Assembly: GCA_001704575.1 (NCBI GenBank) | Contig: MCAW01000004.1 | Span: 100,598-164,597 of the forward strand | Direction of reading: 5' to 3' | DNA length: 64,000 nt | Origin: Methylophilales bacterium LSUCC0135 | Lineage (GTDB): Bacteria > Pseudomonadota > Gammaproteobacteria > Burkholderiales > Methylophilaceae | In this document: one piece after another, positions 1-64,000 of the stretch | Position numbering within the stretch: position 1 is the stretch's first letter | How the letters are laid out: the number at the start of each line of letters is the position of its first letter | Notes under the pieces: generated by a model | The model's input: the letters and a program-made list of their open reading frames with translations, nothing else | Database searches by the model: none | What the model was told of the DNA's origin: nothing | Program-made: the position numbers and the translations under genes

Positions 1-368
1 CCCCGCGCACCTGCCGATGAAACCGCATACTTCTTGAAACCACTCTCGACCTGAATCAGGCCCAGTACCATCTGCGGATCAAGCCCGGCGCGAGTGGCCT
101 CGTAATGCAGGGTGCGCAGAAAATCCTCGCGCATCTCCTGGTTCGGCATGCGCTTCTGCAAACGCCGCGACATCTCGCCAAGCCAGTGCAGGCCTTCGGC
201 TTCGGTGGCAAACACCAGTCTCGGCGCTGCGCTGTCGCTGATGGATTTCTGCATCTGCGCCTTGACGCTGTTGGACAAAGGCTCTTCCAGCTGATTGCCC
301 GCATGCGCCGTCAGTACCGGGAAAACCAACGGTAGAAACAAAAGCAGCGATGTCAGCCAGTTTTTCAA
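1..368 (-). CDS. Lytic transglycosylase, SLT domain (3' part outside the window)
   Basis: Murein-degrading lytic transglycosylase, expected in the periplasm or envelope. Only the first 122 residues are in the window; the gene runs off the left edge. Translation from a TTG at 366-368 gives a signal peptide (about residues 1-23, hydrophobic core LLLFLPLVFPVL, cleavage near AHA), then a helical stretch, then the SLT signature LIQVESGFKKYAVS with the catalytic Glu at about residue 108. It begins 16 bases after the proS stop on the same strand, so it is probably cotranscribed with proS. The TTG start is chosen because it directly precedes the Lys-rich start of the signal peptide; a GGGG run about 13 bases upstream could serve as a weak ribosome-binding site. 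The exact subfamily cannot be told from this part. Confidence 0.8.
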   Translation of the reverse strand, partial: MKNWLTSLLLFLPLVFPVLTAHAGNQLEEPLSNSVKAQMQKSISDSAAPRLVFATEAEGLHWLGEMSRRLQKRMPNQEMREDFLRTLHYEATRAGLDPQMVLGLIQVESGFKKYAVSSAGAR

Positions 369-384
369 GATTGGTCCGTTACCC

Positions 385-2097
385 CTATTGCGCCAATTGC
401 TGTTTAATCAAATCCACAATCGCATCCAGCGCCACCGGCTTTGCTTCAGCATCGGTGCGCGACTGATATTCGACCTTTCCATCCTTGAGACCACGATCGC
501 CGACCACAATTCGGTGTGGTATGCCGATCAGCTCCATATCGGCAAACATCACACCGGGGCGCTCGCCGCGATCATCCAGCAGCACATCGACACCGGCGGC
601 CTGCAGTTGCTCATACAAACTGGTTGCGGCTGTTCTGACGGCATCGCTCTTGTCCATGCCGATCGGTGCGATAGCGACTTCAAACGGCGCCATCGCAGCA
701 GGAAACACAATACCTCTGGCATCGTTGCCCTGCTCGATTGCAGCGCCGACAATGCGTGAGACGCCGATGCCGTAACACCCCATTTCCATGATTTTGGTCT
801 GGCCGTTCTCATCGAGATAAGTGGCTTCCATCGCCTTGGCATATTTGGTTCGGAGTTGAAAGATATGACCGACTTCGATACCGCGACACAGGCTCAATGT
901 ACCCTTGCCGTCCGGCGACGGATCGCCTTCGACGACATTGCGGATATCGGCAACCAGCAGTGGCTCCGGCAGATCGCGGCCGAAGTTGACACCGGCCAGA
1001 TGGTATTTGGGCTTGTTGGCACCGCAGACGAAATCGCTCATGACCGCCACCGCGCGGTCGGCAATCACCTTGACATGATCAGAAACTCCGACCGGGCCGA
1101 TGAATCCCGGTGGACAATTCAGGTGGGCACGAATTTCCTCCTCCGTCGCGAAACGGAAATCGGCCAGACCTTCCAGTTTGCCCGCCTTCACTTCGTTCAG
1201 CGTGTGGTCACCGCGCAACAGCAGCAGATAGAACCGGCCGCCCGCCAACAGGGCGATCGCCTTCACGGTGCGCTGCAAAGGGATGCCCAGCAAAGCAGCG
1301 ACATCTTCGCAGGCGGTCTGCTTCGGCGTTTCCACCTCACGCATGGTTTCCTGCGGCGCAGCGCGGTCATGGCCCGGCGCCAGCGCTTCGGCCAGCTCAA
1401 CGTTGGCGGCGAAATCGGAGTTTTCACAATAAGCCAGTGCATCCTCGCCGGAATCCGCCAGCACATGGAACTCGTGCGAGCCTTCGCCGCCGATGGCGCC
1501 GGTATCGGCACGCACGGCACGGAACTTGAGGCCGAGACGGTTGAAGATATTGCTGTAAGCCTGATACATCTGCGCATAAGTTTGTTCCAGCGATTCGAAG
1601 CTGGTATGGAAGGAGTAGGCATCCTTCATGACAAATTCGCGCGCACGCATGACGCCGAAACGCGGGCGGATTTCATCGCGGAACTTGGTCTGGATCTGGT
1701 AGAAGTTGAGCGGCAACTGCTTGTAGCTGCGAATCTCCTTGCGCGCGATGTCGGTGATGACCTCCTCGTGCGTCGGACCGAAACAGAAATCGCGCTCATG
1801 GCGATCCTTGATCTTCAACATCTGCGGGCCGAACACCGCCCAGCGGCCGGTTTCTTCCCACAGCTCCTTCGGCTGCACGGCAGGCATCAGCAGTTCAAGC
1901 GCACCGGCCTTGTTCATTTCATCGCGGACGATGTTTTCTACCTTGCGCAGCACGCGCAGGCCCAGCGGCATCCAGCTGTAAAGACCGGAACCGAGACGCT
2001 TGATCAAACCTGCGCGCAGCATCAGTTTATGGCTGGGCAGTTCGGCTTCGTTCGGGGCTTCTTTCTGGGTGGCAATAAAAAATTGGGAGGCGCGCAT
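385..2097 (-). CDS. proS: Prolyl-tRNA synthetase (bacterial type, with editing domain)
   Basis: Cytoplasmic class II aminoacyl-tRNA synthetase that charges tRNA-Pro. The 570-residue length is typical of the long bacterial form. The N-terminus [15 protein letters not shown] and the class II core ([20 protein letters not shown] region, motif 2) are evident, followed by the Ala-tRNA-Pro editing insertion (about residues 225-400) and the C-terminal anticodon-binding domain ([10 protein letters not shown] onward). It is followed closely by the lytic transglycosylase, an arrangement seen in other betaproteobacteria. A 93-base gap separates it from the upstream secreted protein. Nothing looks unusual. 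Confidence 0.97.
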
Positions 2098-2190
2098 TAC
2101 AGGTCTTCTGGAAGTGATTGAATAAGGTCAGGATTTTATAGGGAAACCGCAGCAAAGTCAGCGCTGCCGGCAATTGCAGCACAATACTTT

Positions 2191-2814
2191 CTAGCGTGCG
2201 TGACTGTCGGCTGGCTTCCAGCCCGATTTCCAGGTTTGGAACGGCAACACCACAGCAGGATAACCGTTATCGTAAAACCAGGCGTCGACCGCATAGCGTT
2301 GACCGCTTTCCAGATCAAGAATGACAGCAGTGGTATGCGGCCAGCGGTTGAAGAAAAAACCGCGTGTGCGGATGTCCTCGATCGCGTGATAACGCAGCAG
2401 GCCGTGCATTTCCATCAGCCTGAGATACGTCGTGGTGTTGATGGCTTCGTCGTTGCAATCCATCTGGCCGGGATAGGCCGAATTGCCGAACGTGCCGCCA
2501 CGGTCTGTGTCCGTGCCGGTCTTGGGACCAACCAGCGCCTCGAATTCGCCGATACTGAAGGCGATGCAATCGCGCTCGGCGTCCGCCGTCTCTATCGGGT
2601 GATCGCAAGCAGCGGCAATGCGCTGCCATTCCTGCGCATTCAATCCGGCCCGGCTGACCTTGGCGCAACCGCCGGCGTGACAAATCTCAAAAGCGGACAT
2701 CTCAGGCTGCTGCCGGAATACCCGCGTCATTGTCCCGGCATCGGCCAGGGCATGCCCGCAAAAGGTGAAAAAACTCAGGACAAGCCAAGCGAATACCTGG
2801 CAAAAAATTCGCAT
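2191..2814 (-). CDS. Secreted conserved hypothetical protein
   Basis: A 207-residue protein with a clear signal peptide (MRIFCQVFAWLVLSFFTFCG, cleavage near ALA at about residue 24). The mature part has several cysteines (CHAGGC near 50, and Cys near 70, 82 and 119) that could form disulfides in the periplasm. A tryptophan/tyrosine-rich C-terminal half includes the short motif VDAWFYDNGYPAVV. I do not recognise a family. It starts 8 bases after the stop of the TPM-domain gene upstream, so it belongs to the lemA-TPM transcription unit. Its role may be tied to the envelope, but that rests only on location. Confidence 0.7.
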   Translation of the reverse strand: MRIFCQVFAWLVLSFFTFCGHALADAGTMTRVFRQQPEMSAFEICHAGGCAKVSRAGLNAQEWQRIAAACDHPIETADAERDCIAFSIGEFEALVGPKTGTDTDRGGTFGNSAYPGQMDCNDEAINTTTYLRLMEMHGLLRYHAIEDIRTRGFFFNRWPHTTAVILDLESGQRYAVDAWFYDNGYPAVVLPFQTWKSGWKPADSHAR

Positions 2815-2822
2815 ATTCGTAC

Positions 2823-3326
2823 CTACAGAACCAGTGGATGATCAGGCAGTTCGTTTGAACCTGATTGCGCAGCGGGAAAATGCTGTTGCAGCAACAAACC
2901 TGCCTGCTCGACGCCAAGCAGAATGCCGCGCTCGAAAGCGTGCTGTCTGAACAGCTGCTCCATCTGCTGGCAAAGCACGGCCCATTCCTCAGGCTTCACA
3001 TGTCGGCTGATGCCGCGATCGGCCACGATCTCGACATCATGGTCGGCCAGCAGCAGATAGATGAGCACACCATTATTGGCTTCGGTATCCCAGATACGCA
3101 GGCTGGAGAACAGCGCAAGGGCGCGTTCGCGCGGAGAAACGCCCTTGAACAGACTATAGGGGTCAAGCCCCGCTTCGACGACGAAACAGACCTGACCGGA
3201 ATGGCGCGCCTCACCTTGACGGATGGCCGCTTCGATCCGCTGCATGGCGGCAGCACTGAAATAGCGGCGCACCAACCAGGGGCCGCTCAGCAGATTCAGG
3301 CACCATTGTTTGATCGACCTTACCAT
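2823..3326 (-). CDS. TPM-domain protein, short form (membrane-anchored or cytoplasmic)
   Basis: A 167-residue protein with one TPM-type domain (about residues 25-150; segments SGQVCFVVEAGL, ALALFSSLRIWDTEANNGVL and DHDVEIVADRGI). Unlike its upstream neighbour it has no signal peptide and no long hydrophobic segment. The start at 3326 is chosen because the ATG overlaps the stop of the preceding TPM gene by 7 bases, implying translational coupling; the reading frame stays open further upstream, but that Trp/Arg-rich stretch is the antisense-like shadow of the Gly-rich tail of the other gene. LemA plus two TPM proteins is a common set (YgcG/TPM_phosphatase family). Its biochemical function is unclear. 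Confidence 0.85.
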   Translation of the reverse strand: MVRSIKQWCLNLLSGPWLVRRYFSAAAMQRIEAAIRQGEARHSGQVCFVVEAGLDPYSLFKGVSPRERALALFSSLRIWDTEANNGVLIYLLLADHDVEIVADRGISRHVKPEEWAVLCQQMEQLFRQHAFERGILLGVEQAGLLLQQHFPAAQSGSNELPDHPLVL

Positions 3327-4144
3327 CGTCCGGATGCGCCCCCACCGCCGAAACCGCCACCGCCACCGGAAAATCCGCCACCACCCATGCCGCCACGGCC
3401 GAAACCACCGCCAAGACCACCTGTCCCCATGCCGCCGCTCATGGTCATGATGAAGGCAATGATAGCGAGCACCAGCGCAAACAACACACCGCCACCGAGC
3501 AGCCACACCAGCATGCCAACCAGACCACCGCTGATGGTACCGCCGACAAAGCGGCCGAAAATCGCCCGCAACACACCGCCGACTGGGATTGCGCCGAACA
3601 GCAACAAGGGCAACATGTCCTCGAACGAACCGCCGCTGCTTGCTGTTTTTCCGTCAGCCGCCGGCAATGGTTCACCATCAACCAGCGCAATCAGCTGCTC
3701 GACCGCAGCATTAAGCCCGCCGTAAAAATCGCCCTGGCGAAAGTAAGGTGTCATGATTTCGGCAATCACGCGTTTGGCAATGGCATCCGGAATCACGCCT
3801 TCCAGACCGTAACCGACCTCGATGCGCATGCTGCGGTCTTCCATCGCCAGCAGGATCAACAGGCCGTCATCGATGCCCTCGCGCCCCAGCTTCCATTGAT
3901 CGGCAACGCGAATGCCGAACTGCTCGATGCTTTCCGGCTGCGTCGTCGGCACGATCAGCACGGCGATCTGGCTGCCCTTTGCCTGCTCGAACGCCGCCAG
4001 ACGCGATGCCAGCGCCGCCTGCTGATCGGGCTGTAGCACACCGACCTGATCGACCACGCGCGCCGTCAAAGGCGGCACGGCAACCTCGGCCGCAGCGGTG
4101 GCAGCCGTCAACAACAGCAAAAAAGCGAGCAGCAATCGGCGCAT
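3320..4144 (-). CDS. TPM-domain membrane protein with Gly-rich tail (YgcG family)
   Basis: A 274-residue protein with a signal peptide (MRRLLLAFLLLLTAATAAA), a periplasmic TPM domain (about residues 25-155: VVDQVGVL, IAVLIVPTTQPESIEQFG, DDGLLILLAMEDRSMRIEVG), transmembrane segments near 185-245 and a C-terminal Gly-Gly-rich tail ending in phenylalanine/glycine repeats. This layout matches YgcG-type proteins. It lies between lemA (53 bases upstream) and the second TPM gene (overlap 7 bases). The ATG at 4144 is preferred over an in-frame TTG 30 bases upstream because it gives the normal signal peptide. Family members have been linked to membrane-protein or photosystem maintenance in other organisms; here only the family can be claimed. 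Confidence 0.9.
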   Translation of the reverse strand: MRRLLLAFLLLLTAATAAAEVAVPPLTARVVDQVGVLQPDQQAALASRLAAFEQAKGSQIAVLIVPTTQPESIEQFGIRVADQWKLGREGIDDGLLILLAMEDRSMRIEVGYGLEGVIPDAIAKRVIAEIMTPYFRQGDFYGGLNAAVEQLIALVDGEPLPAADGKTASSGGSFEDMLPLLLFGAIPVGGVLRAIFGRFVGGTISGGLVGMLVWLLGGGVLFALVLAIIAFIMTMSGGMGTGGLGGGFGRGGMGGGGFSGGGGGFGGGGASGRW

Positions 4145-4197
4145 GGCGTTGGTTTTTTCGAACAGGATCAACAAAGAACGCGCTTATTCGAACTGCG

Positions 4198-4785
4198 CTA
4201 TTCAAACTTTACAGCTGGCGGCGTCGAAATCGCCTGTTCATTCTCAACGCTGAAGTTCGGTTTGGTCTTCATGCCGAAGACCATCGCCGTGAGGTTGGTC
4301 GGGAACGAACGCACCGTGGTGTTGTATTGCTGCACGGCCTGAATGTAGCGGTTACGCGCCACCGTAATGCGGTTCTCGGTACCCTCCAGCTGCGCCTGTA
4401 AATCGCGGAAAGCGCCGTCGGCCTTGAGATTGGGGTAATTCTCGGCCACCACCAGCAGGCGCGAGATGGCCGAAGTCAGCTCACCCTGCGCGGCCTGAAA
4501 TCTGGCAAAAGCCTGTTCGTCGTTGACCAGCTCCGGCGTTGCCTGCAGGCTGCCGACGCGGGCACGCGCGTTGGTGACAGTTTCCAGCACCTCGCGCTCG
4601 TGGCTGGCATAACCCTTGACCACATTGACCAGATTGGGCACCAGATCGGCGCGGCGCTGATACTGGTTCAGCACTTCGGACCAAGCGGCATTGATCTGCT
4701 CGTCCGTCGCCTGCAGCGTGTTATAGCCGCAACCGGACAACTGCAATGCCAGTAACAACAAAAATGCCGTGATTAATTTACGCAT
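4198..4785 (-). CDS. lemA: LemA family lipoprotein
   Basis: A 195-residue LemA-family protein. The N-terminus MRKLITAFLLLLALQLSGC ends in a lipobox (LSGC), so the protein is predicted to be lipid-anchored. The rest is a helical bundle with the family signatures AWSEVLNQYQRRADLVPNLV and AVQQYNTTVRSFPTNL. It is first in the lemA-TPM-TPM set, with a GGAGAA ribosome-binding site just upstream of the ATG. The function of LemA proteins is not well defined; they often occur with TPM-domain partners, as here. Confidence 0.93.
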   Translation of the reverse strand: MRKLITAFLLLLALQLSGCGYNTLQATDEQINAAWSEVLNQYQRRADLVPNLVNVVKGYASHEREVLETVTNARARVGSLQATPELVNDEQAFARFQAAQGELTSAISRLLVVAENYPNLKADGAFRDLQAQLEGTENRITVARNRYIQAVQQYNTTVRSFPTNLTAMVFGMKTKPNFSVENEQAISTPPAVKFE

Positions 4786-4812
4786 CTTGATTTCTCCTTG
4801 CCGGCGCTTGCA

Positions 4813-5022
4813 TCACGCCTTTTTCAAAAAACAGGTTTTAAGCACAATGGTGGTCTTGCCTTCGCGGCACTCCACCTCTTCTTCGTTATCGGTCAGGTGT
4901 ATGCTCTTGAACACCTTGCCGCGCTTGAGCGTGATGGACGAACCCTTGACCTTCAGATCCCTGATGACCTGAACGGCATCGCCTTCAGCGAGTTCATTGC
5001 CGTTACTGTCTTTAACTGTCAT
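4813..5022 (-). CDS. PhnA-type (YjdM C-terminal domain) protein, short form
   Basis: A 69-residue protein equal to the C-terminal domain of the PhnA/YjdM family (KDSNGNELAEGDAVQVIRD, then GKVFKSIHLTDNEEEVECR and KTCFLKKA). The N-terminal zinc-ribbon half of full-length PhnA is missing, as in many short homologues. The start at 5022 has a strong GGGGGA ribosome-binding site 8 bases upstream; an in-frame ATG eight codons earlier lacks one. The name recalls phosphonate genes, but no phosphonate pathway is present nearby and the family's true function is not known. It sits between the uracil-DNA glycosylase and lemA on the same strand. Confidence 0.85.
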   Translation of the reverse strand: MTVKDSNGNELAEGDAVQVIRDLKVKGSSITLKRGKVFKSIHLTDNEEEVECREGKTTIVLKTCFLKKA

Positions 5023-5054
5023 GCCTGTTTCCCCCTGTTTATTCATATTTATAT

Positions 5055-5885
5055 TTATGTAGCTGGCTGGATTCCAGAGACGAGTTCTTCCATCGTCCGT
5101 CGCGCAAAACACAGGTCTTCCCAGGCGCGGGCCTTGTCTGCCGGATTGCGCAGCAGATAAGCCGGGTGATAGGTCACGATCACCGGCACGCCTTCATAAC
5201 TGTGTAGTTTGCCGCGCAGGCTGGCGATACTGGCATCGCTGTCGAGCAGCGTCTGTGCCGCCACCTTGCCCAGCGCCAGAATCAATTTGGGCTGGATCAG
5301 CGCCACCTGCCGTTGCAGGAAAGGTCCGCATTGCTGCAACTCTTCCGCATGCGGGTTGCGGTTATCCGGCGGACGGCATTTCACCGTATTGGCGATATAA
5401 ACATTTCTGCCGCGCGCCAGTTTGATCGCAGCCAGCATGTTATCCAGCAGTTTTCCGGCCTGGCCGACAAACGGCTCGCCCTTGCGGTCTTCTTCCGCAC
5501 CCGGCGCCTCGCCGATAATCAGCCAGTCGGCAGCCGGATCACCGACACCGAACACTGTCTGCGTGCGGGTTTGCGCCAGATCGCAGGCCTCGCAGCTTTG
5601 CACGCAGGCCTGCAGCGCCTGCCAATCGAGCGAAGCAATATGGTGGACTCTTGATTCCGATATCGGGGCGGGAATCGGGGTTTCAATCCCGGCGCTAGCT
5701 TGCGGCACATCCACCGGAGCCGATGCCGCTTCAGCCATATCTGCGCGCGCGACAGTCTCAGGCAACGCTGCCGCTTGCGGTGCTGTATCTGTTGCTATAT
5801 CAGTGGCTGTGGCCGGAGCAAGCCGTCGCTGCCAGACGGGCAACAACTCCAGCTCGCGCAGCATGTCGTTGCGGTCCAGACTCAT
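5055..5885 (-). CDS. Uracil-DNA glycosylase, family 4 (Fe-S type)
   Basis: Removes uracil from DNA in base-excision repair. The 276-residue protein has an Ala/Pro-rich N-terminal linker (about 23-85) and a C-terminal family 4 UDG domain. Motif 1 is GEAPGAEED (125-133) and motif 2 is HPAYLL (His about 240). Four cysteines in the right places for the 4Fe-4S cluster are seen: C98 and C101 (CEAC), C170 (TVKCRPP) and C186. The ATG overlaps the end of rimI by 4 bases (ATGA), so the two genes are coupled. The linker is longer than in the thermophilic prototypes but usual in betaproteobacteria. Confidence 0.93.
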
Positions 5886-6361
5886 AAGGCCAGCCCCATC
5901 AGCATGGCATCCTCGCGGCCGTTGGCGGCCGGGTAATATCGTGGTCGTATTGCCATTTCGTTGAAACCGGTACTTTCATAAAGCCGGATGGCGTTGCGAT
6001 TGGAAACACGTACTTCGAGAAACATGTTGGCAGCGCCGTGTTCGCGTGCCTTGTCCAGCATGAATGCCAGCAATGTGCGCCCGTAACCCTTGCCCTGCCA
6101 GTCGCCGGCAATGCTGATATTGAGCAGATGCGCTTCATCCAGCACCATCATCAGCACGGCGTAACCGATTGTTTCGCCGCCGTGCTGCATGAGCCAGCAA
6201 CTGTGCCCGGCATCCAGTGAATCCCTGAAATTGCCGGTCGTCCACGGAAACGGGTAAATCGTCGGCTCAATCGCCATCACGCGGTCGAGATCAGCCATCT
6301 GCATCGGCCTGAACTGCAAGCCGGATTCCGGCGCCAGCCCGGATTTGGCCAAGGCGTTCAA
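5882..6361 (-). CDS. rimI: Ribosomal protein S18 alanine N-acetyltransferase
   Basis: GNAT-family acetyltransferase expected to acetylate the N-terminus of ribosomal protein S18. It is 159 residues long with the acetyl-CoA loop [11 protein letters not shown] (about 98-108) and the RimI-type segment [18 protein letters not shown]. It lies between tsaB (4-base overlap, ATGA) and the uracil-DNA glycosylase (4-base overlap). The tsaB-rimI pairing is a widespread gene order and strengthens the assignment. Confidence 0.93.
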
Positions 6362-7050
6362 CCGAATGTCTGCCCGGCTTCGCGCTCGCTGGTCTTCAGC
6401 GCCACGCGGTTGCGGACGTAAACTGGCGCAGCTTCGGCTGCGGAAGTGCCGCGTCCGGCAGCGAACTCAGGCTCTGCCAGACGCAGCATGGCGAGTGCCT
6501 GGGGGCTAGCGTCCGCCAGCACCAGACCAAGCTGTTGGCCGTATTGCGCAGCAAGCACATCGCCGTAAGCCGCCCAGCCGCTACCGGCACCGCTCCAGCC
6601 GTCGCCATCGACCGCAGGCACAGCATCCGGTTTGTAGAGTCCGGGCGCCATCACGGTTTTCCATCCTGAACCTGCGCGCTCATAGGCGGCGTGATAAACC
6701 TCGCCCATGCGCGCATCGAGACAGGCGATCACGCGCGCTTGCCCGCTTGCCTCGGCCAGCGCCATCAATGTGCTGACGCCAACGACAGGCAGACTGGCGC
6801 CGAACGCCAGGCCCTGAGCGACGCCGCAACCGATGCGCAGCCCGGTAAATGAACCTGGGCCGGCACCGAAAGCGATACCCTGCAGATCGCGCATGCCGGC
6901 GCCGGCTTCATCCAGCAGTTCGCGCAGCAATGGCAGAATTCTCTGCGAGTGGCTTTGTCCGGCGTGCAGATGGCGAACGTAAAGCTGCCCCTTGAATTGC
7001 AGTGCGAGGGAAAGAAATTCAGTAGAGGTATCGAGCGTGAGAATATTCAT
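6358..7050 (-). CDS. tsaB: tRNA threonylcarbamoyladenosine biosynthesis protein TsaB
   Basis: Partner of TsaD in making the t6A modification at position 37 of ANN-decoding tRNAs. About 230 residues, with the ASKHA-type N-terminus MNILTLDTSTEFLSLAL, the GPGSFTGLRIG segment and the QGLAFG helix typical of TsaB. The start is set at 7050 to match the family N-terminus; two in-frame ATGs up to 9 bases upstream (7059) are possible because there is no decisive ribosome-binding site. It is coupled to rimI downstream. The window also carries tsaC (56115-56669), which makes the substrate for this step. Confidence 0.93.
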   Translation of the reverse strand: MNILTLDTSTEFLSLALQFKGQLYVRHLHAGQSHSQRILPLLRELLDEAGAGMRDLQGIAFGAGPGSFTGLRIGCGVAQGLAFGASLPVVGVSTLMALAEASGQARVIACLDARMGEVYHAAYERAGSGWKTVMAPGLYKPDAVPAVDGDGWSGAGSGWAAYGDVLAAQYGQQLGLVLADASPQALAMLRLAEPEFAAGRGTSAAEAAPVYVRNRVALKTSEREAGQTFG

Positions 7051-7146
7051 CAACATCATTCAGCATCAGTTAGCGCTATTTTGCCATAGCCAGGCTCAAA
7101 TATAGAGCCGGGGCTAAAGTAGCCCGCGCAGACGGTAATAGAAGCT

Positions 7147-8199
7147 TCAGGGCTTGCCGAAGGCAATGACGTGGTCGATTTCGAGACGGATGCCGATTTT
7201 CTCGCCCAGCTTGTGATTGTGATGTGAGGGCACCAGCGAAAGTACCTGCCTGCCAGTATCGAGCTTGAGCGTATAAAGGATATCCGCCCCCTGAAACGCC
7301 TTGTGCACGACGGCGGCCTGCAACTCGCTGGCATCGTCATGGATGATGTCATCGGGGCGCAACAGGATATCGACCGCTTCGCCGACCTTCACGCCCGACG
7401 GCAGATCGCAGGCCATGCCGCCGAGATCGGTCATGACGCGGCTGGGTTCCGTCACCTTGCCGTCGATCAGCACACCCTTGCCGACGAAGTCCGCAACGAA
7501 GCGGCTGTTGGGCTGGTGATAGAGGTTGTAGGCGGTATCCCACTGCTGGATCACGCCTTCGTGCATGACACCGATTTCGTCAGCCATGGCGAAAGCTTCA
7601 TGCTGGTCGTGCGTGACCAGTATGGCAGTCGCGTTCTGGCTTTTCAGCACTTCGCGGATTTCCTGCGATAACCGCTCGCGCAGATCGCTATCGAGATTGG
7701 AAAACGGCTCATCGAGCAGCAGCAGATCGGGGCTGGGGGCCAATGCACGGGCAACTGCCACGCGCTGCTGCTGGCCGCCGGAGAGCTCATGCGGATATTT
7801 TTTCGCAGCATCGGCGAGGCCGACCACTTCCAGCATTTCCATCGCCCTTTGCGCGCGCTCGGCCTTCGCCAGTTGATGCAAGCCGAAGGCGGTATTTTCG
7901 AACACGTTGAGATGCGGAAACAGGGCGTAATCCTGAAACACCATGCCGATGCGGCGCTTTTCCGTCGGCAGGCTGAAGGCGGGCGTCGCCACTTCTACAC
8001 CATTCAGTTTGATCTCGCCCGCAGTCAGGCGCTCGAAACCGGCGATCAGACGCAGCACCGTGGTCTTGCCGCAACCGGAAGGCCCGAGCAGGCAGCCGAT
8101 CTGCCCGCGGTCCAGACGCAGGGTCAGATGGTTGACTACGCGCAAGTCACCATAAGCCTGGCTGATATTGTTGAGCTCCAGTAGTACCTTGTTATTCAT
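7147..8199 (-). CDS. fbpC: Ferric-iron ABC transporter, ATP-binding protein
   Basis: ATPase of a ferric-iron importer, acting on the cytoplasmic face. The 350-residue protein has Walker A GPSGCGKTT (about 39-47), signature LSGGQQQRVAVARAL (about 139-153), Walker B LLLLDEPFSNLD and the switch His in LVTHDQHEAF, followed by a C-terminal TOBE-like regulatory domain (ILLRPDDI onward). Its start overlaps the permease gene by 8 bases. Gene order fbpA-fbpB-fbpC and the iron-type binding protein upstream support iron as substrate. Confidence 0.93.
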   Translation of the reverse strand: MNNKVLLELNNISQAYGDLRVVNHLTLRLDRGQIGCLLGPSGCGKTTVLRLIAGFERLTAGEIKLNGVEVATPAFSLPTEKRRIGMVFQDYALFPHLNVFENTAFGLHQLAKAERAQRAMEMLEVVGLADAAKKYPHELSGGQQQRVAVARALAPSPDLLLLDEPFSNLDSDLRERLSQEIREVLKSQNATAILVTHDQHEAFAMADEIGVMHEGVIQQWDTAYNLYHQPNSRFVADFVGKGVLIDGKVTEPSRVMTDLGGMACDLPSGVKVGEAVDILLRPDDIIHDDASELQAAVVHKAFQGADILYTLKLDTGRQVLSLVPSHHNHKLGEKIGIRLEIDHVIAFGKP

Positions 8200-9871
8200 T
8201 CTGATTACCGTGACGGCTGAGAAAAATGATGGGCACCAGCCCGGCCAGCACCAGCGTCACCGCCGGTAGTGCAGCACGTTCCCATTCGCCTTCCGAAGTC
8301 ATTTCAAAAATGCGAACCGCAAGCGTATCCCAGCCGAATGGCCGTGTCATCAGCGTGATCGGCATTTCCTTCATCACGTCGACAAAAACGAGAATGGCGG
8401 CAGTGACGATACCGCCGCGCAGGATGGGGGCATGCACACGTCGCAGCATGGTCAGCTGGCTGACGCCGAGCGTGCGCGATACATCGTCCAGACTCGGCGG
8501 CATGCGCTGCATGGCGCTGTCCACCGGGTTATAGCCGACCGCCATGAAGCGCACCACGTAGCCCACCAGCATGATGACGACGCTGCCCTGCAGCAGCATG
8601 CCGGCTTCGATGGCGACCAGCGGCTGCAGCAATTGCAACAGGTTGCGGTCCAGCCAGGCAACGGCGACAAAAATGCCGACAGCCAGCACAGTGCCGGGAA
8701 GCGCATAACCGATGGTAGCGACTCGCACCAGATGCCGTGTCATGCCCTGCGGGTTGCGCCGCGCTGCATAAGCCAGCAGCAATGCGCCGACGGCTGTCAG
8801 CACGGCGGCAATACCGGCCAGCAGCAATGTGTGGTGCAAAAAGCCGAAATAGCGGCTGTCGAAATCCTGCCCGAAGACGCCGTATGCCCACAGCACCAGC
8901 TGGATCAACGGCATCACGAAAGCGATAGCCAGCACCAGCAAGGCATACAGGCTTGCGCCCCATGCCGCCCAACCGGCAAGCGCGATACGGTTGTTTTCCT
9001 GATGACGGCCTGCCTGCGTGTAGCGCATGCGCGAACGCGAGAGCTGCTCAAGCACCAGAAGGGCGAAAACGATGATGACCAGCAATGACGCCAGCTGGGA
9101 AGCAGCGTCGAGCGAAAACATGCCGAACCAGGTCTTGTAGATGGCGGTGGTGAAAGTGTCGTAATTGAAGACCGAAACGGTACCGAAATCGGCCAGCGTT
9201 TCCATCAGCACCAGCATCAAACCACCGGCGATCCACGGCCGCGCCATCGGCAAGGCGACACTGAAAAAACCGCTGAAGCGCGAATGACCGAGCGACTGCG
9301 CCGCTTCAAGCGCGCGCTTGCCTTGCGTAGCAAACGCATTGCGGGCCAGCAGATAGACATAGGGATAAAGCGCCAGGCTCATGACCAGAATGACACCGCC
9401 GGTGGAGCGGATGCGCGGGAACCATGTGCTGCTGCCGAAAACCTCGCGCAAGCAGCCCTGCACCGGGCCGGTGAAATCAAAGAGCCCAATAAAGACAAAA
9501 GCGAACACATAAGCAGGAATCGCCATCGGCAGCAACAGCGCCCAGCTCAATATGCGGCGTCCGGGGAAATCGTAGACCGCCGTCAGCCAGCCGAGACTGA
9601 CACCGAGCAGCAAAGTGCCGCTACCGACGCCGAGCACCAGCCAGAGCGTGTTCCACAGCAGATCAACGAGCACATGTTCGAACAGGTGCTGCCAGACCTC
9701 CTGCACCGGATGCAGAAAGGAAGACATAACCACCAGCACCGGCACCAGTACCAGGGTGGCAAAAAAGAGCGCAGCCAGAGACCAGGGATCGCGCAACATG
9801 CGCGAAACGCCCAAAACAAAAGCGCTCCGGACGGGCGCTTTTGTTTTTTGATCAATCGTCAAAGTCTGCAT
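8192..9871 (-). CDS. fbpB: Ferric-iron ABC transporter, fused double permease
   Basis: Inner-membrane permease of the iron importer, 559 residues. It holds two tandem six-helix permease units (about residues 25-280 and 300-550), as is normal for FbpB-type proteins, with EAA-loop segments such as ALEAAQSLGHSRF and VSRTLGVSQLTML. It begins 5 bases after the fbpA stop with AGGA before the ATG. The first ~20 codons contain a perfect 13-bp inverted repeat that looks like a terminator (see the separate entry), so an internal start at 9799 cannot be ruled out. Confidence 0.93.
   Translation of the reverse strand: MQTLTIDQKTKAPVRSAFVLGVSRMLRDPWSLAALFFATLVLVPVLVVMSSFLHPVQEVWQHLFEHVLVDLLWNTLWLVLGVGSGTLLLGVSLGWLTAVYDFPGRRILSWALLLPMAIPAYVFAFVFIGLFDFTGPVQGCLREVFGSSTWFPRIRSTGGVILVMSLALYPYVYLLARNAFATQGKRALEAAQSLGHSRFSGFFSVALPMARPWIAGGLMLVLMETLADFGTVSVFNYDTFTTAIYKTWFGMFSLDAASQLASLLVIIVFALLVLEQLSRSRMRYTQAGRHQENNRIALAGWAAWGASLYALLVLAIAFVMPLIQLVLWAYGVFGQDFDSRYFGFLHHTLLLAGIAAVLTAVGALLLAYAARRNPQGMTRHLVRVATIGYALPGTVLAVGIFVAVAWLDRNLLQLLQPLVAIEAGMLLQGSVVIMLVGYVVRFMAVGYNPVDSAMQRMPPSLDDVSRTLGVSQLTMLRRVHAPILRGGIVTAAILVFVDVMKEMPITLMTRPFGWDTLAVRIFEMTSEGEWERAALPAVTLVLAGLVPIIFLSRHGNQNE
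9813..9847 (-). terminator. Terminator-like hairpin at the fbpA/fbpB junction
   Basis: Perfect 13-bp arms AAAACAAAAGCGC (9813-9825) and GCGCTTTTGTTTT (9835-9847) around a 9-base loop. Read on the minus strand, the fold ends in a U-rich stretch and lies in the first codons of fbpB, right after fbpA. It could attenuate transcription so that the binding protein is made in excess over permease and ATPase. This function is inference from position and symmetry. Confidence 0.5.
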
Positions 9872-9876
9872 GAATC

Positions 9877-10875
9877 CTATTTATAACGCGCCCTGTCCAT
9901 CAGCCTGACCGCGGCAGCCTGCAGTTCGCCGGCTTTGGCGACGTTGATCAGGTTCTGCTTGAAGCTGCCCCAGCCGGCCACCACCGTATCCGGCTTGAAT
10001 GCAGGATTGGCGGGATACTCCATGTTGAGATCGGCAAACATCTTCTGCCCCTGCTCCGAGGTGAACCATTCAAGCAGGCGCACGGCAGCCTTTTCGTTCT
10101 TGGCATGCTTCACCACGCCGGCGCCGGAGACATTGACATGCACGCCAGTGGTCTGCTGGTTGGGCCAGAACAATGCCAGTGTCAGATCGGGTTTCTTCTC
10201 CAGCAGACGGCCATAATAATAAGTATTGACGATACCGACCTGGCACTGACCGGCGGCAATCGCCTCCATCAGCTTGGTATCATCGGGAAACACGTCGGTC
10301 GCCAGATTGCTCACCCAGCCGCGTACGATTTTCTCGGTTTCCGCCTCGCCCTTTTCGGCAATCATCATCGCCACCAGCGACTGGTTATAGACCTTCTTGG
10401 AAGTACGCAGGCAAAGCTTGCCCTTCCACTTCGGATTCGCCAGGTCTTCGTAGGTGGAAAGATCGGCCGGTTTCAGCGCTTTGGTGTTGTAAACGATGGT
10501 ACGGGCGCGGATCGAGAGGCCGAACCACTGATTGTCGGGGTCTTTCAGATGCACCGGCACATTCTTGTCCAGCACGCCGGACTGCACCGGCTTCAGCAAG
10601 CCTTCATTGGCCGCCTGCCACAAATTGCCGGCATCCACTGTAAGCAATACGTCCGCCGGGGTATTCGGGCCTTCGGCCTTCAGGCGCTCCATCAGCGGGC
10701 CTTCCTTGTCGGTGATGAATTTCACCGGAATGCCGGTTTCCTTGGTGAAGGCATCGAACATCGGCTTGATCAGCTGCTCCGCACGGGCGGAATAGACCAC
10801 CACCTCATCGGCTGCGTGGCTGGCGGAAATACCGGCAAAGGTCAGCAGAAGGGCTGCAAGAAAGCGTTTAGACAT
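9877..10875 (-). CDS. fbpA: Periplasmic ferric-iron-binding protein
   Basis: Substrate-binding component of the iron importer. The 332-residue protein has a signal peptide (MSKRFLAALLLTFAGISASHA, cleavage near HAADE) and the FbpA fold markers VVVYSARAEQLIKPMFDAF, DVLLTVDAGNLW and the tyrosine run NTYYYGR, which corresponds to the paired iron-binding tyrosines. The start at 10875 has GGGGAA 6 bases upstream; an in-frame ATG 51 bases further up would add a non-signal leader. The promoter upstream carries a Fur-like palindrome. Iron rather than another metal is inferred from the Tyr-Tyr motif and this control site. Confidence 0.93.
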   Translation of the reverse strand: MSKRFLAALLLTFAGISASHAADEVVVYSARAEQLIKPMFDAFTKETGIPVKFITDKEGPLMERLKAEGPNTPADVLLTVDAGNLWQAANEGLLKPVQSGVLDKNVPVHLKDPDNQWFGLSIRARTIVYNTKALKPADLSTYEDLANPKWKGKLCLRTSKKVYNQSLVAMMIAEKGEAETEKIVRGWVSNLATDVFPDDTKLMEAIAAGQCQVGIVNTYYYGRLLEKKPDLTLALFWPNQQTTGVHVNVSGAGVVKHAKNEKAAVRLLEWFTSEQGQKMFADLNMEYPANPAFKPDTVVAGWGSFKQNLINVAKAGELQAAAVRLMDRARYK

Positions 10876-10916
10876 AGATTTCCCGGGGAAAATGGAATGA
10901 ATGATGATTGAGACCG

Positions 10917-10945
10917 ATCTTATCAAGAATAATTCTTATTCGCAA
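10917..10945 (-). promoter_or_regulatory. fbpA promoter with Fur-like operator in the spacer
   Basis: On the minus strand the sequence reads -35 TTGCGA, a 17-base spacer and -10 TAAGAT, ending about 42 bases before the fbpA start. The spacer contains the palindrome GAATAAGAATTATTC (10927-10941), two GAATAA arms around GAA, close to the repeat-hexamer form of Fur boxes. Repression by Fur-Fe(II) would block RNA polymerase directly. Fur binding is inferred. Confidence 0.65.
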
Positions 10946-11031
10946 GAAATGAATTGGGGCGGACTGTCACTGCGTGTGCAAGGCGTCGCCATGTTTTGGC
11001 GTCGCTTCATCGGCGTGTCACTAGGGGCGCC

Positions 11032-11156
11032 CAAGTGCGCGGCAGTCCAGTCAAATGTCACTGCGAGCACGCAAGTGCGCGGCAGTCCAGTCGTTCAATC
11101 CAGCGGCTGGTTTTATCTTTGCTGGATTGCTGCGGCGCTGCACGCCTCGCAATGAC
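11032..11156. repeat. Dispersed palindromic repeat with an internal direct duplication
   Basis: Arms GTCACTGCGAGCACGC... (11057-11090) and ...CCTCGCAATGAC (11122-11156) are inverted and enclose a short spacer with CAGTCCAG/CTGGATTG. The 20-base-plus unit starting CAAGTGCGCGGCAGTCC occurs twice in direct orientation (11032-11052 and 11072-11092). Similar 'GTCATTGCGAG...CTCGCAATGAC' palindromes are spread through many bacterial genomes. With the fbpA promoter it fills the 312-base gap between dinG and fbpA; no gene is seen there. Confidence 0.7.
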
Positions 11157-11187
11157 AGAACTCCGTACCCGCGTGACACCAAGCGAC

Positions 11188-13149
11188 TTAACCGGCGTTT
11201 TCGCTGGCAACCCTCTCTGCCGCTGCATTTGCAGCAAAAAACCCTTGCACATCAGCAAGCGCGCGCGTCCTTTTAAACGGCGGCAGGCTTTGCCAAACCC
11301 GCCTGCCATAAGGCTTGCTGATCAATCTGGGGTCGCAGATCATCAGCACACCGCGATCCGTCTCGTCGCGTATCAAACGGCCGGCACCCTGCTTGAGGGT
11401 GATAACGGCATACGGCAACTGGTATTCCATGAAGGCATTTTTGCCTTCGGCATTCATCTTGTCGATGCGGGCGGCAAGCACCGGATCGTCCGGCGGCGCG
11501 AACGGCAGCTTGTCGATGATGACGGCGGAGAGCGCTTCGCCGCGCACGTCCACGCCTTCCCAGAAGCTCTGCGAGCCCACCAGCACCGCATTGCCCAGCT
11601 TGCGGAAACGCTCCAGCAACTCGGTGCGCGAGCTTTCGCCCTGAATCAGTAGCGGGTATTCCATACCTTGTTCGGCAAAGGCATCCTTCAATAAAGCGTG
11701 CACCTCGCGCATTGCCCGCAGGCTGGTGCACAAAACAAAAGCGCGGCCCAGGCTGGCCTTTATCACCGGCAACGCGGCGGCGGCCACAGAGGCGGTGTAG
11801 GCGCTGCTGTTCGGCTCCGGCATCTCCGGCGGCACATAAAGCAGCGCCTGCTGGTCGTAATTGAATGGGCTGCTCCAGTAGCCGGTGGTCGCGTCTGCAA
11901 GCCCCATCTGCGCCAGGTAATGGCTGAAATCGTTGCGCACGGCCAACGTGGCCGAGGTAAAAATCCAGGCGCGCGGCTGCGCGTTGAGCTGCTTGCCGAA
12001 GGTTTCCGCCACCGAAAGTGGCGTCGCATGCAACTGTACCGATTGCGTGAACACCTCCACCCAGCGCACCAGGTTGGCATTCTCCGCCGCGTGCCAGCGC
12101 TGCAATTGCTCGATCAGCGCCAGGCTACGCTCGTAAAAATTCTCCAGCGCCGGGTCGCGCGCGGCCTGGGTTTCCAGCACTGCACTCAGCGCTTTCAGCT
12201 TTTCCTGCACGGTATCGTAGGCACTATCGAAATTCTTCAAGGCCAGCGCCTTCTGCACCGGCATGCGCGCGCCCTCATAGGCAAAAATCAGGCGGAAATC
12301 GCGCACCGCTTTTTCCAGCGCAGCGGTCGCCTCCGGCAGCGCCAGGCAATCCTTGGCAGTCGTGATGAACTCGGCATGCGAATCGCGCGCCAACTCCATC
12401 AGCTGGCTGGTGGAAACATCCTCACCGAAAAACAGACCCGCCACTTCCGGCAACTGGTGCGCCTCGTCGAACACCACCGTGTTGGCGGAAGGCAGCAACT
12501 CGGAAACGCCCTCGTCGCGCAACATCACATCGGCAAAGAAGAGATGATGATTGACCACTACCACATCCGCCGCCAGCGCCCGCTTGCGCGCCTCCATCAC
12601 AAAGCACTCCTTGTAGTGCGCGCACTCCTGGCCCATGCAATTGTCGCGGGTGGAAGTTACCGCCGGCCAGATCGTCGCGCTCTCCGGCACATCCGTCAGC
12701 TCGGCCTTGTCACCCGTGGCGCTGTGCTCTGCAAACGCGCGGATCTTGTGTACGTAATTCGCATCCTCGCGTGAAGCGAAACGCCCCTCGCGCATCGCCC
12801 GCTCAAGATGAAAATGGCACACGTAATTGCTGCGTCCCTTCAGCATCGCCACCGTCACCGGCACCTTCAACGCATCGCGCACGGCAGGCAGATCGCGGTT
12901 GAACAACTGATCCTGCAAGGTCTTGGTACCGGTAGAAATAATCACCTTACCGCCTGAAAGCAGCGCCGGCACCAGATAGGCAAAGGTCTTGCCGGTGCCC
13001 GTGCCCGCCTCGGCCACCAACTGGCGGCTGTGCCGGATCGCCTCCCCGATCGCCACCGCCATCTCCACCTGCTGCGTGCGCATGCGATACCCGGGAATCA
13101 ACGCAGCAAGCGGGCCTTCGGCGGAAAACAGGTGTTCGAGATCAGACAT
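11188..13149 (-). CDS. ATP-dependent DNA helicase, DinG/YoaA family
   Basis: Superfamily 2 (XPD-like) 5'-3' helicase, 653 residues, acting in DNA repair or replication-transcription conflict resolution. Walker A is AEAGTGTGKT (about 44-53), the DEAH box is VFDEAH, and helicase motif VI is QGAGRLIRDETDRG near the C-terminus. The Fe-S domain cysteines are present: one in NYVCHFHLE and three in RDNCMGQECAHYKECF. The domain order matches YoaA rather than the longer DinG with exonuclease. The gene stands alone; an AT-rich gap follows upstream. Confidence 0.92.
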   Translation of the reverse strand: MSDLEHLFSAEGPLAALIPGYRMRTQQVEMAVAIGEAIRHSRQLVAEAGTGTGKTFAYLVPALLSGGKVIISTGTKTLQDQLFNRDLPAVRDALKVPVTVAMLKGRSNYVCHFHLERAMREGRFASREDANYVHKIRAFAEHSATGDKAELTDVPESATIWPAVTSTRDNCMGQECAHYKECFVMEARKRALAADVVVVNHHLFFADVMLRDEGVSELLPSANTVVFDEAHQLPEVAGLFFGEDVSTSQLMELARDSHAEFITTAKDCLALPEATAALEKAVRDFRLIFAYEGARMPVQKALALKNFDSAYDTVQEKLKALSAVLETQAARDPALENFYERSLALIEQLQRWHAAENANLVRWVEVFTQSVQLHATPLSVAETFGKQLNAQPRAWIFTSATLAVRNDFSHYLAQMGLADATTGYWSSPFNYDQQALLYVPPEMPEPNSSAYTASVAAAALPVIKASLGRAFVLCTSLRAMREVHALLKDAFAEQGMEYPLLIQGESSRTELLERFRKLGNAVLVGSQSFWEGVDVRGEALSAVIIDKLPFAPPDDPVLAARIDKMNAEGKNAFMEYQLPYAVITLKQGAGRLIRDETDRGVLMICDPRLISKPYGRRVWQSLPPFKRTRALADVQGFFAANAAAERVASENAG

Positions 13150-13330
13150 AGGCAGAATTATAGTGGGTCAGGCACCGCAAGGTTAAGGATTGTTGCTGCC
13201 CGGAATTTTGTAGCTCAATAAATATCTTTCATCACCCGTTTGGGCGATGCGTGAGTTGTTTGCCATTCTGTAAATTCAATTTTGTGTTTCATCAAAATTG
13301 GCCATTTAAATTTAATGAAAAGCAACTTAC

Positions 13331-13357
13331 CCCTAACCCATCCATCAAGCGGGTCGC
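13331..13357 (+). other. attC-like half site 1 (interrupted)
   Basis: CCCTAAC (R''-like) is followed by CCATCCATCAAGCGGG (L''-like) and then broken at GGGTCGC by a 65-bp palindromic element. The 19 bases AACCCATCCATCAAGCGGG recur exactly at 13455-13473 in the next site. The downstream GTTRRRY half of this site is missing. The 180 bases before it (13150-13330) are AT-rich and hold nothing I can name. Confidence 0.5.
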
Positions 13358-13422
13358 GGTAAATATGGTGTCAGTCACGATTTATATTGACAGTATTTAT
13401 CGTGTCTGAACCCATATTTACC
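13358..13422. mobile_element. 65-bp MITE-like element with terminal inverted repeats
   Basis: Perfect 11-bp inverted termini GGTAAATATGG (13358-13368) and CCATATTTACC (13412-13422) are flanked by an exact 7-base direct repeat GGGTCGC (13351-13357 and 13423-13429), as expected of a target-site duplication. It carries no coding sequence and interrupts attC-like site 1. A related arm, GTAAATATGGGGGTCAG, occurs at 14395-14411 at the end of the cassette region. Confidence 0.6.
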
Positions 13423-13450
13423 GGGTCGCCGCAACAAGCCCTGCAATAAT

Positions 13451-13516
13451 GCCCAACCCATCCATCAAGCGGGACGCTGCGCTCACTCGTATCGCCCCTT
13501 ATGTCAAACGTTAGGG
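13451..13516 (+). other. attC-like recombination site 2
   Basis: Sixty-six bases bounded by GCCCAAC (R''-like, 13451-13457) and GTTAGGG (R'-like, 13510-13516). Inside, ATCAAGCGGGACG and CGCCCCTTATGTCAAACG can pair imperfectly, leaving extrahelical bases as in integron attC sites. The right end CCCCTTATGTCAAACGTTAG closely follows the common attC consensus. An open reading frame starts 6 bases after the R' box, the usual cassette arrangement. No integrase gene is in the window. Confidence 0.6.
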
Positions 13517-13522
13517 ACCTTT

Positions 13523-14377
13523 ATGACAAGCATCCTGTTTTTATTGTGCTGCATCTTTGGGTGTCTCCTAAACTCAACCGCACATGCAGATTCAGCGGTA
13601 GTCGTGCGAGAACTGCATGGCGTGTTGAATTCTATCGATAGAGAAACAGCACCAGCCCAACTGGCAGCTCAGCTTATTCAAGTAAGGCCAGAGTATCGTG
13701 CTAAGGAACAAGAAATTCAGCGAATCGCCCTGGAAATTCTTGACTCAAAAGAATATGAAGATATCCGAGTCGCGTATTTTTCCAAGGCATTCGATGAGCA
13801 GCAATTGAAGGAGCAACTCGCCTTAGTTCGGACGCCGGCATTCAAGCTGTACCAAAGGAAAATGACGGAAATGATGCAGTTTTCTGGCGCAGCACTCATC
13901 CGATTGGGGCAGGCAAAGTTTGCCCAACTTGATAATCCCTCGGGCAAACCCAACGCGACTGGTACGGGAGCTCGCATGACCTTTTACAGCGAGGACTATG
14001 GGAATTTCTTCATAAGTTCTTGGCTGTACTTTGACCAAGAAACGGAACGCCTCTATCGCCTAAATTTCTCTAATAAGATTAAGGGCTCTGAATACTCTTA
14101 CTTTCTGTTCTGCGCGGCGCGGAAGTTTGCTACCACACACGGGTTTGACGCTTGGGTGATTAGCGCCTATCCCGTGGACAAGCAAACTGGCTTCATCGGC
14201 TTTCTCAAGAAAGGGGAAAGTGCCGAAGCACTACTAGGCGAGAAATTCGCAAATAGCGAAGCGATGCAGGTCGAAAACAAGAACATTTCCGATCTGTGCG
14301 CCAAGGCCGAAGAGCAAGCCAAAGTAGGTAAGCCCCAAGTTCCTAACCCGGTGGTCAACACGGGCGCTACGCGATAG
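13523..14377 (+). CDS. Secreted hypothetical protein, probable integron cassette gene
   Basis: A 284-residue protein of unknown family. A signal peptide is clear (MTSILFLLCCIFGCLLNSTAHA). The mature part is mostly helical to about residue 130 (EYRAKEQEIQRIALEIL, DEQQLKEQLALVRTPAFKLYQ), then a mixed region with FYSEDYGNFFISSWLYFDQ and a two-cysteine pattern (Cys near 194 and 261). The start follows attC-like site 2 by 6 bases and the ribosome-binding AGGGA overlaps that site. Its last codons run into another attC-like half (CCTAACCCGGTGGTCAACACGGG). Base composition is visibly more AT-rich than the neighbours. These points together suggest horizontal acquisition as a cassette. Function unknown. 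Confidence 0.75.
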   Translation: MTSILFLLCCIFGCLLNSTAHADSAVVVRELHGVLNSIDRETAPAQLAAQLIQVRPEYRAKEQEIQRIALEILDSKEYEDIRVAYFSKAFDEQQLKEQLALVRTPAFKLYQRKMTEMMQFSGAALIRLGQAKFAQLDNPSGKPNATGTGARMTFYSEDYGNFFISSWLYFDQETERLYRLNFSNKIKGSEYSYFLFCAARKFATTHGFDAWVISAYPVDKQTGFIGFLKKGESAEALLGEKFANSEAMQVENKNISDLCAKAEEQAKVGKPQVPNPVVNTGATR

Positions 14378-14393
14378 GCTTTCGATGATGCGC
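14342..14393 (+). other. attC-like half site 3 at the end of the cassette gene
   Basis: CCTAAC followed by CCGGTGGTCAACACGGGCGC resembles the R''-L'' half of an attC and overlaps the last codons of the cassette gene, as cassette attC sites often do. The matching GTTRRRY end is not found; instead the sequence changes at GTAAATATGGGGGTCAG, an arm like that of the 65-bp element. The site seems truncated. Confidence 0.4.
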
Positions 14394-14407
14394 CGTAAAT
14401 ATGGGGG

Positions 14408-14606
14408 TCAGACTGAGCTAACACGGCACACCATGCGGGACTCATCGTTGATGGGCGTGGCCAGATGCCCGAGAGAGCATGCTTGAGGTCTTCCGGTTTT
14501 CCGATCAGTGTAGGGTTCGCGTCAGGCTTCCTGTATCGGCTTGTTGATACGCTCCAGCGTCTGCTTGTCCTGCTTTTAGCGATAATTCCCATGCTTCGCC
14601 GGCAAA
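14408..14606 (-). pseudogene. yoeB: Decayed YoeB/Txe-type toxin gene
   Basis: Pieces of a YoeB mRNA interferase are readable on the minus strand in order but in different frames: FAGEAWE (14586-14606), KQDKQTLERIN (14543-14575), a stop inside the stretch ending REPYT, GKPEDLKHALSG (14467-14502) and INDESRMVCRV (14420-14452). YoeB proteins normally read continuously through these motifs (GKPE.[23 protein letters not shown]). Frameshifts and stops make it non-functional. No YefM antitoxin is recognisable upstream. It fills most of the 347-base gap 14378-14724, in which no intact gene is seen. YoeB/YefM pairs are common cargo of integron arrays, which fits the attC-like sites next to it. Confidence 0.65.
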
Positions 14607-14724
14607 GATTGAATCAATTGAGTATGACCCCATTGATTGCGGCAGACCGGAAACAGTTGATTCTTTCTGCGACATTCCCGAATAATCCACTACGAAGTTT
14701 TTTAATCGGGCGCTAATACACACC

Positions 14725-15111
14725 TTGAACATTTACCCGCTTCTCGCCGATGTTGTGCTCGTACTCCACGTAGTAGTCGTGCTGTTCGTAGTGTGTGGTC
14801 TGGTGTTGATTGTGCTAGGCAACCGCTGCGGCTGGCAGTGGGTGAATGCGTGGTGGTTCCGGCTCACGCATCTGGCGACGATTGTCATCGTGGTTGCCGA
14901 AACCTGGCTGGGTATGGTGTGTCCGCTGACGACGCTGGAGATGTGGTTACGCAGGCAAGCCGGCTTGGCGGTGCATGAGGCTGGGTTCATCGAGTTCTGG
15001 TTGCAGCGCGTGTTGTATTACGATTTGCCCGATGCGGTGTTCTTGCTGGCGTATACGCTCTTCGGTTTGCTGGTGGCGGCGGCATGGCGGCGCTATCCGC
15101 CGAAACGCTGA
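14725..15111 (+). CDS. DUF2784 family membrane protein
   Basis: A 128-residue integral membrane protein with about four hydrophobic segments (LLADVVLVLHVVVVLFVVCGLVL; HLATIVIVVAETWLGM; the DLPDAVFLLAYTLFGLLVAAAW end). The pattern ADVVLVLH...FVV...LG and CPLTTLE.WLR is that of DUF2784. It starts at a TTG; no better ATG is available near the N-terminus expected for the family. Function unknown. It is followed by a thioesterase-like gene on the same strand 74 bases on. Confidence 0.8.
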   Translation: MNIYPLLADVVLVLHVVVVLFVVCGLVLIVLGNRCGWQWVNAWWFRLTHLATIVIVVAETWLGMVCPLTTLEMWLRRQAGLAVHEAGFIEFWLQRVLYYDLPDAVFLLAYTLFGLLVAAAWRRYPPKR

Positions 15112-15185
15112 AAAAAAAGATTGCCCGTTCAAACAATACCGGCCAGCGTTTATACTGATCGCTCACTATTCCCGCGGAGCGCAAC

Positions 15186-15620
15186 TTGAAGGATTCTCTC
15201 AAACCCGGCATCCGTTACGAGCATACTTTTACGGTGCCGCTTTCCAAAACCGTACCTGCGCTTTACCCGGAATCTGATGAGTTTCTCGCCATGCCGGAGG
15301 TATTCGCCACCGGTTTTCTGGTGGGATTTCTGGAGTGGGCCTGCATCAGGGCCATCAACCCGCATCTCGATTGGCCGCAGGAGCAGACCGTGGGCACGCA
15401 TATCGATGTGAGCCACGAGGCGGCAACGCCACCCGGCCTGAAAGTGACGGCAACGGTGGAACTGGTAGCTGTCGAGGGCAGAAAGCTGGTGTTCTCAGTG
15501 GAGGCGCATGATGGAGTGGAGCTGATTTCCAGAGGTCGCCATGAACGCTTTGTCATCAACCGCGAAAAATTCGATGCCAGGGTGGGTGCAAAAGCTGCAC
15601 CGGCTGGTAACGCAGCATAA
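15186..15620 (+). CDS. Thioesterase, fluoroacetyl-CoA thioesterase (FlK)-like
   Basis: A 144-residue hotdog-fold protein. The N-terminal MKDSLKPGIRYEHTFTVPLSKTVPALYP and central ATGFLVGFLEWACI, GTHIDVSHEAATPPG segments match FlK-like acyl-CoA thioesterases; the Glu of FLEWACI and the His of VSHEAATPPG sit where the family has active-site residues. It uses a TTG start with GGAG 6 bases upstream. True substrates of the non-specialised members are generally unknown, and fluoroacetate resistance should not be assumed. Confidence 0.8.
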   Translation: MKDSLKPGIRYEHTFTVPLSKTVPALYPESDEFLAMPEVFATGFLVGFLEWACIRAINPHLDWPQEQTVGTHIDVSHEAATPPGLKVTATVELVAVEGRKLVFSVEAHDGVELISRGRHERFVINREKFDARVGAKAAPAGNAA

Positions 15621-15658
15621 ATCTTACAAACACGACGATATCAACAAGGAAACCGAAC

Positions 15659-16066
15659 ATGCCCGTCATCACCTCGCTCTATGCCGCCATTCTCGCCCTG
15701 CTGTTCTACAAGCTCAGCATGCGCACCATACAGCTGCGGCGCAGCCTGCGCATTCCCATCGGCGACGGCGGCGAGCCGCAAATGATCCGCGCCATGCGCG
15801 TGCACGCCAACTTCGCCGAATATGTGCCGTTGGCGCTGGTGCTGCTGTTTCTGGTCGAATCGAACGGCGCACCGGGCTGGGTAGTACATGTGCTCGGGCT
15901 GATGCTGCTGACAGGCCGCCTGCTGCACGCGGGCGGTGTCAGCCGCGTAAAAGAGGATTTCCGCCTGCGCATCGCCGGTATGCGCATGACCTTCATCATG
16001 CTGATTGCGGCTTCGGTTTATCTACTGGTGACTATCGGACTGACATTGCTGGGGAATTTGGGCTGA
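15659..16066 (+). CDS. MAPEG family membrane protein
   Basis: A 135-residue four-helix membrane protein. The segment RIPIGDGGEPQMIRAMRVHANFAEYVPLALVLLFLVE is cut here to its key parts: RMRVHANFAEYVP is the MAPEG-family signature seen in the YecN-type bacterial group. Family members include glutathione transferases and leukotriene synthases, but the bacterial YecN-type proteins have no established reaction. It has a ribosome-binding AAGGAAA upstream and follows the thioesterase by 38 bases. Confidence 0.85.
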   Translation: MPVITSLYAAILALLFYKLSMRTIQLRRSLRIPIGDGGEPQMIRAMRVHANFAEYVPLALVLLFLVESNGAPGWVVHVLGLMLLTGRLLHAGGVSRVKEDFRLRIAGMRMTFIMLIAASVYLLVTIGLTLLGNLG

Positions 16067-16109
16067 CAAGGCTCGAAGGCTGACTTACTTCAACTGAAAC
16101 ATAAAGTTT

Positions 16110-16205
16110 CGTCATTCCGGGGCGGCTGAAAGCCGAACCCGGAATCCAGAAACCCATTGAAAATACTGGATTCCGGATAACCGCTCAGCGGTTTCCGGAA
16201 TGACG
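16110..16205. repeat. Dispersed palindromic repeat (CGTCATTCCGG type)
   Basis: A near-perfect large palindrome: CGTCATTCCGG at the left and CCGGAATGACG at the right, with an inner pair CCGGAATCCAG / CTGGATTCCGG. It lies in the 285-base gap between the MAPEG gene and the small antitoxin gene. Such units occur in many copies in environmental proteobacteria and can act as bidirectional terminators. Confidence 0.75.
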
Positions 16206-16351
16206 TCCGGTGTGATATTTTCTTCCCCATCAGCAAAAGGTGACAATATGCCTATATGGTGCCATTTGTTGATGAAACCGTTACTTTTTTCTGAAAACCA
16301 TCATTCCAAACAGGAAAGCAACGCGCGATTATTTATCAAGGAAGAATATCG

Positions 16352-16690
16352 ATGAAAAAGACTGATGCATATGAAGAAAGCATCCTGAAGGCGTATGACA
16401 AAGGCGAACTGAAGACCAAATTGCCGGATCGTGCCGATCTTGCAAAATTCAAGGCCGCCGCTACTGCCACCTTCATCAAGGACAGGCGCTTCAATATACG
16501 GCTGTCATCCCCGGATTTGATGGATATTCAAGCCCGCGCAATGGAAGAAGGCATTCCCTACCAGACCTTTATCGCCAGCATCCTGCATAAATACGCATCC
16601 GGACGATTGACCGAGAAACCGTCAAACCTCACCGCACGTTCGAAGCCCGGCAAGGAAAACACTAACCGAAGCAAAAAAGCTCCGGCCTGA
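16352..16690 (+). CDS. CopG/BrnA-like antitoxin, apparently solitary
   Basis: A 112-residue basic protein. The centre FIKDRRFNIRLSSPDLMDIQARAMEEG followed by YQTFIASILHKYASG has the ribbon-helix-helix look of CopG-type antitoxins (RFNIRLS strand plus two helices). The C-terminal 25 residues are Lys/Arg-rich and probably unstructured. An AAGGAA ribosome-binding site precedes the ATG. Such antitoxins are normally beside a toxin, but none is seen within 150 bases upstream and the next gene is a YjdF-like membrane protein 4 bases downstream. It may be an orphan antitoxin or a regulator. Confidence 0.7.
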   Translation: MKKTDAYEESILKAYDKGELKTKLPDRADLAKFKAAATATFIKDRRFNIRLSSPDLMDIQARAMEEGIPYQTFIASILHKYASGRLTEKPSNLTARSKPGKENTNRSKKAPA

Positions 16691-16694
16691 TTCC

Positions 16695-17330
16695 ATGATG
16701 CCGGTTTTACGGATCCCGAAATTACTGACCACCGTCTCGGCCCTGTTGATCATTGCGCTGGCTGTCTCGGCCATTCACCCTTACGATCTCGGTACCTGGG
16801 CGCTCGAAGTCGCGCCGGTCGTCATCGCACTGCCCATCCTCTGGTTCACTACCCGTCGGTTTCCGCTCACTTCACTGCTCTACGTGCTGATTCTACTGCA
16901 TGGGCTGGTACTTATTCTTGGCGGCACTTACACCTACGCCCGCGTACCGCTTGGCTTCGAACTGGCCGAAATCTTCGGGCTCACGCGTAACCCCTACGAC
17001 AAGATCGGCCATTTCTTTCAGGGGCTGGTACCCGCGCTGGTGGCGCGCGAGATTCTGTTGCGCAGCGCTTATTTACGGCGCGGTGCGATGCTGAGCTTTA
17101 TCGTGCTCTGCATCGTGCTTGCCATCAGCGCTAGCTACGAATTGATCGAATGGTCGGTCGCCCTGCTGTTCGGCGATGGCTCGGTCGATTTTCTCGGTAC
17201 CCAGGGCGACCCGTGGGATGCCCAGTCCGACATGCTGCTCGCGCTCATCGGCGCCGTAGTCGGGCTGCTGCTGTTTTCACGGATGCAGGACAGGCAGATC
17301 AAGGCACTCGAATCAGACCGCCAGTATTAG
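16695..17330 (+). CDS. YjdF family (DUF2238) membrane protein
   Basis: A 211-residue integral membrane protein with about six hydrophobic segments. The family motifs GGTYTYARVPLGF, RNPYDKIGHFFQG and ASYELIEW, plus FLGTQGDPWDAQSDM, identify YjdF/DUF2238. Function unknown; the conserved His, Asp and Glu residues inside membrane segments suggest a catalytic or metal-binding role in the family. Starts 4 bases after the antitoxin stop. Confidence 0.87.
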   Translation: MMPVLRIPKLLTTVSALLIIALAVSAIHPYDLGTWALEVAPVVIALPILWFTTRRFPLTSLLYVLILLHGLVLILGGTYTYARVPLGFELAEIFGLTRNPYDKIGHFFQGLVPALVAREILLRSAYLRRGAMLSFIVLCIVLAISASYELIEWSVALLFGDGSVDFLGTQGDPWDAQSDMLLALIGAVVGLLLFSRMQDRQIKALESDRQY

Positions 17331-17406
17331 CAGCCCGCATCAAACTGAAACGGAGCATTGTTACGCTAGTCTCTAAATATTGAATCACTCAGCAAGGAAT
17401 ATCACC

Positions 17407-18408
17407 ATGCGCGTAGCCGTTTTCAGCAGTAAATCCTATGACCGTCAGTTTCTCGATGCGCAGAATGCCGGGCGGCATCAGTTCACTTATCTGGAGCCGC
17501 GGCTGGATAGCTCAACGGCAGTAGCCGCGGCCGGTGCAGAGGCTGTGTGCGCGTTCGTCAACGATCATCTGGATGCGGATGTGCTGGCGTTGCTGGCGGC
17601 TCAGGGCGTGAAGCTGGTGGCGTTGCGCTGTGCCGGGTTCAACAATGTCGATCTGGCAGCGGCAAAGTCGCTCGGCATCGAGGTGGCGCGGGTGCCGGAG
17701 TATTCGCCGCACTCGGTGGCGGAGCATGCGGTGGCGATGATGCTGACGCTGAACCGCAAGATTCACCGTGCCAGCGCCCGCGTGCGCGAGGGTAATTTTG
17801 CGCTTGAGGGGCTGATGGGGTTTGATCTTTACGGCAAGACGGTGGGCGTGGTCGGTACCGGCAAGATCGGGCTTTGCTTTACGCGCATCATGGCAGGCTT
17901 CGGCTGCAGAGTGCTGGCCTATGACCCCTATCCGGACGAGCGCTGCGTGGCGGCCGGGGCGCAGTATGTGGATTTGCCGCAACTGCTGCGCGAGAGCGAC
18001 ATCATCAGCCTGCATTGCCCGCTGACACCTAAGACGCATCACCTGATCAATGAGGCGGCGATCCAGCAGATGAAACACGGCGTCATGCTGATCAACATCA
18101 GCCGCGGCGGCATCATCGACACCCGGGCCGTGATACGCGGCCTGAAGTCGGGGGTGATCGGCAGCCTCGGGCTGGATGTTTACGAAGAAGAAGACAACCT
18201 GTTCTTTCGCGATTTATCCAACAGCGTCATTCATGACGACATTTTCGCCCGCCTGCTCACTTTCCCCAACGTTGTTGTGACCGGCCACCAGGCTTTTTTC
18301 ACGCAGGAGGCATTAGCCGAAATCGCGCGGGTAACGCTGGAAAATATCAGCAGCTTCGAAGATACCGGCCATGCTGCGCATCCAGTATCTGTCGAGCGCA
18401 TTGCCTGA
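17407..18408 (+). CDS. ldhA: D-lactate dehydrogenase (2-hydroxyacid dehydrogenase family)
   Basis: Cytoplasmic NADH-dependent reduction of pyruvate to D-lactate. The 333-residue protein has the NAD-binding motif VGVVGTGKIG (about 145-154) and the catalytic residues: Arg in RGGIIDTRAV-type context (ISRGG), Glu in VYEEEDNLFF and His in VTGHQAFFT. The start at 17407 follows AAGGA by 8 bases; nine codons upstream an alternative start has no site. The DNLFFRD segment is characteristic of the LdhA group, separating it from phosphoglycerate dehydrogenases. It is convergent with the Anbu gene. Confidence 0.92.
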   Translation: MRVAVFSSKSYDRQFLDAQNAGRHQFTYLEPRLDSSTAVAAAGAEAVCAFVNDHLDADVLALLAAQGVKLVALRCAGFNNVDLAAAKSLGIEVARVPEYSPHSVAEHAVAMMLTLNRKIHRASARVREGNFALEGLMGFDLYGKTVGVVGTGKIGLCFTRIMAGFGCRVLAYDPYPDERCVAAGAQYVDLPQLLRESDIISLHCPLTPKTHHLINEAAIQQMKHGVMLINISRGGIIDTRAVIRGLKSGVIGSLGLDVYEEEDNLFFRDLSNSVIHDDIFARLLTFPNVVVTGHQAFFTQEALAEIARVTLENISSFEDTGHAAHPVSVERIA

Positions 18409-18443
18409 AAGTAAAGGCATCAACGCGCAAGCGGTCGCTCACT

Positions 18444-19175
18444 TCAGGCGCACCAGTCGGGGTTCGGCAATTCATGAAAAACTTGCTTGAGCCCTTCTGA
18501 CCAGCCCTGCCGCACCATGGCGTAATAGGCATCGCTTTCGCCGATGCGTTGCCTGCAATCGGCATGAAAACTGCCGGTGCGGTATAGCATCAGGTCGATC
18601 GGTGCGGCAACGGAAATATTGCTGCGGATGGTCGAGTCGAACGAAATCAGCACGCATTTCACCACATCCATCATGTCGCTGTCGTGCTTCACCACGCGGT
18701 CGATAATGGGTTTGCCGTATTTTGTTTCGCCGATCTGGAAGTAAGGCGTCTCCCGGCTCGGCTCGATGAAATTACCCGCCGCATAGACATTGAACAGGCG
18801 CGGCTGTTCGCCTTTGATCTGGCCGCCGATCAATATGCTGGCATGAAATTCGGCATTGTGGTTCTTCAGGTGTTCCGCATCGCGTTCAAAAGCCAGGCGC
18901 ATTTCGGCACCAACCAGCCCGGCTGCGTCAAACATGGAATCAACATTCATCATGTTGCTTTCTTCACCAGTCTTCACGGCGTCACGCAGACGATTCACCA
19001 CCGATTGCGTGATACCGAGATTGCCCGCTGTCAGCATGACGATGACGCGGTCATCCCTTTGCTCGAACACATGCATCTTGGGGAAAACGGCGACCTGATC
19101 AACCCCCGCGTTGGTACGCGTATCGGAGGCAAAAACCAGTCCTTCATCAAGCAGGAGGGCAACACAGTAAGTCAT
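18444..19175 (-). CDS. Anbu, proteasome-like peptidase
   Basis: A 243-residue proteasome-type N-terminal nucleophile hydrolase (Anbu / betaproteobacterial proteasome homologue). After Met removal the protein starts with Thr (MTYCVALLLDEGLVF), and the residues equivalent to the proteasomal Asp17 and Lys33 are visible as SDTRTN and FPKMHVF. The region VVNRLRDAVKTGEE and GGQIKGEQPRLFNVY match the family. Anbu forms open helical or ring assemblies; its natural substrates are not settled. It is the last gene of an operon with ATP-grasp, alpha-E and transglutaminase proteins, the standard Anbu company, and here follows an HPPD-like gene by 89 bases. Confidence 0.92.
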   Translation of the reverse strand: MTYCVALLLDEGLVFASDTRTNAGVDQVAVFPKMHVFEQRDDRVIVMLTAGNLGITQSVVNRLRDAVKTGEESNMMNVDSMFDAAGLVGAEMRLAFERDAEHLKNHNAEFHASILIGGQIKGEQPRLFNVYAAGNFIEPSRETPYFQIGETKYGKPIIDRVVKHDSDMMDVVKCVLISFDSTIRSNISVAAPIDLMLYRTGSFHADCRQRIGESDAYYAMVRQGWSEGLKQVFHELPNPDWCA

Positions 19176-19264
19176 GAAAGATACAGTTCAGATTGAATTC
19201 AGATAACAGATCATAGCAGTTTAAATCACCGGCTCCAGGGTCAGCGACATCACAGCGTTAATAC

Positions 19265-20497
19265 TCAAACCGCATTGACCCCTTCTTCCAGCCCGGCAGC
19301 TTCAGTCAACGCAGCCACATTCTCACGCGTGAAGAAGCCATTAAAAGTGCCGAAACGCTGCACATATTCAATAATCAGCGATGAATGCTCGGAAGCATTG
19401 GAAAATATCTGCTTCAATCCCTGCTCCTTGGAGCCGATGACATCCAGCAGAAAACCCTTGCCTTGCTCGGCAATAGCATTGACCACTACATCAATATGCT
19501 CACGTCCCGCGCGCTCCCCATCTTTCACTGCAATTGCCATATGATGCAGACGTGGCCCGTAATTACGCACGAAAGTTTCGGTTGGTGATGGCAACTTTTC
19601 CAGATGATTGACGAAGTAAGGTGTGTTGTTGGCAGTAAACACCTTGGCCGGCGATTTGGATTCAGGCAAGCCATGCACGCTCTTGGTCACATTGGTTGAG
19701 GAATTTTGATCCCTGATGTTATAAGCACCCCAAAAGTAATAACTGGTCAGCGACAGATACTCCAGAATCGCCACCTCGCGATTCTGACTATAGACACGCG
19801 TGGCCAGATGATCGACCGGCATCAGCAATTGATCGACCCCAAGCTCGACCTGTAAAGCCTTGGCAGCGGCATAAGCAGCCTGCGCCTCCGGCAGAATCAT
19901 ACTCACACCGAGCGCATAGACGCGCAGCTCATCCGGCTTTCGCTCCAGATAACCGACCACGTTGTGGGTATAGGGTGAAGGCTTGCTGACTGCCACATTT
20001 CCGGGAAATTCCAGCTTGCGTACCTCGTCTTGCGAAAAAAAACGGAACTCGCGCTCCTGCTGCAACTTGACCACATCATGCAGGTTGCTGACACGAATGA
20101 TTTCACCCATATAGCGGCTGTTGGGCTTGCTGGCGCCCACCGGGTAAACCTCATTCAAACTTCGGAATATGCCGCGCTGATCGGGGTTCTTGACCTCGCG
20201 CAGCAGAATGTCGGGCGATTCAAGATCAATGCGCAAAATATGTGTCCAATGCGTGTTGCTCTCCAGCGTCACCAAATAATGATAGGGCGTCATCAAGGTC
20301 AATTCGGCGATGTACTTGATCGAATGACCCGGGTCTACTGTCATCATCAAGGCATCAATTTCATGAACCATGGCCGTCAGTCCGACACGGTCACGTTCTT
20401 CCAGCAAGCGAACCAGATAGTCTTCAAAAAAAGTGGAGTTTTCCTTGTCGCCGTGCCGATCGAAACCGAGAGAGTTGATCGTTTTTGCGTTACTCAT
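19265..20497 (-). CDS. HPPD-like VOC-family dioxygenase inside the Anbu operon
   Basis: A 410-residue protein whose C-terminal half (about 220-400) is a vicinal-oxygen-chelate domain closest to 4-hydroxyphenylpyruvate dioxygenase. The three expected iron ligands are present: H230 (PVDHLATRV), H319 (LHHMAIAV) and E377 (LIIEYVQRFG), and the segments GFLLDVIG, KQIFSN and FFTRENVAAL follow the HPPD pattern. The N-terminal half (1-200) is diverged. The ATG overlaps the transglutaminase stop (ATGA), so both are translationally coupled. The start is chosen at 20497; the frame is open further upstream but that part is the shadow of the transglutaminase gene. No other tyrosine-degradation gene is near. 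The substrate is unknown; a role in the Anbu pathway is inferred from coupling. Confidence 0.8.
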   Translation of the reverse strand: MSNAKTINSLGFDRHGDKENSTFFEDYLVRLLEERDRVGLTAMVHEIDALMMTVDPGHSIKYIAELTLMTPYHYLVTLESNTHWTHILRIDLESPDILLREVKNPDQRGIFRSLNEVYPVGASKPNSRYMGEIIRVSNLHDVVKLQQEREFRFFSQDEVRKLEFPGNVAVSKPSPYTHNVVGYLERKPDELRVYALGVSMILPEAQAAYAAAKALQVELGVDQLLMPVDHLATRVYSQNREVAILEYLSLTSYYFWGAYNIRDQNSSTNVTKSVHGLPESKSPAKVFTANNTPYFVNHLEKLPSPTETFVRNYGPRLHHMAIAVKDGERAGREHIDVVVNAIAEQGKGFLLDVIGSKEQGLKQIFSNASEHSSLIIEYVQRFGTFNGFFTRENVAALTEAAGLEEGVNAV

Positions 20498-21306
20498 TGC
20501 TGTATCTGCTCCGCCTGCCCTGATTGATTGACCAGCACACCAACACCCATGGTTTCGAGGCCGCCGCCGGCGCGTACGCCACTGACCGGGCAGGCATCGC
20601 GATAGTCGAACCCGGCTGCCAGCCGCACATGGACGCCATTGGTACGCATGCCGTTGGAAACATCGAGGCCACACCAGCCTTGTTCACCGAGCCAGACCTC
20701 GGCCCAGGCGTGGCTTTCCATCAGGCTGCCATCCTCGGTAAACAGATAGCCACTGACATAACGTGCCGGGATGCCAAGATGGCGGCAGCAGGCAAGGTAA
20801 ATGTGCGCATGATCCTGGCAGACGCCACCGCCATGGGCAAAAGCGGCGGCGGCTGTTGTCGCCACGGAAGTCTGTCCGCGGCTGTAGGGCACTTTTTTCA
20901 GAATGGCGTGCATCATGTCTTCAAGCCAGAGCTTTGATGTGTCTTGCAGATAGCCGCGGTAGCGGTCGGCAAATTGACCCAGCGCGGCATCGGCTTGTGT
21001 CAGGGCAGTCTGCCGCAGATAAACAGGTAAGGGCAAACGATTGTCTTGCGACGACTCATCAAGCCCGGTTTCGACCTGACCGGATGCGACGATGTGTATC
21101 TCGTCGTGGGGCATGTCAATCACCAGCGTGTGTGCGATGTTGCCGTGCGCATCGACGAAGCGCTGCAAATTCCCGTTGACGCGAATCTCCCAGCGCTTGA
21201 CGCGCTGGCCGCAACCGTCCTGCGGTGTCAGCCTGAGCTGCTGGATGGTATAGCTGGCCTTGTCGCTATAGGTATAGCGCGTGCGATGCTCGATATCCAG
21301 ATTCAT
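20494..21306 (-). CDS. Transglutaminase-like cysteine protease (Anbu operon)
   Basis: A 270-residue transglutaminase-like protein with an N-terminal beta domain (bacterial transglutaminase-like N-region, about 1-90) and a catalytic core. The triad is visible: C163 (GGGVCQDHAHIY), H199 (MESHAWAEVW) and D215 (WCGLDVSNG). No signal peptide, so it is expected in the cytoplasm with Anbu. It starts 3 bases after the alpha-E stop and is coupled to the HPPD-like gene downstream. Related proteins in Anbu clusters are predicted peptidases or amide-bond-forming enzymes; activity is not established. Confidence 0.92.
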   Translation of the reverse strand: MNLDIEHRTRYTYSDKASYTIQQLRLTPQDGCGQRVKRWEIRVNGNLQRFVDAHGNIAHTLVIDMPHDEIHIVASGQVETGLDESSQDNRLPLPVYLRQTALTQADAALGQFADRYRGYLQDTSKLWLEDMMHAILKKVPYSRGQTSVATTAAAAFAHGGGVCQDHAHIYLACCRHLGIPARYVSGYLFTEDGSLMESHAWAEVWLGEQGWCGLDVSNGMRTNGVHVRLAAGFDYRDACPVSGVRAGGGLETMGVGVLVNQSGQAEQIQQ

Positions 21307-21309
21307 GGT

Positions 21310-22257
21310 TTATGCGGCAGCGGCATTGAGGAAGCTACGTTGAATTTCGTTGCCGAGGTTGTTATTGCTGACAACGAAATCCTCAAGAAACTCATGCAGG
21401 CCTTCCTGAAATATTTCATCCATGCGACCGTAGTGCAGGCGCGCGTGCAGCTCGCCGGCGATGCGGCGGCATTCGTTATTGCGGCGGCCGGAGAGCTGTT
21501 CGAGAATGGGCGTGATTTCATCGAAACAGGCATGCAGCGAGCGCGGCATGTCGTCGCGAAGCACCAGCAACTCGGCCACGCGCCAGGGCTCGATGGTATC
21601 GCTGAACACCTTCTGGTAAGCCTGAAATGCCGAGACTGACCGCAGCACTGCGCTCCATTCGTAATAATCGACTGCACCGCCGATTTCTTCTTCATCAGGT
21701 AGCAGCAGGTGGTATTTCACATCCAGCAGGCGTGCGGTGTTATCGGCCCGCTCGATGAAGGTGCCGAGCCGCACGAAGCGGAACGCATCATCGCGTAGCA
21801 TGGTGCCGAAACTGACGCCACGAAACAGGTGTGAACGGGATTTGACCCAATCGCAGAAAACGCTCAAGCCCGACTCGGCAAGGTTGCTGCCGAAAAATTG
21901 CTGAAATTCCAGCCAGAGGGCGTTGATGTTCTCCCAGGTTTCGGCCGAAAGCGCCACACGCACGGCACGGGCGTTTTCTCTGGCGCTGCGCAAGGCGTTA
22001 TAAATACTGGATGGATTGTGTTCGTCCATGGCCAGATAATGCACGACATTGGCCGCCGTGTAGGCATCATGACGGGCTTCAAACGCCTCGACGTTGCCGG
22101 CGATTTCCAGCGCCGGTGCCCACAAGGCCGATTCGCTCTCCGCCGCATTGGGTACCAGCGACATGTTGCTGGTCACATCCAGCACCCGCGCCATGTTCTC
22201 TGCCCGCTCGATATAACGGGCCATCCAGTACAAATGATCGGCTGTTCTGCTTAACAT
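21310..22257 (-). CDS. Alpha-E domain protein (Anbu operon)
   Basis: A 315-residue all-helical protein of the alpha-E family, recognisable by MLSRTADHLYWMARYIERAENMAR at the N-terminus and GTFIERADNTARLLDVKYH in the middle. Glu and Arg residues recur at helix positions. Alpha-E proteins occur almost always beside circularly permuted ATP-grasp and transglutaminase genes and are thought to take part in a peptide-synthesis or modification pathway. It lies 27 bases after the ATP-grasp gene and 3 bases before the transglutaminase gene. Confidence 0.92.
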   Translation of the reverse strand: MLSRTADHLYWMARYIERAENMARVLDVTSNMSLVPNAAESESALWAPALEIAGNVEAFEARHDAYTAANVVHYLAMDEHNPSSIYNALRSARENARAVRVALSAETWENINALWLEFQQFFGSNLAESGLSVFCDWVKSRSHLFRGVSFGTMLRDDAFRFVRLGTFIERADNTARLLDVKYHLLLPDEEEIGGAVDYYEWSAVLRSVSAFQAYQKVFSDTIEPWRVAELLVLRDDMPRSLHACFDEITPILEQLSGRRNNECRRIAGELHARLHYGRMDEIFQEGLHEFLEDFVVSNNNLGNEIQRSFLNAAAA

Positions 22258-22284
22258 GCTGTCCTCTTTCGCCTTTTCATCGCG

Positions 22285-23706
22285 TCACTGCTGCAATACC
22301 CAGGTATCCTTGGTGCCGCCACCCTGAGAAGAATTCACCACCAGCGAGCCCTCTTTCAAAGCCACCCGGCAAAGCGCGCCAGGCACCAGTGACACGGTCT
22401 TGCCGGAGAGCACGAAAGGCCGCAGATCAACATGACGTGGCGCGATGCCGCTTTCGACCAGGGTCGGACAAGTGGAAAGCGCCAGCGTCGGCTGGGCGAT
22501 GTAATTGGTCGGGGATGAAAGGATGCGCAGACGGAATTCCTCGATCTCCTTTTTGCTGGCCGCCGGACCGACCAGCATGCCGTAGCCGCCGGAACCCTGC
22601 ACCTCTTTCACGACCAGTTCCGGCAAGTGTTCCAGCGTGTATTTCAGGTCGTCCGCCTTGCTGAGTTCATAGGTCGGCACATTGGCGAGTATCGGCTCTT
22701 CACCCAGATAGAAGCGGATCATTTCCGGCACGTGGATGTAAGTGGCCTTGTCGTCGGCGACGCCGGTACCGACCGCATTTGCAAGCGTCACCCCGCCGTT
22801 GCGGTAGACCGTCAACAAGCCGGGCACGCCGAGCATCGAATCCGGCTTGAAAGCGAGCGGATCGAGATAGTCGTCGTCGATGCGGCGATAAATCACATCG
22901 ACCCGTTTGGGGCCTTCCGTCGTGCGCATGTAAACAGCGTTGTTGCGCACGAACAAATCTTGCCCCTCGACCAGATCAACGCCCATCTGCTGAGCGAGGA
23001 AGGCATGCTCGAAGTAAGCGCTGTTGTAAGCGCCCGGCGTCAACAGCACGACCACCGGCTCCTGCACGCCGGGTGGCGCAACTGCGCGCAGGTTGTTCAT
23101 CAGTACCTGAGGATAATGCTCGACCGGCGCTACCGAATAACGGCGGAACAGTTCAGGAAACAGACGCATCATCATCTTGCGGTTTTCCAGCATGTAGGAA
23201 ACGCCGGACGGCGTGCGCAGATTGTCCTCCAGCACGTAGAACTGGTTCTCGCCGGTGCGCACCAGATCGATTCCGGCGATATGGGCATACACGCCGCCCG
23301 GCACATCGACACCGTACATTTCAGGACGATACTGGGCATTGGCTAGAATGGCGGGCGGAACGATGCCCGCCTTGATGATCTCCTGCTTGTGGTAGATATC
23401 GTGCAGGAACATGTTGAGCGCCTTGACGCGCTGGATCGCGCCTGCTGAAAGCGTGCGCCATTCGTCAGCACCGAGCAGGCGCGGAATGACGTCGAACGGA
23501 ATCAGACGCTCCTTGCCGGAGCTTTCACCATAGACATTGAAAGTGATGCCGACCCGGCGGAACAACACCTCCGCCTCCTGCCGCTTCAACTCCAGCTGCG
23601 CTAGCGGCACACCGGCGAGCCAGTCGGCATAGGCGCGGTAAATTTTACGCACCGCATCCGGCTGCGGGCGCATTTCATCGAAAGGTAAATTGGTTGCCAT
23701 GTCCAT
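22285..23706 (-). CDS. Circularly permuted type 2 ATP-grasp protein (Anbu operon)
   Basis: A 473-residue ATP-grasp enzyme of the circularly permuted type 2 group. Recognisable parts are GITFNVYGESSGKERLIPFDVIPR, YVLEDNLRTPSGVSYML, VDVIYRRIDDDYLDPL and the nucleotide-binding VVKEVQGSGGYGMLVGP. Family members are predicted to ligate amino acids or small peptides, using ATP. It is the first gene of the Anbu operon; the gap to ubiB carries that gene's terminator, and the promoter probably lies in 23707-23810. The product ligated is unknown. Confidence 0.92.
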   Translation of the reverse strand: MDMATNLPFDEMRPQPDAVRKIYRAYADWLAGVPLAQLELKRQEAEVLFRRVGITFNVYGESSGKERLIPFDVIPRLLGADEWRTLSAGAIQRVKALNMFLHDIYHKQEIIKAGIVPPAILANAQYRPEMYGVDVPGGVYAHIAGIDLVRTGENQFYVLEDNLRTPSGVSYMLENRKMMMRLFPELFRRYSVAPVEHYPQVLMNNLRAVAPPGVQEPVVVLLTPGAYNSAYFEHAFLAQQMGVDLVEGQDLFVRNNAVYMRTTEGPKRVDVIYRRIDDDYLDPLAFKPDSMLGVPGLLTVYRNGGVTLANAVGTGVADDKATYIHVPEMIRFYLGEEPILANVPTYELSKADDLKYTLEHLPELVVKEVQGSGGYGMLVGPAASKKEIEEFRLRILSSPTNYIAQPTLALSTCPTLVESGIAPRHVDLRPFVLSGKTVSLVPGALCRVALKEGSLVVNSSQGGGTKDTWVLQQ

Positions 23707-23810
23707 GCCATGGCTAACGCAATTGGCATGCCAACCAAAAACAACTTATATCCTGTTGATCTGTTTAGGAATTGCAAAAATGTGGATTCTGGCCGCACCA
23801 ATCGGGGGCG

Positions 23811-23845
23811 TAAAAAAAACGCAGAGCGCCCCGAATCGGGGCTTA
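23811..23845 (-). terminator. Terminator after ubiB
   Basis: On the minus strand GCCCCGATTCGGGGC forms a tight hairpin, followed by GCTCTGCG and a run of eight T. It lies 15-50 bases beyond the ubiB stop. The short spacer between stem and T-run makes it imperfect. Confidence 0.55.
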
Positions 23846-23860
23846 ATTTCATTGTGCCAA

Positions 23861-25540
23861 TTAGTCCCGGCCTGCGCGCCAAACGGAGATCATCAGCAGA
23901 ATGCCGATGACAAAAGCGAGGAAGAAGCCGGCAAAACCGAAGGCCGGCAGCCCCAGAATGGTCGGGCCGCCCTCTACCGTCATGACAATGGAGGAGCCAA
24001 CGATCAGCGCCGCCGTGATCATCGCCATGGTCAGCCGGTTGGTACTGTGATCGAGCTGATGGCCGAAATGGTCGAGCCGCTTGAGGTCAAGATTGAGCTT
24101 CAGGCGGCCGCGTGCTGCTTCGCGCAGGACCTGCGACACATCACCCGGCAAGCCGGTGACGGCATTGACCAGATGCCCCAACCCACGCCGCCCACGCTTC
24201 AGCAAGTTGGCAGGCATGTAGCGATCAACAATAACTTTTTTGACGAAGGGTGTCAGGTGATGGACGATCTGGAAATCCGGATCAAGCTGGCGACCCAAGC
24301 CTTCCAGCGTGATCAGCGCCTTGAACAGCATGGTGAGATCAGGCGGCACGGCAAGATGATTCTCGCGCATGATGGTGGTGAGGTCATTCAAAAGACTGCT
24401 GAAACGCACATGCTTGAGCGGCGCGTTGTCGTAATTGCTGATGAACTCTTCAATGTCGGCACCGAGTTTGGCATCGTCGATCTCGGCGCCCTCGGCCCAA
24501 ACGATGAGAATATCGCGCAAGGTATCAATATCCCGCGAGACCAGGGCCGCCAGAAGGTCGGCAATCTCGTCACGGCGATCGAGACTGATACGGCCGACCA
24601 TGCCGCAATCAATAATCGCCAGGCGGTTATCGGGCAGATAAAACACATTGCCCGGATGCGGATCGGCATGAAAGAAGCCGTCGATCAGCACCATCTTGAG
24701 TACTGCATTGGCCCCGCGCTCGCCCAGCAGCTTGAGATCGAGACCGCTCTTCGTGGCACTTTGCAGATCGTTGCCTGGAATGCCTTCGATGTAACTCATC
24801 ACCAGCAAGCCCTCGCTGGTGTAATCCCAGTAGATTTTGGCGAACTCGACATATTCGTCATCGGCGAAATTGCGGCTGAAGCGTTCGGTGTTACGACCCT
24901 CCAATGCCAGATCCAGCTCGCGCTCCAGTGATTTGGCAAACTGGCTGATGATCTCGGAAGGACGAAAACGTTTGACTTCTTCGAATTCGGCTTCAATCAG
25001 ACGACCCAGGTGTGCCAGTAACCGAAGGTCCGCCTCTATACTGGCCCTGACGTTGGGACGACGCACTTTCAACACCACCGGCGTGCCATCCTGCAATTTC
25101 GCCAGATGTACCTGCGCGATCGAAGCCCCGGCAATCGGTTCCACCTGCAAATCCTTGAACACTTCGAACGGCGACTTGCCGAGCGCGTGCTCCAGCTCTG
25201 GCAGCAAAGCCTCAAAAGGCACGGCCGGCACCTGGTCCTGCAATTTGGAAAATTCGGCGATCCAGTTGGGCGGAAAAATATCCGGCCTTGTCGCCAGCAC
25301 CTGTCCGAGCTTGACGAAAGTCGGCCCCAGTTCCTGTATCGCCAGCCGCACACGCACCTCGGGCGGGAGCTTGAGAATGTCTTCGGAAACGTCGGAATTG
25401 AGCCAGTTACCGGCGCGGCCGATCAAGCTCCGCTTGCCAAGCTTGCGTGCAACGTCGCCCCAGCCGTAACGCATCAGCGTGCCGGCGATTGCACGCAAGC
25501 GGCCAAAATCGCGGAAAACGGAAATGGTTTGACGGATCAT
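23861..25540 (-). CDS. ubiB: Ubiquinone biosynthesis protein kinase-like UbiB (ABC1 family)
   Basis: A 559-residue ABC1/UbiB atypical kinase-like ATPase supporting ubiquinone synthesis. The KxGQ motif is FVKLGQVLATRPDI (about 95-108), the Ala-rich loop is EPIAGASIAQVHLAK, VVLKVRRP carries the ATP Lys, DGFFHADPHPGNVFYL the catalytic Asp, and IIDCGMVGRI the metal-binding Asp. Two hydrophobic segments at the C-terminus (about 500-550) anchor it to the inner membrane. It follows a small basic protein by 34 bases. The window also holds coq7, another ubiquinone step. Confidence 0.93.
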   Translation of the reverse strand: MIRQTISVFRDFGRLRAIAGTLMRYGWGDVARKLGKRSLIGRAGNWLNSDVSEDILKLPPEVRVRLAIQELGPTFVKLGQVLATRPDIFPPNWIAEFSKLQDQVPAVPFEALLPELEHALGKSPFEVFKDLQVEPIAGASIAQVHLAKLQDGTPVVLKVRRPNVRASIEADLRLLAHLGRLIEAEFEEVKRFRPSEIISQFAKSLERELDLALEGRNTERFSRNFADDEYVEFAKIYWDYTSEGLLVMSYIEGIPGNDLQSATKSGLDLKLLGERGANAVLKMVLIDGFFHADPHPGNVFYLPDNRLAIIDCGMVGRISLDRRDEIADLLAALVSRDIDTLRDILIVWAEGAEIDDAKLGADIEEFISNYDNAPLKHVRFSSLLNDLTTIMRENHLAVPPDLTMLFKALITLEGLGRQLDPDFQIVHHLTPFVKKVIVDRYMPANLLKRGRRGLGHLVNAVTGLPGDVSQVLREAARGRLKLNLDLKRLDHFGHQLDHSTNRLTMAMITAALIVGSSIVMTVEGGPTILGLPAFGFAGFFLAFVIGILLMISVWRAGRD

Positions 25541-25574
25541 AGGATTCTTTATTATTGCATGATTGAGTTGGAGC

Positions 25575-25877
25575 CTAACTGCGGCGGATGCTTTCGACTT
25601 TCTGCTCTATGCGTCTTGCCAGTCCATGCAGCTTGCGGCTGGCGAAGAGGCCGACTTCTGCCTCGATATTCCTGATTACACCGCGGACGCCTTTTTTTGA
25701 ACCCGATGCGGATTGCCTCATGCGTTTGCGGAACTCCTGCACTACCAGCTTCAGGCGTTGCCTTGCTGCCATGCCTGATCGGGCGGCATGGTCGCCATAG
25801 GTTTCGTGCTGCGCCTGCGAGCTTGCGGCAGAGGCGGTCTGCCATCGATACATACCAACGCGCTTGCGATCAGTCAT
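25575..25877 (-). CDS. Small basic hypothetical protein upstream of ubiB
   Basis: A 100-residue, strongly basic protein (RQRLKLVVQEFRKRMRQSASGSKKG, then VRGVIRNIEAEVGLF and KLHGLARRIEQKVESIRRS). No signal peptide or membrane segment; it looks helical. I do not recognise a family. It ends 34 bases before ubiB on the same strand, so it may be cotranscribed and could be related to the membrane role of UbiB, but only position suggests this. The start ATG at 25877 has a GGAGCC-type site just upstream. Confidence 0.55.
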   Translation of the reverse strand: MTDRKRVGMYRWQTASAASSQAQHETYGDHAARSGMAARQRLKLVVQEFRKRMRQSASGSKKGVRGVIRNIEAEVGLFASRKLHGLARRIEQKVESIRRS

Positions 25878-25965
25878 GGTCCGGCTCCTTGGTCATCAGG
25901 GGCGTGTTCGGTTTCTGCATGCTACCTTATCAATTTTCTGCGCCGGCCGGAAGCCTGCGGACGGG

Positions 25966-26256
25966 TTACTCCAACGGCTTTTTGCCATCGCTGTGCCCCA
26001 GAGAGCGGCCTGGGTCGATGCGGTCACGTATCGATTGCTTGAGTTCCTTGGCTTCCGGAAAACGACCGGCATCCCTGCGCGAGAAAATACACTCGCCATT
26101 CAAACGCACCTCGAACACACCACCGCTGCCGGGCAACAGGCTGACGCGCTGCAGATCGCCCTCGAATGTGGTGAGCAATTCCTGCGCCATCCACGCTGCG
26201 CGCAACAGCCAGCGGCATTGGGTGCAATATTCAATCTCGATTTGATTGGCCTGCAT
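25966..26256 (-). CDS. SelW/SelT/SelH (Rdx) family protein
   Basis: A 96-residue thioredoxin-like protein of the Rdx family. The N-terminal IEIEYCTQCRWLLRAAWMAQEL holds the CxxC redox pair (Cys versions, no selenocysteine), and VSLLPGSGGVFEVRLNG and GRFPEAKELKQSIRDRIDPG are typical. These small proteins are presumed redox proteins with unknown partners. It is divergent from the CtpA-type protease gene. Confidence 0.88.
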   Translation of the reverse strand: MQANQIEIEYCTQCRWLLRAAWMAQELLTTFEGDLQRVSLLPGSGGVFEVRLNGECIFSRRDAGRFPEAKELKQSIRDRIDPGRSLGHSDGKKPLE

Positions 26257-26410
26257 GAACTACCTCATAAAAAATCGTCTAAGCATGAGCAGGGCAGGTT
26301 TGAATTTCGCTTTCAGGAGACTATGCAAGACACGGTCAAATAGCGGAAAATAAGCCTGTTGTTTGCTCGTATGTCAGTCGACATATTACTCCATCAAGGA
26401 AACGCTCTAC

Positions 26411-27805
26411 ATGCGCACTAAATTTGAAAAATTCGGCCTTATCGCCATCGGCGCCGTTCTCGGCCTGATGCTCAGCCTGAACTATTCTGCGCTCGCCGAA
26501 AAATCCAGCAAGCCGCAACTGCCGCTGGAAGACCTGCGGGCCTTTGCAGAAGTGTTCGGCAAAATCAAGAATGACTATGTCGACAATGTCGACGACAAGA
26601 AACTCATCAGTGAAGCCATCAATGGCATGCTGACCGGTCTCGACCCTCACTCCAGTTACCTCGATGCAGATGGCTTCAAGGACTTGCAGGCCGGCACCCA
26701 GGGCGAATTCGGCGGACTTGGAATCGAGGTCGGCATGGAAGACGGTTTCGTCAAGGTCGTATCTCCGATCGAGGACACGCCGGCATACCGTGCCGGCATC
26801 AAGAGCGGCGATCTCATCATCAAACTGGACGAAACGCCGGTCAAGGGCATGTCGCTGAACGATGCGGTCAAACGCATGCGCGGCAAGCCCGATACGCCCA
26901 TCACGCTAACAGTATTGCGCAAAGGTCAAAACAACCCGCTCGTGATCAAGATCGTGCGCGCCGTAATCAAGACCAAGAGCGTCAAGCCCAAACTGGTCGA
27001 ACCTGGTTACGCTTTCGTGCGCATCACGCAGTTTCAGGAACATACCGGCGAGGATCTGGCCAAGGCCTTGAAAGCCCTGCGCGAGGAAAACAAGGCCGAA
27101 CTGAAGGGCTTGGTGCTGGATATGCGTAACAATCCGGGCGGACTACTCAACGGCGCTGTCGGGGTTTCTGCCGCATTCCTGCCCAAGGATGATTTGGTGG
27201 TCTACACCGAGGGCCGTGCCGAGGATGCCAAGATGCGCCTCAGCGCCAACCCGGAATTCTACGTTCGCGGTGGCCCCAAGGATGATTACTTGCGAGACCT
27301 GCCGGCAGAATTCAAGACCGTACCGATGGTTGTGCTGGTGAACGGCGGCTCCGCTTCGGCATCCGAGATCGTCGCCGGTGCGCTGCAGGATCACAAGCGT
27401 GCGATCGTCATGGGCACCCAGAGCTTCGGCAAGGGCTCGGTGCAAACCATACTGCCGATGAACAACGGCACCGCCATCAAGCTGACAACGGCCCGTTACT
27501 ACACCCCCAACGGCCGCTCCATTCAAGCCAAGGGCATCGTGCCGGACATCCAGGTTGAAGAAGCGCAGGTCAGCGCCGCCAATCTCGGCAACAACCTGCG
27601 CGAAGCCGACCTGAATGGCCACCTGGCGAATCCGTCCGGCGAAGAAACCCCCAGCCCGAAACCCGACAGCGACCCGGACAAAGTCATTCCAGCCCCGGCC
27701 GATGGCGAAAAAACTGCGCCGGCAGAATTCGGCTCCGAAAACGACTATCAGCTGAAACAGGCGCTCAACCTGCTAAAGGGGCTGCAGATTTTAAGCAAGA
27801 AATAA
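26411..27805 (+). CDS. Carboxyl-terminal processing protease (S41 family)
   Basis: A 464-residue periplasmic or membrane-anchored S41 protease. It has a signal or anchor segment (FGLIAIGAVLGLMLSLNYSALA), an N-terminal helical part, a PDZ domain (about 75-155: GGLGIEVGMEDGFVKVVSP, AGIKSGDLIIKLDE) and the catalytic core with the nucleophile Ser in NGGSASASEI and the general base Lys in GTQSFGKGSVQ. A Pro/Glu/Ser-rich segment near 405-435 precedes the last helix. The ATG at 26411 follows AAGGAAA; 16 codons upstream an in-frame start lacks a site. Such CtpA-type enzymes trim lipoproteins or envelope enzymes. A terminator follows. Confidence 0.92.
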   Translation: MRTKFEKFGLIAIGAVLGLMLSLNYSALAEKSSKPQLPLEDLRAFAEVFGKIKNDYVDNVDDKKLISEAINGMLTGLDPHSSYLDADGFKDLQAGTQGEFGGLGIEVGMEDGFVKVVSPIEDTPAYRAGIKSGDLIIKLDETPVKGMSLNDAVKRMRGKPDTPITLTVLRKGQNNPLVIKIVRAVIKTKSVKPKLVEPGYAFVRITQFQEHTGEDLAKALKALREENKAELKGLVLDMRNNPGGLLNGAVGVSAAFLPKDDLVVYTEGRAEDAKMRLSANPEFYVRGGPKDDYLRDLPAEFKTVPMVVLVNGGSASASEIVAGALQDHKRAIVMGTQSFGKGSVQTILPMNNGTAIKLTTARYYTPNGRSIQAKGIVPDIQVEEAQVSAANLGNNLREADLNGHLANPSGEETPSPKPDSDPDKVIPAPADGEKTAPAEFGSENDYQLKQALNLLKGLQILSKK

Positions 27806-27825
27806 ATGCGTCAGGCTTCCAACAC

Positions 27826-27857
27826 AAGCCGCCGTTAAGCTTAGCGGCGGCTTTTTT
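27826..27857 (+). terminator. Rho-independent terminator after the CtpA-type protease
   Basis: AAGCCGCCG and CGGCGGCTT arms around a TTAAGCTTAG loop, followed by a T-run. It stands 20 bases after the stop codon and before coq7, which therefore has its own promoter or relies on read-through. Confidence 0.85.
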
Positions 27858-27892
27858 ACGGCAGCAACACTGAATCTCGGGACAGAACCAAC

Positions 27893-28513
27893 ATGCTGGA
27901 CAGATTGATCATCGAATTCGACAAAGGCTTGCGTACACTGATGGCCGAAGCTCACAGCGGCCGCCCGCATCCGGACAAGCAAGTGGATGAGGTAGCGCTA
28001 TCCGAGCACGAGAAAAAGCATGCCGCTGCTCTCATGCGCGTCAATCACTGCGGCGAAGTCTGCGCGCAGGCACTTTACAGCGGCCAGTCGCTGACCGCCA
28101 GAAATCAGCAAACGCTTGCAGCGCTGCAACAGGCCGCACGCGAAGAAACAGAACATCTGGCATGGTGCGAAAAACGCATCAAGGAACTCGGCGGCAGAAC
28201 CAGCGCGCTGAACCCCATGCTATACGGCAGCGCTTTCGCGCTTGGTGCTGTGGCCGGCGCCTTGGGTGACCGCTGGAACCTCGGCTTTCTGGCCGAAACC
28301 GAGCGTCAGGTCGGCCGCCATCTGGAAAGTCATTTGCAGAAACTCCCGCAAAACGACAGCAAAAGCCGCGCCATCGTAGAACAAATGCGCGATGACGAAG
28401 CGCAGCACGCAGAAACTGCCGTCCTTCACGGTGGTGCCGAATTGCCCGGACCAGTAAAGGCTGCCATGCAAGTTGCCGCCAGAGCCATGACATCATCCAC
28501 TTATTATTTATAA
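27893..28513 (+). CDS. coq7: 3-demethoxyubiquinol 3-hydroxylase, Coq7 type
   Basis: Di-iron monooxygenase for the C6 hydroxylation in ubiquinone synthesis, membrane-associated. The 206-residue protein carries the ferritin-like ligands: E in [17 protein letters not shown], the [14 protein letters not shown] motif, and the pair [17 protein letters not shown] near the C-terminus. The hydrophobic surface segment [16 protein letters not shown] is normal. This Coq7 type replaces the flavin UbiF in many betaproteobacteria. DUF2322 follows 18 bases later. Confidence 0.93.
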
Positions 28514-28531
28514 CGCAAGAGAATTACCGCA

Positions 28532-28861
28532 ATGAAGAAATTCAGAGACATTCTGCCAACACTGGAAAACGCCGATCATATTGTGCGCATAGAACTGTTT
28601 AATCCGGACGGCAGCCAGGCAGGGAGAATTGAGAACAAACCGGGTAGCGCAGGTTCGGTGCGGGTCTACCACCACCTTTGGAAAAAGCATGGGGCCATCA
28701 CACTGGAAGCGGCGAAGGAAGGTTTGAAAATTTACGCCGAACACACGGAAGACGCGGAAAACAACCCGGAAAAACATCCCAACATCGACCGCCTGTTCGA
28801 GGTCATCGAGATGAAAAAGCCGCTTTCCGTGGCCGTGATCGAAACAGAAAACGGTAAGTGA
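28532..28861 (+). CDS. DUF2322 family protein
   Basis: A 109-residue soluble protein with the family pattern: DILPTLENADHIVRIELF, GRIENKPGSAGSVRVYHHL, and LKIYAEHTEDAENNPEKHPNID cut to its key parts (YAEHTEDA, HPNIDRLFEV). DUF2322 proteins are frequent in beta- and gammaproteobacteria; no activity is known. It sits between coq7 and yqaA-type genes, with a 4-base overlap if the longer start of the next gene is used. Confidence 0.85.
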   Translation: MKKFRDILPTLENADHIVRIELFNPDGSQAGRIENKPGSAGSVRVYHHLWKKHGAITLEAAKEGLKIYAEHTEDAENNPEKHPNIDRLFEVIEMKKPLSVAVIETENGK

Positions 28862-28902
28862 CCGACGATGACCCAGCAGCCATGCGGGCATCAGCGGATT
28901 CC

Positions 28903-29481
28903 ATGAAAATCTTCTCTTTTCTCTACGACAAGACCCTGCAATGGTCGCGTCATCGTCATGCACCCCGCTACCTAGGCGGGCTGAGTTTTGCCGAGTCATC
29001 TTTTTTCCCGATCCCGCCCGACGTAATGCTGGCGCCGATGTGTCTGGCAACGCCGGCGCGGGCATGGTGGTTTGCCTTGTTGACCACCGTCACCTCTGTC
29101 GCAGGCGGCGTGTTCGGCTATCTGATTGGTCACTTTGCCTACGAGCTGGTTCAGCCGCTCGTCGAAGGCCGCTACGCAGCGGCCTATCAACAATCCGTCA
29201 ATTGGTTCAACGAGTGGGGATTCTGGGCAATACTGGTCGCCGGTTTTTCTCCCATACCCTACAAGGTGTTCACCATCGCGGCCGGCGTGCTTTACATGCC
29301 GTTATTGCCATTCGTTCTGGCTTCCGCAATCGGCCGCGGCGCCAGGTTCTTTCTGGTCGCAGCGCTGATGCGCTGGGGCGGCAGCAAAATGGAACACATG
29401 CTGAAGCGATATGTGGATGCGATAGGCTGGGTGACTGTAGCTTTGATTGCGGCAGTTCTGTTCTTTCATTATGCATTCTAG
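28903..29481 (+). CDS. YqaA family inner-membrane protein (DedA/SNARE-associated)
   Basis: A 192-residue DedA-superfamily membrane protein. The segments FAESSFFPIPPDVMLAPM, GVFGYLIGHFAYE, WGFWAILVAGFSPIPYKVFTI and the gating-type G.R...R (GRGARFFLVAAL) are family hallmarks. DedA proteins are membrane transporters or flippases for lipid carriers. The start at 28903 (MKIFSFLYDK) fits the family; a GTG at 28858 overlapping DUF2322 and an ATG at 28882 are alternatives. Confidence 0.87.
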   Translation: MKIFSFLYDKTLQWSRHRHAPRYLGGLSFAESSFFPIPPDVMLAPMCLATPARAWWFALLTTVTSVAGGVFGYLIGHFAYELVQPLVEGRYAAAYQQSVNWFNEWGFWAILVAGFSPIPYKVFTIAAGVLYMPLLPFVLASAIGRGARFFLVAALMRWGGSKMEHMLKRYVDAIGWVTVALIAAVLFFHYAF

Positions 29482-29563
29482 AACACGCCCGCCTACTGCA
29501 ACCTGACCGGATCGACCTGACAATACAGACGTCAAGTACCCTGCCGTGATTTCAGAGAGCGGC

Positions 29564-30241
29564 TTATCGTTCGCTGTTATCCATGGCGATACCAACAACC
29601 CGTTGCGCCAGACTCTGGAACTCATTCGCAGTACTGGCTTCATCACGGAACGCTTCACCACTGATCGTTATCATCCCTGCTCGAAGTAAATCTCCGGTTT
29701 GACTGTCCGTAATTTTGTTTTCCACCAGCAACACTGGTGTTTTCTGCTCCTTGCCCGCTGCCATGGAGACCACTTTCAGAGCCGCCGAGATCGGCAGGAT
29801 GTTGCGTGGCTTGAAACCTTCGCTATCAAGTTCGGCACCGGATATGGCAACTGATACACGAAAAACTCCGGGGCCCGGCTCATGAACAATTTTCAAGCTG
29901 GTCTGGCCTATACGATCACGGATCGAGGCATCCAGGGCAGCACGTGTCTGGTCAATGACTTGCGGCGTGAGCTTTTCATCCGCATGCGCCTGATTGATCA
30001 TCACCGGATCAATAATCACAGCCTTGTATGCGAGAGGATCAAAATCGAACCTGGTGTAGCGGTAGATTTTCGTACCTTCCGGCCCTTTTACAGGTTTCAG
30101 CTGGCTGTAATCTGGCAGAAAGCCAGACTGAGGCTTCTCCTGTGCTGCCAGACCGGTATCAGCAAGGGCGCTGAAACTCAGCAGTGATGCAAGCAGTGTA
30201 GCTAAAACCCCGTTAAAGCCTGAAATATTGGCTGCGTTCAT
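29564..30241 (-). CDS. DUF3313 family secreted protein
   Basis: A 225-residue exported protein with a signal peptide (VLATLLASLLSFSALA) and the DUF3313 pattern: SGFLPDYSQLKPV, then FDPLAYKAVIIDPVMI, and DSQTGDLLRAGMITISGE. DUF3313 members are often lipoproteins; here no lipobox Cys is seen. The function is not known. It is divergent from the EF-hand gene with an AT-rich 144-base gap. Confidence 0.85.
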   Translation of the reverse strand: MNAANISGFNGVLATLLASLLSFSALADTGLAAQEKPQSGFLPDYSQLKPVKGPEGTKIYRYTRFDFDPLAYKAVIIDPVMINQAHADEKLTPQVIDQTRAALDASIRDRIGQTSLKIVHEPGPGVFRVSVAISGAELDSEGFKPRNILPISAALKVVSMAAGKEQKTPVLLVENKITDSQTGDLLRAGMITISGEAFRDEASTANEFQSLAQRVVGIAMDNSER

Positions 30242-30385
30242 GATGTTACTCCTGTGTTGGCTTTTCGCTAAAAATTCTATAAAAGATTTTACTAAATGAT
30301 AAATTTAATAAAATTGAATCATCATGCATAATACGTCAGCACAACAAGTAAAAAAACTATCCCCCTTATCAAAGAAAGCATCGTC

Positions 30386-30652
30386 ATGAAAAAAAAGCTT
30401 TTGGCCTGTTCCATCTTCGCAGCATTTTTTCTCACACTTTCGAATTTTAATTTGGCCAGTGCAGAAGACACCGAGCGCGCAAAACAGATAGAAGAAAAAT
30501 TCAAGGCTGCCGACAAAAATAATGATGGTCAACTGACGCTTGAAGAAGCCAAGGCAGGCATGCCGCGGGTAGCCAAGGGTTTTTCCAGGATTGACGCCGA
30601 CAAAAAAGGCTTTGTCACACTTGACCAAATCAAGGCCATGTCCGGCAATTAA
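30386..30652 (+). CDS. Secreted EF-hand protein
   Basis: An 88-residue exported protein. A signal peptide (MKKKLLACSIFAAFFLTLSNFNLASA) is followed by two EF-hand units. The first loop DKNNDGQLTLEE is a perfect calcium site; the second, DADKKGFVTLDQ, ends in Gln instead of Glu and is probably weaker. Calcium binding in the periplasm is likely. A terminator follows, so it is probably transcribed alone. Confidence 0.88.
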   Translation: MKKKLLACSIFAAFFLTLSNFNLASAEDTERAKQIEEKFKAADKNNDGQLTLEEAKAGMPRVAKGFSRIDADKKGFVTLDQIKAMSGN

Positions 30653-30691
30653 GCGGATTCATATACCGCATGTCCTGCGGTCAGAGTTACG

Positions 30692-30727
30692 AAGCCTCGT
30701 GAACAAGTTTCCGGGGCTTTATTTTTT
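30692..30727 (+). terminator. Terminator after the EF-hand gene
   Basis: AAGCCTC and GGGGCTT arms around a 14-base loop, followed by TATTTTTT. It lies 40 bases after the EF-hand stop. Confidence 0.6.
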
Positions 30728-30817
30728 CCAATGGCCCGCGATAGAAGCGATGGCTTGCGGAAACCAGGGCATCGTCCGGTGTCATTCCCACCAGAAAACT
30801 TAAAAATGGGGCTTACC

Positions 30818-33079
30818 ATGAGAACCGACAAAATGCCTGCATCAGCCTTTAACACCAACTTTGACAAGCTGCGCAGACGTCTGTGGAAATCCACCCTTGT
30901 CACCTTGTGCATCATATGTTGCTGGCATACGCCAGCAACATTGGCAAAAGAAGAAACCGCAGCGCGGCCACGGATTGGTCTGGTGCTTGGAGGCGGCGGC
31001 GCACGGGGTGCCGCACATGTAGGCGTGTTGAAGGTTCTGGAAGAATTGCGCATCCCGATCGATTATGTGGTCGGAACCAGCATGGGGTCGATTGTCGGCG
31101 GGCTTTACGCATCAGGCATGTCCGCTGACGAGATAGACCGGGAGTTGCGCAGGATAGATTGGGAACATATGTTCGACGACGCGCCGGAACGCACAGAACG
31201 TACGTTCCGGCGCAAAAGAGATGATGACTTTTATACGGTCAAGTTGAAGCCAGGCTTCAACGAAGGTGAGTTGAAACTGCCGCTGGCATACATACGCGGA
31301 CAAAAATTGAATCTGGAATTATCCAGACTGACCACCCATGTTTCCGCCATCAACGATTTCGACGCACTTCCGATTCCTTATCGCGCAGTTGCCGCAAATA
31401 TAGAAACTGGCGAGGAAGTAGTACTCGGCAACGGCGATCTGGCAACCTCGATTCGCGCCAGCATGGCTGTTCCGGGCGCGTTCGACCCGGTCGAACTGGA
31501 AGGCAAACTGCTGGTCGATGGTGGTATCGCCAACAATGTTCCGGTCAATGTGGCACGCAGCATGGGCGCTGATGTAGTAATTGTCGTGAATGTCGGTAGC
31601 GGGTTGCTGAAACGCGACGAAATCAAATCTGCCGTCGAAATTGCGTTACAGCTGACCAATTTCCTGTTTACGCTGAACACCAAAAACCAACTGGCATCGT
31701 TGACCGAGAACGATGTATTGATCAGCCCGGATCTCGGTGACATCGGTGGCGGCAGTTTTGATCGCGTGGCGGAAGCCGTCGTCATCGGAGAACAGGATGC
31801 CCGCGCCGCCACTCAATCATTGCGCCGTTATTCTCTGAGCCCTGAGACCTACTTGACACACGTAGCCAGCCGTAGCGTCTACAACAGGCAAGCACCCGTC
31901 ATCGATTTCATTCGTGTAGACAATCACTCCCAGGTAAGCGACCAGATCATAGCCCAGCGCATCTCCATCAAACCCGGAGAAACTCTGGACGAACAGCGGC
32001 TGAAGAAAGACATCGGCAACATATACGGACTCGACATCTTTCAAACCGTCACCTACGAAATCATTGAAGAAAACGGCAGAAAAGGTCTTCTCGTCTCGGC
32101 CAAAGAGAAGTGGTGGGGGCCAGGCTACATACAACCCGGCATAGAATATGCAAACCAGAGCGGTTCAGACAGCAAATTCAATTTCGGCTTGCTCTATACC
32201 CGCACACAAATCAACGCGCTCAATGGCGAATGGCGGCTGGGAGTTCAGCTTGGCGATGAACCGTCTCTCAGCACGGACATCTACCAACCACTCGACCCGC
32301 TCAATCGCTATTTCGTTTCCGGTCGTGCGGTATATCAAAGCCGTCAGGCCAACACCTTTGATAACGATGGCAACAAACTTTCCCGCTACAATTTGCGCGG
32401 CTACGGCATTGATCTTGCCGCTGGTGCCAACATCGACACATGGGGAGAAGTCCGTTTGGGATATGCCCGGCAGACCGGCACTGCGCGGCTTGAAACCGGT
32501 CAGCCGGCAGATGATTTTGATTATGACATCGGTTATGCCTACCTGCGCCTATCCCACGACAGCCTCGACAGCCTGTATTTTCCGCGCAAAGGGCATCTTG
32601 GCCGGGCAGAATTGCAGATCTCGAGAGAAGGGCTGGGGGCCGAGCGCGATTTTGATCAAATACTGCTTGCCTACAACCGCGCGTTCAGCTGGGGCAAAAG
32701 CACCCTGATCGGCAGTCTCGTCATCAATGCCACCGTAAGTGGAACGCCCAATCTTCAAAGCCAGTTCCAGACCGGCGGCTTTCTGTCGCTGTCAGGATTA
32801 CAGCAAAACGAGCTCAGCGGCAAACATATGGGGCTTGGACGCCTGATTTACATGCGGAATATTCAGGGCGGAAAACTGATGCCCGGTTACGCCGGATTCA
32901 GCCTGGAAGCAGGTAACGCCTGGCAAGAATCAGAGGATATTTCCGGCAATAATCTGATTTACGCGAGCAGCCTGTTCGTCGGCTTTGATACTATGGTCGG
33001 TCCGGTTTATCTCGGCTATGGCCACGCCAATAATGGCGAAAACGGGATTTATCTGCGGCTGGGACCACTGGTCAAATAA
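30818..33079 (+). CDS. Patatin-like phospholipase with beta-barrel, type Vd autotransporter (PlpD-like)
   Basis: A 753-residue secreted lipase-barrel fusion. An N-terminal signal segment (TLVTLCIICCWHTPATLA) precedes a patatin domain (about 50-330) with the oxyanion motif GGGGARGAAHVG, the nucleophile Ser88 in GTSMG and the catalytic Asp234 in VDGGIANN. A POTRA-like domain (about 365-430; DETLDEQRLKKDIGNIYGLD) and a 16-strand-type surface-antigen barrel follow, ending in a phenylalanine-free but barrel-like YLRLGPLVK. This is the domain order of PlpD of Pseudomonas. The start at 30818 follows GGGG; an ATG at 30806 is possible. The lipase may stay at the cell surface or be released. Confidence 0.92.
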   Translation: MRTDKMPASAFNTNFDKLRRRLWKSTLVTLCIICCWHTPATLAKEETAARPRIGLVLGGGGARGAAHVGVLKVLEELRIPIDYVVGTSMGSIVGGLYASGMSADEIDRELRRIDWEHMFDDAPERTERTFRRKRDDDFYTVKLKPGFNEGELKLPLAYIRGQKLNLELSRLTTHVSAINDFDALPIPYRAVAANIETGEEVVLGNGDLATSIRASMAVPGAFDPVELEGKLLVDGGIANNVPVNVARSMGADVVIVVNVGSGLLKRDEIKSAVEIALQLTNFLFTLNTKNQLASLTENDVLISPDLGDIGGGSFDRVAEAVVIGEQDARAATQSLRRYSLSPETYLTHVASRSVYNRQAPVIDFIRVDNHSQVSDQIIAQRISIKPGETLDEQRLKKDIGNIYGLDIFQTVTYEIIEENGRKGLLVSAKEKWWGPGYIQPGIEYANQSGSDSKFNFGLLYTRTQINALNGEWRLGVQLGDEPSLSTDIYQPLDPLNRYFVSGRAVYQSRQANTFDNDGNKLSRYNLRGYGIDLAAGANIDTWGEVRLGYARQTGTARLETGQPADDFDYDIGYAYLRLSHDSLDSLYFPRKGHLGRAELQISREGLGAERDFDQILLAYNRAFSWGKSTLIGSLVINATVSGTPNLQSQFQTGGFLSLSGLQQNELSGKHMGLGRLIYMRNIQGGKLMPGYAGFSLEAGNAWQESEDISGNNLIYASSLFVGFDTMVGPVYLGYGHANNGENGIYLRLGPLVK

Positions 33080-33112
33080 GCCGCCAGGAGTCATCCCGTG
33101 ATGCATGACTGC

Positions 33113-33538
33113 TCAGCGCGATAAGTTGTCGCCAACCGAAATCGGCGGATGAAAGATGAACTGCACCAGATTGCCGGCAGGGTCATAACAGTAAAGGCTG
33201 CGGGCACCGTCACGATGTGTCTTCGGCGCTTGCGCAATGCGGGTGCCATGCGCCAGCAGGTGTGCATGCCAGTGATCGACATCTTCCGGCGTTTTCAGGA
33301 TGAAGCCGATGTGATCCAGCCGTTGCGGCCCATCCAACTTGCTCGCCGCATCCAGCCGATGCAGCGCGACGTTGTCGTTACCGGAAGTCAGGTAGACATT
33401 GTCCGGGTCTGGCTGCCATTCCTGCTGCATGCCGACCACATCACAATAAAATTTCACACATGCTTCCAGGTCGTGCACGAACAGGGCGACATGATGCATG
33501 CCCAGCATGCCGCCGGGCCGGTTCGACAATTCAGGCAT
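33113..33538 (-). CDS. VOC family protein (glyoxalase-like)
   Basis: A 141-residue single vicinal-oxygen-chelate domain. It shows MHHVALFVHDLEACVKFYCDVVGM at the start of the first module and LDHIGFILKTPEDVDHW in the second, with DPAGNLVQFI near the end; His and Glu/Gln ligands sit at the expected strand positions. The ATG overlaps the OsmC stop by 8 bases with GAGG upstream, so the two are coupled. The substrate is not known. Confidence 0.85.
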   Translation of the reverse strand: MPELSNRPGGMLGMHHVALFVHDLEACVKFYCDVVGMQQEWQPDPDNVYLTSGNDNVALHRLDAASKLDGPQRLDHIGFILKTPEDVDHWHAHLLAHGTRIAQAPKTHRDGARSLYCYDPAGNLVQFIFHPPISVGDNLSR

Positions 33539-33956
33539 CAGGCGCCTCGACAATCTCGAAATCATGGGAGATCTGCGCTGCCTTGCCGAGCATGATGGAA
33601 GCGGAACAGTATTTCTCGGCCGAGAGCTTGACCGCGCGCTCGACCTGCACCGGATTGAGGCCCTTGCCGGTGACAACGAAATGCACATGTATTTTGGTGA
33701 ACACCTTGGGCACTTCATCCGCCCGCACCGCTTCCATTTCGGCGACGCAATCCGTCACCGGCTGCCGCGCCTTCTTCAGGATGGTCACAACATCGAACGA
33801 GCTGCAGGCGCCCATGCCGATCAGCAGCATTTCCATCGGCCGCATGCCGAGGTTGCGCCCGCCCGCTTCCGGCGCGCCATCGAGGATGACGGCGTGGCCG
33901 GTTTCCGACTCACCCATGAAACAGACATTTTCAACCCATTTGATGCGCGCTTTCAT
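33531..33956 (-). CDS. OsmC family protein
   Basis: A 141-residue OsmC/Ohr-superfamily protein. The central segment MRPMEMLLIGMGACSSFDVV carries the first conserved Cys, and the second Cys lies in PVTDCVAEMEAVR. These form the peroxidatic pair in Ohr and OsmC proteins; the subgroup here looks like YhfA-type OsmC, whose substrate is unknown. It lies 8 bases after the FKBP gene and overlaps the VOC gene. Confidence 0.9.
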   Translation of the reverse strand: MKARIKWVENVCFMGESETGHAVILDGAPEAGGRNLGMRPMEMLLIGMGACSSFDVVTILKKARQPVTDCVAEMEAVRADEVPKVFTKIHVHFVVTGKGLNPVQVERAVKLSAEKYCSASIMLGKAAQISHDFEIVEAPDA

Positions 33957-33964
33957 GGTGCAGC

Positions 33965-34438
33965 CTACTTCACGCCCAGCAGTTCCACGTCGAACACCAG
34001 CGTGGCATTCGGTGGAATGACACCGCCGGCGCCGCGCGCGCCATAGCCCATTTCAGGCGGAATGATGAGGGTGCGCTTGCCGCCGATTTTCATGCCGGCA
34101 AAGCCCTGATCCCAGCCCTGAATGACCTGTCCACCGCCCAGATAGAAGACAAATGGCTCACCGCGATCGACCGAGCTGTCGAACTTCTGACCCTTGTTGT
34201 CGGGCTTGCTGGCTTCGTACAGCCAGCCGGTGTAATGCACGGTGACATTGAAGCCGATCTCGGCTTCGCGGCCGCTGCCTTCCAGCGTATCGATTTTTAC
34301 AAGTTCTGTGATGCCTTGGCTCATTGCATTATTTCCTTCCGGGTTGGTGGATTGTGTGGATTCCGTGCCGGCCTGGCAGCCGCCGACAAAAAATGCAGCG
34401 CTGAAAAGCGCTGCGGCGATATAACTGCTTTTGTTCAT
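33965..34438 (-). CDS. FKBP-type peptidyl-prolyl isomerase, lipoprotein
   Basis: A 157-residue FK506-binding-protein type isomerase. The N-terminus ends in FFVGGCQAG, a lipobox, so it is likely anchored to the envelope. The FKBP fold is clear: VTVHYTGWLYEA, GQKFDSSVDRGEPFVFYLG, VIQGWDQGFAGMKIGGKR, IPPEMGYGARG and IPPNATLVFDVELL. It assists proline isomerisation in the periplasm. The OsmC gene follows. Confidence 0.93.
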   Translation of the reverse strand: MNKSSYIAAALFSAAFFVGGCQAGTESTQSTNPEGNNAMSQGITELVKIDTLEGSGREAEIGFNVTVHYTGWLYEASKPDNKGQKFDSSVDRGEPFVFYLGGGQVIQGWDQGFAGMKIGGKRTLIIPPEMGYGARGAGGVIPPNATLVFDVELLGVK

Positions 34439-34504
34439 GAGCGATTCCTGTAAAAGCTTGGACTGACTGTCGTAATGATAACCGAAACACCGCTAGCGTG
34501 CTGC

Positions 34505-35950
34505 TCAGCGGCGATGGTAAACCCAATCCAGCATGGCATCCTGTGCCGGCCGGGTGGCGCCGGCCTGCTCGTGGTTGGCCATAAACACCACCACCCAGCG
34601 CCTGCCCTGCTGGTCGAGCACATAACCGGCGATGCTGCTCACGCCATTAAGCGAGCCGGTCTTGAGATGCGCCCGTCCCTGCATCGGGCTCTCCGTCAGC
34701 CGTCGCATGGCGGTACCGTCCACGGCCAGCACCGGCAGCGAGGACATCAGCTCCGGCATCACCGGACTGCTGTAGGCCTGCACCAGCAGCTCGCCCAGAT
34801 GCTCGGCGCTGATGCGTTCTATACGCGAGAGCCCGGCACCGTTCTCGATCACCAATTCGGGGAAATGCATGCCCTTGCCGGTAAGCCAGTTGCGGATGGC
34901 GGCGAAGCCGTTCATCTCGTTGCCGGGCAGACCAACGCGATCTGCCGCAATCGTCAACAACAACTGGCGCGTCATCAAATTATTGCTGTACTTGTTGATA
35001 CGGCGAATGACTTCGGCCAGCGGCTCCGACTGATGTTCTACCAGCCGGACGGCAACGGGCGAAACCTGCGCCAGCCGGAAGCCCCCGGTGATGCTGCCGC
35101 CCAGTTGCTGCCAGATCTGCCGGAAAAGGAAATAGGTATAGGCCGGATGACTGAACAGGCTGAGGTCCAGATATTTTTCGCCGCAGCTCATGGGGTAGCT
35201 GCCGGTAAACGTCACAGTGGCCTGGTTGCCCGCATGCTGCACTTCATACACCAGCCCGCTGCGCCAATCGTTGCAGGCTGCATCACTGAGCGTCAGCTGG
35301 TTGACGACGCGGATTTCCGGCAGCTCGGGGCTGGTCTGCACCCATACTGCGTCGCCATTGCCGGAAAACTTGAAGCTGGTCGAGTTAAGGTTGCTCACCA
35401 GGGCGCTCGACTGTGCGTTGTAGGCACGGTATGGCTCATTGTCGAAGAGTCCGGGGTCAACGCTCTCCGGCGCGAAATAGCTGTTATCAATCAGCAGATC
35501 GCCGCGAATTTCGCGCAAGCCGGTCTGCCGCAATTCGTTCAGCATGCGCCAGATATCCTGCTGCATCAGCTCCGGATTGCCATAGCCCTTGATCAAGAGA
35601 TTGCCGGTCAGCACGCCATCCACCATATCGCCTTCGCGATAAATCTCGGTGCGCCAGCGATACGCAGGCCCCAGCAGCTCAAGCGCTGCATAAGTAGTGA
35701 CCAGCTTCATCGCCGAAGCCGGATTGAGCGAGCGACCGGCATGATGGCTGACTGCTGCTGAGTCTGCGCCCAGTTGTCGCACGTAAATCGAGACTGCATC
35801 CTGCGGCACGGCTTCCTGCTTGAGCGCCTGCCTGACCGGTGGCGGCAACTGCCCATGCATGCAGCAGGCCTGAGCCGGCAGAGAAATGCACAATAGACCA
35901 AACAGCGCTGTCAAAACAACAGCTTGCATGCGTGAGCAACCCGCCATCAT
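34505..35950 (-). CDS. dacB: D-alanyl-D-alanine carboxypeptidase/endopeptidase (PBP4 type)
   Basis: A 481-residue periplasmic penicillin-binding protein that trims peptidoglycan peptides. After the signal peptide (QAVVLTALFGLLCISLPAQA) come the three active-site motifs: SAMK (S79-K82), YSNNL and LKTGSL near the C-terminus, with the long inserted domains between them typical of class C PBPs. The ATG at 35950 overlaps the bioA stop by 4 bases (ATGATG), which also offers 35947. Confidence 0.93.
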   Translation of the reverse strand: MMAGCSRMQAVVLTALFGLLCISLPAQACCMHGQLPPPVRQALKQEAVPQDAVSIYVRQLGADSAAVSHHAGRSLNPASAMKLVTTYAALELLGPAYRWRTEIYREGDMVDGVLTGNLLIKGYGNPELMQQDIWRMLNELRQTGLREIRGDLLIDNSYFAPESVDPGLFDNEPYRAYNAQSSALVSNLNSTSFKFSGNGDAVWVQTSPELPEIRVVNQLTLSDAACNDWRSGLVYEVQHAGNQATVTFTGSYPMSCGEKYLDLSLFSHPAYTYFLFRQIWQQLGGSITGGFRLAQVSPVAVRLVEHQSEPLAEVIRRINKYSNNLMTRQLLLTIAADRVGLPGNEMNGFAAIRNWLTGKGMHFPELVIENGAGLSRIERISAEHLGELLVQAYSSPVMPELMSSLPVLAVDGTAMRRLTESPMQGRAHLKTGSLNGVSSIAGYVLDQQGRRWVVVFMANHEQAGATRPAQDAMLDWVYHRR

Positions 35951-37257
35951 GTGGTCAAATCCCGCAGCACTACAGCCAGCTCGCCGCAGAGCCAATCGAT
36001 CTCGTCTTCGCTGATGACGTAGGGCGGCATCAGATAGACGGTCTGGCCGATCGGCCGTAACAGCAGACCCCGTTGCAGTGCAGCCTGATAAAAGCGCTGC
36101 GAAAAATCCGCCCCGCCGCCTTCGACATCGAATGCCGCGATCATGCCGGTCTGGCGAAGGTTGGCGATGGGCAGGCCTTGCAGTCTTTCCTGCAAGCTGC
36201 GCTTGATACGCAAGGATTTTTGCCAGTTGCCCTGCAGCACCTGCTCGCTCTCGAAAATTTCCAGCGTCGCCAGCGCAGCGCTGCAGGCCAGAGGATTGCC
36301 GGTGTAGCTGTGTGAGTGGAGAAAACCGCGCACGCTGCTGTCATCATAAAAAGCCTGATAGATTTCGTCCTGGCACAAGGTCACGGATAAAGGCAGATAG
36401 CCGCCGGTGATGCCCTTGGAAAGACAGATGAAATCCGGCCGGATCGCTGCCTGCTCGCAAGCGAACATGGTGCCGGTGCGACCAAAACCGACTGCAATCT
36501 CGTCGGCTATCAGGTGCACGTCGTAACGGCTGCAAATGGCTCGCGCCTTCTGCAGGTAAAGCGGCGAGTGCATGGCCATGCCGGCGGCGCATTGCACCAG
36601 CGGCTCGATGATAAAAGCGGCAATCCGTTCATGATTGGCGGCAATATGGGTTTCCAGCGCTTCGGCGCAACGCAGTGCGTACTGCTCCGCCGATTCGCCC
36701 TTTGCCGCCTGTCGCCAGTCAGGGCTCGGCATCTGTTCGCTGTGCAGCAGCAAGGGCGCGTAAGTATCCTTGAAAATAGCCACATCGGTCACGGAAAGCG
36801 CGCCCAATGTCTCGCCGTGATAGCCATTCTGCAGGCTGAGGAATCCGGTTTTGCCGGGCTTGCCGCTGTTGCGCCAGTAATGAAAACTCATCTTCAGCGC
36901 AATCTCGGTTGCGGAGGCGCCGTCAGAAGCATAGAAGGCATGCCCCAGCCCGGTCAACGCGGCCAACCGCTCCGAGAGTGCCACCACCGGTTCATGCGTA
37001 AAACCGGCCAATATCACATGCTCAAGCGCATCGAGCTGGCGCTTGATCGCGTTCTTGATGTGCGGGTGATCATGGCCAAACAGGTTAACCCACCAGGAGC
37101 TGACCACATCCAGATAACGCTTGTCGTTCATGTCATAAAGCCACACGCCCTGCCCGCGCCGGATTGGCACCAGCGGCATGCGCTCGTGATGCTTCATCTG
37201 GGTGCAGGGGTGCCAAACCGCGCGCAAACTTCTTTCCAGCAGATTCTTGTTGTCCAT
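35947..37257 (-). CDS. bioA: Adenosylmethionine-8-amino-7-oxononanoate aminotransferase
   Basis: PLP enzyme of biotin synthesis that turns KAPA into DAPA using S-adenosylmethionine as amino donor. The 436-residue class III aminotransferase has WHPCTQMKHHE at the N-terminus, YHGETLGALSVTD, the Asp in LIADEIAVGFGRTG, and the PLP Lys in CLSKGITGGYLPLS. No other biotin genes are in the window. It is coupled to dacB by a 4-base overlap. Confidence 0.95.
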   Translation of the reverse strand: MDNKNLLERSLRAVWHPCTQMKHHERMPLVPIRRGQGVWLYDMNDKRYLDVVSSWWVNLFGHDHPHIKNAIKRQLDALEHVILAGFTHEPVVALSERLAALTGLGHAFYASDGASATEIALKMSFHYWRNSGKPGKTGFLSLQNGYHGETLGALSVTDVAIFKDTYAPLLLHSEQMPSPDWRQAAKGESAEQYALRCAEALETHIAANHERIAAFIIEPLVQCAAGMAMHSPLYLQKARAICSRYDVHLIADEIAVGFGRTGTMFACEQAAIRPDFICLSKGITGGYLPLSVTLCQDEIYQAFYDDSSVRGFLHSHSYTGNPLACSAALATLEIFESEQVLQGNWQKSLRIKRSLQERLQGLPIANLRQTGMIAAFDVEGGGADFSQRFYQAALQRGLLLRPIGQTVYLMPPYVISEDEIDWLCGELAVVLRDLTT

Positions 37258-37288
37258 TATTTTGCGTTTTCGATAGAACGGAATTGAC

Positions 37289-37819
37289 CTAATGCAGGGC
37301 TTTACTAGGCTGAATGGCCGTCATCATGGGCGTATGCAAGGCCTGTGGCAGTTCCCAGGCCGTTTCTTTACTCACCATCTGCAGCATGTTGATTAACGCC
37401 AGCACCAGATCCGGTGTAAGGCCGAGCTTGATGGTCTGGCCGTTGCTGCAGAGAAGCTCCAGAGTGACTTGCTGACCGGCCGCTCTCACCATCAGGCAGT
37501 CTTTGGCCAGCAACATGGCAGCGCCATTGACCATGGCGCGCGGCTTGTATTCAGTATCGAAATCCAGCTTTTTGCTTTTACCGGATGCGTCTGCAAGTGC
37601 CGGAATCGAAGCCGTATTGCCGCCTGTCGGCTTCTGAGCAGGCAGGGCCAGATCATCGCCCTGTAGCATCTGCCAGAGCGCGTTGACCACCCGCCTGGTT
37701 AGCCAGATGGCAACCTCGGCGTCATCGGCAAAACCGATCTTGAGCAACAGGCGGTCTTCAACCGGGTGAAAGGCGATATTGATCTGCTGAATCGTCACGT
37801 TGCTGATTTCCTGATTCAT
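37289..37819 (-). CDS. Conserved hypothetical protein
   Basis: A 176-residue cytoplasmic protein without signal or membrane segments. It starts MNQEISNVTIQQINIAFHPVEDRLLLKIGF and has a central low-complexity linker (TGGNTASIPALADASGKSKK) and a helical end. It appears conserved in betaproteobacteria, but I do not recognise a domain. The start at 37819 has a strong AAGGAG site; the frame's longer upstream extension has none. It lies 31 bases upstream of bioA. Confidence 0.65.
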   Translation of the reverse strand: MNQEISNVTIQQINIAFHPVEDRLLLKIGFADDAEVAIWLTRRVVNALWQMLQGDDLALPAQKPTGGNTASIPALADASGKSKKLDFDTEYKPRAMVNGAAMLLAKDCLMVRAAGQQVTLELLCSNGQTIKLGLTPDLVLALINMLQMVSKETAWELPQALHTPMMTAIQPSKALH

Positions 37820-38041
37820 CACATGCTCCTTATATCCCTGCCACACAGTTATGATGTTACCGTTTATTTTAGGTTTCAAGCAGCAACCCAGCCATATAAA
37901 TGTTGCCGTGCCGTTCCCGGCAGAGCCTTGCACGCAGCCCTCATGCGTGCATGAAAAAAATTAAATTTTTTCAGTGAAACCCGGTCATATGAAAGTTGTT
38001 TAATGTCCTGTCAATTTCCTTAACTGTACTGAAGGCGCACG

Positions 38042-38986
38042 ATGATGAAACGATTTTCGCTCTTGCTTCTGGCACTCACTTACCAGCTCCCCGCACATGC
38101 GCTTCCGCCCGAGGGCATGGTCTTTGAGCTGAAATCGTCCGTGGTCAAGATTCACGTTGTCAACGAGCAGGGCCATCACGGCGTCGGCTCCGGGGTTGTC
38201 GTTGCCAAGGATCACGTCGCCACCAACTGCCACGTTGTCGCCAATGCCCGCGGCGTCAGGGTGAGTAAATTCGGCGAAGGCCATGCGCCGGTCGCGCTCA
38301 AGGCCGACTGGAAGCACGACCTCTGCCTGCTCAGGATGCAAGGGCTGGAATTGCCGCCAGTCAAACTCGGCAGCACCAGGGATTTGCAGTACGCACAGCC
38401 CGTCTTTACCATCAGCTTCCCCAACAACGCCAGAAAACCGCTGGCCACTTATGGTGAAGTCACCGCGCTCTACCCGATGGATGGCGCCCACATCATCCGC
38501 GCCACGGCAGATTTCAGGCTGGGTGGCAGCGGGGGGCCACTGTTCGACGACAGCGGCACACTGGTCGGGCTGGTCACCATGAAAAGCCCGGGCAGAAACG
38601 CTTATTACTACAACATCCCCGCGGACTGGGTGAAAGACCTGATCAATCAGCCGGAAATCGCCATCACGACCCAGAAGGAGTTGCCGTTCTGGGATGCGCC
38701 TGAAGACCAGCGCCCCTTCTTCATGCGCGCCCTGCAACCGGAACAAGCGGGAGACTGGGCTGCACTCGAAGCCATCTGCCAGTCCTGGGTTGCAGCACAA
38801 CCCGAAAGTGCCGAAGCCTGGTATCTGCTGGCCCTCGCCCAGCATCGGCAGAATCACCCGGAAAACGCACTGCCGAGTCTGGAGAAATCCATCGCCATCA
38901 ACCAGCGGCATGCTGATGCGAAATCACTGCTGGGCCAGATCAAGGACAACATCGCTTCCGGTAAATGTACGTCTTCAAGCTGTTAA
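38042..38986 (+). CDS. Secreted trypsin-like serine protease with TPR tail
   Basis: A 314-residue exported protease. Signal peptide MMKRFSLLLLALTYQLPAHA; trypsin-like domain (about 22-215) with His64 (ATNCHVV), Asp93 (KHDLCLL) and Ser163 (LGGSGGPLF); then a helical TPR-like C-terminal part (about 235-300; WAALEAICQSWVAAQPESAEAWYLLALAQ). No PDZ domain, unlike DegP. Periplasmic protein quality control or processing is likely; the substrate is unknown. It lies just before the heat-shock promoter of groES, but separate control is expected. Confidence 0.88.
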   Translation: MMKRFSLLLLALTYQLPAHALPPEGMVFELKSSVVKIHVVNEQGHHGVGSGVVVAKDHVATNCHVVANARGVRVSKFGEGHAPVALKADWKHDLCLLRMQGLELPPVKLGSTRDLQYAQPVFTISFPNNARKPLATYGEVTALYPMDGAHIIRATADFRLGGSGGPLFDDSGTLVGLVTMKSPGRNAYYYNIPADWVKDLINQPEIAITTQKELPFWDAPEDQRPFFMRALQPEQAGDWAALEAICQSWVAAQPESAEAWYLLALAQHRQNHPENALPSLEKSIAINQRHADAKSLLGQIKDNIASGKCTSSSC

Positions 38987-38990
38987 CCCC

Positions 38991-39020
38991 CTTGAAATAA
39001 ACACTCCCCGCCCTTATTAT
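38991..39020 (+). promoter_or_regulatory. Sigma32-type promoter of groESL
   Basis: CTTGAAA (38991-38997), a 13-base gap, then CCCTTATTAT (39011-39020) match the heat-shock sigma factor -35 and -10 consensus reasonably well. It sits directly before the CIRCE operator, giving the groES-groEL pair dual heat-shock control. Confidence 0.7.
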
Positions 39021-39046
39021 TAGCACTCAATAGACATGAGTGCTAA
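39020..39046 (+). promoter_or_regulatory. CIRCE operator (HrcA binding site)
   Basis: Perfect CIRCE inverted repeat TTAGCACTC - 9 bases - GAGTGCTAA, 75 bases before groES. The HrcA repressor is expected to bind here. The full 9-9-9 spacing leaves little doubt. Confidence 0.97.
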
Positions 39047-39120
39047 TAATGCCTGTCTAGTCATACCAACCAACACTGGTTGTAGTCATCATTTCGAATT
39101 CATTACAAGGAGAGCATTTC

Positions 39121-39411
39121 ATGAAAATTCGTCCTTTACACGATCGCGTGATCGTCAAAAGACTGGAAGAAGTTCGCACCACCGCTTCCGGCATCGTCAT
39201 TCCCGACACTGCCACCGAGAAGCCTGATCAAGGCGAAATCATCGCTGTCGGCGCCGGCAAGAAAGATGAGAGCGGCAAGCTGATTCCACTGGATGTCAAG
39301 GTCGGCGACAAGGTGCTGTTCGGTAAATACGCAGGTCAGTCGGTCAAGGTCGACGGCGAAGAGCTGCTGGTCATGCGCGAAGAAGACCTGATGGGCGTGC
39401 TGGAGGCTTAA
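39121..39411 (+). CDS. groES: Co-chaperonin GroES
   Basis: The 96-residue lid of the GroEL chaperonin. [17 protein letters not shown], the mobile loop [15 protein letters not shown] and [15 protein letters not shown] are canonical. A strong AAGGAGA site precedes the ATG. It is under CIRCE/sigma32 control; the path to groEL runs through a 172-base gap containing a repeat. Confidence 0.98.
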
Positions 39412-39427
39412 CAAGCCAAAACATTTC

Positions 39428-41289
<1,862 letters not shown>

Positions 41290-41328
41290 CAGCGTGTCAA
41301 AAGCGCAGCGCCTGCAGCCCCAGCAAAA

Positions 41329-41363
41329 ACAAAGCCCCGTTGAAAAACGGGGCTTTGTTTTTT
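41329..41363 (+). terminator. Rho-independent terminator of groESL
   Basis: ACAAAGCCCCGTT and AACGGGGCTTTGT arms (13 bp) around GAAA, followed by TTTTT. It is about 105 bases after the groEL stop. Confidence 0.93.
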
Positions 41364-41489
41364 CCAGCAGCCCTCAATCCACAAATAAGCGACGGAATAA
41401 AAACAGGCGCTGTATTTACTTCAACGATTTTTTAAGCTTATACTGCAGCAACCGGACAGAAACTGGCACGCGCAACGCGATCGACAGGC

Positions 41490-41590
41490 AAAAAAAACCC
41501 CGATTAAAGGGGATAAATCGGGGTACAAACGCCTCATCGTAAAGGCTACCCGCTCAGGGAGGAGAAGCGGGAGATGGAAATTTCCATCTA
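41490..41590 (-). ncRNA. Candidate trans-acting sRNA with CUCCUCCC loop
   Basis: Read on the minus strand the region folds into three consecutive hairpins: GATGGAAATTTCCATC (41573-41588, perfect palindrome); CCCGCT / AGCGGG (41549-41571) with the loop TCTCCTCCCTG, which exposes an anti-Shine-Dalgarno CUCCUCCC; and a terminator ACCCCGATT / AATCGGGGT (41497-41524) with a C-rich loop, ending in eight T. No protein is encoded. CUCCUCCC-loop RNAs are known as regulators in other proteobacteria (Rhodobacter CcsR group). No clear sigma70 promoter was seen, so the 5' end is a guess. Together with the groEL tandem copy and terminator this accounts for the 449-base gap 41225-41673. Confidence 0.5.
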
Positions 41591-41673
41591 TTTCTGTGAC
41601 CGGCCATTCCGGCCGTAAGTTCAAAATTCGACAGCACAAAATTCACGGCAATTGGCATGCGATAATAACGCGC

Positions 41674-43875
41674 ATGAACACGCACATCAGCTCCGATTCC
41701 CTGCTTTCCGGCCTCAACGACAAACAGCTCGAAGCCGTCACCCTTCCCCATCAGTCCGCGCTGATTCTTGCCGGTGCCGGCAGCGGCAAGACCCGCGTAC
41801 TCACTACCCGTATCGCATGGCTGATCCAGACCGGCCAGGTCTCGCCGCAGGGTCTGCTGGCCGTAACCTTCACCAACAAGGCAGCGAAGGAAATGCTGAC
41901 GCGGCTTTCTGCCATGCTGCCGATCAACACGCGCGGCATGTGGGTAGGCACCTTTCACGGCCTTTGCAACCGCCTGTTACGTGCCCATTACCGCGAGGCA
42001 GGTTTGCCGGCGACTTTCCAGATTCTCGATTCCGCCGACCAGCTATCCAGCATCAAGCGCCTGATGAAGGCCATGAATGTCGACGACGAGAAATTCCCGC
42101 CCAAGCAGGTCATGGGCTACATCAACAGCTGCAAGGAGGAAGGGCTGCGCGCGCATAGCGTCGAGGCTTACGACAGCCATTCGCAACGCATGCGGGAAAT
42201 CTACGAGGAGTACGACAAGCAGTGCCAGCGCGAAGGCGTTGCCGATTTCGCCGAACTGTTGCTGCGTTGCTACGAACTGCTGGGCCGCGAAGCCAGCATC
42301 CGCCAACACTATCAAAGCCGTTTCAAATACATTCTGGTGGATGAGTTCCAGGACACCAACCGCCTGCAGTATCAGTGGCTGAAACTGCTGGCAGGCCAGG
42401 AAAAAGCCGGCGAGCAAAACTGCATTTTCGCCGTTGGCGACGATGACCAGTCGATTTATGCCTTCCGGGGTGCGCGGGTCGGCAACATGCGAGATTTCGA
42501 GCAGGATTTCCATGTAGAGAACATCGTCAAACTGGAACAAAATTACCGCTCGCACAGCAATATTCTCGATGCCGCCAACGCCATCATCACGCACAACCGC
42601 AACCGTTTGGGCAAAAACCTGTGGACAGCCGCAGGCAAGGGCGAACCGATCCGCGTCTATCAGGCCTACAACGACATTGACGAGTCCAACTTCATCGTCG
42701 ATGAAATCAAGGGGTTGCATGCCGATGGTATGGAGTTGAACCAGATCGCCATGCTCTACCGCTCCAACGCACAGTCACGCGTACTCGAACATGCGTTGTT
42801 CACCGCCGGATTGCCCTACCGCGTCTATGGCGGCCTGCGTTTCTTCGAGCGCGCCGAAATCAAGCACGCGCTGGCCTATTTGCGGCTGATCGCCAATCCC
42901 GAGGACGACACCGCGTTGTTGCGCGTGATCAATTTCCCGGCACGCGGCATCGGCGCACGCAGCCTGGAACAATTGCAGGAAGCCGCCAGACAGCAGAATT
43001 GCAGCTTGTGGGCGGCCGCCATGACGCTTGCCGGAAAGGGAGACGGGGGCAAAGGCAAGGGTATTCCGGCCTTCGTGGCGCTGGTCAAACAAATGCAGGA
43101 AGAATCCATCGGCCTGACGCTGGCAGAACTGGCAGAACTGGCGAGTACGCTGTCCGGCATGCGGCAATTTTATCTGGGCGAAAAGGAAGGCGAGGACCGT
43201 ATCGCCAACCTCGATGAACTGATCAATGCGGCCGTCGCCTTCACCAATCAGGACATCGGCATGCAGGTGGATGAAAACGGTGAAACGCAATCACTGCTGA
43301 CCCAGTTTCTCAGCCACGCCAGCCTTGAAGCAGGCGAGCATCAGGCCGATATCGGCCGCGATGCGTTGCAGCTGATGACGGTGCATGCGGCCAAGGGGCT
43401 GGAATTCAAGACCGTGTTCATCAGCGGGCTGGAGGAGGGCTTGTTCCCGCACGAACAGAGTGCTTATGAAGCAAGCGGTCTGGAGGAGGAGCGGCGACTG
43501 ATGTATGTCGCCGTGACCCGCGCCCGGCAGCGGCTTTACCTGAGTTACGCGCAAAGCCGCATGCTGCACGGGCAGGTTCGCTATGGCATTCCGTCACGTT
43601 TTCTGGACGAGATTCCGGAAGCGCTGCTGAAACGCCTGAATGCAACGGCCAGCCCTGGCAAAATCGCGGAGCAGAACTTTCAAGCTGCGCCATCTTCCGC
43701 GCAGAAGCATGCAATGCCTTGGAAAATCGGCCAATCGGTCGCGCATGCCAAATTCGGGCAGGGTGTTGTCGTCAGTTATGAAGGCAACAGCAACGACCTG
43801 CGCGTGCAGGTGAATTTCGGCAAGGAAGGCATGAAGTGGCTGGCGCTGGAATACGCCAAACTGGAAAAAGTCTAA
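41674..43875 (+). CDS. uvrD: DNA helicase II UvrD
   Basis: A 733-residue superfamily 1A 3'-5' helicase for nucleotide-excision and mismatch repair. LAGAGSGKTRVLTTRIAWLI (Walker A), LVDEFQDTNRLQY, VGDDDQSIYAFRGA, VKLEQNYRSHSNIL and LMTVHAAKGLEFKTVFI are canonical. The C-terminal WKIGQSVAHAKFGQGVVVSYEG is a UvrD-type Tudor-like tail (it interacts with RNA polymerase in homologues). The start at 41674 has only a weak site. Its end overlaps the convergent gene by 4 bases. Confidence 0.94.
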   Translation: MNTHISSDSLLSGLNDKQLEAVTLPHQSALILAGAGSGKTRVLTTRIAWLIQTGQVSPQGLLAVTFTNKAAKEMLTRLSAMLPINTRGMWVGTFHGLCNRLLRAHYREAGLPATFQILDSADQLSSIKRLMKAMNVDDEKFPPKQVMGYINSCKEEGLRAHSVEAYDSHSQRMREIYEEYDKQCQREGVADFAELLLRCYELLGREASIRQHYQSRFKYILVDEFQDTNRLQYQWLKLLAGQEKAGEQNCIFAVGDDDQSIYAFRGARVGNMRDFEQDFHVENIVKLEQNYRSHSNILDAANAIITHNRNRLGKNLWTAAGKGEPIRVYQAYNDIDESNFIVDEIKGLHADGMELNQIAMLYRSNAQSRVLEHALFTAGLPYRVYGGLRFFERAEIKHALAYLRLIANPEDDTALLRVINFPARGIGARSLEQLQEAARQQNCSLWAAAMTLAGKGDGGKGKGIPAFVALVKQMQEESIGLTLAELAELASTLSGMRQFYLGEKEGEDRIANLDELINAAVAFTNQDIGMQVDENGETQSLLTQFLSHASLEAGEHQADIGRDALQLMTVHAAKGLEFKTVFISGLEEGLFPHEQSAYEASGLEEERRLMYVAVTRARQRLYLSYAQSRMLHGQVRYGIPSRFLDEIPEALLKRLNATASPGKIAEQNFQAAPSSAQKHAMPWKIGQSVAHAKFGQGVVVSYEGNSNDLRVQVNFGKEGMKWLALEYAKLEKV

Positions 43876-44693
43876 TCGCTGCTGACGTCGTCGTCCAAAG
43901 CTTCAGGATGGTAGTAGACATGGCGATAGCTGAAATACTGAATCGCCAACAGAAAATAGGTGATGATCAGCAGGCTGCCGAGCACCACCAGACTCATCAG
44001 TACGGCACCGACGACGCCGGACAAGGCAGTCACCAGCCCGACCAGAACGCCTGCCACCAGCATCAACACGGTGATGCCTGCCCCCGCCAGAGTGAGTGAA
44101 ACGGTGATTGCGATCATGTTCCTCCAGCATTGCCAGAGACTGTGCTTGATGGCGTCCAGTACAGAATACCCGTGGTAAGCCACCAGCATGGGCGAGAACC
44201 ATGAAGCCAGTATCATCGGCGTCAACAACAGCAGCATTTTCAGCATCAACGGCATGGCGAGGTCGATCAGCATCTGCGGATCGGCCTTTTGTTCGACCAG
44301 GGCAGCAAACGCCGCCATTTCATCCCTGACCAGATAACCGGTCAGAATGCCGTAAGCGAGGAAAATACCGCCGAGCGAAATCAATCCGACAAAATTCGGC
44401 CTGATCTGCTCCACCAGCTTGCGCGGTTCCGCCTCGCGGCCCAGATCTTCCTCCCGGTAGACGCCAATAAACAGCGCCAGCAAGGTCGGCCAGAACAGAA
44501 TGACGATCAGGCTGATCAACACCGGCATGCCCGGAATCGAGGGCAGCAGGATAAACAGGACCACATAGAGCAGCGCATACAATAACCATTTCGGCGGGCT
44601 CTGCCGGAACAGCATGATGCTGCGGTAGACCCAGTCGAGACCGGCCTTGAACGGGCCCATGGCTTTTGCCTGACCTTGTGGCTGCGTGCTCAT
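43872..44693 (-). CDS. BPSS1780 family membrane protein
   Basis: A 273-residue integral membrane protein with about six membrane segments (YALLYVVLFILLPSIPGMPVLISLIVILFWP shortened to its parts; LISLGGIFLAYGILTGYLV; MITVSLTLAGAGITVLMLVAGVLVGLV-like stretch). It matches the BPSS1780 group common in betaproteobacteria. Function unknown. The start at 44693 overlaps the thrB stop by one base with GAGATGAATTG before it, so it is coupled to thrB. Confidence 0.8.
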   Translation of the reverse strand: MSTQPQGQAKAMGPFKAGLDWVYRSIMLFRQSPPKWLLYALLYVVLFILLPSIPGMPVLISLIVILFWPTLLALFIGVYREEDLGREAEPRKLVEQIRPNFVGLISLGGIFLAYGILTGYLVRDEMAAFAALVEQKADPQMLIDLAMPLMLKMLLLLTPMILASWFSPMLVAYHGYSVLDAIKHSLWQCWRNMIAITVSLTLAGAGITVLMLVAGVLVGLVTALSGVVGAVLMSLVVLGSLLIITYFLLAIQYFSYRHVYYHPEALDDDVSSD

Positions 44694-45634
44694 CAATTCA
44701 TCTCCAGAGATGCGTGGGCTGCATGGCATTGGAGGATACGCTGAAAATGGCGCGGATCCTTGGCATGAATCAACTCGCCGTCCTGCGGGAAATGCATGTC
44801 ATACAAGCGCGACAGCCAGAATCGCAGCGCAGCGATGCGCAACATCACCGGCCACGCCGATTTTTCCGCAGGTGTCAGCGCGCGTACCGCCTCATAACCT
44901 GCGAGCAGCGCAGCCAGCCGCACTTCGTCCAGACAGCCATCAGCCTCGACGCACCAGTCGTTGACGGCAATCGCCAGGTCGTACAACAGCGCGTCGTTGC
45001 AGGCATAGTAAAAATCGATCAGGCCACCCAGTCGGTCGCCATCGAACAGCACGTTATCGCGGAACAGGTCGGCATGAATGACGCCTTCGGGTAGCGCAAG
45101 CAGAAGGTGTTGCGCCTGATACTGCAGCTCGCTTTTCAGCAGTGCGGCAGATTCCGCATCCAGCATGGGCATGACCGCCTCGGCGGTATGCAAGCGCCAA
45201 TCGCGGCCGCGCGGATTGCGCATGGTTTTGCCGAACGAGGCGCCGGCAACATGCATTCTGGCCAGAACCTTGCCGATTTCGCCGCATTGCGGAACTGAAG
45301 GCTGCTCAACCGACCGGCCGGGCAAACAGCTCACCAGCGCCGCAGGTTTGCCATTGAGGATTCCAAGATTGTTGCCGTCATGCCTCCTGATCGGTGCCGG
45401 GCAGGGAATGTCGTGCTCGGCCAGATAGCTCATCAGATCAAGAAAATAGGGCAATTCGTCCGCCGAGTTCTTTTCGAACAGGGTCAGCACATAGCGCCCT
45501 GTTGTGGTGGTAACGAAATAATTGGTGTTGGTGATGCCGGAAGCAATCCCCTTCAGTTCCAGCAATTCACCAAGCGGATAATCGGTCAGCCAGACCCTGA
45601 GCTGTGTTTCGGTAACGGTAGTAAAAACAGACAT
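44693..45634 (-). CDS. thrB: Homoserine kinase (APH-fold type)
   Basis: Phosphorylates homoserine in threonine synthesis. The 313-residue protein is of the ThrB2/aminoglycoside-phosphotransferase fold, with the nucleotide motif GIASGITNTNYFV, the catalytic VIHADLFRDNVLF and GLIDFYYACNDALLYDLA. It is not the GHMP-kinase ThrB of enterics. Order thrB - DUF2782 - polA is usual in betaproteobacteria. Confidence 0.93.
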   Translation of the reverse strand: MSVFTTVTETQLRVWLTDYPLGELLELKGIASGITNTNYFVTTTTGRYVLTLFEKNSADELPYFLDLMSYLAEHDIPCPAPIRRHDGNNLGILNGKPAALVSCLPGRSVEQPSVPQCGEIGKVLARMHVAGASFGKTMRNPRGRDWRLHTAEAVMPMLDAESAALLKSELQYQAQHLLLALPEGVIHADLFRDNVLFDGDRLGGLIDFYYACNDALLYDLAIAVNDWCVEADGCLDEVRLAALLAGYEAVRALTPAEKSAWPVMLRIAALRFWLSRLYDMHFPQDGELIHAKDPRHFQRILQCHAAHASLEMN

Positions 45635-45699
45635 AAATCAAAGGCGGGCAACATCGTTGCGATGACGACGCGCCCGCCTACCTTGTTAGAGTGGAGCCG

Positions 45700-46044
45700 T
45701 TAAAAGCGGAAAATGACCCATTTCGGAATGATCACCGGCTCGCCCGGGCCTTCGAATCTCGACCAGCCGCCGTCCCTGTCTTCTTTTTGCAGATAGTAGG
45801 GCACACCGTGCGCGGGGGTAATCTTCAACATGTAAAGCTCGCCGTTGATGCGGTACTCCTCCACGGTCTCGCCTTCGCGCTTGATGATGGTCACTTCCGG
45901 CTCATCGACGCCATCGATATCCAGCCCCATCGGCGGTGGCGGCACATCCGGCAAAGGTTCGAGGTCCGGCGGCAGCGGCGCATCGGCAATTGCCAGCATG
46001 GGCAGCATGAGAAACAGCACTAAGATGGTTCTAAAAAGGCGCAT
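45700..46044 (-). CDS. DUF2782 family protein
   Basis: A 114-residue exported protein with a signal peptide (FRTILVLFLMLPMLAIA) and a Pro-rich segment (LEPLPDVPPPPMGLD). The C-terminal EPEVTIIKREGETVEEYRI..YMLKITP is the DUF2782 signature. It is always near polA and thrB in betaproteobacteria; its function is unknown. The start could also be at 46053. It lies 65 bases upstream of thrB. Confidence 0.87.
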   Translation of the reverse strand: MRLFRTILVLFLMLPMLAIADAPLPPDLEPLPDVPPPPMGLDIDGVDEPEVTIIKREGETVEEYRINGELYMLKITPAHGVPYYLQKEDRDGGWSRFEGPGEPVIIPKWVIFRF

Positions 46045-46134
46045 GGTGTTCATCCGTTGCAATATGAAGCTGATTCTATCAAAAAGCACCGCAAACTGCG
46101 TTCAAATGTTGCAGTGCATTCATCCGCATTCGGG

Positions 46135-46863
46135 TTACAGATAGAGCTGAATCTGTTTTTCGGTGGAAGACGGTTCGAAACCGCGCCCCTCGTAATGCTG
46201 GAAGATAGCCTCGACCACCTTGTCCGGGTCGTCGATAATCTGGATCAGGTCCATGTCCTCCGGCGAAATCATGCCCTCAGCAATAATGGTCTTGCGGAAC
46301 CAGTCGATCATGCCCTGCCAGAATTCCGAGCAAACCAGAATCAGCGGAATCTTGCGTGTCTTCCCGGTCTGAATCAGCGTCATCGCCTCCATCAACTCGT
46401 CCAGCGTACCAAAGCCGCCGGGCATGACGACATAAGCCGATGCATTCTTGACGAACATCACCTTGCGCATGAAGAAATGGTTGAAATTCTGGCTGACATC
46501 CTGATAGGGGTTGCTGACCTGTTCGTGCGGCAGCACGATATTGAGTCCGATGCTGGCGGAACGGCCATAATAAGCGCCCTTGTTCGCCGCCTCCATGATG
46601 CCGGGGCCACCGCCGGAGATGACGTTGAATCCGGCATCCGAAAGTTTTCTGGCGATGTCCTCGGTCATCTTGTAATAAGGATGATCCGGCCTGGTTCTGG
46701 CGCTGCCGAAAATCGAAACGGCAGGCATGATCTGCTTCAGGCGTTCGGTCGCATCGACGAATTCTGACATAATCTCGAATGCATGCCATGACTCGTGCGC
46801 AGAGTGTTGCTGCTCCAGCAGATCCGGGTCGATCAGTTTAGGTATTTTTTTCGCAGCAGACAT
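46135..46863 (-). CDS. LOG family Rossmann protein (TIGR00730)
   Basis: A 242-residue cytoplasmic protein of the LOG/lysine decarboxylase-like family. The motifs GGGPGIMEAANKGA and MPGGFGTLDELMEA (the PGGxGTxxE) mark phosphoribohydrolases that release adenine-type bases from nucleotides, as LOG does for cytokinins. The exact substrate is unknown. It is divergent from polA with only 14 bases between starts. Confidence 0.9.
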   Translation of the reverse strand: MSAAKKIPKLIDPDLLEQQHSAHESWHAFEIMSEFVDATERLKQIMPAVSIFGSARTRPDHPYYKMTEDIARKLSDAGFNVISGGGPGIMEAANKGAYYGRSASIGLNIVLPHEQVSNPYQDVSQNFNHFFMRKVMFVKNASAYVVMPGGFGTLDELMEAMTLIQTGKTRKIPLILVCSEFWQGMIDWFRKTIIAEGMISPEDMDLIQIIDDPDKVVEAIFQHYEGRGFEPSSTEKQIQLYL

Positions 46864-46877
46864 ATCAGGGTTCCATT

Positions 46878-49658
46878 ATGAAAACGTTGTTATTGGTCGA
46901 TGGATCGTCATATTTATACCGTGCATTCCACGCCATGCCGGACCTGCGCAACCGTCAGAACGAACCCACCGGCGCCATTCAGGGCGTGCTCAACATGCTG
47001 CGGCGCCTGCACAAGGACTACCCTGCCGATTATAGCGCCTGCGTGTTCGATGCCAAGGGCAAAACCTTTCGCGACGACATCTACCCCGAATACAAGGCCA
47101 ACCGCGCCGCCATGCCGGACGACCTGCGTGCGCAGATCGCACCGCTACACGAAGCCATCCGGGCCATGGGCTGGCCGCTGATCGTCGAAGAAGGTGTCGA
47201 AGCCGACGACGTCATTGGCGCGCTGGCAAAACAGGCGGAACGCGAAGGCATGCGCGTCATCATTTCTACCGGCGACAAGGATATCGCGCAGCTGGTCAAC
47301 GAACGGGTGACATTGGTCAACACCATGCCCAACGCCTTCCGCAAGGGCGATGAAATACTGGACATCGCCGGTGTGGAAGAAAAATTCGGTATCCCGCCAG
47401 GCTTGATCGTGGACTATCTGATCCTGATCGGCGACACCTCGGATAACGTCCCCGGCGTTGACAAGGTCGGCCCGAAAACCGCAGTCAAATGGCTGAAGCA
47501 GTACGGCTCGCTGGAAAACATCGTGGCACACGCCGATGAGATCAGCGGCGTAGTCGGCGAAAACCTGCGCAAAGCACTCGACTGGCTACCGACGGCACGC
47601 GAACTGATCACCATCCGCTGCGACGTCGGCATTCGCGAGAATATCGCCGATCTCGCCCCGCAACCGCAGGACAAAGCCAAACTGATCGAGCTGTTCGAAC
47701 GCCTCGATTTCAAGAGCTGGCGGCGCGAGCTCGATCAGATGCCGTCAGATTATAATGTGAAAGCCCACCCGCAAAGCCCGGCCCCACTAACCCAGTCAAC
47801 CATTGCTGCTCAACAACCGGCGGGTGATCTTTTTGCCGCTGCCGGCACACAAAAACGAGAGTACAGGACCATTTTCAGCGAGGCGGATCTTGACGACTGG
47901 CTGCAGAAGCTTCGCAGCGCGTCGCTGGTCTGTTTCGACACCGAAACCACTGCGCTCGACCCCATGCTGGCCAAACTGGTCGGCATGTCATTCGCCGTCA
48001 ACGCCGGTGAAGCGGTTTATCTGCCGCTGGCACATGATTATGCCGGCGCGCCGCAGCAGTTGAATTTTGCGGCCACGCTGGAAAAAGTACGGCCGCTGCT
48101 GGAAAGCACAGAGATCAAAAAAGTCGGCCAGAACCTCAAATACGATCAGCACGTGCTGGCCAACCACGGCATCCGGCTGCGCGGCATCGCGCACGACACC
48201 CTGCTGCAATCCTACGTGCTGGAAAGCCACCGCAGCCATGGCATGGACGACCTCGCCATGCGCCACCTCGGCGTCAAAACCATCACTTATGAAGAAGTTG
48301 CCGGCAAAGGCGCCAAGCAGGTCAATTTCAGCCAGGTATCGGTCGAAGTGGCGAGCGAATATGCCGCCGAGGATGCCGACATCACCCTGCAACTGCACGA
48401 GAATCTGTACCCGCAGATCGCGGCGGATGAAAAACTGCAATACATCTACCGCGACATCGAAATGCCGGTATCGGAAATTCTGTTCACCATCGAGCGCAAC
48501 GGCGTGCTGATCGACAGCAAAATGCTGGGGCAGCAGAGCCACGAGCTGGGCCAGAAACTGATGGAACTGGAAAAACAGGCATTCGAACTGGCCGGCCAGC
48601 CGTTCAATCTGGGTTCGCCCAAACAGTTACAGGAAATTCTGTTCGGCAAGCTCGGCATCAAGCCGCTGAAGAAAACGCCTTCCGGTGCGCCCTCCACCGA
48701 TGAAGACGTATTGCAGGAACTGGCGCTGGATTATCCCCTGCCCAAGGTCATTCTCGAATACCGCGGCATGGCCAAGCTGAAATCAACCTATACCGACAAG
48801 CTGCCGAAGATGATCGACCCCAACACCGGACGCGTGCATACCAGCTACAGCCAGGCGGTGGCGGTCACCGGCCGGCTGGCGAGCTCGGACCCCAACCTGC
48901 AGAACATCCCGGTACGCACTGCCGAAGGCCGCCGTATCCGCGAAGCCTTCATCGCAGCGCCCGGTAACGTCATCGTCTCCGCCGACTACTCGCAGATCGA
49001 ACTGCGCATCATGGCGCATCTCTCGCAGGATACCGGGTTGCTGAGCGCCTTTGCCGCCGGTGAAGACATCCACCGCGCCACCGCTGCCGAAATCTTCGGC
49101 GTCGAGCGCGAGGCGGTCAGCAGCGAGCAGCGCCGTTACGCCAAGGTCATCAACTTCGGCCTCATATACGGCATGAGCGCCTTCGGCCTCGCACAGAATC
49201 TGAATATCGAGCGCAGTGCCGCCGCCAGTTATATCGAACGCTACTTCGCCCGCTACCCCGGCGTGCGTGAATACATGGACAAAACCCGCGCATTGGCCAA
49301 GGCGCAAGGCTATGTCGAAACCCTGTTTGGCCGCCGCCTGTGGGTTCCCGAAATCAACAGCCCCAACGGCATGCGCCGCGCCGGTGCAGAACGTGCCGCC
49401 ATCAATGCACCCATGCAAGGCACGGCTGCCGATCTCATCAAGCTGGCCATGATTGCCGTTCAGGGCTGGCTCGAAAGTGAGCGCATGGAAACCCGCCTGA
49501 TCATGCAGGTACACGACGAACTGGTGCTGGAGGTACCGGAGAGCGAACTGGAACAGGTCAAGCAAACCCTGCCGCAGCTGATGCAAGGCGTAGCGAAACT
49601 GGATGTACCCTTATTGGCCGAAGTCGGCGCAGGCAGCAACTGGGAAGCCGCGCACTGA
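46878..49658 (+). CDS. polA: DNA polymerase I
   Basis: The 926-residue repair and Okazaki-fragment polymerase. The 5'-3' exonuclease domain (LLLVDGSSYLYRAFHAMP; EADDVIGAL; GDTSDNVPGV), the 3'-5' exonuclease (CFDTETTALDPM; the DEDD-type residues continue through ADEDADITLQL-like region) and the polymerase core (DPNLQNIPVRT; DYSQIELRIMAH; MQVHDELVLEVP) are all visible. All catalytic acidic residues of the 3'-5' exonuclease appear kept (DTET and DIT). Confidence 0.97.
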   Translation: MKTLLLVDGSSYLYRAFHAMPDLRNRQNEPTGAIQGVLNMLRRLHKDYPADYSACVFDAKGKTFRDDIYPEYKANRAAMPDDLRAQIAPLHEAIRAMGWPLIVEEGVEADDVIGALAKQAEREGMRVIISTGDKDIAQLVNERVTLVNTMPNAFRKGDEILDIAGVEEKFGIPPGLIVDYLILIGDTSDNVPGVDKVGPKTAVKWLKQYGSLENIVAHADEISGVVGENLRKALDWLPTARELITIRCDVGIRENIADLAPQPQDKAKLIELFERLDFKSWRRELDQMPSDYNVKAHPQSPAPLTQSTIAAQQPAGDLFAAAGTQKREYRTIFSEADLDDWLQKLRSASLVCFDTETTALDPMLAKLVGMSFAVNAGEAVYLPLAHDYAGAPQQLNFAATLEKVRPLLESTEIKKVGQNLKYDQHVLANHGIRLRGIAHDTLLQSYVLESHRSHGMDDLAMRHLGVKTITYEEVAGKGAKQVNFSQVSVEVASEYAAEDADITLQLHENLYPQIAADEKLQYIYRDIEMPVSEILFTIERNGVLIDSKMLGQQSHELGQKLMELEKQAFELAGQPFNLGSPKQLQEILFGKLGIKPLKKTPSGAPSTDEDVLQELALDYPLPKVILEYRGMAKLKSTYTDKLPKMIDPNTGRVHTSYSQAVAVTGRLASSDPNLQNIPVRTAEGRRIREAFIAAPGNVIVSADYSQIELRIMAHLSQDTGLLSAFAAGEDIHRATAAEIFGVEREAVSSEQRRYAKVINFGLIYGMSAFGLAQNLNIERSAAASYIERYFARYPGVREYMDKTRALAKAQGYVETLFGRRLWVPEINSPNGMRRAGAERAAINAPMQGTAADLIKLAMIAVQGWLESERMETRLIMQVHDELVLEVPESELEQVKQTLPQLMQGVAKLDVPLLAEVGAGSNWEAAH

Positions 49659-49687
49659 CAACACGCAAGATTTTAATGGTGCGTGCG

Positions 49688-49915
49688 TCATTTCACTTCA
49701 GGATTACGCGCGTTGGCATCACGCGCTGCGGCAAGCTCTTCGACAAAGGCGGCGATATCCCACTCGCAACCACCGCAGCCTGAAAGCGCCCCGCTTTTAC
49801 GCGAAATGGCCTCGACATCGAAGCCCTGCAAAAACAGTTCGCGAATGCGGCTGCGGCGGGTGCCGCTGCACAAGCACATGACTTCGTCATCCGGATTTTC
49901 TTCAGGCTGGCTCAT
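49688..49915 (-). CDS. BFD-like [2Fe-2S] protein
   Basis: A 75-residue protein with the bacterioferritin-associated-ferredoxin pattern: Cys pair VMCLCSGTRRSRIRELFLQG and the second pair SGCGGCEWDIAAFVEEL. It likely binds a [2Fe-2S] cluster and passes electrons to or from iron-storage or nitrite enzymes. No bacterioferritin gene is adjacent. It is transcribed toward polA; the 166-base gap upstream has no recognised element. Confidence 0.85.
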   Translation of the reverse strand: MSQPEENPDDEVMCLCSGTRRSRIRELFLQGFDVEAISRKSGALSGCGGCEWDIAAFVEELAAARDANARNPEVK

Positions 49916-50081
49916 ATTAGAATGACTCTGGAATAATACGGGTCAGAGCTAATTGTAGCCTTCAGAGTTTCTGAAACGATGAAATAATCGCGACATCTCG
50001 AGAATCCGTCATGGATATACAAGTCACGCAAAGAATCTTTGGCCAATCCCAAGAAGCCAGCTTTTTGTTAGACTTGCACGC

Positions 50082-50372
50082 ATGAACAAATCAAAGGCCA
50101 TACAGACACTTAGAGCACACAAACCGATCATCAACGACCGGTTTGCCGTCTCGCGTCTTGCGCTATTCGGCTCTACCGCTCGCGATACCGCCCGCGAGGA
50201 CAGTGATATCGATATCCTCGTCACATTTGAAGGGCCCGCCACTTCTCAACGTTACTTTGGCCTGCAGTTTTACCTGGAGGACACCCTGGGCCAACCGGTC
50301 GACCTCGTCACTGAAAAAGGATTGCGCAAAGAATTAAGGCCTTACTTAGAGCGAGAAGCGATTGATGTCTGA
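50082..50372 (+). CDS. mntA: MNT-type nucleotidyltransferase antitoxin
   Basis: A 96-residue minimal nucleotidyltransferase. The signature GSX10DXD is complete: GSTARDTAREDSDID (about 30-44), with LALF before it and VTFE after. In MntA-HepT pairs this protein neutralises the HEPN toxin by adding AMP groups to its tyrosine. The HepT gene overlaps it by 8 bases. Confidence 0.92.
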   Translation: MNKSKAIQTLRAHKPIINDRFAVSRLALFGSTARDTAREDSDIDILVTFEGPATSQRYFGLQFYLEDTLGQPVDLVTEKGLRKELRPYLEREAIDV

Positions 50373-50721
50373 TCAACGCGAATGGCATTTTTATATCGGC
50401 GACATACTGGAATTTGCCAAGAAAGTCATGCTCTACACCGCCGGCTTCGATCAGCACCGCTTCGTCAACAGCGGACTGACCTACGACGCCACTGTACGCA
50501 ACCTTGAACTGATTGGTGAAGCCGCAACGCATGTTCCGGATGACATCAAGGAGCATTACAGCCAGACTCCATGGCGACTGATTGTCGCCACTCGCAACAG
50601 ATTGATTCACGGTTATCTGGGCATAGACCAGGACACGCTATGGAGTATCATTCAAACTGACATTCCATCACTGCACATTCAGCCCGCAGAGATATACTCC
50701 TGTCTTCAGAAAAATCAGTAG
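50365..50721 (+). CDS. hepT: HEPN-domain toxin (HepT type)
   Basis: A 118-residue DUF86/HEPN protein. The RNase motif RX4HXY is intact as RNRLIHGY near residue 81-88, and the helical segment NLELIGEAATHVPDDIK is typical. As the partner of the MNT gene it should be an RNA-cutting toxin controlled by AMPylation. The ATG is placed at 50365, inside the end of mntA; a TTG precedes it. The pair sits as a small island between the BFD-like gene and a CinA-like gene. Confidence 0.92.
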   Translation: MSDQREWHFYIGDILEFAKKVMLYTAGFDQHRFVNSGLTYDATVRNLELIGEAATHVPDDIKEHYSQTPWRLIVATRNRLIHGYLGIDQDTLWSIIQTDIPSLHIQPAEIYSCLQKNQ

Positions 50722-50731
50722 TCAGGGATTC

Positions 50732-51472
50732 ATGCAGTTCGGCACTTACATCATCGGCGACGAGATTCTTTCCGGCAAACGTCAGGATGCGCATCTTTCC
50801 GCAATCATCCGCACCTTGAACAGCCGCGGACTCGCGCTTTCATGGGCGCATTACATGGGCGATGATTTTGACGAGATCACCCGTCAGTTAAAGGACAGCA
50901 TGGAGCGCGGCGATGTCGTCTTCTGCTTCGGCGGCATCGGCGCCACGCCGGACGATTTCACCCGCCAGGCAGCTGCCGCTGCGGCTGGCGTGCCGATCGA
51001 GCGTCATGCGGAAGCGGTCGCCGAGATCGAAGCCCACTTCGGCGAATCGGCCTATCCCAAGCGTGTACTGATGGCGGAGTTCCCCAGGGGCGCAACGCTG
51101 ATTCCCAACCCGGTCAACCACGTTGCCGGTTTTGCCATCAGCCGCCACTACTTCATGCCGGGGTTTCCGCAGATGGCGCACCCGATGATGGAGTGGGTGC
51201 TGGATACCCACTATGCGCACCTCTTCAACCGCAACGATTACGCCGAATCCTCGATTCTGGTAATGGATGCCGGCGAAAGCCGCCTGATCGATCTCATGCA
51301 AGACATTGTCAGCCGCTTTCCGGCAGTCAAGATTTTCAGCCTGCCCAAACTTGATGCACGCAGAACCATCGAACTGGGCGTCAAAGGGCCGGGCGTCGAA
51401 GTAGAGACTGCCATGCAAGCCATACGCGAAGGCGTCAGCGCAGCCGGGTTCCCCTGGGAACCATTGGCCTGA
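50732..51472 (+). CDS. Molybdopterin-binding (CinA N-domain) protein
   Basis: A 246-residue protein with a MoCF-type domain (about 1-170): [38 protein letters not shown] and [10 protein letters not shown] are typical of the COG1058/CinA N-terminal group. The C-terminal nicotinamide-nucleotide amidase domain of full CinA is absent. Its function may lie in NMN or ADP-ribose cleavage as in homologues, but this is not shown. The stop overlaps the YkgJ start by one base. Confidence 0.87.
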
Positions 51473-51729
51473 TGCAGTGCCGCTCCGGTTGCGGCGCCTG
51501 TTGCATCGCGCCCTCGATCAATAGCCCTATCCCCGGCATGCCGCAAGGCAAGCCGGCCGGCGTCCGCTGCGTACAACTGACTGACGACAACCGTTGCGCG
51601 ATCTTCGGCAAGCCGGAGCGCCCGGCTTTCTGTGCAGGCCTGCAGCCGCAGGAGGAAATGTGCGGCCACGACAGTGCACAGGCCATGCGCTGGCTGACCC
51701 GGCTGGAACGGCTGACGCAGCCGCAATAA
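51472..51729 (+). CDS. YkgJ family cysteine cluster protein
   Basis: An 85-residue protein of the YkgJ/UPF0153 family. The pattern [41 protein letters not shown] and EEMCG places eight cysteines for a probable Zn or Fe-S cluster. Function unknown. It is coupled to the CinA-like gene upstream by a one-base overlap (TGATG). Confidence 0.87.
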
Positions 51730-51842
51730 GCCGCCGCTGTCTGCCATCCGGCACCCGCTTGAAAGCAAAAGCAATGCTTTGCTCGCATAAGGTTTGCATA
51801 TAAAATAAGCATCTTTTCCATTCCTGGTGTACGGCTATTCAG

Positions 51843-52877
51843 GTGCAAATCGGCCCTTACAAACTGAAGAACAATCTTGTCGTGGCGCCGATGGCCGGTG
51901 TCACCGACAGGCCTTTCCGCATGCTTTGCAAGCGCTTTGGCGCCGGGCTTGCCGTTTCAGAGATGGTGACTTCCAACTCCCTGCTGTACGGCAGCACCAA
52001 GACCCTGCGCCGCGCCAACCATCAGGGTGAGGTCGAGCCGATTTCGGTACAGATCGCCGGTGCCGACCCGAAGATGATGGCGGATGCAGCCAGGTACAAC
52101 GTCGATAACGGCGCGCAGATCATCGATATCAACATGGGTTGTCCGGCCAAAAAAATCTGCAATGTCATGGCCGGCTCGGCGCTGCTGAAGGACGAACCGC
52201 TGGTGGCGCAAATCCTCAAGGCAGTGGTCGGTGCCGTCGATGTGCCGGTGACACTGAAAATCCGCACGGGTTGGGACAAACAGAACCGCAATGCGGTGAC
52301 TGTGGCAAAAATGGCTGAGGATATCGGTGTGCGGGCGCTGGCCATGCATGGCCGCACGCGTGCCTGTGCCTACATGGGTGATGCCGAATACGACACAATC
52401 GCAGCGGTCAAGCAGGCAATCCGCATTCCGCTGATCGCCAACGGCGATATCACCAGCCCGGAAAAAGCCAAATACGTACTGGATTACACCAAGGCCGATG
52501 CCGTGATGATCGGCCGTGCGGCACAGGGGGGGCCCTGGATTTTCCGCGAGATCGAGCATTTCCTCAACACCGGCACGCACCTGCTGCCACCTACCGTCGC
52601 CGAGATTCATGAGGTAATGCTTGAACATCTTGCCGATCTGTATGATTTCTACGGCGAACTCACCGGCATGCGCGTGGCACGCAAGCATATCTCCTGGTAT
52701 ACCAAGGGGCTCGCCGGTTCAGCGCATTTCCGCCACCACATGAACCAGCTGCAGAGCATCGAAGAACAACTGGGCGCCATCAACGCTTTCTTCGCCGAAC
52801 TGCACACACGCGGCGAACGTCTGCAATACGAGGCAGATGCGACCGATAGTTCGGCCACAGAGGCACTAGCAGCCTGA
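51843..52877 (+). CDS. dusB: tRNA-dihydrouridine synthase B
   Basis: A 344-residue FMN enzyme that reduces uridine 17 of tRNA to dihydrouridine. MAGVTDRPFRMLCKRFGAG, QIAGADPKMMADAARYN, DINMGCPAKKICN (catalytic Cys), MHGRTRACAYMG, IANGDITSPEKA and MIGRAAQGGPWIF are canonical Dus motifs. It begins at GTG. The classic dusB-fis operon follows with a one-base overlap. Confidence 0.95.
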   Translation: MQIGPYKLKNNLVVAPMAGVTDRPFRMLCKRFGAGLAVSEMVTSNSLLYGSTKTLRRANHQGEVEPISVQIAGADPKMMADAARYNVDNGAQIIDINMGCPAKKICNVMAGSALLKDEPLVAQILKAVVGAVDVPVTLKIRTGWDKQNRNAVTVAKMAEDIGVRALAMHGRTRACAYMGDAEYDTIAAVKQAIRIPLIANGDITSPEKAKYVLDYTKADAVMIGRAAQGGPWIFREIEHFLNTGTHLLPPTVAEIHEVMLEHLADLYDFYGELTGMRVARKHISWYTKGLAGSAHFRHHMNQLQSIEEQLGAINAFFAELHTRGERLQYEADATDSSATEALAA

Positions 52878-53110
52878 TGAGCAATCAAGACCTCGCCACC
52901 TGCGTGCGCGCCGCGCTCGATGAATATTTCAAGGACCTCGACGGCGAACAGCCGCGTGCGGTCTACGACATGGTGCTGCACTGCATGGAAAAACCACTGC
53001 TGGAATACGTGCTGAACCGTGCCGGCGGCAATCAGAGCAAAGCCGCCGAGATGCTCGGCCTCAACCGCAACACCCTGCGCAAGAAATTACAGCAGCACAA
53101 TATTCAGTAA
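52877..53110 (+). CDS. fis: Fis family nucleoid-associated regulator
   Basis: A 77-residue DNA-bending protein. The C-terminal helix-turn-helix GGNQSKAAEMLGLNRNTLRKKL is the Fis motif; the N-terminal part DLATCVRAALDEYFKDLDG is a shorter version than in enterics. Coupled to dusB (TGATG). Fis is expected to control rRNA and growth-phase genes. Confidence 0.95.
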   Translation: MSNQDLATCVRAALDEYFKDLDGEQPRAVYDMVLHCMEKPLLEYVLNRAGGNQSKAAEMLGLNRNTLRKKLQQHNIQ

Positions 53111-53140
53111 CCTCTCCAATCCCTTCAAAAAGTTTTTATC

Positions 53141-54742
53141 ATGGCTATGATCAAAAGAGCACTCATCAGCGTTTCCGACAAATCCGGCATACTCGAATTT
53201 GCCCAGGCCCTGCATGGATTCGGTGTCGAGATTCTCTCCACCGGCGGTACGGCCAAAATGTTCAGGGAAAACAACATCCCGGTAATCGAAGTCAGTGATT
53301 ACACCGGCTTTCCGGAAATGCTCGACGGCCGCGTGAAGACCCTGCATCCGCTGGTGCACGGCGGCATCCTCGGCCGCCGCGATTTGCCGGAACATGTCGC
53401 TGCCATGCAAGCCGCCAACATCCCCAATATCGATATGGTGGTGGTCAATCTCTATCCGTTCGAAGCCACTGTCGCCAAGGCAGATTGCACGCTGGAAGAC
53501 GCTATTGAAAACATCGACATCGGCGGCCCTGCCATGGTGCGCTCAGCCGCCAAGAACTGGAAGGATGTCGCCGTGCTGACCGATGCCTCCCAATATGCAG
53601 ACGTACTGGCGGAAATGCAAAGCACCGGCGGTGCCACCAGCCAGGCAACGCGTTTTGCCCTCGCCGTTGCGGCGTTCAATCGCATCAGTAATTACGATGC
53701 GGCCATCAGCGACTATTTATCCTCATACAACAGTGACAACACGCGCAACCCGTTCCCCGGCCAGAGCAACGGCCGTTTCGTCAAGATTCAGGACTTGCGC
53801 TACGGCGAAAACCCCCACCAGCAGGCTGCCTTCTACCGCGATCTGTATCCGGCGCCCGGTTCGCTGGTGACTGCGCGACAGTTGCAGGGCAAGGAATTGT
53901 CCTACAACAACATCGCTGATGCCGATGCTGCCTGGGAAGCGGTCAAATCCTTCGACAACTCTCCAAACACAGCTGCTGCATGCGTCATCGTCAAACATGC
54001 CAATCCGTGCGGCGTGGCAATGGGCGCCACCACGCTGGAGGCCTACAACAAGGCATTCAAGACCGACCCGACCTCAGCCTTCGGCGGCATCATCGCGTTC
54101 AATCAGCCGATTGACGGCGCGACCGCCGAAGCCGTCTCCAAACAATTCGTCGAAGTACTGATCGCGCCGGGCTACTCCGACGGTGCGCTGGAGATTTTCA
54201 AGGCCAAAGCCAATGTCCGCGTGTTGCAGATCGACCTGCCACCGGGCGGTGAAACAGCCTGGCACAAGGGCCGTAACTCGCACGACATCAAGCGTGTAGG
54301 CTCCGGCATCCTGATCCAGACTGCAGACAATCTCGAAGTTAACCGCGATGATCTCCGTATTGTCACCAAAAAACAACCGACAGCCGCACAAATGGATGAT
54401 CTGCTGTTCGCATGGCGCGTTGCCAAATACGTCAAATCCAACGCCATTATTTTCTGTGGCGGTGGCATGACACTGGGAGTCGGCGCAGGCCAGATGAGCC
54501 GCGTCGACAGTACCCGCATCGCCGCCATCAAGGCACAGAATGCCGGTTTGAGCCTGCAGGGTTCAGTGGTCGCCTCCGATGCCTTTTTCCCGTTCCGCGA
54601 TGGCATTGACGTATTGGCCGAAGCCGGCGCATCGTGCGTCATCCATCCGGGCGGGAGCATGCGTGATGAAGAAGTCATCGCCGCGGCAGATGAACACGGG
54701 CTGGCGATGGTGTTGACCGGCGTTCGGCATTTCAGACATTAA
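53141..54742 (+). CDS. purH: Bifunctional AICAR formyltransferase / IMP cyclohydrolase
   Basis: Carries out the last two steps of purine synthesis. The 533-residue protein has the cyclohydrolase domain ([38 protein letters not shown]) in the first 200 residues, and the transformylase domain with [27 protein letters not shown] and [25 protein letters not shown]. It is followed by a repeat and then purD. Confidence 0.97.
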
Positions 54743-54748
54743 AACTTT

Positions 54749-54824
54749 GTGCCACAAGATCGCAGAGATTACGGAGCCTATGGCAAACCTTATTTTCTCT
54801 GTGGCCTCTGTGGACTCTGTGGCT
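54749..54824. repeat. Dispersed CACAGAG-type repeat between purH and purD
   Basis: GTGCCACAAGATCGCAGAGATTACGGAG and TCTCTGTGGCCTCTGTGGACTCTGTGGCT are inverted halves related to the unit between groES and groEL (39428-39556). It forms a stem of about 75 bases in the gap of 96 bases between purH and purD. Confidence 0.75.
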
Positions 54825-54838
54825 AAAAGGGGTTTGCA

Positions 54839-56107
54839 ATGAAAGTATTGGTCATCGGCGGCGGCGGCCGCGAACATGCGCTGGCATGGAAAATTGCACA
54901 AAACAAGGCCGTCAGCCGTGTTTATGTCGCCCCCGGCAACGCCGGTACCGCACTCGATGCGGACATGGTGAATGTCCCGGCAAGCTCGGTCGCCGAACTG
55001 GTTGAGTTTGCGCAGAAGGAACAGATTGCATTGACTGTGGTAGGCCCGGAAGCGACGCTGTCGCAGGGCGTGGTCGATGCGTTCAGAGCAGAGGGGCTGC
55101 GTATCTTCGGCCCGACACAGGCTGCCGCGCAACTCGAATCCTCCAAGGATTTCGCCAAGGCTTTCATGCTGCGCCACGGGATCCCCACCGCGGCTTATGC
55201 CACCTTTACCGAAGCCAAGGCTGCGCACGATTATGTCGATTCCCGGGGTGCGCCCATCGTCATCAAGGCCGACGGCCTCGCTGCCGGCAAAGGCGTGGTC
55301 GTCGCCATGACGCTGAAGGAAGCGCATGACGCCATCGATGCCATGCTGGCAGACAACAAACTCGGTAGCGCAGGCGCGCGCGTGGTCATCGAAGAATTCC
55401 TGCAGGGCGAAGAAGCCAGCTTCATCGTCATGGTGGACGGCAAAAACATCTTGCCACTGGCCACCAGCCAGGATCACAAGCGCCTGCTCGATGGCGATCA
55501 GGGGCCGAACACCGGCGGCATGGGCGCGTATTCACCTGCACCGGTGGTAACGCCGGAAATCCATGCCCGCGTCATGCGCGAAATCATCAAACCAACCGTG
55601 GCCGGCATGGCCAGTGATGGCATTCCCTATACCGGCTTTCTCTATGCCGGTCTGATGATAACGCCGGACGGCAGCGTCAAAACGCTGGAATTCAATTGCC
55701 GCATGGGCGATCCCGAGACGCAACCCATCCTGCTGCGCCTGAAAAGCGATCTGGTGAAGCTGCTGGAACACGCCATCGACGGCACGCTGGACAAGATAGA
55801 AGCAGAATGGGACCGCCGCGTAGCGCTCGGGGTGGTCATGGCAGCCGCCAATTACCCCGAGAATCCGCGCACCGGCGACGTCATCAACGGCCTGCCAGCA
55901 GGCCTGACCGATGCGCATGTGTTCCACGCCGGCACCAGACTGGTGAACGGTGAAGTGGTCACCAGCGGCGGCCGCGTGCTATGTGTGACAGCACTGGGCG
56001 AAACCGTCAAATATGCACAAAGCCGTGCTTATCAGATCGCCGAAAACATCCATTTCAACGGCGCGCAATACCGCAGCGATATCGGCTATCGCGCTGTAAA
56101 AGGTTGA
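54839..56107 (+). CDS. purD: Phosphoribosylamine-glycine ligase
   Basis: ATP-grasp enzyme of the second step of purine synthesis (GAR synthetase), 422 residues. MKVLVIGGGGREHALAWKIA, YVAPGNAGTALD, GPEATLSQGVVDAFRAEGL, PIVIKADGLAAGKGVVVAMT, DHKRLLDGDQGPNTGGMGAYSPAP and LEFNCRMGDPETQPIL are canonical. tsaC follows 7 bases later. Confidence 0.97.
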   Translation: MKVLVIGGGGREHALAWKIAQNKAVSRVYVAPGNAGTALDADMVNVPASSVAELVEFAQKEQIALTVVGPEATLSQGVVDAFRAEGLRIFGPTQAAAQLESSKDFAKAFMLRHGIPTAAYATFTEAKAAHDYVDSRGAPIVIKADGLAAGKGVVVAMTLKEAHDAIDAMLADNKLGSAGARVVIEEFLQGEEASFIVMVDGKNILPLATSQDHKRLLDGDQGPNTGGMGAYSPAPVVTPEIHARVMREIIKPTVAGMASDGIPYTGFLYAGLMITPDGSVKTLEFNCRMGDPETQPILLRLKSDLVKLLEHAIDGTLDKIEAEWDRRVALGVVMAAANYPENPRTGDVINGLPAGLTDAHVFHAGTRLVNGEVVTSGGRVLCVTALGETVKYAQSRAYQIAENIHFNGAQYRSDIGYRAVKG

Positions 56108-56114
56108 TCGACGC

Positions 56115-56669
56115 ATGCCGGTTGCAAGAGGGCTGCAGAAATTTCTCAAGTCGGGCGGCGTCATCGCCTACCCGACCGAGTCTATCTTCGGTCTCGGCTG
56201 CGATCCCGACAACCGCGGCGCGGTACAGAAAATCCTGCGGCTGAAACGACGCCCGCAACGCAAAGGGTTGATCCTGGTCGCCGACCGTCTCGCCAAACTG
56301 CAACGCTACATTGCACCGCTCTCTGCCTCGCAAAGCCTGCAAATGCAGCAGTCCTGGCAGAACCGGGCGCGCGGTCACACCTGGCTCGCCCCCGCCGCAA
56401 AACACTGCCCGAAATGGCTGACCGGTAGACACAAAACCCTGGCCGTGCGCGTCAGCAATCATGCTCTGACTGCCGGACTGAGCCGCATTACCGGCATGGC
56501 GCTGGTCTCCACCAGCGCCAATCGCAGCGGCTGCCAGCCGGCAAAAACAACGCGCCAATGCCGGCAGCTTTTCGGCGGGCAAGTGCGCATCATCAAAGGC
56601 ATGACCGGCGGCGCCAGCAAACCCTCCATCATTCAGGATTTGGCCAGCGGCCGCATCATCCGCCCATAA
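56115..56669 (+). CDS. tsaC: L-threonylcarbamoyladenylate synthase (TsaC/YrdC)
   Basis: Makes threonylcarbamoyl-AMP, the substrate for the t6A tRNA modification. The 184-residue YrdC-fold protein has [18 protein letters not shown] and the basic [21 protein letters not shown] segment, plus [13 protein letters not shown] near residue 135. It is the short TsaC type without the Sua5 C-domain. tsaB of the same pathway is at 6358-7050. hemF follows 25 bases later. Confidence 0.92.
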
Positions 56670-56694
56670 TGCACTCAACCGATCTGGAAACCGC

Positions 56695-57771
56695 ATGAAC
56701 ACGCAACATGTATACGAATACTTGCAAGACCTGCAAAACCGCATCGTCGAAGCCGTGCAGATGGTCGACGGCAAACATTTTCTGCACGACAGCTGGCAAC
56801 GTCCAGAGGGCGGTGGCGGCACTTCCTGCATGCTGGAAGAAGGCAATGTGTTCGAGCGTGCCGGCATCGGCTTCTCGCATGTCATGGGCAGCAAACTGCC
56901 CCCCTCCGCCAGCGCCGCACACCCGGAAGCCGCCGGCCGCGCCTGGGAAGCCATGGGCGTATCGCTGGTGTTCCACCCGCGCAACCCCTACATACCCACC
57001 GTACACATGAACGTGCGCTTCTTCGTCGCCAAGGCGCCCCGACGTGAAGTGATATCCGGACAGCATGTGCAGCCGGGACAAGGCGGCGAGAAAACGGCAG
57101 AATCGGCAAAGCATCAGGGTGCGAGCCAAGACGCTGACGAGGCGGCGACAAGACATACCACCGAAGGTGGGCGCGAAGCCGCCGAGGATGGCAACGAAGG
57201 CGCAGCCCATGAGGCACAGCCGATTTGGTGGTTTGGCGGCGGCATGGACCTCACGCCTTACTACGGCTTTGAAGAAGATGCAGTGCACTTCCACCGCACC
57301 TGCCGTGATGCACTCGACGCTTTCGACCGCACGCTCTATCCGCGCTTCAAGAAAGATTGCGACGATTATTTTTACCTCAAACACCGCAAGGAACCGCGCG
57401 GCATCGGCGGTATTTTCTTCGACGATTTCAACGACCTCGGCTTCGAGCAGAGTTTTGCCATGCTGAAGAGCGTTGGCGATGCATTTCTCAACGCTTATCT
57501 TCCTATCGTGCAGCGCCGCAAGGATATTGCCTATGGCGAACGTGAGCGCGATTTCCAGGCCTATCGCCGCGGCCGCTACGTCGAGTTCAATCTGGTCTAC
57601 GATCGCGGCACGCTGTTCGGTTTGCAATCCAACGGCCGTACCGAATCGATTCTGCTGTCAATGCCGCCTGTGGTGAAGTGGCGCTATGACTGGAAACCTG
57701 CCGACGGCAGTCCGGAATCCAGACTTTACAGCAACTTTCTCACCGGCAAGGACTGGCTGTCCGGCCGCTAG
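56695..57771 (+). CDS. hemF: Oxygen-dependent coproporphyrinogen III oxidase, with insertion
   Basis: Decarboxylates coproporphyrinogen III to protoporphyrinogen IX using O2, in haem synthesis. Canonical HemF motifs are [84 protein letters not shown] and [10 protein letters not shown]. The protein is 358 residues, about 55-60 longer than usual (about 300), because of an in-frame insertion between FFVAK and PIWWFGGG. The remaining catalytic parts are intact, so the enzyme is likely active. See the insertion entry. Confidence 0.94.
57034..57219 (+). other. In-frame insertion within hemF
   Basis: About 62 codons (roughly residues 114-175) lie between MNVRFFVAK and PIWWFGGG, where other HemF proteins have about 8-10 residues. 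The inserted peptide is rich in Glu, Ala, Gly, Gln, His and Asp, lacks hydrophobic runs ([29 protein letters not shown]) and is probably disordered. No stop or frameshift is present, so it is translated. Confidence 0.85.
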
Positions 57772-57864
57772 GCGGCTATCCATCTTGCAGCAATTCTGCC
57801 TATAATCTCCGGCAACTCGCCGGCATCTCCAACCAATTGGCGAGCAAAAGGGAGAACAAAAAAA

Positions 57865-59193
57865 ATGAACACCGCAGAAACCATCGTTGCGACACTGTCT
57901 GGCTGGGTGTGGGGCGCACCCATGCTGATTCTGCTGGTCGGCACCGGCGTCTACCTCACCATCATTCTCAAGGGTTTGCAATTCCGCGCGCTGCCCATGG
58001 CCTTGCGCATGATCTTTGAGAAAGAATTGCACGGCAAGGGCGATATCAGCCACTTTGCCGCGCTGATGACAGCACTGGCCGCCACCGTAGGTATCGGCAA
58101 CATCGTCGGTGTTGCAACAGCCATCACGCTGGGCGGCCCCGGCGCCGTATTCTGGATGTGGATGACCGGCCTGGTCGGCATGGCAACCAAATACTCCGAG
58201 GCCGTGCTGGCGGTGAAATACCGCGAACAGGGCCCGCACGGCATGCGCGGTGGGCCCATGTACTACATCGCCAAAGGCGCCGGCATGCCCTGGCTGGGGA
58301 CCCTGTTCGCCATCTTCACGGCATGCGCAGCGTTCGGCATCGGCAACATGACGCAAGCCAACGCATCAGCGACCATACTCAGCAGCACGTTTGGCATCGA
58401 ACCCTGGGTCACCGGCGTGGCGCTGATGCTGCTGACGGCACTGGTCATCATCGGCGGCATCAAATCTATCGGGCGATTCACTTCGTTTCTGGTACCGTTC
58501 ATGATTGTTGCCTACATCGGCACTGCGCTGGTGGTGCTGGCAATCAATGCAGAAAAAATTCCCGGCGCATTCGGCCTTATATTCAACCATGCTTTCGCCC
58601 CAATCGCCGCTACCGGAGGCTTCGCCGGTGCGGCCGTTGCAGCTGCCATCCGTTTCGGCGTGGCGCGCGGCGTGTTCTCCAACGAGTCCGGTCTCGGTTC
58701 GGCGCCGATTGCCGCCGCTGCCGCCCGTACCAACGACCCGGTCAAGCAGGCCCTGGTCAGCATGACGCAGACTTTCATCGACACGCTGATCATCTGCACC
58801 ATGACGGCCTTGGTCATCCTGACCGCCGACTCCTGGTTGCAGGGTGTCGGCGCCGGGCAGCTGACCAGTGCCAGCATGGGAGAAACACTGGGCGCCACCG
58901 GCGAAATCATCGTCGCGCTCGCCACCGTGCTGTTTGCCTATTCCACGCTGATCGGCTGGAGCTATTACGGCGAAAAAGCCGTGGAATACCTGATGGGGCC
59001 GCGCGCGATCAGGATTTTCCGTCTGTTCTTCATCGCTGCCGTAGTAGTTGGCGCCATGGTCAGCCTGCAGTTTGTCTGGGATTTCTCCGACCTCATGAAC
59101 GGCATGATGGCGATTCCCAACCTGATCGGCTTGCTGCTGTTGTCGCGCATCGTCAAGAGCGAGACCGAGCGTTATTTCAGTGAACTTAAGTAA
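57865..59193 (+). CDS. Sodium:alanine symporter (AGCS) family protein
   Basis: A 442-residue inner-membrane transporter of the alanine/glycine:cation symporter family, about 11 membrane segments. [31 protein letters not shown] is cut to its key part: [13 protein letters not shown]; also [27 protein letters not shown] and [14 protein letters not shown]. An AAAGGGAG site precedes the ATG. No glycine riboswitch is seen upstream. It is followed 12 bases later by another sodium-dependent transporter. Confidence 0.93.
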
Positions 59194-59205
59194 GGCCTGC
59201 TGTAG

Positions 59206-60567
59206 GTGACGCAAGCACAGAAACGCAGCACCTGGGCCAGCCGCTGGACGTTCATTCTGGCCACGGCTGGTTCGGCCATCGGCCTCGGCAACATCTGGAA
59301 GTTCCCCTACATGACCGGCGTCAACGGCGGCAGCGCCTTTGTTTTGGTGTTTCTCGGCTGCATCTTGCTCATCGGTATTCCACTCATGATGTGCGAAATC
59401 ATGCTGGGCCGGCGTGCACAAAAAAATCCGGCTGACGGCATGCGCTGGCTGGCCGATAAAGCCGGCGCCAGCCCGCATTGGAAATGGGTAGGGCTGACCG
59501 GCGTTATTGCCGGTGTGCTGATTCTGGCTTTTTACAGTGTCATCGGCGGCTGGGTCATCCGTTACATCCTGCATGCCCTCAACAACAGCTTCACTGGTGC
59601 CGATGCCGGTCTGGTCGGTCAATTGTTCAACGACATGCTGGCCTCGGCACCGTCATTACTTTTGTGGCATACGGTATTCACGGTCATGACAGTATGGGTG
59701 GTGGCACGCGGGGTCAATCATGGTCTTGAGCGGGCGAGCCAGATCCTGATGCCATCACTGTTCGGCATTCTGCTCTTCATACTGGCCTATAGCGTACTGG
59801 AAGGAAATTTCGGTCAGGCCATGCAATTCATGTTCACCCCGGATTTCTCCAGGATCACTCCCGGCGCAGCGCTGGCCGCAATGGGCCACGCGTTTTTCTC
59901 GCTGAGCCTGGGCATGGGCGTTGTGATGGTGTATGGCTCTTATCTGCAACGGCATGTTTCCATTGCCCGCACCTCCTTGTACATTGCCATCGCCGATACC
60001 GCAGTCGGCTTGCTCGCCGGGCTCACCATTTTCTCTCTGGTTTTTGCCAACCAGCTGGAACCCACCGCCGGCCCCGGGCTCATCTTCCAGACATTGCCGA
60101 TAGCGTTCGGCCAGATGTGGGGCGGCCAGGTCGTCGGCAGCCTGTTTTTTCTGCTGGTTGCCTTTGCTGCCTGGACTTCCTCCATCTCGCTGATCGAGCC
60201 TGCTGTCGCCTGGCTGACTGAAAGAAAATACTGTTCGCGTCGCACTGGCGCCTGGCTGACAGGTTTCAGCGCGTGGCTGCTAGGTATCTGCGTAGTGCTT
60301 TCCTTCAACCACTGGAGCGATGTCAGGCTGCTGTTCGATCTGGGTATATTCGACACGCTGGATAAATTGACGACCAACATCCTGCTGCCGCTGGGTGGAC
60401 TGATGATGGCGATCTTTGCCGGCTGGGTCATGCGTCCCGATCATGTGCAGGATGAACTGGGGCTCAAAACCGTCGCTTTCCGCGCATGGCGTTTCATCAT
60501 CCGCTATGTTTCGCCGATTGCGATTGTGATGATTTTTCTTTCCCTGCTCGGGCTTATCCGTGTTTGA
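59206..60567 (+). CDS. Sodium-dependent transporter (NSS/SNF family)
   Basis: A 453-residue neurotransmitter:sodium-symporter family transporter for an amino acid. TWASRWTFILATAGSAIGLGNIWKFPYMTG-type start (short form: ATAGSAIGLGNIWKFPYM) is the NSS signature at helix 1, and the pattern of about 11 helices follows. It starts at GTG 12 bases after the AGCS gene, so both are cotranscribed; the pair may import an amino acid such as alanine, glycine or tyrosine-like compounds, but the substrate is unknown. A strong terminator follows. Confidence 0.92.
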   Translation: MTQAQKRSTWASRWTFILATAGSAIGLGNIWKFPYMTGVNGGSAFVLVFLGCILLIGIPLMMCEIMLGRRAQKNPADGMRWLADKAGASPHWKWVGLTGVIAGVLILAFYSVIGGWVIRYILHALNNSFTGADAGLVGQLFNDMLASAPSLLLWHTVFTVMTVWVVARGVNHGLERASQILMPSLFGILLFILAYSVLEGNFGQAMQFMFTPDFSRITPGAALAAMGHAFFSLSLGMGVVMVYGSYLQRHVSIARTSLYIAIADTAVGLLAGLTIFSLVFANQLEPTAGPGLIFQTLPIAFGQMWGGQVVGSLFFLLVAFAAWTSSISLIEPAVAWLTERKYCSRRTGAWLTGFSAWLLGICVVLSFNHWSDVRLLFDLGIFDTLDKLTTNILLPLGGLMMAIFAGWVMRPDHVQDELGLKTVAFRAWRFIIRYVSPIAIVMIFLSLLGLIRV

Positions 60568-60578
60568 GAAGACGCAAA

Positions 60579-60617
60579 AAAGCAGAAAGCCAGTCTTTTG
60601 GACTGGCTTTCTGCTTT
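60579..60617. terminator. Bidirectional terminator between NSS transporter and cytochrome c
   Basis: Perfect 17-bp arms AAAGCAGAAAGCCAGTC and GACTGGCTTTCTGCTTT around TTTTG. It ends both the symporter operon (plus) and the cytochrome c gene (minus). Confidence 0.93.
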
Positions 60618-60642
60618 CAAACTGTCTTGCGTCTAATATCAA

Positions 60643-60954
60643 TTACAACTTCAGGATCCACTGAACCAGTGTCTTGATATCGTCGTCTTTCACTTGCGGG
60701 CTCATCGCCGGCATAGGGATAGGGCCCCAAACACCGCTGCCACCCTTCTTTACCTTGTCTATCAGCTTGGCTTCAGCGCCCTTGTCGCCCTTGTACTTGG
60801 CGGCAATGTCCTTGTAAGCCGGGCCCAGTACCTTTTGCGAAACGCTATGACATGCCAGACAGCCGCTCTTCTGTGCCAATGCTTCGTTGGCATTAGCTTG
60901 TGCAGCCAGCATCAGCGAACCAGCAGCGGCAACCGTCATCAATATTGCTTTCAT
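60643..60954 (-). CDS. Cytochrome c-551/c-552 type protein
   Basis: A 103-residue monohaem class I cytochrome c. Signal peptide MKAILMTVAAAGSLMLAAQANA, haem motif SGCLACHSVSQ (CxxCH near residue 32-36), and the axial Met in PIPMPAMSPQVKDDDIK. It carries electrons in the periplasm, probably to a terminal oxidase or nitrite reductase. A 190-base AT-rich gap with no recognised element separates it from the mutarotase gene. Confidence 0.94.
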   Translation of the reverse strand: MKAILMTVAAAGSLMLAAQANANEALAQKSGCLACHSVSQKVLGPAYKDIAAKYKGDKGAEAKLIDKVKKGGSGVWGPIPMPAMSPQVKDDDIKTLVQWILKL

Positions 60955-61144
60955 GCTATCTCCTTCAACTCGATCTTTTCAAGACGTCTTAAATAATGCA
61001 CTTACCATGATTTACTACATTTGCAACATTCGAATGATACCCATGTTTGCCGTTTATGAGAATGCCCATAATGGCGATACCGTTTTACGCAGGGCACTGT
61101 TTAAACGCCTGTTGAAGCAACGGGTTGACAGAATTTTTTGCAAT

Positions 61145-62056
61145 TCAACGTGACTCGACCGCGTATTCGATGGCCAGGGTGTGTGTCTGGCCGGGACGTA
61201 TCATGACCATGTTTTCCAGCGCGTTGGCGGATTCGATACAGATCATGTGGCGCCAGCTGTCGTCCAAACCCATATCGCCGAGCTGATGGGCTTTTTCTTC
61301 CCATGGGGTCCAAACTACCGTGGAGTTGCTACCGGTCTTGTTGATGCGAATGCGGCGCTGATATCCAGGATCGTCAATCACGCAATCCTGCTGGGTATTG
61401 ACATAGACACGGTCGAACTCGCCATCGAAACGAACCGCATCCTGCTGGGTGTCGCGGTCGTAATTCAGCACTTTATCCGAATATTCAACGCCTTCCAGAC
61501 CCTGCAATGAAATCTTTTCGACATCGCTGACATTGAAATAGGTATGAAACGCTTCGCCGATCATGAAAGGCTGACTACCGCGATTGGTGGTCGATAACGC
61601 CATTTTCAGGGTCGCACCGATTTCAATTGCAAGCGTCAGCGTATACGGGTAAGAAAGCTGTTTCTGCGCCACCGGGGTATGCAGAATCTGTAATATAAGA
61701 CGTGTCTCACCGTTTTCCAGCGTGCTCGATTCCATCAGATCCCACGGCATGACGCGGGCAAACCCGTGCGGGCAAAGCGTGCTGTCGGTCGGATGAGCAC
61801 CGAACCAGGGCCAGCAAATCGGCACGCCGCCGCGAATCGAACGGCCATGCATGTAGCGTGCGTGTTCTGACAGCCAGAGCACCGGCTCGGCCACATCACG
61901 CGGTTGCCAGGTCATGACATGGCCACCCTGCATGGCGATTTTTGCGGTTGCGAGATCATTGGCGACCTCCAGAAATTTCAATCCGCTGGCGTCCTGATGA
62001 AAGCTGACATGGGAATCCAGCTGAATTTCCTTTTCAACCAAATGAAGTGAATTCAT
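61145..62056 (-). CDS. D-hexose-6-phosphate mutarotase
   Basis: A 303-residue aldose-1-epimerase-like enzyme that interconverts anomers of glucose-6-phosphate-type sugars. VANDLATAKIAMQGGHVMTWQP, GVPICWPWFGAHP, HGFARVMPWDL and HTYFNVSDVEKISLQGL, plus the catalytic Glu in CIESANALENMV, match the YeaD group. The start at 62056 follows GAGGAAACAGGC; 18 codons upstream an in-frame start overlaps ilvD. It lies 31 bases after ilvD. Confidence 0.9.
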   Translation of the reverse strand: MNSLHLVEKEIQLDSHVSFHQDASGLKFLEVANDLATAKIAMQGGHVMTWQPRDVAEPVLWLSEHARYMHGRSIRGGVPICWPWFGAHPTDSTLCPHGFARVMPWDLMESSTLENGETRLILQILHTPVAQKQLSYPYTLTLAIEIGATLKMALSTTNRGSQPFMIGEAFHTYFNVSDVEKISLQGLEGVEYSDKVLNYDRDTQQDAVRFDGEFDRVYVNTQQDCVIDDPGYQRRIRINKTGSNSTVVWTPWEEKAHQLGDMGLDDSWRHMICIESANALENMVMIRPGQTHTLAIEYAVESR

Positions 62057-62087
62057 TGCGCTGCCTGTTTCCTCGTTGATTGCTGCA

Positions 62088-63938
62088 TTATTTTTCAATT
62101 TGCGACACATCGCGTATAGCGCCGCGCGAAGCCGATGTAGTCATTGCGGCATAGGCACGCAATGCCGGCGAAACCGTGCGCTGCCGGTTGAGCGGCTTCC
62201 AGGCCTGCGCGCCCCTGGCTTCCATGGCCTGACGGCGGCGTTCAAGCTCTTCAACCGATACCGCCAGATGGATGCGGCGGTTGGGAATATCGATTTCTAT
62301 CGTATCACCCTCCTCGACCAGGCCGATGGCACCGCCCTCTGCCGCTTCCGGCGAGGCATGGCCGATGGAAAGACCGGAAGTGCCGCCGGAGAACCTGCCA
62401 TCCGTCAATAAAGCACATTCCTTGCCAAGCCCTTTGGATTTGAGGTAACTGGTCGGATACAGCATTTCCTGCATGCCGGGGCCACCACGCGGACCTTCAT
62501 AACGGATGACGACTACATCGCCAGCAACAATGCTGTCGGCAAGAATCGCCTCGACTGCCGCATCCTGCGATTCGAAAATGCGCGCACGGCCGGTAAACTT
62601 GAGGATGCTGTCATCGACACCGGCGGTTTTGACGATACAGCCGTCGAGTGCGATATTACCGTGCAACACCGCCAGACCGCCGTCCTGCGAATAGGCATGT
62701 GCCTTGTCGCGGATACAGCCGTTCTCGCGATCATCATCGAGCGTCGGATACCGCATCGATTGCGAAAACGCGATGGTAGTGGGAATACCGCCAGGAGCAG
62801 CGCGATAGAAATCCTTTACCGACTCATCCTGCGTGCGGCGGATATCCCATTGTTCGAGCGCCGCCGCCATGCTGGGCGCATGCACGGTAGGCACATCACG
62901 GTTGATCAGGGCGGCGCGATCCAGTTCGCCGAGTATGCCCATAACACCACCGGCGCGATGAACGTCTTCCATATGATATTTCTGTGTTGCCGGCGCCACC
63001 TTGGACAGGCATGGCACGCGGCGGGAGATGGCATCGATGTCGCTCATGCTGAAATCGACGCCGGCCTCGTGTGCGGCAGCAAGCAGATGCAACACGGTAT
63101 TGGTAGAGCCGCCCATCGCTACATCCAGGCTCATGGCATTCTGGAATGCGGCAAAAGTAGCGATATTGCGTGGCAACACACTGGCATCATCCTGCTCGTA
63201 ATAGCGCTTGGCCAGCTCGACAATCAGACGGCCGGCACGCAAAAACAGCTGTTTGCGGTCGGCATGGGTTGCCAGCGTGGAACCGTTGCCGGGCAAGCTC
63301 AAGCCCAGCGCTTCGGTCAGGCAGTTCATCGAGTTGGCAGTAAACATGCCGGAACAGGAACCGCAAGTCGGACAGGCGGAGCGTTCGATCTCCGCCACAT
63401 CGGCATCACTGACATGGCTGTCGGCCGCTTCCACCATGGCATCGACCAGATCCAGCTTGCGCACCTCGCCGTTCCAGTTGACCTTGCCGGCCTCCATCGG
63501 ACCGCCGGAAACAAAGACGACCGGGATATTGAGACGAAGCGCCGCCATCAGCATGCCCGGCGTGATCTTGTCGCAATTGGAGATGCACACCAGCGCATCG
63601 GCACAGTGCGCGTTCACCATATATTCCACCGAGTCCGCAATCAGGTCGCGGCTGGGCAGACTGTAGAGCATACCGCCATGACCCATGGCAATGCCGTCGT
63701 CGACGGCAATGGTGTTGAACTCCTTGGCCACGCCGCCGGCCTTTTCGATTTCGCGCGCGACCAGCTGGCCCAGGTCCTTCAGATGCACGTGCCCCGGAAC
63801 GAACTGGGTGAACGAATTGGCAATCGCGATAATCGGCTTGCTGAAGTCTTCATCCTTCATGCCGGTAGCGCGCCAGAGCGCGCGGGCACCGGCCATGTTG
63901 CGGCCGTGTGTGGTGGTACGTGAGCGGTAGGCTGGCAT
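62088..63938 (-). CDS. ilvD: Dihydroxy-acid dehydratase
   Basis: Fe-S dehydratase of valine/isoleucine synthesis, 616 residues, as in the long IlvD group. [27 protein letters not shown] is shortened here to [12 protein letters not shown]; the cysteine motif [10 protein letters not shown], the second [17 protein letters not shown] and [17 protein letters not shown] are canonical. Upstream of its start the last 62 bases of the window hold an AT-rich promoter-like stretch only. Confidence 0.97.
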
Positions 63939-64000
63939 GTTAAAACCTCAAACTTTTTCAAATGACTCTATAATTTCGCTATTCTATCCTATTACAAGCC

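Follow-up and report, generated by a model that had tools for sequence, protein, structure and literature searches.

The RNA family closest to the locus described here is anti-hemB, which is catalogued in Rfam as RF02837 and is also called Burkholderia RNA 7 or ncS04. In B. cenocepacia it is a 105-nt transcript, documented by dRNA-seq and Northern blot, which binds Hfq and whose level is unchanged across seven tested conditions (PMC5688073). Related in design are ErsA of Pseudomonas (RF01719), which together with Hfq represses oprD and depends on AlgU/sigma22 (PMC7264166), and sX13 of Xanthomonas (RF02232), which acts without Hfq and represses mRNAs with G-rich motifs; repression by sX13 needs both its C-rich loops and the G-rich motifs near the start codons (PMC3771888). 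The same study notes that polA adjoins both sX13 and Spot 42. Finally, NmsRA and NmsRB of Neisseria repress translation through anti-Shine-Dalgarno motifs (PMC5362039). We liken the RNA studied here to NmsRA/NmsRB by description, and the differences are that these form a sibling pair, are linked to the stringent response and carry anti-Shine-Dalgarno motifs in a linker as well as in a loop.

We analysed a 64,000-nt stretch of the Methylophilales bacterium LSUCC0135 genome (contig MCAW01000004.1; hereafter the window). Reading the sequence between groEL and uvrD reveals an intergenic RNA gene on the minus strand, whose features are listed in Table 1. When the whole window is scanned with cmscan, RF02837 is the sole Rfam match above cut-off (66.0 bits against 49.5, E 3.2e-13, covering model positions 1-81 of 81). 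Our own model, built from 64 homologues across the order, gives 93.7 bits (41593-41490) and no second match in the window; this model includes the window's own copy, so its score is not independent. The minus strand at 41590-41488 folds at -39 kcal/mol, whereas shuffled sequence averages -23.1 (sd 2.9; z -5.5) and none of 200 shuffles matches the native value; the predicted fold consists of four hairpins, which we call P0, P1, P2 and the terminator. P0 is formed by a perfect palindrome, AGATGGAAATTTCCATCT, and P1 presents a 13-nt loop, UUCUCCUCCCUGA, which is identical to the RF02837 consensus and contains CUCCUCCC at 41564-41557; the terminator of the family is present too. A first-pass annotation of this DNA had proposed an sRNA gene whose anti-Shine-Dalgarno loop is exposed and which ends in a terminator of its own, and this is supported. 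Of the three hairpins it described, all are found where it saw them, including the one with CUCCUCCC in its loop and the last one, a terminator with eight U; what it missed is P0, the fourth. On these sequence grounds the locus is confirmed as a predicted regulatory RNA gene of about 100 nt and a new member of an already known family, RF02837. It is present in one copy in its own genome (2.1 Mb, 99.8% complete).

Table 1. Features of the RNA locus and its surroundings (window coordinates).
Feature	Coordinates	Strand	Basis or remark
-35 element TGAACTT (consensus GGAACTT)	41617..41623	-	conserved in 95/117 loci (99/117 if the -10 is relaxed slightly)
-10 element GTCACA, 16 nt past the -35	41595..41600	-	GTCACA also in L019, L020 and L024
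Predicted sRNA transcript, RF02837	41490..41589	-	Rfam match 41574-41490 and own-model match 41593-41490; start inferred
5' hairpin P0 (AGATGG/CCATCT)	41572..41589	-	covariation; outside the Rfam model
Hairpin P1 (CCCGC/GCGGG), presents the loop	41549..41571	-	Rfam alignment and covariation
Anti-Shine-Dalgarno loop UUCUCCUCCCUGA	41554..41566	-	CCTCCCTGA exact in 110/117 homologues
Hairpin P2 (GCCUU/GAGGC)	41531..41546	-	folding and covariation
Terminator hairpin, C-rich loop UAUCCCCUUU	41497..41524	-	folding and covariation; UCCCCUU in 85/117 homologues
U8 tract, intrinsic terminator	41490..41497	-	sequence
uvrD, divergent neighbour	41674..43875	+	same place in other Methylophilaceae loci examined

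Compared with RF02837 as known from ncS04, the window RNA shares the P1 loop, P2 and the terminator and matches the model over its whole length. It differs in lying beside groEL and uvrD without a hemB neighbour, in having the 5' hairpin, in a promoter of sigma-E type, which is missing in Burkholderia, and in its terminator loop, which is C-rich in place of the U-run of the Rfam consensus. Other families fit poorly: the window RNA scores 28.8 bits on the RF02278 toxic sRNA model (cut-off 50), 18.0 on ErsA (gathering score 50) and 18.1 on the alphaproteobacterial family ar14 (cut-off 58.8), while sX13 gives no listed match to it at E up to 5 and none in its genome at E 1e-4. Membership of the RF02278, ErsA or sX13 families is accordingly rejected, all three lying below the Rfam cut-offs. 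RF02278 and the double-hairpin RNAs ncS27 and S17 do share with it an unpaired, CU-rich segment that is complementary to ribosome-binding sites, along with a terminator, but they have two hairpins, unlike the window RNA. CcsR1-4, the cuckoo RNAs of Alphaproteobacteria, come as a processed array and are defined by an RpoH-type promoter and an upstream small ORF. They resemble the window RNA in carrying CUCCUCCC in a loop, and the first-pass annotation had placed it with such RNAs of Rhodobacter and its relatives. That placement is not supported: the window RNA is a single gene of another lineage, the CcsR-type promoter and small ORF are absent and a sigma-E-type promoter and 5' hairpin lie directly upstream instead, RF02837 is beta- and gammaproteobacterial, and, in a comparison made at the level of Rfam families, no alphaproteobacterial family reaches its cut-off.

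How widely is this RNA distributed, and which parts of it are kept? A homologue search finds it in 51 of 61 relatives. Across 299 genomes of the order, 234 have some match and 191 a match above the cut-off, usually in single copy. Elsewhere in the class, matches at E up to 1e-7 turn up in 40 of about 230 genomes, mostly under the Rfam cut-off; of the twenty such matches that we fetched, all but two carry a loop of CCUCCCUGA type or one closely resembling it. The RNA is missing from Methylophilaceae with genomes of about 1.3 Mb; among complete genomes of 1.3-1.4 Mb in this family, G018, G019, G036, G243 and G327 are without it, and the three checked for rpoE (G018, G019 and G036) keep that gene. 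We also note tandem or multiple copies (sibling sRNAs) at L299 (G464:C33, four in a row), L282 (G408), G534:C1:2994116-2994385, G446:C7:32511-32782 and G229:C10.

We tested covariation for 25 named pairs in 64 diverse members of the order, aligned with MAFFT by sequence only. Paired cells make up 87.6% of the total, against 33-51% in slid controls, and 21 of the 25 pairs show double-sided changes. For P0 the figures are six of six pairs and 87.5% of cells, and a test that needs no alignment leads to the same result. In 94 of 117 loci the five bases ahead of the core have an upstream partner with which they form five pairs, whereas swapping the upstream regions among loci lowers this count to 50 on average and 59 at most. 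The loop behaves quite differently from the stems, its core (CCUCCCUGA / CCTCCCTGA) being exact in all but seven of the 117 homologues, so that the conservation in relatives which the first-pass annotation had proposed checking is indeed found. Stems that change around loops that stay constant are the pattern expected of a base-pairing RNA. Outside Burkholderia the terminator loop is conserved as well (CUCCCCUUU; see also Table 1), which suggests a second pairing loop inside the terminator itself.

We now turn to the promoter. Aligning the DNA upstream of the homologues brings out GGAACTT-N15-17-TCTNA at an almost fixed distance from the RNA, to be compared with the sigma-E consensus of E. coli and Salmonella, GGAACTTTT / GTCAAA (PMC1804206). 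Requiring at least 9 of 11 matches to this consensus, we find a sigma-E-type site upstream in 95 of the 117 loci; a control stretch 150 nt upstream has one in 0 of 116, and shuffled sequence in 3%. With TCW allowed the count rises to 99 (26 of 29 in Methylophilaceae), while among control windows 45 of 3122 show a site. Elsewhere in the class, in orders other than this one, the figures are 23 of 26 against 23 of 726. The window's promoter itself agrees moderately with the consensus, at 9 of 11 positions, T replacing G in the -35. The genome holds seven instances of the pattern GAACTT-N14-18-GTCWNA and more of its reverse; because the genome-wide motif alone is uninformative, the case for the promoter rests on conservation. 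Sites before rpoE itself are not convincing, as they score 8-9, values that are common in the background. A consensus scan of the minus strand shows no sigma-70 promoter. RpoE is encoded in the same genome (G000:C1:25214) and in 59 of the 61 genomes of the relatives set; both genomes without it also lack the RNA, and eight further relatives (G018 and G019, for example) have RpoE and no RNA. Transcription would begin at the A at 41589, the first base of P0 and six bases past the -10, because the start rules of sigma-E place it there, and the predicted RNA is then 100 nt long. From this arrangement we infer that the window RNA depends on RpoE. A link to stress, which the first-pass annotation had raised, is plausible on the ground of the conserved sigma-E-type promoter.

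The promoter is of another kind in Burkholderia, Paraburkholderia, Caballeronia, Pandoraea and Trinickia, where the upstream element is GGTATATCATACC or TGGTATATGATA. Within the narrow-sense Burkholderiaceae (L126-L205, e.g. L185 of B. cenocepacia and L133 of Pandoraea) this element is conserved and replaces the sigma-E-type promoter; the palindrome could be an operator. Such a difference fits the unchanged level of ncS04 and may explain why a connection with sigma-E went unnoticed there.

The neighbours of the RNA vary with lineage. Flanks in the order-wide survey of 117 loci are engB and hemB in 62, engB only in 18, hemB only in 3, uvrD with or without groEL in 29, with 5 left unassigned; many of these loci are only 800 bases long, and the 29 of uvrD type are those of Methylophilaceae. 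In other orders of the class, polA and/or engB flank the RNA in 26 of 31 loci (three of which were fetched with the ErsA model), and L300 shows the order polA, RNA, engB. In the window, polA is 5 kb from the RNA. The groEL neighbour is thus incidental, since most relatives have the RNA at engB-hemB or polA-engB, and we reject a heat-shock link through groEL: the neighbour changes between lineages and groEL/uvrD is a position seen in Methylophilaceae only. Two further features near groEL deserve mention, a strong terminator-like hairpin downstream of the gene (aaagccccgttgaaaaacggggctttgtttttt, window 41334-41361) and a near-repeat of its end directly past the stop codon (ggcggcatgatgtaatcatg / gcggcatgatgtaatcgtg, window 41205-41265).

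The polA-engB locus raises the question of how anti-hemB relates to ErsA and sX13. ErsA resembles the window RNA in its sigma-E/sigma22-type promoter, 5' hairpin, C-rich-loop hairpins and terminator (L298), and its polA neighbourhood is common to the non-beta relatives of the window RNA; the ErsA-family RNA of L298, which lies downstream of polA, lacks the CCUCCCUGA hairpin, and the low ErsA score of the window RNA has been given above. With sX13 the shared feature is the C-rich-loop hairpins, and we found no sigma-E-like site at the sX13 loci L301-L303. Several RNAs fall in between. A four-copy tandem array near polA in G464 is matched by the anti-hemB (35.9-41.8 bits), sX13 (48.3) and ErsA (37.1) models; one and the same RNA in G391 is matched by sX13 (37.9) and anti-hemB (47.3), and another in G556 by ErsA (35.0) and anti-hemB (38.7). 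Run over 232 genomes at E 1e-4, the ErsA model picks up just three matches. Each lies near polA, and two of them are also anti-hemB matches. A model built from beta sequences only, R1, gives the intermediates 40-55 bits; ErsA (13.8) and sX13 (12.2-15.7) score weakly on it, no better than the RF02278 RNAs with 15-18 bits. A common origin of anti-hemB, ErsA and sX13 is likely, though not proven, on the strength of intermediates and synteny, the direct similarity being weak. We regard as evenly balanced the fuller proposal that the three are a single ancient lineage of the polA-engB (Spot 42) locus, which would originally have been a sigma-E-driven C-rich-loop RNA damping many ribosome-binding sites under envelope stress, with the gene later carried to groEL-uvrD in the family of the window and its promoter rewired in Burkholderia.

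For the window RNA, we consider it probable that it is a trans-acting sRNA made by RpoE under envelope stress, whose C-rich loops block the Shine-Dalgarno regions of a set of mRNAs, probably with Hfq. RpoE (sigma-E) polymerase would start the RNA at about 41589 and stop at 41490; the RNA would fold into its four hairpins; the invariant loop CUCCUCCCUGA and the C-rich terminator loop would pair with purine-rich, AGGGAGG-like Shine-Dalgarno regions; and ribosome binding would be blocked, so that translation of these mRNAs would fall under envelope stress, Hfq probably taking part. This mechanism is drawn by analogy with sX13, the NmsRs, ErsA and ncS04. In the genus, AGGGAGG sites precede real start codons of ctaB (L310, L314, L333), a pilin-like gene (L308), an ftsW-like gene (L332) and a gene for a DUF805-like membrane protein, names that we assigned by eye from the sequences. 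We list these genes as weak candidate targets, AGGGAGG being also an ordinary Shine-Dalgarno sequence. The AGGGAGG ribosome-binding site of the ctaB-like gene (heme o synthase) is conserved genus-wide and complementary to the loop. A near-complete complement, AGGGAGGA..ATG, occurs in two places besides the sRNA itself, and neither is retained as a target: one lies upstream of an aspartokinase-like gene and off its start codon, and the other has no convincing gene start.

Other explanations can be weighed against this one. The same sRNA could be driven by the housekeeping or another ECF sigma factor and serve constitutive metabolic tuning, as ncS04 seemingly does in Burkholderia. The steady level of ncS04, the GGTATATCATACC or TGGTATATGATA element in Burkholderia and its four companion genera and the missing sigma-E-like site at L301-L303 all speak for this, and GGAAC-type -35 elements are common to several ECF factors. 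Yet most of the other lineages, with nearly all Methylophilaceae loci among them, have the sigma-E-type element at an unvarying distance, and we consider this alternative unlikely. Dependence on RpoE aside, the C-rich loops might bind a partner other than mRNA, for instance by titrating some protein or a second RNA. In favour of this, the loop varies less than a seed for several targets would need to, and it is anti-Shine-Dalgarno-like rather than gene-specific. Against that, repression by sX13 requires C-rich loops together with G-rich mRNA motifs (PMC3771888), and NmsR and ErsA act on mRNAs; we hold a partner other than mRNA to be quite improbable.

The family name invites a third reading, that the RNA is a cis-antisense regulator of hemB. 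It does adjoin hemB in most Burkholderiales, chiefly in the engB-hemB arrangement, but neither the 3 kb around the window's RNA nor any of the 29 loci of uvrD type yields a hemB, and other orders combine polA/engB flanks with the same loop. With no hemB beside the Methylophilaceae copies, the neighbourhood contradicts this reading, and we give it very little credence. Least credible of all is that a mere terminator and some intergenic hairpins mimic an RNA gene. The element is intergenic and ends in a terminator, as this would have it, but conservation spans the order, double-sided changes affect most of the named pairs, and expression of a homologue, ncS04, has been measured.

Our literature search, which reached few subscription papers and so leaves priority uncertain, found no work joining anti-hemB to ErsA or sX13. 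The promoter of sigma-E type appears to be previously unreported, as do the 5' hairpin and the connection with polA-engB, ErsA and sX13. RF02837 has so far been listed as a Burkholderia RNA without an assigned role. We find it above cut-off in about two thirds of the sampled Burkholderiales genomes, and it reaches other Gammaproteobacteria, which bears on a question posed in the sX13 study (PMC3771888), namely whether other bacteria have sRNAs at the polA locus and whether these act as sX13 does. For this family, the conserved promoter type predicts when the RNA would be made, and the invariant loop predicts how it would act.
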